A stretch of 39,107 bases of DNA from positions 1 to 39,107 of the forward strand of contig CACWZP010000029.1 of NCBI GenBank assembly GCA_902765395.1, in the 5' to 3' direction. Origin of the DNA: an uncultured Eubacteriales bacterium (GTDB lineage: Bacteria; Bacillota; Clostridia; Christensenellales; Aristaeellaceae). A program made the translations under genes and the position numbers. The notes below the pieces were generated by a model. That model searched no databases. It saw nothing but the letters and a program-made list of their open reading frames with translations, and was not told where the DNA came from. Positions 1 to 39,107 of the stretch are shown in pieces (position 1 is the first letter of the stretch; the number at the start of each line of letters is the position of its first letter).

Positions 1-661
1 CCCGGCCCAGGTACAGGTAGGCCGCGTCCTTCTTGTCGTCCTTGATGCCCAGGCGCGTGGCCTCCCAGGTCAGGCAGGCGCGCACGTCGTTTTCCACCAA
101 TACGGGCATTTCCAGCACTTCGGACAGCGGCGTGGCCAGGTCCAGGTTGGACCAGCCGAAGGCCTTGCTGGCGCCCACGATGCCGTGGGCGGCGTCCATG
201 CGTCCGGACACGCTGATGCCGCAGCTGCGCAGGCGCTCCGGGTGCTCCGTCACCAGGCGGGCGGCCTGCTCCTTGATCAGCGCCCCCAGCCGGCGGGGCT
301 CCCGGTCCTCCGGCGGCAGCATGACCTCCGTCACGGCGCGGCACTGGTGGGCGAAGTCCATCAGGCAGACGCGCAGGCTGCGCGGGTCCACATGGCAGCC
401 CAGGGAAAACATGCCGTCCGGCGCGGTGCACAGGTTCACGGCCTTGCGGCCGCGGCCCGCGCTGTCCATCACGCTGACCTCCTTTACCAGTCCCAGCGCG
501 TTCAACGCCGTCACAAAGCGCGTGACGCTGGCGGAGGACATCTCCGTCAGCCGGGCCAGCTCCGTGCGGGACACGGGCTGGCAGCGCTCCAGCGTGGTAA
601 TCATGCGCTCGATGTTGTGGCGCTTGATGTACGCCTGGTCCAACGTGCGCAGTTGCTTCAT
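1..661 (-). CDS. ROK-family transcriptional regulator (3' end cut by window edge)
   Basis: Read on the minus strand, the first 220 codons of a ROK (repressor/ORF/kinase) family regulator are visible; the C-terminal part lies beyond position 1. Residues about 15-60 form a winged helix-turn-helix of MarR/ROK type (SRTELARLTEMSSASVTR), and about 85 onward is the sugar-kinase-like fold. A typical ROK stretch, VENDVRACLTWEATRLG, is followed by AAYLYLGR, the strand before the family's glycine motif. The ATG at 661 is preceded by AAAGGTGG at 12 nt spacing. Family members such as NagC, Mlc and XylR repress sugar genes and are released by a sugar ligand. The ligand and targets cannot be deduced here. 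A promoter and a near-palindrome lie just upstream, suggesting autoregulation. Confidence 0.88.
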   Translation of the reverse strand, partial: MKQLRTLDQAYIKRHNIERMITTLERCQPVSRTELARLTEMSSASVTRFVTALNALGLVKEVSVMDSAGRGRKAVNLCTAPDGMFSLGCHVDPRSLRVCLMDFAHQCRAVTEVMLPPEDREPRRLGALIKEQAARLVTEHPERLRSCGISVSGRMDAAHGIVGASKAFGWSNLDLATPLSEVLEMPVLVENDVRACLTWEATRLGIKDDKKDAAYLYLGR

Positions 662-695
662 GCCATACTGCCACCTTTCAGGATGTTATAAAATG

Positions 696-724
696 ATTAT
701 AGCACGGTAAATTAAAAATGGCAA
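696..724 (-). promoter_or_regulatory. Promoter of the ROK regulator
   Basis: On the minus strand TTGCCA (724-719) and TATAAT (701-696) are separated by 17 bp, about 35 bp upstream of the ATG at 661. This is a good sigma-A-type promoter. Confidence 0.7.
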
Positions 725-738
725 GATATATTTTTGCC
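720..738. promoter_or_regulatory. Near-palindromic operator candidate over the ROK -35 box
   Basis: A 19-bp imperfect palindrome with outer arms GGCAA/TTGCC and an AT-rich centre overlaps the -35 box of the ROK promoter. A repressor bound here would block RNA polymerase. Autoregulation is inferred from position and symmetry only. Confidence 0.4.
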
Positions 739-811
739 GTGAAATAAATTGGACAGTAAAACGCTATGAAAAGCCCTTGGGAGGCGGGGTTTCGTTTCCG
801 TGCGCAACACC

Positions 812-840
812 TTGCAATGCGGCGCGGAATCTGTTATAAT
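812..840 (+). promoter_or_regulatory. Promoter of the helical Ala/Glu-rich gene
   Basis: TTGCAA (812-817), a 17-bp spacer and a consensus TATAAT (835-840) lie 36 bp before the ATG at 876. Confidence 0.75.
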
Positions 841-875
841 GGCATTAAGACCAAACAGCGCAAGGAGGAATACAT

Positions 876-1634
876 ATGGCTGGTTTGATGGACGAACTGG
901 GCAAGGCCATGTCGAAGCTGTCCGATCTGGGCGGCAAGGCGGTGGAAGGCGCGAAGGACCTGTTTGAGAAGGCAAAGCCGGGCCTGGAGGACACCTTTGA
1001 GAAGGTCTCCGACGGCGCCAGGAACCTGGCGGAGAAGGCAAAGCCCGTGGTGGCCGACGCCCTGGACAAGGTGGGCGAGGGTGCCAGGAACCTGGCCGAG
1101 AAGGCCCGCACCGGCGTGGAGCAGGCCGCTGAAAAGCCCCTGGACGCCAAGCAGCAGATCGCCCAAGAGGTGAAGGCCCAGGTGGAGGAGATCCGCGCCG
1201 CCAAGACCGGCACCGATCCCATCCACGACTATATCCAGGCCAAGTTCAACAAGGTCGAGGAGAAGGCCGAGGAAGCCAAGGAAGAGGCCGCTGCTCCGCT
1301 GCAGCAGGCCGCCGACGAGGCGAAGGAAGCCGCCGACAAGGCCGAGGAGGCCGCCAAGGAAGTGCTGAACGCCGTGGGCGCCAGCCTGGGCGGCATCGCC
1401 GAGAAGATACAGGGCGCGTTCGAGCAGGCGAAGGGCAGCGTCGCCGAAGCCTATACGCAGGCCACCCAGACCATCGCCGAGACCGCGGCGGAAGCGGCCG
1501 AGACCGTTGAGGAGACCGCCGCCGAAGCGGTGGAGACGGTTGAGGAGACTGTCACCGAGCCCGCCGAGATCGAAGAAGGCGTGGCCATCGAGTCCGTGGA
1601 GTTCGAGGAGCCCGACGAGACCGACGCCGAATAA
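876..1634 (+). CDS. Ala/Glu/Lys-rich amphipathic helical protein, function unknown
   Basis: This 252-residue acidic protein consists almost entirely of A, E, K, V, D and T. It has no signal peptide or membrane segment. Residues about 15-85 contain quasi-11-residue repeats such as (A/G)ARNLAEKA and DLFEKAKPG(L/V), reminiscent of LEA or apolipoprotein amphipathic helices. Residues about 120-165 (EEKAEEAKEEAAAPLQQAADEAKEA) look like coiled coil. The C-terminus is an ETVEETAAEA repeat ending in an acidic tail. The start is fixed by CAAGGAGGA 8 nt upstream. The gene is monocistronic, with its own promoter and a strong terminator. The repeats suggest a disordered or helical stress, lipid-binding or scaffold-like protein, but composition alone cannot assign a function. 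Confidence 0.85.
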   Translation: MAGLMDELGKAMSKLSDLGGKAVEGAKDLFEKAKPGLEDTFEKVSDGARNLAEKAKPVVADALDKVGEGARNLAEKARTGVEQAAEKPLDAKQQIAQEVKAQVEEIRAAKTGTDPIHDYIQAKFNKVEEKAEEAKEEAAAPLQQAADEAKEAADKAEEAAKEVLNAVGASLGGIAEKIQGAFEQAKGSVAEAYTQATQTIAETAAEAAETVEETAAEAVETVEETVTEPAEIEEGVAIESVEFEEPDETDAE

Positions 1635-1646
1635 ACGCATATCCCG

Positions 1647-1681
1647 GCGCCGCGCGATTTCCCATCGCGCGGCGCTTTTTT
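1647..1681 (+). terminator. Intrinsic terminator after the helical-protein gene
   Basis: A 12-bp perfect GC-rich stem (1647-1658 with 1664-1675), a 5-nt loop and six T residues. Confidence 0.92.
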
Positions 1682-1790
1682 GCGCCCGCGCGCGAGCGGG
1701 CTCCTTTAAATTTTCATTGCGCAAAAAATGGATTATTAACCGGAATTCGGGCGAAAACAGGGGCGAAATATGCATAACCTGGGATGAATA

Positions 1791-1943
1791 TGGTATATTT
1801 ATGCTTTTGGGTTTGTTGTGGAATCGGCGGGACGGCTTAATGGGCGTGGCAAAAGCGGTCAGAAACCGCTGCCCGGGGCTGTGAAAAATGACCAAAACTG
1901 GAAGACGGTGTGCAGCGGCGGGGAAAGGAGGCTGCATTTTTTT
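1791..1943 (+). ncRNA. Candidate structured RNA or attenuator upstream of the purine operon
   Basis: An extended -10 (TGGTATATT, 1791-1799) with only a poor -35 precedes about 140 nt of possibly structured sequence. AGCGGT (1854-1859) pairs with ACCGCT (1865-1870). TGCAGC (1911-1916) pairs with GCTGCA (1931-1936), followed by seven T residues, which is terminator-like. CCGCTGC (1866-1872) can instead pair with GCAGCGG (1912-1918), breaking both hairpins. Such exclusive pairings are the logic of a riboswitch or attenuator. I could not match it to the cobalamin, purine, PRPP, ZTP, THF or glutamine classes. It may be a leader read into pur, a small RNA or chance folding. Confidence 0.35.
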
Positions 1944-1955
1944 GCGAAGAAGCTG

Positions 1956-2061
1956 ATTGTTCGGGTTTTTGGGTGGATTTGACGCGAAACATTAAGATTT
2001 TCAATTCTGTAACATAAAAACACGAACGTTCGGAATTTTCAAGGGTTAAATATTCGGGATT
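1956..2061. promoter_or_regulatory. Three PurBox-like operator sites
   Basis: The Bacillus PurR box is AWWWCCGAACWWT. On the minus strand, 1968-1956 reads AAACCCGAACAAT (one mismatch), 2037-2025 reads AATTCCGAACGTT (one mismatch) and 2061-2049 reads AATCCCGAATATT (two mismatches). All face the same way and lie just upstream of the pur promoter. The middle site contains a GAACGTTC palindrome whose AACGTT core also resembles LacI-family PurR operators. Purine-responsive repression is inferred; the regulator is not in the window. Confidence 0.45.
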
Positions 2062-2065
2062 TGAC

Positions 2066-2095
2066 TTGACGAGCGGGGCTGGCCGGGTCTATACT
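2066..2095 (+). promoter_or_regulatory. Main promoter of the purine operon
   Basis: TTGACG (2066-2071), an 18-bp spacer and TATACT (2090-2095) predict a start near 2102 and a leader of about 105 nt before purE. The PurBox-like sites abut or slightly precede the -35. Confidence 0.7.
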
Positions 2096-2127
2096 GTAGG
2101 CGTCGAGAAACGCGAAGGAGGCACGCC

Positions 2128-2193
2128 GTGACGGGCGTCCGGCGGGCAATCCATCATGATGGGTTGTCCTCTATTTTGCCCCCGGAGCGATAA
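2128..2193 (+). CDS. Putative 21-residue leader peptide of the purine operon
   Basis: A short reading frame starts at GTG 2128, preceded by a near-perfect AAGGAGG (2115-2121) at 6-nt spacing, and ends at TAA 2191-2193, 14 nt before purE. The predicted peptide is MTGVRRAIHHDGLSSILPPE followed by R. It lies wholly in the transcribed leader and runs through both leader hairpins, so ribosomes on it would change the leader fold. There is no run of one amino acid of the kind seen in amino-acid attenuators. The strong Shine-Dalgarno sequence is the main evidence; expression and role are unproven. Confidence 0.5.
   Translation: MTGVRRAIHHDGLSSILPPER
2144..2185 (+). promoter_or_regulatory. Leader hairpin with alternative pairing
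   Basis: Bases 2144-2154 pair with 2159-2169 (11 bp including two G-T wobbles, loop CATG), followed by TCTATTTT, a weak terminator-like U tract. Bases 2139-2149 can alternatively pair with 2176-2185 (10 bp, one bulge). A further hairpin, ACGCC/GGCGT at 2123-2138, covers the leader ORF start. The structures are visible; an attenuation role is inferred. Confidence 0.45.
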
Positions 2194-2207
2194 CGTTGGA
2201 GGAACGC

Positions 2208-2705
<498 letters not shown>

Positions 2706-2735
2706 ACCAAATACTTTAATTGGAGGAAACACACC

Positions 2736-3446
2736 ATGGAAAAGCTCAACCAGCTCTACGAGGGCAAGGCCAAGAAGGTCTACGCGACCAGCGACGAGAA
2801 CCTGTACATCGTGTCCTACAAGGACGACGCCACCGCCTTCAACGGCCTGAAGAAGGGCACCATCGCCGGCAAGGGTGTCATCAACAACCGCATGAGCAAC
2901 ATGCTGATGCAGATGCTGGAGCAGCATGGCGTGCCCACCCACTTCGTCAAGGAGCTGAGCGACCGGGACACCCTGGTGAAGAAGGTTTCCATCGTGCCGC
3001 TGGAGGTCATCATCCGCAACATCTCCGCCGGTTCCTTCGCCAAGCACTACGGCGTGGAGGAGGGCATCGTGTTCGACGCCCCCACCATTGAGTTTTCCTA
3101 TAAGAACGACGACCTGGGCGATCCGCTGCTGAACCGCTATCACGCGCTGGCGCTGAAGCTGGCCACCGAGGAAGAGATCGACACCATCGAAAAGTACGCC
3201 TTCAAGGTGAACGAGGTGCTGAAGGACTATTTCCTGGGCCTGAACATCACGCTGGTGGACTTCAAGCTGGAGTTCGGCCGCCTGAGCGACGGCACCATCG
3301 TGCTGGCCGACGAGATCAGTCCCGACACCTGCCGCTTCTGGGACAAGGACACCGGCGAAAAGCTGGACAAGGACCGCTTCCGCAGGGACCTGGGCGGCGT
3401 TGAGGACGCCTACAACGAAGTCATGCGCAGGCTGATGGGCAAGTAA
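2736..3446 (+). CDS. purC: SAICAR synthetase PurC
   Basis: Phosphoribosylaminoimidazole-succinocarboxamide synthase couples CAIR with aspartate using ATP. Its 236 residues match the usual bacterial length. It shows the N-terminal nucleotide-binding strand [10 protein letters not shown] (7-16), the first family signature [14 protein letters not shown] (about 88-101) and the second, [14 protein letters not shown] (about 190-203). It lies 30 bp after purE and is preceded by TTGGAGGAAA. Its product needs PurB to give AICAR; purB is not in this window. Confidence 0.97.
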
Positions 3447-3479
3447 TCGACCACCAAGGAGATCGGGAGAGTAAACCAT

Positions 3480-4898
3480 ATGAGCAAGATCCATGAGGAA
3501 TGCGGCGTTTTCGGCATCTACAGCCCCAACCAGGCCGAACTGGCCTCCGACTGCTACTATGCGCTGTTCGCGCTGCAGCACCGCGGCCAGGAGAGCGCCG
3601 GCATCACCGTGAACGAGCGCGGCCGCCTGCGCACCCATAAGGACGCGGGTCTGGTGGAGGACGTGTTCACCAAGGACGTGATGGACTACCTGGGCAAGAG
3701 CAACATGGCCCTGGGCCACGTGCGCTACGGCACCGCGGGCATCAACCCCGTGCAGAACGCCCAGCCCATCGTGGTGAACCACTGCAAGGGCCTGATGTCC
3801 CTGGCCCACAACGGCAGCCTCACCAACGCCTCCGAGCTGCGCGAAGAGTTGGAGATGGCCGGCTCCATCTTCCACATGACCAGTGATTCCGAGATCATCG
3901 CCCACGTCATCATCCGCGAGCGCCTGAAGTGCGACTCCATCGAGACCGCCGTCTCCAAGGCCATGGACCGGCTGGACGGCGCCTATTCCTTCGTGGTGAT
4001 GAGCTCCACGAAGCTGATCGCGGCCCGCGACCCCCACGGCTTCCACCCCCTGTGCATCGGAAAGCGCCCGGACGGCAGCATCATGTTCGCCTCCGAGACC
4101 TGCGCGCTGGACGCCGTGGGGGCGACCTTTGTCCGGGACGTGAAGCCCGGCGAGGTGGTCATCGTGGACAAGGACGGCCTGCGCAGCGACGAGAGGCACG
4201 TGGGCCAGTGCCCGCGCAGCCTGTGCGTGTTTGAGTACATCTACTTCGCCCGCCCGGATTCCGTGGTGGACGGCGCCAGCGTGCACATGGCCCGCCAGCG
4301 CGCCGGCAGTTTCCTGGCACTGGAGCATCCCGTGAACGCGGACGTGGTCATCGGCGTGCCGGACAGCGGCCTGGACGCCGCCATCGGCTATGCCAAGACC
4401 TCCGGCATCCCCTACGGCATCGGCTTCATCAAGAACAAGTACATCGGCCGCACCTTCATCCAGCCCACCCAGTCCGACCGCGAGAACCTGGTGCGCATCA
4501 AGCTGAACCCGGTTTCCGCCACGGTGAAGGGCAAGCGCGTGGTGCTGGTGGACGACAGCATCGTGCGCGGCACCACCTGCGCCCGCATCGTGAACCTGCT
4601 CCGCGAGGCCGGGGCCACCGAGGTGCACATGCGCTCCTCCGCGCCGCCGTTCCTGTATCCCTGCTATTTCGGCACCGACGTGGACAGCCAGGACAACCTG
4701 GTGGCCTGGAACCGCACGGTGGAGGAGGTCCGCCAGATCATCGGCGTGGACTCCCTGGGCTACCTGTCCTGCGAGAACGCCCACAAGCTGGCCGAGACCG
4801 GCGAGGGCTTCTGCACCGCCTGCTTCGACGGCAACTATCCCTGCACCCCGCCCAAGACCCCGGACAAGACCCGGTTCGAGCGGGGAATAGATGAGTAA
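3480..4898 (+). CDS. purF: Amidophosphoribosyltransferase PurF
   Basis: First committed step: PRPP plus glutamine gives 5-phosphoribosylamine. The 472-residue enzyme resembles the Bacillus type. Cys8 in EECGVFGI would become the N-terminal nucleophile after removal of a short propeptide. The glutaminase domain contains ALQHRGQESAG and GHVRYGTAG. The phosphoribosyltransferase domain carries the PRPP loop VVLVDDSIVRGTT (about 354-366). Cysteines in SLCVFEYIYFARPDS, YLSCENAHKL and GFCTACFDG fit the 4Fe-4S cluster of the clostridial and Bacillus enzymes, which makes it oxygen-sensitive. The ATG at 3480 follows AAGGAGATCGGGAG. A long hairpin element follows the gene before purM. Confidence 0.97.
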   Translation: MSKIHEECGVFGIYSPNQAELASDCYYALFALQHRGQESAGITVNERGRLRTHKDAGLVEDVFTKDVMDYLGKSNMALGHVRYGTAGINPVQNAQPIVVNHCKGLMSLAHNGSLTNASELREELEMAGSIFHMTSDSEIIAHVIIRERLKCDSIETAVSKAMDRLDGAYSFVVMSSTKLIAARDPHGFHPLCIGKRPDGSIMFASETCALDAVGATFVRDVKPGEVVIVDKDGLRSDERHVGQCPRSLCVFEYIYFARPDSVVDGASVHMARQRAGSFLALEHPVNADVVIGVPDSGLDAAIGYAKTSGIPYGIGFIKNKYIGRTFIQPTQSDRENLVRIKLNPVSATVKGKRVVLVDDSIVRGTTCARIVNLLREAGATEVHMRSSAPPFLYPCYFGTDVDSQDNLVAWNRTVEEVRQIIGVDSLGYLSCENAHKLAETGEGFCTACFDGNYPCTPPKTPDKTRFERGIDE

Positions 4899-4905
4899 AT
4901 AATGA

Positions 4906-5008
4906 GGAATGAGGAGTGAGGAATGAATGAGCAAATCCTTTCGGATTTGTTTGATTGAATCAATGAAATCCGAAAGGATTTCTTCCACAATTCCTCATTT
5001 CTCATTCC
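4906..5008. repeat. Long inverted-repeat (MITE- or REP-like) element between purF and purM
   Basis: Two 43-nt arms (4906-4948 and 4966-5008) are near-complementary. The inner 16 nt (AAATCCTTTCGGATTT) are perfect, and the GGAATGAG..TGAGGAAT outer parts are almost perfect apart from an 8-nt internal loop. The 17-nt apex itself folds as TTGATT/AATCAA. The whole is one hairpin of about 100 nt, AT-rich against its GC-rich surroundings. It fits a miniature mobile or repetitive element tolerated in the operon and would form a large stem in the mRNA. Confidence 0.75.
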
Positions 5009-5038
5009 TAATTCCAAATTAAACTTCGGAGGTTTCGC

Positions 5039-6082
5039 ATGGCGAACAACATTTCAAGATCCGAGAGCTACGCCGCGGCGGGCGTGGACATCACTGCGGG
5101 CTACAGGGCCGTGGAGCTGATGAAGCAGCACATCGCCCGGACGAACATCCCCGGCGTGGTCAGCGGCATCGGCGGCTTCGGCGGGCTGTTTGAGCTGGAC
5201 ATGACCGGGCTGACCCGGCCCGTGCTGGTCAGCGGTACCGACGGCGTGGGCACCAAGCTGAAGCTGGCCTTCCTGATGGACAAGCACGACACCGTGGGCA
5301 TCGACTGCGTGGCCATGTGCGTCAACGACATCGTGTGCTGCGGCGCCAGGCCCCTCACGTTCCTGGACTACATCGCCTGCGGCAAGAACGTGCCGGAGAA
5401 GATCGCCAGCATCGTGTCCGGCGTGGCCGAGGGCTGCGTCCAGGCGGGCTGCGCGCTGATCGGCGGCGAGACCGCCGAGATGCCCGGGTTCTATCCCGTG
5501 GACGAGTACGACCTGGCCGGCTTCTCCGTGGGCGTGGTGGACAAGGCGAAGATCTTCGATCCCGCTTCCGTGAAGGCCGGGGATGCGCTGATCGGCCTGC
5601 CCTCCTCCGGCGTGCACAGCAACGGGTTTTCGCTGGTGCGCAAGGTGTTCGACGTGGAGAACGGCGGCCTGGACTTCTACTGCGACGACCTGGGCAAGAC
5701 CCTGGGCGAGGCGCTTTTGGAGCCCACCCGCATCTATGTGAAGCCGGTGCTGAAGCTGGCCGAGAGCGTGACCGTGAAGGCCGTGAGCCACATCACCGGC
5801 GGCGGCTTCTATGAGAACATCCCGCGCAGCCTGCCCGAGGGCCTGACCGCCTGCATCGACCTGCAGCAGATCGGCCCGCAGCCGCTGTTCGAGCGCATCG
5901 CCACGGCGGGCCGCATCCCCATGCGGGACATGTACAACACCTTCAACATGGGCATCGGCATGTGCCTGACCGTGGCCGCCGAGGACGCGGACGAGGCTGT
6001 GCGCGTGCTGAAGGATTGCGGCGAGGACGCGAGGATCATCGGCGAGATCGTGCCCGGAGAGGAACGGGTGACGCTGGGATGA
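5039..6082 (+). CDS. purM: Phosphoribosylformylglycinamidine cyclo-ligase (AIR synthetase) PurM
   Basis: PurM closes the imidazole ring of FGAM to AIR using ATP. The 347-residue protein carries the PurM/ThiL-type ATP site: [13 protein letters not shown] (about 64-76), [17 protein letters not shown] (about 85-101), [11 protein letters not shown] (about 143-153), and the C-terminal [13 protein letters not shown] segment. The ATG at 5039 follows CGGAGG at 6-nt spacing. It overlaps purN by ATGA (6079-6082), so the two are probably translationally coupled. Confidence 0.97.
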
Positions 6083-6696
6083 AGACGCGCATCGCGGTGC
6101 TGGTGTCCGGCGGGGGCACCAATCTCCAGGCGCTGATCGACGCCGCCGGGCGGGGCGAGATCCCTCACGGGGAGATTGCCCTGGTGGTGTCCAACAACGC
6201 CGAAGCCTATGCCCTTCAGCGCGCGGCGAAGGCGGGCATCCCCGCGGCCATCTGCGTGCGGGAAAAGGGCGAGCCGAGGGCCGACTTCGAGGCGCGGCTG
6301 CTTGAAATCCTCCGGGAGAATGACATCGAAATGCTGATCCTGGCCGGGTTCATGGCCATACTGTCCGCAGAGTTTGTCAGGCACTATCCCGAGCGGATCA
6401 TCAACGTGCATCCGGCGCTGATTCCCTCCTTCTGCGGCGAGGGCTTCTACGGCCTCAGGGTGCACCGGGCCGCGCTGGACTACGGCGTGAAGGTGACCGG
6501 CGCGACGGTGCATTACGTGAACGAGATCCCCGACGGCGGGCGGATCATCGCCCAGAAGGCCGTGGACATCCTCCCCGGCGACACCCCCGAGACCCTGCAG
6601 CGCCGCGTGATGGAGCAGGCGGAATGGATCCTGCTTCCCCGGGCGGCGGAGAGCGTTGCAAAAGAAATAATGGACCACAAGGAGGCTCCTTTATGA
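6079..6696 (+). CDS. purN: Phosphoribosylglycinamide formyltransferase PurN
   Basis: The folate-dependent GART formylates GAR with 10-formyl-tetrahydrofolate. The 205-residue length is typical. Residues 8-16 (LVSGGGTNL) bind the phosphate. The catalytic Asn and His are in [11 protein letters not shown] (about 111-121), and the catalytic Asp lies in the [12 protein letters not shown] region (about 148-159). The start is the ATG overlapping the purM stop by 4 nt. A second ATGA overlap (6693-6696) joins it to the next gene. Confidence 0.96.
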
Positions 6697-7406
6697 TTCA
6701 GACAGCTCAGAGCGCCGTCGGCGCCACCACCTATCCCGGTCGCGGCATCATCGTGGGCAAGAGCGCGGACGGAAAGCGCGCCATGATGGCCTATTTCATC
6801 ATGGGCCGCAGCGTGAACAGCCGCAACCGCGTGTTCACTGCGGAGCCCGACGGCATCCGCACCGAGGCCTTCGATCCCTCCAAGATGGTGGACCCCAGCC
6901 TGATCATCTACCACCCCGTGCGGGTGATCGACAACAAGGTGATCGTCACCAACGGCGACCAGACCGACACCATCCGGGACTACGTGGCCAAGGATTCCAC
7001 CTTCGCCGACGCCCTGCGCACCCGTGAGTTTGAGCCGGACGCCCCCAACTTCACGCCCCGCGTCAGCGCCATGGCCACTTTCGACGGCGGCGACTTCAGC
7101 CTGGACATGGCCATCCTCCGCGCCGGCGACGCCCAGGGCAGCTGCTGCCACCGGGTGTTCTGGGAGATGGAGAAGGTGGAGGCGGGGAAGGGTTATTTCC
7201 TGCACACCTACCTGTCCGACGGCAGCCCCATCCCGTCCTTCACCGGCGACCCGGAGACCGTGTCCCTGGGCGACGAGGACGCCGCCGCGCTGGCCGAAGC
7301 CGTCTGGGCCGGCCTGAACGCCGACAACCGCGTGTCCCTGTGGACCTGCACCCGGGATCTGGCCACGGGCGAGACGGATACCTGCATCATCAACGCCAAT
7401 AAGTAA
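6693..7406 (+). CDS. purO: PurO-type IMP cyclohydrolase
   Basis: The last step of IMP synthesis is FAICAR to IMP. The 237-residue protein belongs to the PurO-like IMP cyclohydrolase family, not to the MGS-like domain of PurH. Typical features are NTYPGRGIIVG-like TTYPGRGIIVGKS (residues about 12-24), MAYFIMGRSVNSRNRVF (about 31-47), SLIIYHPVRV and VTNGDQTDTI, and EFEPDAPNFTPR. Starts of this type occur in archaea and many Clostridia. The ATG at 6693 overlaps the purN stop and has AAGGAGG 7 nt upstream. The gene directly precedes a free-standing AICAR transformylase, so the two replace bifunctional PurH. Confidence 0.93.
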   Translation: MIQTAQSAVGATTYPGRGIIVGKSADGKRAMMAYFIMGRSVNSRNRVFTAEPDGIRTEAFDPSKMVDPSLIIYHPVRVIDNKVIVTNGDQTDTIRDYVAKDSTFADALRTREFEPDAPNFTPRVSAMATFDGGDFSLDMAILRAGDAQGSCCHRVFWEMEKVEAGKGYFLHTYLSDGSPIPSFTGDPETVSLGDEDAAALAEAVWAGLNADNRVSLWTCTRDLATGETDTCIINANK

Positions 7407-7422
7407 CGGGAGGAAGATCACC

Positions 7423-8601
7423 ATGTCCCACGAGATCCAGTTGAAATACGGCTGCAACCCGAACCAGAAGCCTTCCCGCATCTACATGGAAAGCGGCGAC
7501 CTTCCCCTTGAGGTGGTCAATGGCCGCCCCGGCTACATCAACTTCCTGGACGCGCTGAACAGCTGGCAGCTGGTGTGCGAGCTGAAGAAGGCCACCGGCA
7601 TGCCCGCCGCGGCCTCCTTCAAGCACGTCAGCCCCGCGGGCGCGGCCATCGGCAATCCGCTGACGGACGTGCTGCGCCGGATCTACTTCGTGCCCATGGA
7701 CATGGAGCTCTCCCCGCTGGCCTGCGCCTATGCCCGGGCCCGCGGCGCGGACCGCATGTCCTCCTTCGGCGACTTCATTGCCCTCAGCGACGTCTGCGAC
7801 GTGCCCACCGCCCAGCTGATCCGCCACGAGGTGTCCGACGGCGTCATCGCCCCCGGCTACACCGACGAGGCGCTGGCCATCCTGAAGGAGAAGCGCAAGG
7901 GCGGCTACAACATAATCAAGATCGACCCCGACTACGTGCCCGAGGAGATCGAGCGCAAGCAGGTGTTCGGCATCACCTTCGAGCAGGGCCGCCAGGCGCT
8001 GGAGATCAACAACGAGATGATTTCCAACGTCGTCACCGCCAACAAGACCCTCACCGAGGCCCAGAAGCGGGACCTGCTCATTGCCCTGATCACCCTGAAG
8101 TACACCCAGTCCAACTCCGTCTGCTATGTGAAGGACGGCCAGGCCATCGGCGTGGGCGCGGGCCAGCAGAGCCGCATCCACTGCACCCGGCTGGCCGGCG
8201 GCAAGGCCGACAACTGGCACCTGCGCCAGCACGAGAAGGTGTTGAACCTGCCCTTCAAGCCGGACCTGGGTCGCCCTGACCGGGACAACGCCATCGACGT
8301 GTACATCTCCGAGGATTGGGAGGACGTGCTGGGCGAGGGCAACTGGCAGCGCCTGTTCACCGAGCGCCCCGAGCCCCTGACCCGCGAGGAAAAGCGGGCC
8401 TACCTGAACACCGTCACCGACGTGGCCCTGGGCAGCGACGCCTTCTTCCCCTTCAGCGACAACATCGAGCGCGCCCACCGCAGCGGCGTCACCTGCATCG
8501 CCGAGCCCGGCGGCTCCATCCGCGACGACCTGGTGATCGAGAAGTGCAACGAGTACGGCATCGCCATGGCCTTCACGGGCATCCGGCTGTTCCACCACTG
8601 A
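7423..8601 (+). CDS. Free-standing AICAR formyltransferase (PurH C-terminal-type)
   Basis: The protein transfers a formyl group from 10-formyl-THF to AICAR, giving FAICAR for the neighbouring PurO. The 392 residues correspond only to the AICARFT half of PurH; no methylglyoxal-synthase-like IMPCH domain precedes it. The AICARFT catalytic motif SFKHVSPAGAA (about 66-76) contains the essential Lys-His pair. Downstream are RGADRMSSFGDFIALSD, YTQSNSVCYVKDGQAIGVGAGQQSR and the C-terminal SDAFFPFSDNIERAHRSGV and IAEPGGSIRDD segments. The ATG at 7423 follows GGGAGGA. It sits 16 nt after purO, which makes translational co-expression likely. Confidence 0.94.
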   Translation: MSHEIQLKYGCNPNQKPSRIYMESGDLPLEVVNGRPGYINFLDALNSWQLVCELKKATGMPAAASFKHVSPAGAAIGNPLTDVLRRIYFVPMDMELSPLACAYARARGADRMSSFGDFIALSDVCDVPTAQLIRHEVSDGVIAPGYTDEALAILKEKRKGGYNIIKIDPDYVPEEIERKQVFGITFEQGRQALEINNEMISNVVTANKTLTEAQKRDLLIALITLKYTQSNSVCYVKDGQAIGVGAGQQSRIHCTRLAGGKADNWHLRQHEKVLNLPFKPDLGRPDRDNAIDVYISEDWEDVLGEGNWQRLFTERPEPLTREEKRAYLNTVTDVALGSDAFFPFSDNIERAHRSGVTCIAEPGGSIRDDLVIEKCNEYGIAMAFTGIRLFHH

Positions 8602-8617
8602 TTCCCCGTCAGGGGAT

Positions 8618-8724
8618 CCGGGCTTTCAAAGCGCGGCCTTTCGGCCCCGTATTCCCGACTGTGACGACGAAGGGACGTCGGTGCGGTCGGTGAGAGGCCG
8701 AGAAGCCGGTCTTTGAAAGCCCGG
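8618..8724. repeat. Palindromic element with 14-bp perfect terminal inverted repeats
   Basis: CCGGGCTTTCAAAG (8618-8631) and its exact complement CTTTGAAAGCCCGG (8711-8724) bound a 107-bp element. Inside, GCGGCCTTTCGGCC mirrors GGCCGAGAAGCCGG, and CCGAC and GACG pair with CGTC and GTCGG near the centre, so the whole folds as one long imperfect hairpin. It lies between the AICARFT gene and the kinase gene inside the operon and has no open frame of its own. A smaller hairpin (TCCCC/GGGGA) sits at 8603-8616. It could be a MITE, an RNA-processing site or a structured RNA. Confidence 0.65.
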
Positions 8725-8736
8725 TCAAAATGAACC

Positions 8737-9408
8737 ATGAATATCGAAACCAATCTGCTGCGCCGGCTGTTTGAAAACGTCTACTTCATCACCGGCACGG
8801 CCTGCGCCGGCAAGTCCACCATGGTGCGCATGCTGGCGGAAAAGTATGACGGCGTCTGGTGCCGGGAGAACTACACCGAGGCGCTGTTTGACCTGATCGA
8901 CCCCCGGCACCAGCCGAACCTGTGCTATTTCCAGACCATGTCCGGCTGGCAGGAGTTTGTCAGCCGCACCCCGGAGCAGTACGAGGCGTGGCTCTACGGC
9001 TGCGCGGCGGAGAACCAGGGGCTGGAGCTGATCGAGCTGATCCGCCGCACCGAGGGCGGGAAAAAGGTGTTCGTGGACACCCAGTTTTCCCCGGAGGCGC
9101 TGCATGAGATCTCTGACTGGCGCCACGTGGCGGTGATGCTGGCCGACCCGGCGGTGTCCGCGGCCCGCTTCTTTCAGCGGGAGGACGCGGAAAAGCAGTT
9201 CATCTATCAGAAGATCATGGAAACCGAGGACCCGCAGGCGACGATGGCGAACTATCGCGCTGTGCTGGAGCGGATCAACAGCCCGGAGAACTATCGCAGG
9301 CTGGAGGACAGCGGCTTTTTCGTGCTGAAGCGGGACGACGCCCGCACGCCGGAGCAGACGCTGGCCATACTGGAAAGACACTTTGCGCTTGTGGAGGATG
9401 AAACATGA
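8737..9408 (+). CDS. P-loop NTPase/kinase-like protein of unknown function in the purine operon
   Basis: This 223-residue soluble protein has a Walker A motif GTACAGKST (residues 20-28) after a hydrophobic strand, typical of nucleoside/nucleotide-kinase-like or AAA_18-type P-loop proteins. The second half contains VFVDTQF (about 110-116) as a possible Walker B-like strand, and HVAVMLADPAVSAARFFQRED, where an Arg and acidic lid could sit. No substrate-specific motif is recognised. The TGA overlaps the purD ATG (9405-9408), so it is translationally coupled to purD. A palindromic element separates it from the gene upstream. A role in nucleotide salvage or purine-pool control is plausible from context only. 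Confidence 0.8.
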   Translation: MNIETNLLRRLFENVYFITGTACAGKSTMVRMLAEKYDGVWCRENYTEALFDLIDPRHQPNLCYFQTMSGWQEFVSRTPEQYEAWLYGCAAENQGLELIELIRRTEGGKKVFVDTQFSPEALHEISDWRHVAVMLADPAVSAARFFQREDAEKQFIYQKIMETEDPQATMANYRAVLERINSPENYRRLEDSGFFVLKRDDARTPEQTLAILERHFALVEDET

Positions 9409-10688
9409 AGATACTGGTCGTCGGCGGCGGCGGGCGCGAGCACGCCATCATCAAGAAGCTGAAGGAGAACCCCCAGGTGGCGGAGATCACCTGCCTGCCC
9501 GGCAACGCCGGCATCGCCCGGGATGCCCGCTGCGTGCCCGTGAAGGCCACGGACATCGACGGCATCGTCAGCTATGTGCGCCAGAACCCGGTGGACTTCG
9601 CCGTGGTGGCCCCGGACGACCCGCTGGCCCTGGGCTGCGTGGACCGGCTGCACGCCCTGGGCGTGAAGTGCTTCGGCCCGGAGGCGGCGGCTGCCCGCAT
9701 CGAGGCCAGCAAGGTGTTCGCCAAGGACCTGATGAAGAAATATGGCATCCCCACCGCGGCCTACGAGGTGTTCGACGACGCGGATAAGGCGCTGGCGTAC
9801 GTGAAGACCTGCCCCATCCCGGTGGTGGTGAAGGCGGACGGCCTGGCCCTGGGCAAGGGCGTGGTGATCGCCTTTACACGCGATGAGGCCGAGGCCGCCG
9901 TGAAGTCGGCGATGATCGACGGCGCGTTCGGCGCGTCCGGCAGCCGCATCGTGGTGGAGGAGTTCCTGGAGGGCCCGGAGGTCTCCGTGCTGGCCTTCAC
10001 GGACGGCCACGTGGTGAAGCCCATGGTGTCCAGCATGGACCACAAGCGGGTGGGGGACGGCGACGTCGGCCCCAACACCGGCGGCATGGGCACCATCGCC
10101 CCCAACCCCTGCTATACCCCCGAAGTGGCCGAGCGCTGCATGAAGGAGATCTTCCTGCCCACCATCCAGGCCATGAACGCCGAGGGCTGCCCCTTCAAGG
10201 GCTGCCTGTACTTCGGGCTGATGGTGACGAAAGACGGCCCGAAGGTGATCGAGTACAACTGCCGCTTCGGCGACCCAGAGACCCAGGTGGTGCTGCCGCT
10301 TCTCAAGAGCGACCTGCTCACCGTCATGCTGGCCGTGGAGAACGAGACCCTGGCGGATACGCCCGTGGAGTTCTCGGACGGCGCGGCCTGCTGCGTGATG
10401 CTGGCTTCCGGCGGCTATCCCGGCAAGTATGAAAAGGGCAAGGCCATCGACCTGGGCAGCGCCGAGGCCATGGCCCAGGTTTACCACAGCGGCACCGCCC
10501 TGGACGAGGACGACAACCTCATCACCGCCGGCGGCCGCGTGCTGGGCATTTCCTGCACGGCGGACGACCTGCCCACCGCCATCGAAAAGGCCTATGCCGC
10601 CGCCGACCAGGTGAAGTGGGACGGCATGATCCTGCGCCGGGACATCGGTCAGCGGGCGCTGGGGATTTTGAAGAAGGAGAAGAACTGA
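9405..10688 (+). CDS. purD: Phosphoribosylamine-glycine ligase PurD
   Basis: GAR synthetase joins phosphoribosylamine and glycine with ATP. The 427-residue protein has the N-terminal GGGGREHAI motif (residues 7-15), the ATP-grasp core PVVVKADGLALGKGV (about 140-154), EEFLEGPEVSVLAFTDG and the signature NTGGMGTIAPNP (about 224-235), ending with the GDPETQVVLP metal-binding segment. It starts at the ATG overlapping the upstream kinase stop and ends 1 nt before purL. Confidence 0.97.
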   Translation: MKILVVGGGGREHAIIKKLKENPQVAEITCLPGNAGIARDARCVPVKATDIDGIVSYVRQNPVDFAVVAPDDPLALGCVDRLHALGVKCFGPEAAAARIEASKVFAKDLMKKYGIPTAAYEVFDDADKALAYVKTCPIPVVVKADGLALGKGVVIAFTRDEAEAAVKSAMIDGAFGASGSRIVVEEFLEGPEVSVLAFTDGHVVKPMVSSMDHKRVGDGDVGPNTGGMGTIAPNPCYTPEVAERCMKEIFLPTIQAMNAEGCPFKGCLYFGLMVTKDGPKVIEYNCRFGDPETQVVLPLLKSDLLTVMLAVENETLADTPVEFSDGAACCVMLASGGYPGKYEKGKAIDLGSAEAMAQVYHSGTALDEDDNLITAGGRVLGISCTADDLPTAIEKAYAAADQVKWDGMILRRDIGQRALGILKKEKN

Positions 10689-10689
10689 C

Positions 10690-13600
10690 ATGGTCTATCG
10701 CGTATACGCTGAAAAGAAGCCGGGCTTCGACCACGAGGCCGCCGCGCTGTATGAGGATCTGAAGTCCTTCCTGGGCATCGAGGGCCTGGAGGGCGTGCGC
10801 ATCCTGAACCGCTACGACGTGGAAAACATCGACGAGGCCCTGTTTGAAAAGGCCGTCAGCAACGTGTTTTCCGAGCCGATGGTGGACAATGTGACATACG
10901 CGCTGCCGGAGTACACCGGCGTGATCTTCGCAGCGGAGTACCTGCCCGGCCAGTTCGACCAGCGTGCGGATTCCGCGGCCCAGTGCATCCAGCTGCTTAA
11001 GCAGGTGGAGCGCCCGGACGTGCGCACCGCCACGGTGTATATCCTGGCGGGCAGCCTCACAGCCGCGGACATCGAGGCCGTGAAGAAGCACGTCATCAAC
11101 CCGGTGGAGCGTCGCGAGGCCTCCCTGGACGAGGTGGCCACCCTCAAGACCGCCTACGCCATCCCCACCACGGTCGAGACCATGACCGGCTTCATCGACT
11201 ACACCCCGGACCAGCTCAACGGCTTCATCCGGCAGTACGGCCTGGCCATGGACGCGGCGGACATCGCCTTCTGCCAGACCTATTTCAAGGGCGAGCACCG
11301 CGACCCCACCCTCACCGAGATCCGCATGATCGACACCTACTGGTCCGACCACTGCCGCCACACCACGTTCCTGACGGAGCTGGGCGACGTGACCTTCGAG
11401 GATCAGGACGTCGAGGCCGCCTACAGGCGCTATCTGGCCGTGCGCGGCGAGCTGAACCGCACCAAGCCCATCTGCCTGATGGACATCGCCACCATCGGCG
11501 CCAAGTACCTGAAGGCCAAGGGCGTGCTCACCGACCTGGACGAGTCGGAGGAGATCAACGCCTGCACCATCAAGATGGATGTGGACGTGAAGGGCGAAAC
11601 GCAGAAGTGGCTTCTGCTGTTCAAGAACGAGACCCACAACCATCCCACCGAGATTGAGCCCTTCGGCGGCGCGGCCACCTGCATCGGCGGCGCGATCCGC
11701 GACCCGCTGTCCGGGCGCGGCTACGTCTACCAGGCCATGCGCGTCACCGGCGCGGCCGATCCCACCCGCAGCGTGGACCAGACCATCCCCGGCAAGCTGC
11801 CCCAGCGCCAGCTGGTGACCACCGCCGCGGCGGGCTATTCCAGCTACGGCAACCAGATCGGCCTGGCCACGGGCCTGGTCGAGGAGATCTATCACGACGG
11901 CTATGCCGCCAAGCGCATGGAGATCGGCGCGGTGGTGGGCGCGGCCCCGGCGAACGAGGTGCGCCGCGAGGTGCCCCAGCCCGGCGACGTGGTGATCCTG
12001 CTGGGCGGGCGCACCGGCCGCGACGGCTGCGGCGGCGCCACCGGCTCCAGCAAGGCCCACACCCACGAATCCCTTGAGACCTGCGGCGCGGAGGTGCAGA
12101 AGGGCAACGCCCCCGAGGAGCGCAAGCTGCAGCGCTTGTTCCGCAACCCGAAGGCCGTGCGCATGATCAAGCGCTGCAACGACTTCGGCGCGGGCGGCGT
12201 TTCCGTCGCCATTGGCGAGCTGGCCGACGGCCTGTCCATCGATCTGAACGCCGTGCCCCGCAAGTACGAGGGCCTGGACGGCACCGAGCTGGCCATCTCC
12301 GAATCCCAGGAGCGCATGGCCGTGGTGCTGGCCCCCGAGGACGTGGACGCCTTCCGGGCGCTGGCCGACAGCGAGAACCTGGAGTCCACGCTGGTGGCGA
12401 AGGTCACCGCCGAGCCCCGGCTGGTGATGAACTGGAACGGCGTGAACATCGTGAACATCGCCCGGGACTTCCTGAACTCCAACGGCGCGCCCAAGCACAC
12501 CGACGTCACCGTGGCCAAACAGGACAAGGCGGACGCCGCCGTGAAGACGGGCTTTGCCGAGGGCATGCGGGCGATGGCCTCCGACTTGAACCTGTGCTCC
12601 CAGCGGGGCCTGGCCGAGCGTTTTGATTCCACCAACGGCGCCTCCAGCATGCTGATGCCCTTTGGCGGCGCGCGCCAGCTGACGCCCATACAGGCCATGG
12701 CCTCCCGCGTGCCCGTGGAGGGCGGCGAGAGTGACACCGCCAGCGTGATGGCCTACGGCTTCGACCCGTTCATCAGCGAAAAGAGCCCCTATCGCGGCGC
12801 GTACCTGGCCGTGGTGGACTCCATCGCCAAGCTGGTGGCCGCGGGCAACGGCACCGAGAACGTGCACCTCACCTTCCAGGAGTACTTCCAGCGCATGAAC
12901 AGCGAGACCACCTGGGGCAAGCCCCTGTCGGCGCTGCTGGGCGCGCTGGATGCCCAGCTGGACTTCGGCGCGGCGGCCATCGGCGGCAAGGACAGCATGT
13001 CCGGCTCCTTCGAGGACATCCACGTGCCGCCCACGTTGGTGTCCTTCGCGGTGGGCGTGTGCCCGGCGAAGAACATCATTTCCGGCGAGTTCAAGCGGGC
13101 CGGCAGCCACATCGGCTGGCTGAAGCCCGAATACCGCGCCAACGGCACCCCCGACCCGGACAGCCAGAAGGCGCTGTTTGAGAAGGTGACCCGGCTGATC
13201 CGCTCCGGCGAGGCGCTGTCCGCCTACGCGGTGGGCAAGGGCGGCGTGGCCTCCGCGGCCTTCCGCATGGCCATGGGCAACGGCTTCGGCGTGATGTTCG
13301 ACGAAAACGCCAACCTGTTCGAGCCGCTGTACGGCTCCTTCCTGGTGGAGTATGCCGATGACGCCAGCCTGGAGGACGTGATCGGCTGCACCACCGCGGC
13401 CCGCGCGTTCACCCAGGGGGACCAGAGCGTGCCCGCCGACGAGCTGGAGGCCCTGTACGAGGGCAAGCTGAACGGCGTGTTCCCGGCCACGGTGAAGAAG
13501 GAATTTGCGGAGCCCATGGTGGGCTGCTTCGAGGCGAAGGACCGCGTGCGGCCCGCGGCGCCGGTGGCCCGGCCCCGGGTGCTGATCCCGGTGTTCCCCG

Positions 13601-14376
13601 GCACCAACTGCGAATACGACACCGCCCGCGCCTTCATCAAGGCCGGGGCCGAGCCGGAGGTCATGGTCATCCGCAACCTGTCGGCCCAGGCGGTCGCCGA
13701 GTCGGTGGAGGCCTTCGCCAAGGCCATCGACCGCAGCCAGATCATATTCATCCCCGGCGGCTTCTCCGGCGGCGACGAGCCGGACGGCTCCGGCAAGTTC
13801 ATCACGGCCTTCTTCCGCAACCCGCTGCTCAAGGACAAGGTGCACGAGCTGCTGAACGCGCGGGACGGCCTGATGGGCGGCATCTGCAACGGCTTCCAGG
13901 CGCTGATCAAGCTGGGCCTGGTGCCCTATGGCGAGATCCGCGAGGCGGACGAGTGCATCGAGACCACGCTGACCTTCAACGACATCGGCCGCCACCAGTC
14001 CCGCCTGGTGCGCACCCGGATCGCCAGCAACAAGAGCCCCTGGCTGATGCACACCCGCGTGGGCGACGTGCATGTGGCGCCCATCTCCCACGGCGAGGGC
14101 AAGTTCATCGCCAGTGACGAGGTGATCGCCCGCCTGATGGCGGGCGGCCAGGTGGCCACCCAGTACTGCGACCTGAAGGGCAACCCCACCATGGACATCC
14201 TCTGCAACCCCAACGGCTCCTGCGCCGCCATCGAGGGCATCACGTCCCCGGACGGCCGGGTGTTCGGCAAGATGGCCCACAGCGAGCGCGTCGGCTTCGA
14301 CGTGCCCCTGTACGTGAACGTGCCCGGCAACTACGACAACGGCATGTTCCGCGGCGCGGTGGACTATTACAAATAA
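10690..14376 (+). CDS. purL: Phosphoribosylformylglycinamidine synthase, single-chain PurL
   Basis: FGAR amidotransferase converts FGAR to FGAM using glutamine and ATP. The 1228-residue single chain contains linker, two AIR-synthetase-like halves and a C-terminal class I glutaminase, so separate PurQ and PurS are not needed. Visible are TYWSDHCRHTTF (about 216-227), ETHNHPTEIEPFGGAATC (about 315-332), GGKDSMSGSF near residue 765, and the glutaminase PGTNCEYDTARA, FIPGGFSGGDE and GGICNGFQ with nucleophile Cys1066. The downstream ISHGEGKFI carries the likely catalytic His. The ATG at 10690 is one base after the purD stop, with AAGGAGAAG upstream. It is the last gene of the operon. Confidence 0.97.
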   Translation: MVYRVYAEKKPGFDHEAAALYEDLKSFLGIEGLEGVRILNRYDVENIDEALFEKAVSNVFSEPMVDNVTYALPEYTGVIFAAEYLPGQFDQRADSAAQCIQLLKQVERPDVRTATVYILAGSLTAADIEAVKKHVINPVERREASLDEVATLKTAYAIPTTVETMTGFIDYTPDQLNGFIRQYGLAMDAADIAFCQTYFKGEHRDPTLTEIRMIDTYWSDHCRHTTFLTELGDVTFEDQDVEAAYRRYLAVRGELNRTKPICLMDIATIGAKYLKAKGVLTDLDESEEINACTIKMDVDVKGETQKWLLLFKNETHNHPTEIEPFGGAATCIGGAIRDPLSGRGYVYQAMRVTGAADPTRSVDQTIPGKLPQRQLVTTAAAGYSSYGNQIGLATGLVEEIYHDGYAAKRMEIGAVVGAAPANEVRREVPQPGDVVILLGGRTGRDGCGGATGSSKAHTHESLETCGAEVQKGNAPEERKLQRLFRNPKAVRMIKRCNDFGAGGVSVAIGELADGLSIDLNAVPRKYEGLDGTELAISESQERMAVVLAPEDVDAFRALADSENLESTLVAKVTAEPRLVMNWNGVNIVNIARDFLNSNGAPKHTDVTVAKQDKADAAVKTGFAEGMRAMASDLNLCSQRGLAERFDSTNGASSMLMPFGGARQLTPIQAMASRVPVEGGESDTASVMAYGFDPFISEKSPYRGAYLAVVDSIAKLVAAGNGTENVHLTFQEYFQRMNSETTWGKPLSALLGALDAQLDFGAAAIGGKDSMSGSFEDIHVPPTLVSFAVGVCPAKNIISGEFKRAGSHIGWLKPEYRANGTPDPDSQKALFEKVTRLIRSGEALSAYAVGKGGVASAAFRMAMGNGFGVMFDENANLFEPLYGSFLVEYADDASLEDVIGCTTAARAFTQGDQSVPADELEALYEGKLNGVFPATVKKEFAEPMVGCFEAKDRVRPAAPVARPRVLIPVFPGTNCEYDTARAFIKAGAEPEVMVIRNLSAQAVAESVEAFAKAIDRSQIIFIPGGFSGGDEPDGSGKFITAFFRNPLLKDKVHELLNARDGLMGGICNGFQALIKLGLVPYGEIREADECIETTLTFNDIGRHQSRLVRTRIASNKSPWLMHTRVGDVHVAPISHGEGKFIASDEVIARLMAGGQVATQYCDLKGNPTMDILCNPNGSCAAIEGITSPDGRVFGKMAHSERVGFDVPLYVNVPGNYDNGMFRGAVDYYK

Positions 14377-14435
14377 AGACCGCCGCAGTGCCATTTGCGA
14401 CGCAGGCCAACAAGAGAAAAACCGTATAATACGTA

Positions 14436-14461
14436 AGCAGGGACGCCATGGCGTCCCTGCT
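14436..14461. terminator. Palindromic hairpin between convergent purL and mutY
   Basis: A perfect 26-bp palindrome (AGCAGGGACGCC and its complement) lies between the convergent genes. There is no adjacent T-run on the plus strand, and on the minus strand a T5 tract lies about 15 nt beyond, so it is at best a weak bidirectional terminator. Confidence 0.45.
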
Positions 14462-14495
14462 GTTCACACGTTATATCATGTTGCGCTTGCGTCTT

Positions 14496-15530
14496 TCACT
14501 TCTGCTGTCTGCCCAGCTTTTCCCCGGCGATCTCCCGGTACACCCGCAGGGCGGAGGGGAAGGGCAGGGCGTCCAGCTGTTCGGCGTCCACGGGGATGAA
14601 CCCCTCGGGGAAGGCATCACAGGCGGCCAGCCAGCCCTCCATCCGCCAGACGCGGTGGGTGAACACGTGCTTGCTGTCGGGCAGGCGCTCCGCGAACCGG
14701 AACCCGCCGAAGCCCTGGGCCGCCATCCGCCCGGCCAGCGCCGCCTCGTCAAAGTGGCCCTCCACGGCGGCGAACTCGTACAGCCCGCCCAGCAGCCCCC
14801 TGGGGCGTTGACGAACCAGCAGCCTGTCCCCGGCAAACACCAGCAGGATCGTCCAGTCCTGCTCCTTTTTCGGCACCGGGGCGGGTTTCCTGGGGAAGTC
14901 CTCCTGGGCCTCATCCGCGCGGGCCAGGCAGTGCCCGGCCACGGGACACAGGTCGCACTTCGGCGCCTTCGGCGTGCAGATCCCCGCGCCCAGATCCATC
15001 AGCGCCTGGTTGTAGTCGCCGGGGCGCTGGCGGTCCAGCAGCTTGAGGGCGGGGGAGAGCAGGTCGAAGGGCGTCCGGATTTCGTCCTCCCAGGCCAGCA
15101 CCCGGCTGAGCACCCGGGCCTGGTTGCCGTCCAGCGCGGGCGCGGGCTCCCCATAGGCGATGGAGGCGATGGCGTTGGCGGCGTAGGGCCCCACGCCGGG
15201 CAGCTTCTTGAGCCCCTCGGCATTTCCGGGGAACGCCCCGCCCAGCCCGTGGGCCACCAGCTTCGCCGCCGCGTGCAGGTTCCGGGCGCGGCTGTAGTAG
15301 CCCAGCCCCTCCCACAGCTTCAGCACGTCGCCCTCCGGCGCGTCGGCCAGCGCGAATACGTCCGGGAAGCGCTCCAGGAAGCGGGCGTAGTAGCCCTTCA
15401 CGGTCTGGGTCTGGGTCTGCTGGAGCATGATCTCGCTGAGCCAGATCCGATAGGGGTCGCGCTCGCCCCGCCAGGGCAGCTCGCGGGCGCTTGCGTCGTA
15501 CCATTTCAACAGATCGGACGAAAAGGACAT
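14496..15530 (-). CDS. mutY: Adenine DNA glycosylase MutY
   Basis: MutY removes adenine mispaired with 8-oxoguanine. The 344-residue protein has the catalytic Glu33 in WLSEIMLQQTQ, a helix-hairpin-helix LPGVGPYAANAI (110-121), and catalytic Asp134 in ALDGNQARVLSR. The iron-sulfur loop has Cys185, Cys192, Cys195 and Cys201 (C-X6-C-X2-C-X5-C). The C-terminal NUDIX-like domain that reads 8-oxoG begins near 225 (WTILLVFAGDRLLVRQRPRGLLGGLYEF), with KHVFTHRVW where the family has an F-S-H motif. The ATG at 15530 is preceded by GAGGAGG. It follows the capA-like gene on the same strand, separated by a hairpin and a possible TATAAT (15585-15580). Confidence 0.96.
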   Translation of the reverse strand: MSFSSDLLKWYDASARELPWRGERDPYRIWLSEIMLQQTQTQTVKGYYARFLERFPDVFALADAPEGDVLKLWEGLGYYSRARNLHAAAKLVAHGLGGAFPGNAEGLKKLPGVGPYAANAIASIAYGEPAPALDGNQARVLSRVLAWEDEIRTPFDLLSPALKLLDRQRPGDYNQALMDLGAGICTPKAPKCDLCPVAGHCLARADEAQEDFPRKPAPVPKKEQDWTILLVFAGDRLLVRQRPRGLLGGLYEFAAVEGHFDEAALAGRMAAQGFGGFRFAERLPDSKHVFTHRVWRMEGWLAACDAFPEGFIPVDAEQLDALPFPSALRVYREIAGEKLGRQQK

Positions 15531-15549
15531 GGGGCCTCCTCATGCAATC

Positions 15550-15573
15550 GGCGCCGCGCAAACGCGCGGCGCC
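15550..15573 (-). terminator. GC-rich hairpin between the CapA-like gene and mutY
   Basis: GGCGCCGCGC and its complement flank a 4-nt loop. In the minus-strand transcript it follows the capA-like stop by about 22 nt and precedes the mutY ribosome-binding site by a few bases. No U tract follows, so it may be partial or act as an mRNA structure. Confidence 0.4.
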
Positions 15574-15595
15574 GTACATATTATAATGCTTTTTT

Positions 15596-16897
15596 TCAGT
15601 CCGCCGCGACGGTGGCCACATCGGAACCCATCACGGTCTGGATGTCGGCCCAGACCTGGCGCATGCGGGCGGCGTCGGCGTAGGCCATGCCCTCCGGCTC
15701 GGCGTCCAGCCACTGGCCCACGGCCAGGGTGTGATAGTCGTACTTGCCGTCCTGGGTCTCGGCGCGCCACACATAGGTGGGGATGTAGATCGGGCTGGTG
15801 ATGGAGAACTTGCCGTACTCCTCGGATTCCTGGATGGTGAACTGGAAGATCACGCCGTTGTCATACTGGCCGTACTGGTCGGACAGGAAGTTGCCGGCGC
15901 AGCCCAGGCACAGCGTGCGGTGCACATTGCCCTCGGAATCCTTGTTCTCCAGCCACATGGCGGGCTGGATCACATGGGGGTTGTAACCGATGATCACGTC
16001 CACGCCCCACTCGGCCAGCTTCTGGGCGATCTTCACCTCGGTCTCGGTGGGGGTCTGCTTCAGCATCTCGCCCCAGCTGCAATAGCAGATGATCACGTCG
16101 GCGCCGGCGGCCCGGGCGTTCTCGATGTCCTTCTTGGCGTTGGACTTGCTGATCAGGTTCACGCCGTACTCGATGGCGGCGGGATCGGCCTTCGCCTCGT
16201 TGCCGTTCAGAGTCTCGGTGTAGCCCAGGAAGGCCACGTTGATGCCGTTGATCTCGCGGATGACGGGCGTGGCGCGCTCCTCGGCGGAGGCCGCCGCGCC
16301 GACGTAATCCATGCCCTCGGCCTGGCAGTTGGCCATGGTGGCCTGCAGCTCCGCCCAGCCGCCATCCAGCGCGTGGTCGTTGGCCAGGGTCAGCATATCC
16401 ACGCCGCAGGCCTTCAGTGCGCTGATCAGCGAGGGAGGCGTGGCCATGCGGTCGCTGCCGGCATACTCGGTGGTGCCGCCCAGCGTGCCTTCCACGTCGG
16501 CCACGGTGTAATCCGCGTCGCCCATCACGTCGGATATGTAGGAGAACATGCTGGTGAAATCGAAGGTGTTCTCGCTGACGGCGGCGCGCAGCAGGTTCTG
16601 CTGCATGGCAATCTCACCCAGCGAGCGGATCGTGGCGCTGCGGGGCTCCGGCACGGGGGTGGGGGTGGGCACCGGCGTGGGGGTGGGCGCTTCCGTGACA
16701 TCGGCCGCTTCATTGCTGGCCGCCGTGGCGTCCGGGATGACGCCCGACACCGTGACATCCGGCTGGTCGAAGGGGTGCAGCACGGTGATCACGATGACCG
16801 CCACCAGGATCAGCGCCAGCGCGCCCAGCGTGCCAAGCCCCAGGGGCGTGATGCGATAATTCCCGATTCTCAGGCCTTTTGCGGGTTTGTTGGACAT
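15596..16897 (-). CDS. Membrane-anchored CapA/PGA-synthesis-like protein
   Basis: This 433-residue protein has a short cytoplasmic N-terminus, one transmembrane helix (about 19-40), a TPTPVP-rich linker (about 70-85) and an extracellular CapA (PGA_cap) metallophosphoesterase-like domain from about 90. The family motifs are modified: ADVEGTLGG where NLE(S/T)P is usual, and ANDHALDGG for ANNHxxDxG. IICYCSWGEMLKQTPTETE and VIIGYNPHVIQP correspond to the usual HWGxE..P and GHHPHVxQ. The ATG at 16897 has GGAGG 8 nt upstream; an in-frame start further upstream would include the ribosome-binding site. Poly-gamma-glutamate capsule is the classic association, but no capB or capC is here, so the substrate is unknown. 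Confidence 0.85.
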   Translation of the reverse strand: MSNKPAKGLRIGNYRITPLGLGTLGALALILVAVIVITVLHPFDQPDVTVSGVIPDATAASNEAADVTEAPTPTPVPTPTPVPEPRSATIRSLGEIAMQQNLLRAAVSENTFDFTSMFSYISDVMGDADYTVADVEGTLGGTTEYAGSDRMATPPSLISALKACGVDMLTLANDHALDGGWAELQATMANCQAEGMDYVGAAASAEERATPVIREINGINVAFLGYTETLNGNEAKADPAAIEYGVNLISKSNAKKDIENARAAGADVIICYCSWGEMLKQTPTETEVKIAQKLAEWGVDVIIGYNPHVIQPAMWLENKDSEGNVHRTLCLGCAGNFLSDQYGQYDNGVIFQFTIQESEEYGKFSITSPIYIPTYVWRAETQDGKYDYHTLAVGQWLDAEPEGMAYADAARMRQVWADIQTVMGSDVATVAAD

Positions 16898-16971
16898 ATT
16901 GATTACCTCCGTCGAATCCGCCGAATGGACAGGCCGCCCGCCGGATTCCACATATTCCGATTAATAACGAT

Positions 16972-17000
16972 ATTATATCATATCTTCCCCCGGCAGGCAA
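16972..17000 (-). promoter_or_regulatory. Promoter of the CapA-like gene
   Basis: On the minus strand TTGCCT (17000-16995), a 17-bp spacer and TATAAT (16977-16972). The divergent region 16898-17230 otherwise holds only AT-rich sequence and the promoter of the opposite gene. Confidence 0.7.
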
Positions 17001-17105
17001 TGGAAGAATTTGATTTTTCGGTATATTTTTTGCAATAATATTTCTATATGTGAAATTCTATTAATTAAGATTGTGACAAAATTTCACTTTTTTGTTCCAA
17101 AACGA

Positions 17106-17134
17106 TTGACAGCGACGCATATGTGATGTATGCT
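17106..17134 (+). promoter_or_regulatory. Promoter of the zinc-repeat membrane protein
   Basis: TTGACA (17106-17111), a 17-bp spacer and TATGCT (17129-17134), with an AT-rich UP-like stretch before the -35. The leader of about 90 nt to the ATG at 17231 shows no clear known riboswitch. Confidence 0.7.
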
Positions 17135-17230
17135 TGTAATGGCATTAAGTAGTTATCGGGCGTCCCATGCTCTGCGCCGTTTCGGCGGATGCCCGCAGTA
17201 TATCGGCTATGATATAAGGTGGTACATACT

Positions 17231-20200
17231 ATGGCGACACATGCGATTGGAAACTTCAAATTCAATCTGTCGGACGGAGGTCTGTCCTGGCGGATGGGGG
17301 ATGGCAGCGTCCATCGCCTGTTCGGCGGCAAGAAGGCCCCGGCGGATGATGAATATATGGATAACATGGATCCTGATGGCGAGGAAGGCTACCAGGACGA
17401 TTATGATGCCCGGGACGAGGGCTATGCCGACGGCTACGACTATGACGATCGCGCCGACGAGGGCGATTACGACGACGCCGACTACGACGATGATTACGAC
17501 GACGCCGGCTATGACGACGGCGACGGCTACGATGACGACGACGGCTATTATGACGATGATGGCTATGCCGGCGATGGCGATTACGACGACGACGGCTATG
17601 CCGACGATGGCTACGGCGACGATTACCAGGGCGATTATGACGATCGCTACCAGGACGTGGACGCCGATGACTACCAGGGCGGCTATGACGAAGAGCAGAG
17701 CAGCCTGATGCGCTATGTGGACGAGAACGACTGGGTGACCTACCTGCTGCTGTTCCTGTTCCCGCCGCTGGGCATCTATCTGCTGTGGCGGCGCAACCGC
17801 TTTGAAAAGCCCCTGCGCTGGGGCCTGACGGCGGCCTCCGCCATCTGGTTCATCGTGGCGCTGATCCTGCTGCTGCGCGGCCTGTTCGGCGGCTCCGGCG
17901 ACCAGCCCGTCCAGCCCAGCATCACCATCCCGCCGGCCCAGGTCGCTGTCACCGCGGCCCCGGCGGCCGACGGCGTGACCTCCATCGACCTGGGCGGCGG
18001 CGATGTCACCGCGGACGATGGCGAGGGCGACGCCGATACCGGCGACAGCGCGGACGGCTCGGGCGAGCTCACCGGCGACGACGTGGAGCCCACGGCCACC
18101 CCGCTGGCCAGCGCGGCCAACGGCGCCAACGTCAACAATGCCACCTACGTCTGGAGCCCGGCCTCCGGCCTGTACTACCACTCCTCCAACACCTGTCCCT
18201 CCATCGAGGAAGGCGTGCAGGTGTGGCAGGTGACCAAGGAGATCGCCGAGAACAGCCGTCACCAGAGCCCCTGCCCGGACTGCATCGGCGGCGGCACGGT
18301 GACCACCTACTACGCCCGCGCGGACGGCAAGTACTACCACGTGGACGCCACCTGCTCCAAGATGAAGAACGCCAAGGTCTACACCAAGGAGGCCGCCGAG
18401 GGCGAGGGCAAGACGCCCTGCCCGGTCTGCATCCTGAAGACCAAGAGCAGCCTGGACGAGGAGGAGACCGTCGCCGGCCGCCCGGTGTTCATCAGCTCCG
18501 ATACCACCGACAAGAGCGGCATCCAGGTCTACGCCACCAAGGGCGGCACACACTTCCATGTGAAGAGCAACTGCTCCGGCATGCAGGGCGCCAGCAAGGG
18601 CAGCCTGAAGGACGCGCTGCTGGCGGGCAAGACGGCCTGCCCCACCTGCTGCCCCACGGCGGGCATGCTGGTGTACTGCCGCGCGGACAGCAAGAGCTAC
18701 CACAGCGACAAGAACTGCCAGGGTATGAAGAACGCCAAGCAGGTGACGCTGGCGGAGGCCATGGTCATGGGCAAGCAGCGCTGCGACGTCTGCATGAAAA
18801 ACGGTGCGTCGGCCAGCTCCTCCATCACGGAAAACACCTCCGGCAAGAACAACGGCAGCGCCGTGTCCCTCACCAGCGCCACCGGCGACAACGTGAAGGT
18901 CTATGCCACCCAGAACGGCACCTACTACCACACCAACAGCACCTGCTCGGGCATGAAGGACGCCAAGCTGTACACGCTCAAGGCCATGCTGCAGGCGGGC
19001 AAGAAGGCCTGCCCGGTGTGCGCCTCCAGCGCCACCACCACGGTTTACGCCAGCAAGGGCGGCAAGTACTACCACTCCTACGCCACCTGCTCGGGCATGA
19101 AGAACGCCTCCAGCGGCACCCTCGCGGAAGCCCTGGCGGCTGGATTGAAGCGGTGCCCGGAATGCTGGGACAAGTCCGGCAAGGCGGTGAAGCAGACCAC
19201 CCAGACCGCCTCCGCCAAGACCACCACCACCAAGACCACCGCGGCCAAGACCACGGCCACGACCACCAAGACCACGACCACGGCCAAGGTGCCCACGGTG
19301 AGCGCCGACAAGAAGAGCGCGGCCCCCAGCAAGGCCACGGCCAGCAACACCTACGTCTACGCCACCCGGAAGGGCAGCTACTACCACGTGAACAGCAGCT
19401 GCGGCGGCATGACCGGCGCCAGCCGCGTCAGCCTGAAGACCGCCATCCAGGCGGGGAAGAAGGCCTGCCCGATCTGCGCCAGCGCCGCCAACCGCACGGT
19501 CTATTCCACCAAGACCGGCAGCCACTACCACGCGGCCAGCGTGTGCGTGAAGTCCGGATTGAAGAACGGCACCAAGCGCAAGCTCTCCGAGGCGCTGATG
19601 CTGGGCCAGACCGCCTGCCCTTACTGCCTGAGCAGCAAGAAGGCGGCCCAGACCGCCCAGACCACCGCCGCGGCCGTGAAGAAGGCCGTCGCCACCGTCG
19701 CTTCCCGTCAGACCAGCACCTACAAGTCCGGCAAGTCCGGCGTGCGGGTGTATGCCAGCCTGACGGGCAAATACTATCATACCCGCAGCAGCTGCCCGAA
19801 CCTCTCCGGCAGCGCCAGCCGCGTCACGCTGGAGACGGCGCTGAACTACGGCAAGACCGCCTGCCCCGAGTGCGCCTCCGCCGCCAAGCGGACGGTCTAC
19901 GCCACCAAGGGCGGCAAGTACTATCACTACAGCAAGACCTGCGCCGGTTCCAGCGCCCGGAAGGGCAGCCTGGCCTCCGCGCTGGCCTACGGCCTGGATC
20001 CCTGCCCCAACTGCGTGACCCACACGGCCTCCGTGCCCAAGCCGGCAACCACGGCCTACAAGAGCGGCACCTCCGGCATCAAGGTCTATGCCTCCGCCGG
20101 CAGCAGGTACTACCACTCCAACAGCACCTGTTCCGGCATGACCGGCGCGACCAAGGTGACGCTGGAGACGGCGCTGAACTACGGCAAGAAGGCCTGCCCG

Positions 20201-20617
20201 GTCTGCATGGCCGCGGCCAACTTCAAGGTCTACGCCGTGCCCGGCGGCTCCCATTACCACTACAGCAAGGCCCACGCCGGTTCCGGCGCCATCGGCGGCA
20301 CGCTGGCCAAGGCGCGCGCCCTGGGCCTGACGGCCTGCCCCACCTGCACCAAGCTGGCGGCCGGCGCGACCAGCTATGACAACGGCGGCGCCGCGAACGC
20401 GCCCGTGTCCAACGAGGAATACCCGGGCCTGCCGGATTCCAGCGTGTACATCGACCTGGGCAGCGCCAACAACTACTACCACCTGGGGCCGAAGTGCACC
20501 AAGGCCAAGTTCTCCGGCGGCACCAAGGTGACGCTGCAGTACGCGGTGGACTGGGACTACAAGGCCTGCCCCTACTGCAACCCGCCCACCACGGTCATAC
20601 CGGATACGGACGCGTGA
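17231..20617 (+). CDS. Large membrane protein with acidic N-terminus and 13 tandem Cys/His repeats
   Basis: This 1128-residue protein has four regions. Residues 1-40 are a short globular start. About 40-155 is an Asp/Tyr/Gly-rich low-complexity tail (DDYDDAGYDDGDGYDDDDG). Two hydrophobic segments (about 170-185 and 196-220) form a hairpin with the WRRNRFEKP loop between. A Thr/Ala linker precedes 13 repeats of about 45-65 residues (about 304-1125). Each has the pattern VYA(T/S)-x-G-x-YYH-x5-C-x(2)-M..(T/S)L-x-EA-x(4)-GK-x-ACPxC. The His-Cys-CxxC spacing resembles the Ada-type zinc motif found at the ends of some nucleases and surface proteins, so each repeat probably binds one zinc. The repeat 6/7 linker is Lys/Thr-rich. 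The ATG at 17231 follows AAGGTGG. Function is unknown. Confidence 0.85.
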   Translation: MATHAIGNFKFNLSDGGLSWRMGDGSVHRLFGGKKAPADDEYMDNMDPDGEEGYQDDYDARDEGYADGYDYDDRADEGDYDDADYDDDYDDAGYDDGDGYDDDDGYYDDDGYAGDGDYDDDGYADDGYGDDYQGDYDDRYQDVDADDYQGGYDEEQSSLMRYVDENDWVTYLLLFLFPPLGIYLLWRRNRFEKPLRWGLTAASAIWFIVALILLLRGLFGGSGDQPVQPSITIPPAQVAVTAAPAADGVTSIDLGGGDVTADDGEGDADTGDSADGSGELTGDDVEPTATPLASAANGANVNNATYVWSPASGLYYHSSNTCPSIEEGVQVWQVTKEIAENSRHQSPCPDCIGGGTVTTYYARADGKYYHVDATCSKMKNAKVYTKEAAEGEGKTPCPVCILKTKSSLDEEETVAGRPVFISSDTTDKSGIQVYATKGGTHFHVKSNCSGMQGASKGSLKDALLAGKTACPTCCPTAGMLVYCRADSKSYHSDKNCQGMKNAKQVTLAEAMVMGKQRCDVCMKNGASASSSITENTSGKNNGSAVSLTSATGDNVKVYATQNGTYYHTNSTCSGMKDAKLYTLKAMLQAGKKACPVCASSATTTVYASKGGKYYHSYATCSGMKNASSGTLAEALAAGLKRCPECWDKSGKAVKQTTQTASAKTTTTKTTAAKTTATTTKTTTTAKVPTVSADKKSAAPSKATASNTYVYATRKGSYYHVNSSCGGMTGASRVSLKTAIQAGKKACPICASAANRTVYSTKTGSHYHAASVCVKSGLKNGTKRKLSEALMLGQTACPYCLSSKKAAQTAQTTAAAVKKAVATVASRQTSTYKSGKSGVRVYASLTGKYYHTRSSCPNLSGSASRVTLETALNYGKTACPECASAAKRTVYATKGGKYYHYSKTCAGSSARKGSLASALAYGLDPCPNCVTHTASVPKPATTAYKSGTSGIKVYASAGSRYYHSNSTCSGMTGATKVTLETALNYGKKACPVCMAAANFKVYAVPGGSHYHYSKAHAGSGAIGGTLAKARALGLTACPTCTKLAAGATSYDNGGAANAPVSNEEYPGLPDSSVYIDLGSANNYYHLGPKCTKAKFSGGTKVTLQYAVDWDYKACPYCNPPTTVIPDTDA
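17340..17700 (+). repeat. Low-complexity Asp/Tyr/Gly coding repeat
   Basis: GAC, GAT, TAC, TAT and GGC codons alternate irregularly, giving tracts of DDGY and DYDD. The varied codons suggest the amino-acid composition is under selection, not a recent DNA expansion. Confidence 0.8.
18140..20590 (+). repeat. Thirteen tandem protein repeats (YYH..C..CPxC)
   Basis: Units are recognisable from SGLYYHSSNTC (first) to NNYYHLGPKC (thirteenth). Units 9-10 and 11-12 are more like each other as pairs (both first members contain VTLETALNYGK, both second members YHYSK.(C/H)AGS), pointing to duplication of a two-repeat block. In unit 12 the first Cys is His (SKAHAGSG), a zinc-compatible change. Confidence 0.8.
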
Positions 20618-20637
20618 GCAACAAATTGAACCAACCC

Positions 20638-20667
20638 GAGGGGCGTCACAGACGCCCCCGTTTTTTT
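20638..20667 (+). terminator. Intrinsic terminator after the zinc-repeat gene
   Basis: GGGGCGTC (20640-20647), loop ACA and GACGCCCC (20651-20658), followed by CG and seven T residues. Confidence 0.93.
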
Positions 20668-20669
20668 AC

Positions 20670-20698
20670 TTGCGCTATGGCGGCCTATGGTTTACAAT
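20670..20698 (+). promoter_or_regulatory. Promoter of the tsaE operon
   Basis: TTGCGC (20670-20675), a 17-bp spacer and TACAAT (20693-20698), just after the preceding terminator. Confidence 0.55.
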
Positions 20699-20788
20699 AG
20701 TATTTGGGGAAATGGCGGCTGTGTGCGCCAAACCGCGCACGGCTCATTCCAGAAACTCACCCTGAATTATCCCGACCGAGGAACGATA

Positions 20789-21262
20789 ATGACCTATTTG
20801 ACACAATCCGAACAGGATACCCTTTCCTTCGCGTCCCGCCTGTCACCGATGCTGGCGGCGGGGGACGCGGTGCTCCTGACGGGCGACCTGGGCGCGGGCA
20901 AGAGCGTGCTGGCCCGTGGCATCGCCCGGGGCATGGGCATCGCCGGCCCCATGCCCAGCCCCACGTTCACGCTGATGGTGCCCTATGAGGCCGGCGGGAG
21001 GAAGCTGTACCACTTCGACCTGTACCGCCTGTCCGACCCGGACGAGTATTACGCCGCCGGGCTGGACGAGTTCGTGGGCGGCGACGGCGTGGCGGTGGTG
21101 GAGTGGCCGCAGATGGCCGAGCTGGACGCCTCGCCCGCGCTGCACATCGAGCTGACCCGCGGCGCGACGGACGACGAGCGTCGCATATCCATTGAAAACG
21201 ACGGCGTGGCGGGCTACGATCCCGCGGCGCTTGAAGACTGGAGGGACGATCATGGCGACTAA
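20789..21262 (+). CDS. tsaE: tRNA threonylcarbamoyladenosine biosynthesis ATPase TsaE
   Basis: TsaE is the ATPase that, with TsaB and TsaD, makes t6A37 on ANN-decoding tRNAs. The 157-residue protein has Walker A GDLGAGKS (32-39), the family motif SPTFTLMVPYEA (about 54-65), HFDLYRLSDPDEY (about 72-84) and the Walker-B-like VAVVEWPQ (about 99-106). The ATG at 20789 follows GAGGA at 6 nt; longer in-frame extensions lack a ribosome-binding site. It overlaps tsaB by 11 nt. tsaD is not in the window. Confidence 0.94.
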   Translation: MTYLTQSEQDTLSFASRLSPMLAAGDAVLLTGDLGAGKSVLARGIARGMGIAGPMPSPTFTLMVPYEAGGRKLYHFDLYRLSDPDEYYAAGLDEFVGGDGVAVVEWPQMAELDASPALHIELTRGATDDERRISIENDGVAGYDPAALEDWRDDHGD

Positions 21263-21977
21263 CCCCACGGTGCTGGCCATCGACACCTCCGGCCCGGTGG
21301 CGGGCTGCGCGGTGCTGAAGGACGGCAGAATCGTCCACCAGATCGCCATGAACCACGGCCTGACCCACTCGGAGACCATCATGCCCGCGGTGGACGGGGC
21401 GTTGAGCGCCGTCGGCCTTGCCTGCGGGGACGTGGACGTGTTCGCCGCGGTGGCGGGCCCCGGCTCGTTCACCGGCGTGCGCATCGGCGTCTGTGCGGCC
21501 AAGGGCCTGGCTCACGCGGTGGGCAAGCCCTGCTGCGCGGTTCACGCGCTGGAGGCGCTGGCCATGAACTTCTTCGGCTTCGACGGCCTGTGCTGCCCGA
21601 TCCTGGACGCCCGGCGCGGACAGGTGTACTGCGCGGCTTTCGACATGGCGGGCGGCATGCCCGTTCGCGCCCTGGAAGACGCCGCTGAGCCCCTTCCGGA
21701 TTTCCTGGCGCGTCTGCCGAAGGACAGGCGGCTGGTGTTCGTGGGCGACGGCGTGCCGGTGCATGCCAAAGCGGTGCTTGAGACCCTGGGCAGCCGGGCG
21801 CTGATCGCCCCGCCCAGCCTGCGCGACCTGCGCGCCGACGCGGCCTGCGTGCTGGCGGCACAGCGCCCCGATACCTGGGTGGACGCCGCGGCCCTGCGGC
21901 CCATCTACCTGCGCGCGCCCCAGGCGGAGAGGGAGAGGAAAAAGAGAGCTGAGAGTTCAGAGTACAGTGGCTGTTAG
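21252..21977 (+). CDS. tsaB: t6A biosynthesis scaffold protein TsaB
   Basis: TsaB is an ASKHA-fold pseudoprotease that dimerises with TsaD in the threonylcarbamoyl transferase complex. The 241-residue protein starts with VLAIDTSGPVAGCAVLKDG (about 7-25) and has the family hallmark AAVAGPGSFTGVRIGVCAAKGLA (about 66-88) and PILDARRGQVYCAAF (about 116-130). The start overlaps the tsaE end by 11 nt, as is common in this operon. The last codons (KKRAESSEYSGC) come from a purine-rich AGAGTTCAGAGTACAG stretch unlike the rest of the gene, perhaps the edge of an inserted repeat. Confidence 0.92.
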   Translation: MATNPTVLAIDTSGPVAGCAVLKDGRIVHQIAMNHGLTHSETIMPAVDGALSAVGLACGDVDVFAAVAGPGSFTGVRIGVCAAKGLAHAVGKPCCAVHALEALAMNFFGFDGLCCPILDARRGQVYCAAFDMAGGMPVRALEDAAEPLPDFLARLPKDRRLVFVGDGVPVHAKAVLETLGSRALIAPPSLRDLRADAACVLAAQRPDTWVDAAALRPIYLRAPQAERERKKRAESSEYSGC

Positions 21978-22016
21978 TGACGGTTCGCCGGACGCTGAAT
22001 TCAAAAAGAGGAACTT

Positions 22017-22508
22017 ATGCCAGAAATTACCATCGGATTGATGACCCTGGACGACGTGGACGCCGTCGCCGCCATCGAGGCGGCCACGTTCAAAACGCCC
22101 TGGTCGAAGGACGCCTTCTACCGGGAGGTGACGGACAACGCCCTGGCCCGCTACATGGTGCTGCGGGAGGACGGCGAGGCCATCGCCTACGCCGGGGTGT
22201 GGTTCGTGCTGGACGAGGGCCACATCACCAACATCGCCGTGCGGGAGGACAGGCGCGGCATGGGCTACGGCGAACAGGTGACCCGGGCGCTGATCCAGCT
22301 GGCCGCGGACAGCGGCATGAACTGGATGACGCTGGAGGTGCGCCGCGGCAACACGGCGGCCCAGAACCTGTATCACAAGCTGGGCTTCATCGACGTGGGC
22401 TATCGCAAGCGCTATTACGAAAACACCGAGGACGCGCTGATCATGGCGCTGGAGCACCTGCCCGAGGGCAACCCGGAGAACGACCCGTTCCTGGTCCGGG
22501 AGGACTGA
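22017..22508 (+). CDS. rimI: Ribosomal protein S18-alanine N-acetyltransferase RimI
   Basis: GNAT acetyltransferase of 163 residues. Acetyl-CoA motif A is IAVREDRRGMGYGEQVTRAL (about 73-92), containing the RRGMGYG pyrophosphate loop. Motif B follows as LEVRRGNTAAQNLYHKLGF (about 110-128). The family acetylates the N-terminal alanine of S18 and usually neighbours tsaB or tsaD, as here. The ATG at 22017 follows AGAGGAACTT, 39 bp after tsaB. Another GNAT substrate is possible, but the tsaE-tsaB-rimI order strongly supports RimI. Confidence 0.9.
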   Translation: MPEITIGLMTLDDVDAVAAIEAATFKTPWSKDAFYREVTDNALARYMVLREDGEAIAYAGVWFVLDEGHITNIAVREDRRGMGYGEQVTRALIQLAADSGMNWMTLEVRRGNTAAQNLYHKLGFIDVGYRKRYYENTEDALIMALEHLPEGNPENDPFLVRED

Positions 22509-22551
22509 GTAGCGCTTCCCAGGAAGACAGGTTATACAAAGAAGGAATACT

Positions 22552-24153
22552 ATGCTGTTCAATATCGTGGAAATCGTCATCGTGGTGGTGGCCTGCTGCG
22601 CGGCGTCGGTGCACTACATCCATGTGCTGCAAATGGAGCGCTACCAGCTGCCGGCCTATCGCCACTGGCTGGCGAAGAATCGCGACCGCTGGCTGAAGGA
22701 AAACGTGCTGTGGGCGTTCCTGGCGGCGGCGCTGAGCCTGTACCTGCCGGTGCTGCTGTCCATGTTCATGGCGGGGGAGGAGGCGCGGCGCGCGCTGGCC
22801 GGCTGGCTGGTGCTGCTGCTGTTCGCCGGCTTGATGGCTTATATCGCCTGGCGGGACTACACCCGGCCCAGCCGCAAGCCCTTCGTGGCCACCCAGCGCA
22901 TCCGGCGGCTGCTGTCCGTGCTGCTGTTCATCTGCCTTCTGGCGACGGTTCTGCTTTCGCTGGTGGGCATCCCGGTCTACTTCCTGTTCGCGACCATGCC
23001 CTACATGGTCCAGCTGGCGGCCATGATCATCAACCCCTACGAGGCGCGGCTGAACGCCAGCTTCTTCAAGAGCGCCAAGAAGAAGATCCGCGAGCACAAG
23101 GGCCTGATCACCATCGGCATCACCGGCAGCTACGGCAAGACCAACGTGAAGTTCATCCTGCGGGAGCTGCTGTCGAAGAAGTACAGCGTGCTGGCCACGC
23201 CCGCCAGCTTCAACACCGCCATGGGCATCTCCCGGGTGGTGAACGACGACCTGAAGAAGGAGCACCAGGTGTTCATCGCGGAGATGGGCGCCACCCACGT
23301 GGGCGACATCAAGGAGCTGGTCACGCTGGTGCGGCCGAAGTATGCCATCCTCACCAGCATCGGTCCCAGGCACATGGACACCTTCGGGTCCCTGGAGAAC
23401 ATCGCCAGCACCAAGTTTGAGCTGATCCAGGGCCTGCCGAAGGACGGCTTTGCCGTGTTCGGCTCCGGCGACGACTACATCAACCGGCTCTACGCCCTGT
23501 GTCGCCACGACAAGTGCCGCGTGGGCCTGGAGGGCGACGGCGACGCCTGGCTGCGGGCCGAGAACCTGAACTTCAGCGAAAAGGGCACCGCCTTCACCAT
23601 GGTCTGCGCCGACGGCCAGACCGCCCGCTGCCGCACCCGGCTGCTGGGCAGCTACAACGTGAAGAACATCCTGCTGGCGGCGGCGCTGGCCCAGCGGCTG
23701 GGCCTGTCCCTGGAGGACATCGCCGAGGGCGTGAAGCGCCTCAGCCCCATCGAGCACCGCATGCAGCTGATCCCTGGCGACCTGAACGTGATCGACGACT
23801 CCGTGAACGAGGACGCCGACAGCGCCTTCGAGGCCATGCGGGTGCTCGCCCAGATGCCGGGCAGGCGCATCGTGGTCACCCCCGGGCTGGGCGAGCAGGG
23901 CGGCAAGGAGGCCGACGTGAACTTCGCTCTGGGCACCGTGATGGCTGACTGCGCCGACGCGGTGATCCTGGTGGGCCGGCGCGCCTTCTCCCGCAGCATC
24001 ATCCGCGGCATGCTGCAATCTGGCTTTTCCCGCTCCAATATCCACACAGCCGACGACATGGACGACGCCTCCGAGATCCTCCAGGAGATCTCCGACAACG
24101 GCGACACCGTGCTGTTCGAGAGCCGGATCCCGGAGTATGAAGAGGAAGAGTGA
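22552..24153 (+). CDS. Membrane-anchored MurF-like Mur ligase family protein
   Basis: The 533-residue protein begins with a hydrophobic domain (segments about 3-24, 50-72, 82-100 and 124-152) in place of the UDP-sugar-binding domain of true MurF. A complete Mur ligase central domain follows: P-loop GITGSYGKTNVK (189-200), FNTAMGISR, FIAEMGATHVGDI (about 241-253) and LTSIGPRHMDTFGS (about 267-280). The C-terminal domain has IEHRMQLIPGDLNVIDDSVNEDADS (the HR..ND-type ligase segment) and VVTPGLGEQG. It could ligate D-Ala-D-Ala or another amino acid to a lipid-linked wall precursor at the membrane. The substrate is inferred only. It lies 43 bp after rimI. Confidence 0.85.
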   Translation: MLFNIVEIVIVVVACCAASVHYIHVLQMERYQLPAYRHWLAKNRDRWLKENVLWAFLAAALSLYLPVLLSMFMAGEEARRALAGWLVLLLFAGLMAYIAWRDYTRPSRKPFVATQRIRRLLSVLLFICLLATVLLSLVGIPVYFLFATMPYMVQLAAMIINPYEARLNASFFKSAKKKIREHKGLITIGITGSYGKTNVKFILRELLSKKYSVLATPASFNTAMGISRVVNDDLKKEHQVFIAEMGATHVGDIKELVTLVRPKYAILTSIGPRHMDTFGSLENIASTKFELIQGLPKDGFAVFGSGDDYINRLYALCRHDKCRVGLEGDGDAWLRAENLNFSEKGTAFTMVCADGQTARCRTRLLGSYNVKNILLAAALAQRLGLSLEDIAEGVKRLSPIEHRMQLIPGDLNVIDDSVNEDADSAFEAMRVLAQMPGRRIVVTPGLGEQGGKEADVNFALGTVMADCADAVILVGRRAFSRSIIRGMLQSGFSRSNIHTADDMDDASEILQEISDNGDTVLFESRIPEYEEEE

Positions 24154-24226
24154 GGGATTGGCGGCGGAGCGCGAAGCTCAAGCAAGCGTCAGGCGCGGGA
24201 TATGATGACCTTGCGCAGAGCCATTC

Positions 24227-24260
24227 AAAGGGGCTGTCTCAAATATGAGACAGCCCCTTT
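24227..24260 (+). terminator. Strong hairpin terminator after the Mur ligase
   Basis: A 14-bp perfect stem (AAAGGGGCTGTCTC, 24227-24240, with 24247-24260) and a 6-nt loop. The arm ends in TTT and works in both directions. GGGGCTGTCTCAAA-type hairpins are also common at the ends of Firmicute mobile elements. Confidence 0.75.
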
Positions 24261-24268
24261 CAGACCGC

Positions 24269-24299
24269 TGACAAAGCCTGCAGTCTGTTGACTTTGTCA
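24269..24299. repeat. Second inverted repeat after the terminator
   Basis: TGACAAAG (24269-24276) is complementary to CTTTGTCA (24292-24299), with CAGAC/GTCTG offering another pairing. It may be the remnant of an element end. Confidence 0.4.
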
Positions 24300-24336
24300 A
24301 GCAATTGGTGTCAACTGTATCGGGAAAACCCTGGTT

Positions 24337-24477
24337 TTACACCCCCACGGCGGAGACGATGCCGGGCATCTGCTGCACCTTGTCCAGCAGCGCCTCGCAC
24401 TTCACCGCGCCGCGCAGGCTGATCTCGGCGGCCGTGGCGAAGCTGAACCGCGTCAGGCCCGACAGAGGATTCCCCAT
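24337..24477 (-). pseudogene. Orphan 46-codon fragment, possible C-terminal remnant
   Basis: A minus-strand frame with GC-rich coding-like composition encodes MGNPLSGLTRFSFATAAE.. and ends KVQQMPGIVSAVGV. The last 30 residues look like the final beta-alpha-beta of an ACT-like or other ferredoxin-like domain (V..EALLDKVQQMPGI). No ribosome-binding site precedes the ATG, and the sequence upstream turns AT-rich and non-coding. I read it as the tail of a lost gene; a short real gene is possible. The remaining bases of 24154-24634 show no other gene. Confidence 0.3.
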
Positions 24478-24634
24478 TCGCCCACGCTCATTTCGTTGCT
24501 TTTTCAGGTGAGTTTATAATCTCGTCATAACAGATATTTCAGCAAACATCAACAGGAATTTGGTGAAATATAGGGCTTTCGGGGGCTGCGTAAGGAAATA
24601 ACCCATTGGAACCACAGGCTTACCATCATATCCG

Positions 24635-24663
24635 TTGACATTTAATATAAGTTGTGCTATATT
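24635..24663 (+). promoter_or_regulatory. Promoter of fabD
   Basis: Consensus TTGACA (24635-24640), a 17-bp spacer and TATATT (24658-24663); start predicted near 24670. Confidence 0.85.
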
Positions 24664-24695
24664 ATTGGCATGGAAATACAGATGATCTTGTATTG

Positions 24696-24717
24696 AAAAC
24701 CATAAATATGGTTTTTT
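24696..24717 (+). promoter_or_regulatory. Palindrome with T tract in the fabD leader
   Basis: The 20-bp perfect palindrome AAAACCATAAATATGGTTTT (24696-24715) is followed by further T residues. It lies about 25 nt after the predicted start site and 38 nt before the fabD ATG. It could be a repressor operator for fatty-acid genes or a weak attenuator hairpin. It does not fit the FapR or FabT consensus I know. Confidence 0.45.
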
Positions 24718-24754
24718 GATACTGTTTTACATTGCTTTGAATGGAGAGAATGAC

Positions 24755-25687
24755 ATGAAGATCGCGTTTATGTTTTCCGGCCAGGGGGCCCAGTTCCCCG
24801 GCATGATGAAGGACCTGTGCGCGTGCGAGCCCGCGTCGAGGCTGCTGTTTCAGGTGGCGGATGCCGCGCTGGGCCGCGACATCTCCAGCCTGTGCTTCGA
24901 GGGCACCCAGGAGGAGCTGAACCTGACCCACAACACCCAGCCCTGCGTGCTGGCGGCGGACCTGGCCGCGGCGGCGGCCCTGATGTCCCACGACATCGAG
25001 CCGGAAGGCGTGGCGGGGTTCTCCCTGGGCGAATACGCGGCGCTGGCCTTCGCCGAGGCCATCGACGTGGACGAGGTCTTCCCGATGATCCAGTTCCGCG
25101 CGGACAGCATGCAGGATGCCGTGGCTCCGGGCGTGGGCGCGATGGCGGCCATGCTGGGCGGCTCCCCCGAGGCGGTGGAGGCCGTGTGCGCGGCGGTGAC
25201 GGAGGGCTACGTGGTGGCCGCCAACTACAACTGCCCCACCCAGACGGTGATCTCTGGCGAGGCGGCGGCCGTGGAGCAGGCCATCGCCCTGGCCCGGGAG
25301 CAGCGCATCCGAGGGAAGCTGCTGGCGGTGAGCGCGCCGTTCCACTGCGCGCTGATGGAGCCGGCGGCGAAGAAGCTGGAGGCGCTGTTCGCCGAAAAGA
25401 CATTCGCGGAGCCGAAGATTCCCGTGTACATGAACGTGGACGGCGCGGTGTGCCCGGGCGCGGCGGCCATCCCCGGCCTGCTGGTGAAGCAGGCCATGAG
25501 CCCGGTGCGCTGGGTGCAGACGCTTAAAAACATGCGCGCCGACGGCTTCGACACCTTCATCGAGTGCGGCCCCGGCAGGACCCTTTCCGGCCTGGCCGCC
25601 AAGACGCTGGAGGACGCCACCATCCTGCGGGTGGGCGACGCGGCTTCGCTGAAGGAGACGCTGGAAGCGCTGGCGCACAGGGATTAG
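24755..25687 (+). CDS. fabD: Malonyl-CoA:ACP transacylase FabD
   Basis: FabD loads malonyl groups onto acyl carrier protein for fatty-acid synthesis. The 310-residue protein has GQGAQ (9-13), nucleophile Ser90 in GFSLGEYAAL (GHSLGE in most members, so the His next to Ser is Phe here), and catalytic His197 in SAPFHCALM. The C-terminus contains ECGPGRTLSGLAAKT. The ATG at 24755 follows GGAGAGA. The next gene encodes a carboxyltransferase that could make acyl-CoA extender units. No other fab gene is in the window. Confidence 0.94.
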   Translation: MKIAFMFSGQGAQFPGMMKDLCACEPASRLLFQVADAALGRDISSLCFEGTQEELNLTHNTQPCVLAADLAAAAALMSHDIEPEGVAGFSLGEYAALAFAEAIDVDEVFPMIQFRADSMQDAVAPGVGAMAAMLGGSPEAVEAVCAAVTEGYVVAANYNCPTQTVISGEAAAVEQAIALAREQRIRGKLLAVSAPFHCALMEPAAKKLEALFAEKTFAEPKIPVYMNVDGAVCPGAAAIPGLLVKQAMSPVRWVQTLKNMRADGFDTFIECGPGRTLSGLAAKTLEDATILRVGDAASLKETLEALAHRD

Positions 25688-25689
25688 GG

Positions 25690-25800
25690 ACGAGGGATCA
25701 GGGATCAGGAGTAGTGGCTGCGCAGCAATGAACCCGGAGCCCCGGTCATAGTGCAGCGGTATTCTATGTTCCCTGTTTCCCGGATTTCTCCTCCGTTCAA
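25690..25800. repeat. Degenerate repeat-like spacer after fabD
   Basis: GAGGGATCAGGGATCAGGAG at the left and TTCCCTGTTTCCCGG..TCTCCTCC at the right are imperfectly complementary and resemble in style the GGAATGAGGAGTGAGGAAT arms at 4906-5008. Probably a decayed intergenic repeat. Confidence 0.35.
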
Positions 25801-25825
25801 AAAACCTGTATTACGAGGAACAGCC

Positions 25826-27277
25826 ATGGATCAAAAACTCGTTGAAAAACAACATAAAAAGGGCAAGCTCTATGTGGAGGAGCGCCTGGCGCTGCTGTTC
25901 GACGACCAGCATTACCAGGAGCTGACCACGCCCGAGACCCGGGATGGCGTGTATATCTGCGAGGGGCAGGTGTCCGGCAAGCGGGTGATCGTCGCTGCCC
26001 AGGACTTCACCTACAAGGGCGGCACGCTGGGGCTGAAGCACGGCCAGAACATCGCCAGGGGGCTGGACCGCGCCATCCGCAAGAAGTGTCCCTTCATCTC
26101 CATCAACGACTCCGGCGGCGCGCGCATCCAGGAGGGCATCGACGCGCTTGCCGGCTATGGCGACATCTTCTATCGCAACGTGAAGGCCTCCGGGCGCATC
26201 CCGCAGATCTCCATGATCCTGGGGCCCTGCGCCGGCGGCGCTGTGTATTCGCCCGGCATCACGGACTTCATCTTCATGACCGAGAAGATCAGCCAGATGT
26301 TCATCACCGGCCCGAAGGTGATCCACGCCGTGACGGGCGAGACCATCACCGGCGAGGCCCTGGGCGGCACCGTGATGCACGGGGCCAACAGCGGCGTGGC
26401 CCACTTTTGCGCCGACACCGAGCTGGAGTGCTTCCTGGCGGTGCGGCGGCTGGTGGGCATGATCCCCTCCAACTGCCGGGACCGCAGGCTGCACGCCTAC
26501 CTGGACAGCAACGCCCCCATATTCAACTTCCAGATGCCCCAGGACAGCCACCGGGGCTATGACATCAGCGAGATCATCGCCAACATATTCGACGTGAAGT
26601 CGTTCATGGAGCTGCAGCCGGACTTTGCCCGCTCCATCGTCATCGGCCTGGCGAAGCTGGGCGGGGAGACCGTGGGCATCATCGCCAACCAGCCCCGGTA
26701 CATGGCCGGCGTGCTGGACTGCAATTCCAGCGACAAGGCCGCCCGGTTCGTGCGCTTCTGCGACGCCTTCCGCATCCCCATCGTCACGTTCACCGACGTG
26801 CCGGGATACCTGCCGGGCATCGCCCAGGAGCAGGCCGGCATCATCCGCCACGGCGCGAAGCTGCTCTATGCCTTCTCCGAGGCCACCGTGCCGAAGATCA
26901 ACGTGATCCTGCACAAGGCCTACGGCGGCGCCTATATCGCCATGAACAGCGTGCACATCGGCGCGGACTGCGTGTTCAGCTGGCCCGGGGCCGAGGTGGC
27001 CGTCATGGGCGAACAGGGGGCGGTGGAGATCCTCTACGCCCGGGAGACCCGCAGCATGGACAGCCAGCATGCCCGCGCGTTCCTGGACGAAAAGGCCGCC
27101 CAGTATCGCTGCGAGGTGATGAACACGCGGCTGGGCCTGAAGCGCGGCTACATCACCGCCGAGATCCGCCCGGAGGAGACCCGCGACAAGCTGATTGAAC
27201 AGCTGAACAGCCTGGGTTACAAGGCCGCCATCCGCAGGATCGTCGCCCGGCGGCGGCACGGGAATATCCCGCTGTAA
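25826..27277 (+). CDS. Acyl-CoA carboxyltransferase subunit (PccB/MmdA family)
   Basis: This 483-residue protein is the carboxyltransferase component of biotin-dependent acetyl-/propionyl-CoA carboxylases or decarboxylases. It has the two crotonase-like halves. In the first half are FTYKGGTLGLKHGQNIARG, SINDSGGARIQEG (about 91-103) and LGPCAGGAVYSPGITDF (about 131-147). In the second half are VTFTDVPGYLPGIAQEQAGIIRHGAK and HKAYGGAYIAMNS (about 368-380), the two oxyanion regions. It is about 30 residues shorter than typical PccB, mostly at the N-terminus. The ATG at 25826 follows GAGGAACAG. No biotin carboxylase, biotin carrier or membrane decarboxylase subunit is nearby, so the substrate is open. 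Its position after fabD favours malonyl-CoA supply. Confidence 0.88.
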   Translation: MDQKLVEKQHKKGKLYVEERLALLFDDQHYQELTTPETRDGVYICEGQVSGKRVIVAAQDFTYKGGTLGLKHGQNIARGLDRAIRKKCPFISINDSGGARIQEGIDALAGYGDIFYRNVKASGRIPQISMILGPCAGGAVYSPGITDFIFMTEKISQMFITGPKVIHAVTGETITGEALGGTVMHGANSGVAHFCADTELECFLAVRRLVGMIPSNCRDRRLHAYLDSNAPIFNFQMPQDSHRGYDISEIIANIFDVKSFMELQPDFARSIVIGLAKLGGETVGIIANQPRYMAGVLDCNSSDKAARFVRFCDAFRIPIVTFTDVPGYLPGIAQEQAGIIRHGAKLLYAFSEATVPKINVILHKAYGGAYIAMNSVHIGADCVFSWPGAEVAVMGEQGAVEILYARETRSMDSQHARAFLDEKAAQYRCEVMNTRLGLKRGYITAEIRPEETRDKLIEQLNSLGYKAAIRRIVARRRHGNIPL

Positions 27278-27338
27278 AGCGCAAAGGAACCGCACCAACA
27301 GGAATACCGCCGCCCGGAGCGGCTGCTGTATCCGCCAA

Positions 27339-27367
27339 GCCTCCCCATTTCGAGGGGGGAGGCTTTT
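27339..27367 (+). terminator. Intrinsic terminator after the carboxyltransferase
   Basis: GCCTCCCC (27339-27346) pairs with GGGGAGGC (27356-27363), then TTTT. Confidence 0.88.
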
Positions 27368-27394
27368 CTTACCCCGCAACCCATGCGAAAAACG

Positions 27395-27423
27395 TTGAAA
27401 GATCGCGTTAAGTATGGTATGAT
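27395..27423 (+). promoter_or_regulatory. Promoter of the Cys-repeat lipoprotein
   Basis: TTGAAA (27395-27400), a 17-bp spacer and TATGAT (27418-27423) with an extended TGG. Confidence 0.65.
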
Positions 27424-27471
27424 TATCCTGTGAGATCGTGCAAGCCCGCCCGACTCACAGGAGGGATAACC

Positions 27472-29097
27472 ATGAAGCGCGTTTTGAAGCGATATTACAA
27501 GCCTATTTTGGTACTGGCACTGCTGGGCCTGATCGGCGCGGTTTTGTGCGGGTGCATGCCTGACGAGGATTGTGAACATGAATTTGTATTGCTCGAGAGC
27601 CAGGCTTATGTGATGAACTCACCGGAGACAGAGATTCCGAAAGTTGGTGTATTGCCGATCGTGTCCTGCGGCGAGCGTGGCTATTGGTATGATAAGTATA
27701 GCTGCGCAAAGTGCAGTGGCATCATCTATCGCAGAGCGAGTGATGAGCTGGTTATACAGCAGCATGATATGTCCCCGTGGATGAGCCTCGTGAAGCCCGC
27801 ATGCACGCAGGCGGGCACGGAGAAGCGGTACTGCCGGAGGGACTGCTGTTTCATAAATGGCGATGACATCAACAGTAACAAGATGTATGAGACCCGCACG
27901 GTCCCGGCGCTGGGCCACAACTACAAGAAGATCGACGCTGTCCCGGCCACCTGCACGGAGGCGGGCCGCACCGGCGGAAAGAAGTGCACGCGCTGCGGGC
28001 ATGTCTCCGGTCTCGAGACCATCCCCGCCCTGGGCCACGATTGGGGCGAGCCGATCTACACCTGGAAAAACGACCACGCAACCTGCGACGCCATCCGCGT
28101 ATGCAATCGGGATGCCAGCCACGTGGAAGGCGCAAAGGCGACCGTGCTTGCCCGGAGCACCGGCGACATCTGCACCGAGGGGCGCTCCATCGTTTACACG
28201 GCGACCTTCCCCAGGGACACCGCTTTTACCACGCAGACCTTCACCGAGCAGCAGCCCGCCGGCCACACGCCGCAGGTCATCCCCGCCGTGACCGCCACCT
28301 GTGCCGAGACCGGCCTGACGGAGGGGCAGAAGTGCAGCGTCTGCGGCGAGATCCTCGTGGCACAGAAGACCATTCCCATCGACCCGGACAACCACGTCGG
28401 CGCTTTGACGCTTGTCCCCGGCCGGGCGGCCACCTGTGTCAGCGAAGGCGCGAAGGACGGCTTCTACTGCTCGGCCTGCAAGGCGACCGTGCAGGAGACC
28501 ATTCCCATCGACCCGAACAACCACCTCATGGCGAAGGTCGTCGAGGGCACGGCGGCCACCTGCACGGAGGCTGGCCTGAGCAGCTACACCGTGTGCGCGG
28601 ACTGTGGCGTGGTGGTGACTGCCCAGAAGGAGCTTCCCGCCCTGGGCCACACCGGCGGCAAAGCGACCTGCACAGAGGCGGCGGTCTGCACCCGATGCGG
28701 CGAATCCTATGGAGAGCTGGGCGAGCACGTGATGGTGGAAGTGGAGCCCGCCGTGGAGCCCAGCTGTGAATCCCCCGGCATGACGGCATACTACCGATGC
28801 AGCGTGTGCGAGGAGTACGAGATCCCCAGCGAGCCCTACGGCGAAGCCCTGGGCCATACCGGCGGCACCGCCACCTGCAAGGAGCAGGCCGTGTGCACCC
28901 GCTGCGGCGAGCCCTATGGCGAACTGGATGCGCACAGCTATGCCAGCACCGGCGAATCCTGGGAAGGTGAGGAAACGGTTGACGAGAAGCGATACGCCAC
29001 ATGGGGCCATTTCGAGGAGTGCTCCGTCTGCGAAGACGTTAGAAAGGTTGAAGACGGGCGGAAAGAGATCCAGGAGGAACTGGGCCCGACTGGTTGA
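27472..29097 (+). CDS. Lipoprotein with tandem CxxC/GH repeats
   Basis: This 541-residue secreted protein has a Lys/Arg-rich N-terminus, a hydrophobic segment and lipobox LCGC, so lipidation at Cys near residue 25 is predicted. The mature part contains about seven degenerate repeats of the pattern A(L/I)GH...ATCTEAG...CxxCG....IP, as in TGGKKCTRCGHVSGLETIPALGH and LTEGQKCSVCGEILVAQKTIP. The shorter version, GHTGG.ATC.E.AVCTRCGE.YGEL, occurs twice near the C-terminus. Such repeats are common in surface proteins of gut Clostridia and may bind metal or form disulfides. The ATG at 27472 follows AGGAGGG. The first 350 bases are less GC-rich than the repeats, suggesting a composite origin. Confidence 0.82.
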   Translation: MKRVLKRYYKPILVLALLGLIGAVLCGCMPDEDCEHEFVLLESQAYVMNSPETEIPKVGVLPIVSCGERGYWYDKYSCAKCSGIIYRRASDELVIQQHDMSPWMSLVKPACTQAGTEKRYCRRDCCFINGDDINSNKMYETRTVPALGHNYKKIDAVPATCTEAGRTGGKKCTRCGHVSGLETIPALGHDWGEPIYTWKNDHATCDAIRVCNRDASHVEGAKATVLARSTGDICTEGRSIVYTATFPRDTAFTTQTFTEQQPAGHTPQVIPAVTATCAETGLTEGQKCSVCGEILVAQKTIPIDPDNHVGALTLVPGRAATCVSEGAKDGFYCSACKATVQETIPIDPNNHLMAKVVEGTAATCTEAGLSSYTVCADCGVVVTAQKELPALGHTGGKATCTEAAVCTRCGESYGELGEHVMVEVEPAVEPSCESPGMTAYYRCSVCEEYEIPSEPYGEALGHTGGTATCKEQAVCTRCGEPYGELDAHSYASTGESWEGEETVDEKRYATWGHFEECSVCEDVRKVEDGRKEIQEELGPTG

Positions 29098-29103
29098 GCG
29101 CAC

Positions 29104-29132
29104 TTTACAATTCCATAATTCCCTGTTATAAT
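29104..29132 (+). promoter_or_regulatory. Promoter of the DUF4428 gene
   Basis: TTTACA (29104-29109), a 17-bp spacer and TATAAT (29127-29132). Confidence 0.7.
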
Positions 29133-29171
29133 ATAGACGGAATATTACCAACCGTTGAGGAGGGATGGATC

Positions 29172-30071
29172 ATGGGACTTTTCAGCAAGAAGGTATGTGA
29201 CATCTGCGGCGGCGACATCGGCCTGCTGGGCAACCGCAAGCTGGAGGACGGCAACCTGTGCAAGGACTGCGCCAGGAAGCTCTCGCCCTTCATGACTGAC
29301 CGTCGCCAGTCCACCGTGGCGGAGATCCGCCAGCACCTGGCCTATCGCGCCGGCAACATGGCCGTGCTGGCCAGCGTTCATCCCACTAACGTGCTGGGCG
29401 GCGCCACCAAGGTCTACATCGACGAGGCCGCGGGCAAGTTCTTCGTCACCCGCAGCCGCAACTGGCGCGACGAGAACCCGGACGTGATCGACTTCAGCCA
29501 GGTCATCGACGTGCGCACCGAGGTCACCGAGCACCGCACCGAGGAGTATCACAACGATCCCCAGGGCCGCCGCGTGTCCTTCAACCCGCCGCGCTATCGC
29601 TATTCCTACGAGTTCGACACCACCATCCTGGTGGATTCGCCCTACTTCAACGAGATCCGCTTCGAGCTGACCGAGCAGCGCCCGGAGCGCCAGCATGACC
29701 AGGTCTACAACTATTACGAGCAGCTGGCCGACACCCTGCACGCCGCGCTGATGCCCGCCCAGGCGGCCCGGCCCGCCAATGTCGCCGACGCCCTGAGCGC
29801 CACCATCGCCAAGGCCGTGGCCTCCATGACCAGCGCCGCCAAGCCCGCTGCGCCCGCGCCCGCCGCCCAGCCCGTGGACGACGGCAAGTGGACCTGCGCC
29901 TGCGGCGCGGTGAACGCCGGCAACTTCTGCACCAACTGCGGCGCGAAGAAGCCCGAGCCGGTGAAGGTGTTCCGCTGCGACAAGTGCGGCTGGACGCCCG
30001 AGGATCCCACCAACCCGCCCAAATTCTGCCCCAACTGCGGCGACCCCTTCAACATGGCCGACGCCCACTGA
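29172..30071 (+). CDS. DUF4428-family protein with C-terminal zinc ribbons
   Basis: This 299-residue protein is cytoplasmic by prediction. The N-terminal DUF4428 treble-clef-like motif has CDICGG (Cys9, Cys12) and CKDC (Cys30, Cys33) around the hallmark LGNRKLEDG. A middle beta-rich domain (about 60-200) contains FFVTRSRNW, VIDVRTEVTE and TTILVDSPYFNEIRFEL. After an Ala/Pro-rich linker come two zinc ribbons: WTCACGAVNAGNFCTNCGAKKP and FRCDKCGW..KFCPNCGDPF. The ATG at 29172 follows GAGGAGGG. The biochemical role of the family is not known to me. It has its own promoter and terminator. Confidence 0.87.
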   Translation: MGLFSKKVCDICGGDIGLLGNRKLEDGNLCKDCARKLSPFMTDRRQSTVAEIRQHLAYRAGNMAVLASVHPTNVLGGATKVYIDEAAGKFFVTRSRNWRDENPDVIDFSQVIDVRTEVTEHRTEEYHNDPQGRRVSFNPPRYRYSYEFDTTILVDSPYFNEIRFELTEQRPERQHDQVYNYYEQLADTLHAALMPAQAARPANVADALSATIAKAVASMTSAAKPAAPAPAAQPVDDGKWTCACGAVNAGNFCTNCGAKKPEPVKVFRCDKCGWTPEDPTNPPKFCPNCGDPFNMADAH

Positions 30072-30082
30072 TTGCGCGATGG

Positions 30083-30115
30083 GGGAGCGGCGCCTTCGGG
30101 CCCCGCTCCCTTTTT
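30083..30115 (+). terminator. Intrinsic terminator after the DUF4428 gene
   Basis: GGGAGCGG..GCC and GGC..CCGCTCCC form a stem with a TTCG loop, followed by five T residues. Confidence 0.93.
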
Positions 30116-30219
30116 GCTGCCCTTTGCCTGCAAACCGGAAGGAGGGCCGTCTGTCCCGCAGCTCAGCGGATGCCGCCCGGCCCACCTTTGTTAAATATCG
30201 GCCCCCGCCTCCAAAAGTA

Positions 30220-30249
30220 TGGACAAACCCCCTGTGATTGTGCTATAAT
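30220..30249 (+). promoter_or_regulatory. tRNA promoter
   Basis: TGGACA (30220-30225), an 18-bp spacer and extended -10 TGCTATAAT (TATAAT 30244-30249), about 40 bp before tRNA-Thr. Confidence 0.7.
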
Positions 30250-30289
30250 CTTTAAATGTCAGCAGCGGTCGGCGGTGTTCCGCAATCGC

Positions 30290-30365
30290 GCCAATGTAGC
30301 TCAGTTGGCAGAGCAGCGGTTTCGTAAACCGCAGGTCAAGGGTTCGAGTCCCTTCATTGGCTCCA
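30290..30365 (+). tRNA. tRNA-Thr (anticodon CGU)
   Basis: A complete cloverleaf of 76 nt with encoded CCA. The acceptor is GCCAATG/CATTGGC, the D-stem GCTC/GAGC, the anticodon stem GCGGT/ACCGC with loop TTCGTAA (anticodon CGT, reading ACG), and the T-arm AAGGG-TTCGAGT-CCCTT. The discriminator base is T. Confidence 0.96.
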
Positions 30366-30371
30366 TGACAA

Positions 30372-30434
30372 CGAGGTGTAGCGCTTTGGTTCGGGACCAA
30401 AAGGTCGCAGGTTCAAATCCTGTCACCTCGACCA
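30372..30434 (+). pseudogene. tRNA-Pro (CGG)-like gene lacking the D-arm
   Basis: The 63-nt sequence has a perfect acceptor stem (CGAGGTG/CACCTCG), anticodon stem TTTGG/CCAAA with loop TTCGGGA (anticodon CGG), variable loop AGGTC, T-arm GCAGG-TTCAAAT-CCTGT and encoded ACCA. Between position 9 and the anticodon stem only GCGC remains, where a 4-bp D-stem and loop are expected. Normal bacterial tRNA-Pro has GCGC on both sides of the D-loop, so a deletion between these short repeats would give this product. Bacterial tRNAs without a D-arm are not known to work in general translation, so I call it a pseudogene. An assembly error should also be excluded. Confidence 0.8.
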
Positions 30435-30473
30435 AAGCCTGTCAGGAAATGTCCTTTCCTGGCAGGCTTTTTT
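30435..30473 (+). terminator. Intrinsic terminator of the tRNA operon
   Basis: A 15-bp stem (30435-30449 with 30455-30469, one G-T pair), a 5-nt loop and six T residues. Confidence 0.94.
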
Positions 30474-30620
30474 CTACCCTTTGCACAAAAATAGTGGATT
30501 CTGCCGGATTGCCCTCAAATTCGATGCACTTGGATGACAACCGATTTTGTTTGATAAATGTACAATATGTCTGGTTGCTTTCACAGAACACGCTTTGGCC
30601 TGACAAAAACCAATGAAACC

Positions 30621-30696
30621 AAAGGGTCGATTATGCTTTTAGAAGCAATGAACACCACGGGTTTCTGACCCTTTTCGCATCGGGCTAAAGGGTCGA
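30621..30696. repeat. Three copies of AAAGGGTCGA-type motif
   Basis: AAAGGGTCGA occurs at 30621-30630 and 30687-30696 as direct repeats, with the complement GACCCTTT at 30667-30674 between them, which can form a hairpin with either copy. It is a candidate regulator-binding cluster or element remnant. Confidence 0.4.
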
Positions 30697-30733
30697 ATAA
30701 AACGATAACCAAATAACGGATAAAGTAACATAA

Positions 30734-30781
30734 AGGTCATTGCGAGCTGTGTGTCTTGGCGGACCTGCATCGCAATGACCT
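30734..30781. repeat. GTCATTGCGA-type palindromic repeat
   Basis: AGGTCATTGCGA (30734-30745) and its exact complement TCGCAATGACCT (30770-30781) flank 24 nt. The GTCATTGCGAG core is a widespread REP- or MITE-like repeat terminus in bacterial genomes, so this is probably an inserted short element. Confidence 0.65.
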
Positions 30782-30993
30782 CGTGGCATGTGCCATGTGT
30801 ATTAGGTTTGAAGTCAAACCCATGAACGCGGCAATCGCGAATGGCCAGAATATCGAGAAAAAACCAAGGGAAAGTTAATCTAAAATTCACATTAGTATGT
30901 TAAACTATCAAGGCATGACACAGGAAACCTCTTCCATAAGTATATGTGGTCCAACTGCGCCCGATAGTTAATAATTAATGAGGAGTGGCATTT

Positions 30994-32073
30994 ATGCCTG
31001 ATGCGATCGTCTCATTGCAACATGTGGACAAATGGTATGGGGAAAACCATGTTGTCAAAGATCTGAACCTTGATATCCTTGAGGGCGAGTTCCTGACACT
31101 GCTCGGCCCGTCCGGCTGCGGTAAAACCACGACCCTGCGCATGATTGCGGGCTTTGAAGACGCCACCTCTGGCACGATTACCGTGCAGGGAGAGCGTGTT
31201 GAGGAAAAGGAGCCTTATCAGCGCGACGTCAATACGGTTTTTCAGAACTACTCGCTGTTTCCGCATTTGACGGTCTACGATAACGTCGCCTATGGTCCGT
31301 CCATAAAAAAGGTTCCTAAGGCGGAGATTCGGAAGCGTGTAACGGAGATGCTTCATTTGGTGCAGATGGACGGCTACGAAAAGCGCAAGCCCGAAGCGCT
31401 CTCCGGCGGTCAGAAACAACGCGTGGCCATTGCACGCGCGCTGATCAACAATCCCCGCGTACTGCTGCTGGACGAGCCGCTCGGCGCTCTGGATCTCAAG
31501 CTGCGCAAGCAGATGCAGATCGAGCTCAAGCGCCTTCAGAAGAAGCTCGGCATCACCTTCGTCTATGTCACTCACGACCAGGAGGAGGCCATGACCATGT
31601 CCGACCGCATCGCGGTCATACGCAACGGGGTTATCCTCCAGATCGGCGCGCCCATGGAAATCTACGACCGGCCGAACTGCCGCTTTGTCGCGGACTTCAT
31701 CGGCGAATCGAATGTGCTCTCCGGAACGGTGCGCCGCGTAAACGGAACGAGTCTTTCGGTGGAAACGCCCGACGGGATGGTCCTCACCCATGGCGATGGC
31801 TTCCGTGAGGGCGAAGACATCTACATCTCTATTCGTCCCGAATACCTTTCAGTGCAAGAAAAGCCGCATGAAGGTTTTACGCTTCGCGCCAGGGTCAAGG
31901 ATTTTATCTACATGGGTACCGTCGTGAAGACGAGTCTCGACCTGCCGAATGGGCAGGAGCTCAAGCTCTCCCGCTTTGAGGCGGACTCAAGCCTTCGCGA
32001 GGGCGATGAACGCTTCGTCTGGTGGGAGCCGGAGAAATCCATCCCGATCCACCGGGAGGAGGGAGAAAGATGA
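30994..32073 (+). CDS. Polyamine-type ABC transporter ATP-binding protein
   Basis: This 359-residue ATPase is of the PotA/FbpC (MOI) family. It has Walker A GPSGCGKTT (38-46), Q-loop FQNYSLFPH, signature LSGGQKQR (136-143), Walker B VLLLDEPLGALD (about 156-167) and H-loop VTHDQEEA. The C-terminal TOBE domain (about 270-350) contains ISIRPEYLSV. The ATG at 30994 follows GAGGAGTGG. It is first of a seven-gene operon and overlaps the permease gene by ATGA. The domain layout is that of spermidine/putrescine importers. Linkage to frlBCD suggests the cargo is a cationic Amadori compound, not a polyamine (inference). Confidence 0.93.
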   Translation: MPDAIVSLQHVDKWYGENHVVKDLNLDILEGEFLTLLGPSGCGKTTTLRMIAGFEDATSGTITVQGERVEEKEPYQRDVNTVFQNYSLFPHLTVYDNVAYGPSIKKVPKAEIRKRVTEMLHLVQMDGYEKRKPEALSGGQKQRVAIARALINNPRVLLLDEPLGALDLKLRKQMQIELKRLQKKLGITFVYVTHDQEEAMTMSDRIAVIRNGVILQIGAPMEIYDRPNCRFVADFIGESNVLSGTVRRVNGTSLSVETPDGMVLTHGDGFREGEDIYISIRPEYLSVQEKPHEGFTLRARVKDFIYMGTVVKTSLDLPNGQELKLSRFEADSSLREGDERFVWWEPEKSIPIHREEGER

Positions 32074-32945
32074 ACGGCGCATCCACTGCGAAGAAGCGGC
32101 ACAACAGGCTGCCCGCAATCGCGCAGGCAGGACCGGTATCACTTTGGATGATTCTGTTTGTGACGATCCCGATGCTCTTTATCATATTCATCAGCTTTAT
32201 GACGCGCGGCAGCTTTGGCGGTGTGGAATACACCCCGACGCTCACATCCTATGAGACGCTTGCGGATGTGATTTATCTCAATGTCATCCTGAAGAGCCTG
32301 CGCGTGGCGCTTGTAACGACCGTGGTCTGCCTGCTGCTGGGCTATCCCTTCGCTTATTACATCGCGCGCAAGCCCGCGGACGTGGCCTCCCGTCTCATCA
32401 TGCTGCTGATGATTCCGCTCTGGACGAATTCTCTGATGCGCCTGAACGCATGGATGCTGCTGTTTCAGACCAACGGTCCGGTGAACAAAGCGCTTCTCGG
32501 GCTCGGATTTGTTGAAAAGCCGGTAACCTTTCTGTATACCGATGGTCTGGTATTGCTTGGCCTGATCACGAACTTTCTGCCCTTTGCTGTACTGCCGATG
32601 TATTCCTCCATTGAAAAACTGCAAACCGCAATGCTGGAGGCCTCCGCCGATCTGGGCGCAAAGCCCTCTGTCACCTTCTTCCGGGTGACGCTGCCGCTTA
32701 CCTTCCCCGGCATCTTCTCAGCCATCATACTGACCTTCATCCCCGCGCTCGGCACCTATACCATTACAGACATGCTCGGCGGTGGCAAGGTTCTCTATAT
32801 CGGCAACATCATCAAAAACCAGTTTGGCACAATACGGAACTGGCCCCTCGGCGCGGCACTGAGCGTGCTGCTGCTCCTGGTGACCGCGCTTTTGATCTTC
32901 GTATACTCACGATTTGCGAAGATCGAGGATATGGAGGTGCTGTAA
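32070..32945 (+). CDS. Polyamine-type ABC permease (PotB-like)
   Basis: The 291-residue inner-membrane permease has six predicted helices, beginning at about 22-44 (VSLWMILFVTIPMLFIIFIS). The EAA loop EASADLGAKPSVTFFRVTLP (about 190-209), which contacts the ATPase, is clear. The ATG at 32070 overlaps the ATPase stop by 4 nt and has a strong GGAGGAGGG upstream. It pairs with the next permease to form the heterodimeric channel. Confidence 0.92.
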   Translation: MNGASTAKKRHNRLPAIAQAGPVSLWMILFVTIPMLFIIFISFMTRGSFGGVEYTPTLTSYETLADVIYLNVILKSLRVALVTTVVCLLLGYPFAYYIARKPADVASRLIMLLMIPLWTNSLMRLNAWMLLFQTNGPVNKALLGLGFVEKPVTFLYTDGLVLLGLITNFLPFAVLPMYSSIEKLQTAMLEASADLGAKPSVTFFRVTLPLTFPGIFSAIILTFIPALGTYTITDMLGGGKVLYIGNIIKNQFGTIRNWPLGAALSVLLLLVTALLIFVYSRFAKIEDMEVL

Positions 32946-33826
32946 TGATGAAGCAGATCTCCAACCGCAAGCTGCGACGGCAGAAGCGTAACCGCTTTTT
33001 CGGTGCGCTATATGCGTCGATCATTTATGCGCTCTTCTATATCCCGGTGCTCGTGATGATCCAGTTCTCCTTCAACGACGCCAAGCGCAACTACTCCTGG
33101 GAGGGCTTCACGACCATGTGGTACGGTAAACTCTTCTCATTCCGTAACCACGATCTCTGGGAGGCGCTGGTCTATTCGCTCATCATCGCCGTCATCGCGA
33201 CAATCATCAGCGTGGCAATCGGGGTGCTCGGCGGAGTCGGACTCAAAAAGTTCGAATTTCGCGGCAAGAGGTTCATCAACCTCATGCTCTATGTACCCAT
33301 CGTCGTTCCGGAAATCGTACTCGCTGTATCCATGCTCATCATTTTCATGACCATCGGCATCAAGCTCGGCATGGGAACCATCGTAATCGGCCATTGTACT
33401 TTCTGCATACCCTATGCGGTGGTGACCATCAAGGGCCGGATCAGCGGAGACAATGAGACGCTGCAGGAAGCCTCCATGGATCTCGGCGCGAACCGGCTGC
33501 AGACCTTCTGGCGCGTTACGATCCCGAGCATCATGCCCGGCATTCTCTCGGCGGCATTTCTGAGTTTTACACTGTCCATCGACGATGTGATCATGTCCAA
33601 CATGCTCGCCAGCGCCCGGCAGTCCACGCTTCCGGTGCTGATCCTCTCGGTCAATCGGACCGGTGTCACCCCTGATATCAATGCCCTGACCACGATCATG
33701 GTGCTGGTCATGGTGGCAGGGATGCTTCTTTTGAGCGCCGTGCAGCGCGCCCGGGCAAAGAAAGAGGCCAGGGAAATCGCCGAAATGGAAAAACGGATTT
33801 CCACCATGCACAGCATGGTCGAATAA
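32945..33826 (+). CDS. Polyamine-type ABC permease (PotC-like)
   Basis: The 293-residue permease has a basic N-terminus (NRKLRRQKRNR) before the first helix (about 20-42). Its EAA motif is EASMDLGANRLQTFWRVTIP (about 177-196). The ATG at 32945 overlaps the upstream stop by one base and has GGAGG 8 nt before it; a second ATG is at 32948. The C-terminal tail (RARAKKEAREIAEMEKRIS) is predicted helical and cytoplasmic. Confidence 0.92.
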   Translation: MMKQISNRKLRRQKRNRFFGALYASIIYALFYIPVLVMIQFSFNDAKRNYSWEGFTTMWYGKLFSFRNHDLWEALVYSLIIAVIATIISVAIGVLGGVGLKKFEFRGKRFINLMLYVPIVVPEIVLAVSMLIIFMTIGIKLGMGTIVIGHCTFCIPYAVVTIKGRISGDNETLQEASMDLGANRLQTFWRVTIPSIMPGILSAAFLSFTLSIDDVIMSNMLASARQSTLPVLILSVNRTGVTPDINALTTIMVLVMVAGMLLLSAVQRARAKKEAREIAEMEKRISTMHSMVE

Positions 33827-33857
33827 TAACCCCAACACAACAAAAGGAGGAACCAAC

Positions 33858-34883
33858 ATGAAAAGAACGCTGTCTGTCCTGGTCGCACTCATCATGCTCC
33901 TGACCCTCACCCCCGCCTTCGCTGCCCAGGAGGAGATCAACATCTTCATGTGGAGCGATTACATCTCCGACGATCTGATCGCCAATTTTGAGGATGAATA
34001 CGGTGTGCGCGTGAATCTCAGCTACATGAGCGACAATGCCGACTCCATCACCAAGCTCACCGCCGGCGCCGGCAGCGAGTATGACCTGATCATGACCTGC
34101 GATGCCTACATGGAATCCCTGATCGCGGGCGGCTATTTGGAGCAGCTGGATCTGTCCCAGATTCCCAATTCCGAGAACATCAACCGGGCCTACTGGTCCG
34201 AACAGAACCAGGGCTACTGTGTGCCCTATCTTATGAACTACATCTACGTGGTTTATGATACCGAGCGCTGCCCCATCGAGATCACCTGCTACAATGACCT
34301 GATCCGTCCCGAAATGAAGGGCCAGATCGGCTCGGTCGATGGCGCGCGCAACCTTTTCCCCATCGCGCTGATCGCCCTGGGCTACGATCCCAACTCCCGC
34401 AATGAGAATGAGATCAAGGAAGCCTACGAGTGGCTCGTGAAGTACAACGAGAACGTCGTGGCCTATGGCTCCACCGAGACCAACATGGTCAGCGGCACCA
34501 TCTCCTGCATGTTCACCTATGACGGCAACACTGCCGAGGCCATGGCGCAGTTGGGTGAGAACAACACCCTCACTGTCGCGCCCTTCACCTCCGATCCCGT
34601 GCAGCTGGGCTTCGACCTCTACGTTATCCCCAAGGGCGCGCAGCATATTGACCTCGCCTATAAGTTCCTCAACTACATCTGCGATCCCGAGGTCATGGCC
34701 GCGAACCTGGTGGACAATCCCTATTCCTGCCCGAACGACGCGGCTGTGGCGGCAGCTTCCGAGGAATACCGCAACGGCCCCGCCTTTAACTTTGACTACA
34801 AGACCAACATCTTCTTCCAGGAAGACGTGGGCGACGCCATCACGATTTACGACCAGTATTATCAGATGCTGAAGGTGGGCTGA
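33858..34883 (+). CDS. Polyamine-type ABC substrate-binding protein (PotD-like), non-lipoprotein
   Basis: This 341-residue extracytoplasmic binding protein belongs to the PotD/PotF family. The signal peptide (MKRTLSVLVALIMLLTLTPA) ends AFA-AQ, a signal peptidase I site. There is no lipobox cysteine, unusual for a Gram-positive binding protein. Family features include INIFMWSDYIS (about 27-37; Trp and Tyr of the amine box), YDLIMTCDAYMESL (about 76-89), YLMNYIYVVYDTE and LGFDLYVIPKGAQH. Strong AAAAGGAGGA precedes the ATG. It is followed after 3 nt by frlB. Its substrate is predicted to be fructoselysine or a related fructosamine from context. Confidence 0.9.
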   Translation: MKRTLSVLVALIMLLTLTPAFAAQEEINIFMWSDYISDDLIANFEDEYGVRVNLSYMSDNADSITKLTAGAGSEYDLIMTCDAYMESLIAGGYLEQLDLSQIPNSENINRAYWSEQNQGYCVPYLMNYIYVVYDTERCPIEITCYNDLIRPEMKGQIGSVDGARNLFPIALIALGYDPNSRNENEIKEAYEWLVKYNENVVAYGSTETNMVSGTISCMFTYDGNTAEAMAQLGENNTLTVAPFTSDPVQLGFDLYVIPKGAQHIDLAYKFLNYICDPEVMAANLVDNPYSCPNDAAVAAASEEYRNGPAFNFDYKTNIFFQEDVGDAITIYDQYYQMLKVG

Positions 34884-34886
34884 GTT

Positions 34887-35882
34887 TTGCTGAAGTTTGA
34901 CGAAAAGGAACAAATCGCCAGTGTACGCGGCGCGCTTGCCCTGCGCCCGCGGATCGAGGAAATCGTGGACGCTGTGTGGGACGCTGGCCTCAAGAACCTG
35001 TGTTGGCTGGGCATCGGCGGAACCTGGGCCTCGGCCATGCAGGCTGTCTGCCACATGAAAGAGCGCACCTCGCTCGAGGTCTTCTCGCTCAACGCGGCGG
35101 AATATCTCACAACGGGTGACCGGCGCATCGGCAATGGGACCCTGCTGGTCTTCTCCTCCGTCACGGGTACGACCTCCGAGATCGTACAGGCTGTGGCGAA
35201 GGCACAGGCGGCCGGCGCGAAGGTGCTCGGCTTTGTGGATACGGCGGGGACAACGCTGGCAGAAAAAGCGGACATTTGCATTTGTTACCCGAAGAATGAA
35301 CAGCTCAAGTTCTTCATGGCAGCCGATCGCTTTCTGTTCCGCGAGGGCGTGATGCCGGAATATGAAGCCATGTATGCGCAGTTTGACCGCTCACTGCCCG
35401 AGGCGCTGGCCGGGGTAGAAAAGTCGGCAGACACCTTCGGCGCAGCTTTCGCCGAAAAGCATATGAACGATGCGCTTCACTACTTTGTCGGCGCGGGGGC
35501 GCTCTACGGCTCCACCTACTCTTACGCAATGTGCTACTGTGAAGAAATGCACTGGATGCGAACCAAGTCCATCCATGCGGCTGAATTCTTTCACGGCATG
35601 CTTGAAATCGTGGACGAGGACACGCCTGTGACCGTCTTTATGGGCGAGGATCGCCAGCGTCCGCTCACCGAGCGCGTGGTGCGCTTCCTTGAGAAGGTGA
35701 ACAGGAATCACACGGTCATCGATTCCCGCGATTACGCACTGCCCGGCATCGACGATGCCTATCGCTACAGCGTCAGCCACCTGGTGACGCACGCCGTGAC
35801 AAATCGCATTGACGCGCATCTCGAGGCCCTGAGCGGCCACGATATGGAAATCCGGCGGTATTACCGCAAGGTGGAATACTGA
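34887..35882 (+). CDS. frlB: FrlB-like fructosamine-6-phosphate deglycase (SIS domain)
   Basis: The 331-residue SIS-domain protein resembles E. coli FrlB, which splits fructoselysine-6-phosphate into glucose-6-phosphate and lysine. The first SIS half has LGIGGTWASAMQAV (about 41-54) and FSSVTGTTSEIVQAV (about 89-103). The HAAEFFHGMLEIVDEDTPV segment (about 230-248) matches the FrlB pattern ESGEF.HGPLEIVEPGVP, followed by EDRQRPLTERVVRF. The C-terminus RRYYRKVEY parallels the RRYYGGLVEY end of FrlB. The start is TTG 34887, with AAGGTGGG 8 nt upstream; no ATG occurs until about residue 50, after the SIS core begins. Other fructosamines (fructose-asparagine, glucoselysine) are possible substrates. 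Confidence 0.87.
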   Translation: MLKFDEKEQIASVRGALALRPRIEEIVDAVWDAGLKNLCWLGIGGTWASAMQAVCHMKERTSLEVFSLNAAEYLTTGDRRIGNGTLLVFSSVTGTTSEIVQAVAKAQAAGAKVLGFVDTAGTTLAEKADICICYPKNEQLKFFMAADRFLFREGVMPEYEAMYAQFDRSLPEALAGVEKSADTFGAAFAEKHMNDALHYFVGAGALYGSTYSYAMCYCEEMHWMRTKSIHAAEFFHGMLEIVDEDTPVTVFMGEDRQRPLTERVVRFLEKVNRNHTVIDSRDYALPGIDDAYRYSVSHLVTHAVTNRIDAHLEALSGHDMEIRRYYRKVEY

Positions 35883-35888
35883 TCCAAA

Positions 35889-35914
35889 GGGGAGGCCGAT
35901 GCCTCCCCTGTTTT
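35889..35914 (+). promoter_or_regulatory. Hairpin between frlB and frlC
   Basis: GGGGAGGC (35889-35896), loop CGAT, GCCTCCCC (35901-35908), then TGTTTT. It looks like a weak internal terminator or mRNA-stabilising stem. It also sequesters the only Shine-Dalgarno-like GGAGG before frlC, whose ATG has no good ribosome-binding site of its own. Confidence 0.55.
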
Positions 35915-35921
35915 GACTGCT

Positions 35922-36758
35922 ATGAAATACGGATTGTTTACCTGTCCCTACCAGCGTTTGCCGCTGGAACGGGCCTTCATGGACGCCAAGGCCTTTGGCT
36001 ATGATTATATCGAGTTATGGGGCGGCCGTCCGCATGCCTTTGCGCCTGACCTGCTTGCCGGTGAGATGAACGCCGTTCTGGACCTGCAGGAACGCTATGC
36101 CATGCCGGTAGAGGTTTATACGCCGGAGCACAACGCTTACCCCTATAACTACATGCTCGGAAGCGAACGCCAATGGAAGGACGCGATGGACTATCTCACA
36201 GCCGCGCTGCGCTGTGGGAAGGCGCTCGGCGCCGCGTATACCCTCATCTCACTCGGGCACAGCGGCTTTGCCCCCGAAGCGGTGCGCAAGGCGCGGTTAC
36301 ATCGGAGTTTGCTGTATCTTGCGGAACATGCCGGGCATTTGAATCACAATATCGTTTTGGAGACGCTGACCCCCTATGAGAGCGACCATTGTACCCAAGC
36401 GAAGGTGCTGAAGGCGCTGCTGGATGAAGTCGGCTCCGAGCATCTGTTCGGGATGTGCGATGTGGTGGTGCCGTTCGTACAGGGGGAGGATGCGACGGAT
36501 TACGCGCGGCTGCTGGGCGGGCGCATGGCTCACCTGCATTTGGCTGACAGTGACGGCATGAGCGATACCCACCTCATACCCGGTGAGGGCAGAATGGACT
36601 TCCCGACACTGCTCCGTTCGCTGCAGGCCTGCGGCTATGACGGGCGCGCGACGCTGGAACTGGTAACGCATTACATTGACACTCCCTCGGAAGCTGCCCG
36701 TGAAGCATTGGAGAGAATACGGAGGATGAGCTATGAGAATTGCCTGTGTGGGCGATAA
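35922..36758 (+). CDS. frlC: FrlC-like fructoselysine 3-epimerase (TIM-barrel)
   Basis: The 278-residue xylose-isomerase-like TIM-barrel protein aligns by eye along its length with E. coli FrlC, which interconverts psicoselysine and fructoselysine. Shared segments are GLFTCPYQRLPLERAF (4-19), YDYIELWGGRPHAFAPDL (about 28-45), VYTPEHNAYPYNYMLG, ETLTPYESDH (about 146-155), HLHLADSDGMSDTHLIPGEG (about 205-224) and ATLELVTHYI. The Glu, Asp, His and Glu in these last motifs are the expected metal ligands. ATG 35922 fits the homologue N-terminus; TTG 35913 would add three residues. It overlaps frlD by 26 nt. Confidence 0.92.
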   Translation: MKYGLFTCPYQRLPLERAFMDAKAFGYDYIELWGGRPHAFAPDLLAGEMNAVLDLQERYAMPVEVYTPEHNAYPYNYMLGSERQWKDAMDYLTAALRCGKALGAAYTLISLGHSGFAPEAVRKARLHRSLLYLAEHAGHLNHNIVLETLTPYESDHCTQAKVLKALLDEVGSEHLFGMCDVVVPFVQGEDATDYARLLGGRMAHLHLADSDGMSDTHLIPGEGRMDFPTLLRSLQACGYDGRATLELVTHYIDTPSEAAREALERIRRMSYENCLCGR

Positions 36759-37518
36759 CTGCATCGACTACTATGACGCGACGGGCGCGGCCTGTCCCGG
36801 CGGCAATCCGGTTAACGTCGCAGTCTACGCCCGCCGAATGGGCGTTGAGACCGCTTATCTTGGCGCGGTCGGGACAGATCGCTTCGGCGATTTGCTGATC
36901 CGTCGTCTGGAAGAAGAGCGTGTAGACGTCAGCCATGTGCAACGCCTGAAGGGTTCAACCGCGCTGTGTCATGTGAGCCTTCAGGACGGAGACCGCATCC
37001 TCGGTGACTATGATGAAGGCGTGATGCAACAGTTTGCACTGCGTGATGAGGATCTGCAGTATCTGAAGAGCTTTGATCTGGTCGTCACCGGGCTCTGGGG
37101 GCACACAGAACACTATCTGGAACAGATTCGTGCAAACGGAACGCCGACTGCTTTTGACGGCGCGGAGCGCCCCTTCGATCCGGCGGGACTGATTGCCCTG
37201 CCGCATACCAATATCGCATTCTTTTCTGATGACACCGCGGACGACGCGGCGTTGAAAGAAAAGCTACTCGCAGTTGCGGCACTTGGGCCCGACATCGCCG
37301 TCGCCACCCGTGGCGCTCACGGCAGCCTCGCCTTTGACGGCAGTTCTTTCTTTGACTGTCCACCCGCGCCCTGTACAGTTGCGGACACAATGGGCGCTGG
37401 TGACAGCTATATTGCGGGCTTTCTCAGGGCATGGCTTGAATGCAAGTCGATCTCCGCCTGCATGCTGGAAGGAGCCAGGAACGCTGCTATTACGATCGGA
37501 TATACCGGAGCATGGTGA
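36733..37518 (+). CDS. frlD: FrlD-like fructoselysine 6-kinase (PfkB family)
   Basis: The 261-residue PfkB-family sugar kinase closely follows E. coli FrlD: CVGDNCIDYYD (5-15), GGNPVNVAVYARRMGVE (about 23-39), GDYDEGVMQQFALRDED (about 92-108), GLWGHTEHYLEQI and the catalytic DTMGAGDSYIAGFLRAW (about 218-234) with Asp224 as base. The ending AAITIGYTGAW parallels the AAKTIQYHGAW of FrlD. It phosphorylates imported fructoselysine for FrlB. The ATG at 36733 has GGAGG (36721-36725) and lies inside the frlC end, so it is coupled. It is the last gene of the operon. Confidence 0.93.
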   Translation: MRIACVGDNCIDYYDATGAACPGGNPVNVAVYARRMGVETAYLGAVGTDRFGDLLIRRLEEERVDVSHVQRLKGSTALCHVSLQDGDRILGDYDEGVMQQFALRDEDLQYLKSFDLVVTGLWGHTEHYLEQIRANGTPTAFDGAERPFDPAGLIALPHTNIAFFSDDTADDAALKEKLLAVAALGPDIAVATRGAHGSLAFDGSSFFDCPPAPCTVADTMGAGDSYIAGFLRAWLECKSISACMLEGARNAAITIGYTGAW

Positions 37519-37783
37519 AAAAACCGTTGCTTGACTTTGGCAGGCCAGTATTCTCTTGTACCGTCGGCTAAACTGAAATGTAATTGTAAACTAGCTGGAA
37601 TTTGTAAAAGTGATCATAGACAAGTTGGCGGCTCGCTGCTTTCTGTAGTCACGGATGAGATCAAAAGTGCTGGAGGAAGTTGCCTCTTAGATATGTCGAT
37701 TACTATAACAAATCGGGCGCTCATCCATAAGTGATGAACGCCCGAAATTGTATTGGTGTTTGTTTCAATTTATTGTCTGATAA
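37519..37783. other. Low-GC junction between the frl operon and recombinase debris
   Basis: About 265 bp with no gene I can support. An open frame at 37531-37734 (67 codons, containing KCNCKLAGICKS) lacks a ribosome-binding site and recognisable homology; it may be decayed mobile-element sequence. Confidence 0.4.
37714..37744. terminator. Hairpin between convergent frl operon and recombinase fragment
   Basis: CGGGCG-C-TCATC (37714-37725) and GATGA-A-CGCCCG (37733-37744) pair around a 7-nt loop with one mismatch, followed on either strand by AT-rich sequence without a perfect T-run. It is the best candidate terminator for frlD and, on the other strand, for the recombinase fragment. Confidence 0.55.
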
Positions 37784-38395
37784 TCATACAGTGATTGTAT
37801 TCTCCCCCCTGAACAAGAACTCTGCCCGACCATCAGCATGAACCGTCACCTGCGTGACCAGCAGGCACCATGCCTGTTCATTCCAAACCTCTATGGGACC
37901 GGCTTGGCCACGCAGGTTCTCGACATATTTCTTCACGCTGCATGCCCGCATTAGCCTGTCCTGCTTCTCCGCTTTCAGGCGGTTCACCTTCGCGTCGGCT
38001 TTCCGGAACCGTTCATCCAACTCTTTTGCCTTCCTGTCGAAAACTGTCTGCTCCATCCCAATGGCATCATGCTCTCGGATGAGGGCTTTGTTCATCTCCA
38101 CCACCGTGTCGATCTCCTTCTGGGCGGCAGCGATTTTCGCGTCCAGGGCTGTCGTGTCCTCCAGCATGGCGACGAGTGTTTCGCAGTCTTCAATAACCGT
38201 CTCCCTGTTGCCGAGGAGCAGGTTGTAGGCTTTGACGAACAACGCCTTGATCGCATCCTCGGAAAGGGTCGGCGTCGAGCAGCGCTGGCCCTTCCCATAT
38301 TTGCAGTTGCAGCGCCAGATGACCTTCCGGTACGATTTGAGGTCGATTGCAATGTACACCGGTTTCTTCATCCTGCCATCACCACACAACAATAG
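37784..38395 (-). pseudogene. C-terminal fragment of a large serine recombinase
   Basis: The minus-strand frame starts abruptly after a stop at a zinc-ribbon-like segment (LLCGDGRMKK, then VIWRCNCKYGKGQRCSTPTL), which is the recombinase zinc beta-ribbon of TnpX/TndX-type serine recombinases. A coiled coil follows (AAAQKEIDTVVEMNKALIRE..RFRKADAKVNRLKAEKQDRL), then the usual C-terminal part ending in EFLFRGENTITV. The catalytic N-terminal resolvase domain and the recombinase domain, some 300 residues, are missing, and the first CxxC of the ribbon is incomplete. It is therefore inactive. Confidence 0.82.
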
Positions 38396-38397
38396 TT

Positions 38398-38460
38398 AGA
38401 ACACCTCCAAAGACAGACTTTTCGTCACTAAGTGCGTTTCTATCTTCTGTGAGGTGTTCT
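38398..38460. repeat. 10-bp inverted repeat at the truncated end of the recombinase
   Basis: AGAACACCTC (38398-38407) is the exact complement of GAGGTGTTCT (38451-38460). It abuts the truncation point of the serine recombinase fragment, so it may mark an element end or a recombination site. 38461-38640 is AT-rich with no gene visible. Confidence 0.45.
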
Positions 38461-38640
38461 GTATGGATCATTATAATATCGAACAAACGTTCTGTCAAGA
38501 GAATTGATGCGATTTCAAGTCGATTTCACGGTTTTGACACCGGATGTTCGATTAAGCAATAATCTGGCTGATTCTTCTTATTTCAGAAATCGCGAGTAAA
38601 TTGCGCTGGACGTTCTGCTCTGTGATTAATGGTACTCCGG

Positions 38641-38680
38641 AAAAGAAAACGCAGTACAGCGAACCTGATGTCGCTGTACT
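38641..38680 (-). terminator. Terminator of the tyrosine recombinase gene
   Basis: On the minus strand, about 22 nt after the stop at 38702, AGTACAGCGA pairs with TCGCTGTACT (38680-38671 with 38662-38653, loop 8), followed by TGCGTTTTCTTTT. Confidence 0.75.
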
Positions 38681-38701
38681 ACATTTCTGTGGCTGGGGTG
38701 T

Positions 38702-39107
38702 TTATTCCATCCCAGCCCTCTTCTTGAAAACGCCATCCAGGTCAACGGTGGCTTTCTTCAACATCTCCTCCTTGATGTGGGTGTAGATGTTGGCGGTAGT
38801 CTGGTAGTCAGTGTGGCCGACAATCTTCATGGCCACAAGCGGATCGATGCCGCTTTCGTAGAGCATGGTCACGTAGTTGTGCCGGAAATAATGCGGCGTC
38901 AGTGTGACCTTGATCTGCTTCAGGATGTCGTCAGGGCGGCTGGTGCTTTCCTTGATTTCACGCCACTCTGCACAGCCCGCTGCCAGCATCAGGCGGTACC
39001 ACATCCGTTTGAAGCTGGAGTGGGGGAGGGGATTGCCTTTCTTCGTGTGAAATACGTACTCGTCTGCACCACCCTTGTTTGCCAGCAGCTTCTCCTTGAG
39101 CTCCGGT
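38702..39107 (-). CDS. Tyrosine recombinase/integrase, C-terminal part (5' end beyond window)
   Basis: The last 134 codons of a phage-type integrase are read from the right edge, beginning PELKEKLLANKGGADEYVF. The catalytic core shows LTPHYFRHNYVTMLYESG (HxxR region), VGHTDYQTTANIYTHI with the second His and the nucleophilic Tyr, and a short C-terminal tail. The frame continues past 39107, so the N-terminal arm- and core-binding domains are not visible. It probably moved an integrative element. The DNA to the right would show whether that element is intact. Confidence 0.88.
   Translation of the reverse strand, partial: PELKEKLLANKGGADEYVFHTKKGNPLPHSSFKRMWYRLMLAAGCAEWREIKESTSRPDDILKQIKVTLTPHYFRHNYVTMLYESGIDPLVAMKIVGHTDYQTTANIYTHIKEEMLKKATVDLDGVFKKRAGME

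Follow-up and report, generated by a model that had tools for sequence, protein, structure and literature searches.

Thirteen Ada-related zinc-motif modules, six pairs and one single, on a predicted membrane-anchored protein of a gut Clostridia family

We describe a 1128-residue protein from an uncultured Eubacteriales bacterium (Clostridia; Christensenellales; Aristaeellaceae) that carries 13 modules related to the metal-binding domain of Ada, arranged as six pairs and one single module. Its gene occupies positions 17231–20617 on the forward strand of the window, i.e. the whole 39,107-nucleotide stretch of contig CACWZP010000029.1 (assembly GCA_902765395.1) that was analysed. From the N-terminus, the protein is laid out as a small predicted beta cap, a disordered-looking stretch rich in Asp, Tyr and Gly, a two-segment membrane anchor and then the modules. 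Our leading reading, to which we give slightly less than an even chance, is that the protein sits in the membrane and binds a polymer multivalently at the cell surface, with the modules acting as six two-module units plus one. The array reaches no Pfam or NCBIfam cut-off, and open-access papers searched with selected terms yielded no description of such module arrays.

Two starts are possible for the open reading frame, GTG at 17219 and ATG at 17231, with the end at 20617 in either case. The ATG is the likely start, since the consensus of 19 aligned upstream regions retains AAGGTGG (17216–17222, forward strand) a short distance ahead of this codon, with the GTG embedded in this putative ribosome-binding site; as the regions were excised with a pattern containing the ATG, the independent evidence lies in the part upstream of it. 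Among the nine of the 19 regions printed in that alignment, one (L089) deviates from the consensus at the ribosome-binding site. Further upstream, a promoter-like site (TTGACA, 17 bases, TATGCT; 17106–17134, forward strand) consists of columns conserved in at least 90% of the aligned regions. With up to three mismatches allowed, a 24-mer taken at the downstream end of this site has a single occurrence in the bacterium's own genome, and a regulon defined by this element was therefore rejected. Besides the upstream conservation and the homologues, the gene is supported by a coding pattern of substitutions. Against L074, the nearest relative compared, codon positions one, two and three carry 23, 20 and 94 substitutions, and 90 changed codons are synonymous and 41 non-synonymous. 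The corresponding substitution counts for more distant relatives are 162/141/297 (L008) and 136/119/268 (L010), with non-synonymous changed codons exceeding synonymous ones in both (237 versus 188 and 226 versus 182, respectively). The motif pattern of the modules occurs 13 times in the protein, compared with a mean of 0.002 and a maximum of 1 over 2000 residue shuffles, which together with the codon substitutions counters a chance motif or an artefact of composition. A long open reading frame on the minus strand (17207–20482) overlaps the array gene, and an RNA family scan returned two tRNAs and nothing else.

Each module has the form YH-x4-C ... CxxC, and the 13 CxxC and 13 YH or FH motifs counted in the protein, one each per module, bear out the tandem repeats of the original prediction. 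What had been missed is their uneven spacing: successive CxxC motifs lie at distances of 49, 73, 48, 76, 48, 104, 50, 82, 47, 64, 47 and 77, an alternation that sorts the modules into six pairs plus one. All on the forward strand, and delimited by motifs together with profile matches or, for R10 and R12, with the alignment, these are R1 (18143–18286) and R2 (18302–18433) as pair 1, R3 (18521–18652) and R4 (18665–18796) as pair 2, R5 (18893–19024) and R6 (19037–19168) as pair 3, R7 (19349–19480) and R8 (19493–19630) as pair 4, R9 (19742–19876) and R10 (19889–20017) as pair 5, R11 (20078–20209) and R12 (20222–20350) as pair 6, and the single, C-terminal R13 (20444–20581). Across an alignment of 27 sequences (that of the window included; 26 from the genus and L031 from another genus), CxxC spacing is 47–53 within pairs and 62–132 between pairs. 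The two sequences that depart from 13 CxxC motifs are L023 with six, which is truncated at a contig end and has a second part of its match on a different contig of that genome, and L025 with 11, in which the gapped columns extend from the end of R3 to R5, covering its first half; this resembles a loss of about two modules with the pair pattern retained, an assembly error being possible. In 25 proteins, odd modules are 0.46 and even modules 0.42 alike within their own kind, versus 0.40 between odd and even; the difference is small, and among the 924 half-splits of R1–R12 only the observed odd/even split and its mirror reach this value.

The same module position has a mean identity of 0.61–0.77 across species, as opposed to 0.24–0.63 between positions of one protein, which gives the impression of an old array that has escaped homogenisation and counters a recent expansion of repeats. 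That the positions follow separate evolutionary lines, that 13 CxxC motifs persist in 25 of the 27 aligned sequences although linkers vary, and that these linkers are rich in Thr, Ser, Ala and Lys would also suit a spacer or wall tether, in which rigid beads, stiffened by zinc in lieu of disulphides, lead a membrane protein through the wall or attach membrane to wall and bind no soluble ligand. We consider such a role unlikely, yet worth serious attention: its total reach is not conserved, with inter-module lengths summing to 182–301 residues among the genus arrays of 13 modules, and module number varies in other genera, from 6 to 14 by pattern and with 16 profile hits in L135.

The kinship with Ada emerged from a profile–profile comparison. 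Aligned by hhalign with nine Ada-type domains (eight above the Pfam cut-off and one below; eight of the nine with the His form), the modules scored 96.4% (E 1.2e-9, 40 columns), i.e. as a homologous profile. The R5–R6 pair is predicted to fold with high confidence (pLDDT 95.4, pTM 0.85), and Foldseek returned Ada N-domain entries as the best PDB neighbours of this model, at weak scores; its second match, 3ouq (E 9.9), was set aside. The likeness to the N-terminal metal-binding domain of Ada (PF02805; PDB 1u8b, 1zgw, 1wpk, 1adn) thus lies in the profile and in these weakly scoring best neighbours. PF02805 itself was absent from the matches of the whole protein up to E 1, matched one of 43 modules searched one by one (E 0.034) and had no match in the own genome at E 0.001, and the PDB matches found by sequence were confined to short CxxC stretches (eL43, E 0.017; Ring1B, E 7.4). 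Both domains end on CxxC. They differ in the first ligand (His in the modules, Cys38 in Ada, an equivalence judged from aligned ranges only), in spacing (H-x4-C versus C-x3-C) and in the tandem pairs and membrane anchor of the array. The Ada zinc ligands are Cys38, Cys42, Cys69 and Cys72, according to PMC10814553; of this four-Cys set, the modules keep three, the first sometimes being His or Asp, and have His at the place of Cys38. Pfam and NCBIfam scans found no methyltransferase or HTH family in the array protein. With His in place of the methyl-accepting Cys, Ada-type repair by the array protein is unlikely, and an Ada-like repair protein was rejected as an explanation.

In the 27-sequence alignment, which is free of profile bias, no sequence that has the position departs from the His or from the second or third Cys of any module. 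The first Cys is retained outside R10 (C in 5, D in 13, H in 8, gap in 1) and R12 (His in all 26 sequences having the position, that of the window among them), apart from one sequence with His in R11. A wider count drew on the fetched loci, where 835 of 877 profile hits fall in 73 open reading frames with at least five hits and amount to 601 distinct modules: His and two Cys were each present in 597 (4 gaps each), and the fourth ligand position was C in 541, H in 43, D in 12, N in 1, F in 1 and a gap in 3, a count that is biased by the residue preference of the profile and in which some genes, having been fetched twice, contribute more than one frame. Both His and Asp can ligate zinc. One metal ion, likeliest zinc, probably stabilises each module through a His-Cys3 set or, in the variants, a His2Cys2 or His-Asp-Cys2 set. 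The ligand pattern is what we observed, and metal binding and the choice of zinc are what we infer from it; to this extent, the profile match and near-invariant ligands support the Ada-like zinc modules originally predicted.

Since His takes the position that the methyl-accepting Cys38 has in Ada, a structural role of the metal is probable, as opposed to storage or reactivity. This His is found in all 597 array modules aligned there, and further Cys are replaced (R12, 26 of 26; R10, 21 of 26), both of which speak against thiol redox or alkylation sensing, whereby zinc-bound Cys would signal to the acidic N-terminal part. The zinc-bound thiolate does react in Ada, as stated in PMC10814553, and the anchor connects the modules to a conserved N-terminal cap, but we hold sensing of this kind to be very improbable. 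Storage, buffering or sensing of zinc at the cell surface, which the original prediction had put forward beside polymer binding, also appears improbable. The 13 predicted sites per chain with near-perfectly conserved ligands would favour it, and their number was the one positive argument that we found. Against it, each ligand set belongs to a small domain predicted to fold confidently, zinc is needed for structure in Ada as well (PMC10814553), no zinc transporter or regulator occurs among the ten neighbours scanned, and the single-copy promoter 24-mer gave no sign of a regulon. Of the two roles, storage is the less likely.

Upstream of the modules, the N-terminal cap (residues 1–31; 17231–17323, forward strand) is predicted to form four short beta strands (pLDDT about 81–86), its consensus among relatives being MATHxIGKLKFNxSxxGLAxRWGDGxIHRL. 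An origin of the cap in DUF4236, suggested by resemblance, was rejected, PF14020 having matched one other gene of the own genome and not the array gene. The acidic Asp/Tyr/Gly-rich segment follows (about residues 36–158; 17336–17704, forward strand) and is predicted to be disordered, with pLDDT mostly below 50 across residues 36–153; the first 165 residues comprise 53 D, 25 G and 23 Y. It had been taken for a tail in the original prediction and is in fact N-terminal, while the two-helix membrane anchor proposed there reappears in the predicted structure (17729–17887, forward strand): a first segment of helices 167–176 and 178–188, broken near Pro178-Pro179, a basic loop and a long helix 193–219. 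The model of residues 1–240 was built from 40 sequences (mean pLDDT 62.9, pTM 0.29) and does not give the relative placement of these parts.

The anchor loop is more basic than either flank in 40 of 40 aligned anchors (mean net charge +3.6 versus −3.4 and −1.1), all chosen by a sequence pattern, a similar form of which failed to match five of 20 arrays from other genera. This charge pattern predicts the loop to be inside and the modules outside the cytoplasmic membrane, a placement on which both readings of the anchor agree and which the occurrence of single modules in secreted or membrane proteins also favours. The anchor of the paralogue on contig C5 has a strongly basic N-terminal flank as well (net +9), suggesting that its broken first helix is re-entrant and that the N-terminal part remains inside; in the window protein, the acidic N-terminal part may lie on either side. 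We saw no signal peptide by eye, and Pfam and NCBIfam scans of the array protein found no wall-anchoring family. Weak Pfam matches to PAS_9 and DUF5658, the former recurring on a paralogue, fell below cut-off and were set aside.

The module profile had 23 matches in the own genome at E 0.001, 13 in the window gene, five in a paralogue on contig C20 that shares the plan of the array protein, two each on C7 and C5 and one on C36, the latter in a 203-residue protein which, by eye, also has a PPxG-type hydrophobic stretch. Within a family sample of 100 genomes including the own, 72 had a module match, and 33 genomes, from 17 of 50 genera, had at least 10 modules (a tally by genome and not by protein), a number reached nowhere among the genomes sampled outside the family. 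A class sample of 196 genomes gave 34 with matches including the own, the other 33 (of 195) having at most four each. When a pair profile was run on 398 phylum genomes, with at most 12 candidates scored per genome, 33 genomes matched, own included, and near-full pair matches outside the own genome were confined to three genomes of one family (G176, G202, G226); one genome (G632) had two pair-profile matches in one frame. Among 28 genus genomes, two (G016, G025) had only a shorter paralogue as their best match. The 21 loci of named relatives stem mostly from uncultured Clostridiales or Clostridia metagenomes, several with titles naming the rumen or ruminant gut, and one from Candidatus Faecivicinus avistercoris.

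Outside the arrays, modules occur singly in secreted or membrane proteins of Clostridia (judged by eye, with 10 scanned), in agreement with the statement in the original prediction that nucleases and some surface proteins end in one such motif. A nuclease or metallo-beta-lactamase-fold part was recognised by eye in 10 of the 30 module-bearing open frames from the class search and absent in 20. Pfam scans of 10 proteins hand-picked for recognisable domains identified three nucleases (Endonuclea_NS_2 twice, SNase once), four metallo-beta-lactamase-fold proteins, one TadE, one M78 peptidase and one protein without a family. One of the four metallo-beta-lactamase-fold proteins, run against NCBIfam, was most like ComEC, below cut-off. 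The own genome has one ComEC match over cut-off, with no tie to the array implied, and none to the nuclease family PF13930; the consulted passages of a ComEC paper (PMC5031224) mention neither Ada nor CxxC. By profile and by its four ligands, the module of these proteins is the same as that of the array: among 33 distinct modules from frames with one or two hits, His was present in 33 and the second place was C in 32 and H in 1. The difference lies in context, as the clostridial proteins carry the module C-terminally (by eye) on enzymes, pilin-like or short secreted proteins, once or, in TadE-like proteins of one family, twice, and the array protein carries 13.

It is this company of single modules, together with the basic charge within the genus, that points to nucleic acid, possibly DNA, or another anionic polymer as the likeliest ligand. 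Net charge per module averages +3.2 (range +1.9 to +5.1) over 29 genus arrays, some being one gene fetched twice, and +2.5 (spread −2.5 to +8) over the 30 frames with one or two modules, but the modules of arrays from several other genera are on balance neutral or negatively charged. A uniform binding of polyanions by charge is thus partly supported only, and charge alone does not decide the ligand.

The divergent neighbour of the array gene encodes a PGA_cap (CapA-like) protein (PF09587; 15596–16951, reverse strand, likely start near 16897), with mutY beyond it and tsaE downstream of the array. Of the 25 genus loci L006–L030, 23 have CapA next to the array, the fetched stretch ending just upstream of the gene in L015 and L025. 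Among 20 regions from other genera, eight have CapA, two mutY alone and ten neither, four of the last (L129, L131, L138, L142) despite more than 4 kb upstream. What we take, from its look, to be a galactokinase-like gene intervenes before tsaE in five of seven relatives. Upstream of the C20 paralogue lies a lipoprotein with metallo-beta-lactamase and lamin-tail domains, and of the 18 other genus regions that surround the paralogue, 9 contain a relative of this lipoprotein. An ABC transporter of unassigned substrate is encoded about 10 kb from the array gene.

Multi-repeat surface adhesins and wall-binding repeat proteins likewise combine a membrane anchor, linkers and many copies of a small module, from which the array differs by its Ada-related modules with metal ligands. 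As a polymer binder, the protein would expose a C-terminal arm of 13 such modules on flexible-looking linkers outside the cytoplasmic membrane; each module or pair may hold an envelope polymer weakly, and the whole array would firm the grip. A bolder version, which we think unlikely though by no means far-fetched, is a new class of surface receptor whose paired arrays trap DNA outside the cell, or some comparable polymer, and whose acidic N-terminal part sits inside the cell, serving in signalling or self-masking. If true, one gut Clostridia family would have turned a module that others carry singly on secreted proteins into paired, anchored arrays.

In summary, a module related to the zinc domain of a DNA-repair protein appears to have been reused as a repeated building block, probably extracellular, in anaerobic gut bacteria, where metal sites would do the job of disulphides elsewhere. 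Such arrays are common in the sampled family, their module number being nearly fixed within the genus. As the module is small and confidently predicted, a direct search for its ligand is feasible and would also shed light on the secreted nucleases and hydrolases that carry a single copy.

Two modules of the type found in the array protein were also observed at the ends of proteins from another clostridial family (fetched loci L063, L070 and L151 to L153), where their spacing resembles that within the pairs of the array; one of these proteins gave a TadE match. Besides, on C20, the contig of the same genome that encodes the five-module paralogue, a gene upstream of the paralogue (L165, 3345-4745, + strand) specifies a protein with metallo-beta-lactamase and lamin-tail domains. 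Among 18 further regions that surround the paralogue in the genus, nine were found to contain a relative of this protein.

Downstream of the array gene, the window encodes a protein (27430-29097, + strand) in which Cys-rich repeats following the pattern CTEAG..C..CG...ALGH occur several times. No Pfam family was found for this protein, and, judged by eye from its sequence, it is likely a lipoprotein. By eye, a similar repeat precedes an Ada-like module at locus L045. Next comes a DUF4428 protein (29094-30071, + strand), whose C-terminus bears further CxxC motifs, and then two adjacent tRNA genes (30290-30431), followed by a lower-GC run (30985-37518) that comprises ABC transporter, SIS, TIM-barrel and PfkB genes.

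On the other side, the stretch (16898-17230) separating the array gene from the divergent CapA-like gene contains, in addition to the promoter site, an AT-rich block that is kept across the genus and that may represent a binding place for a regulator.
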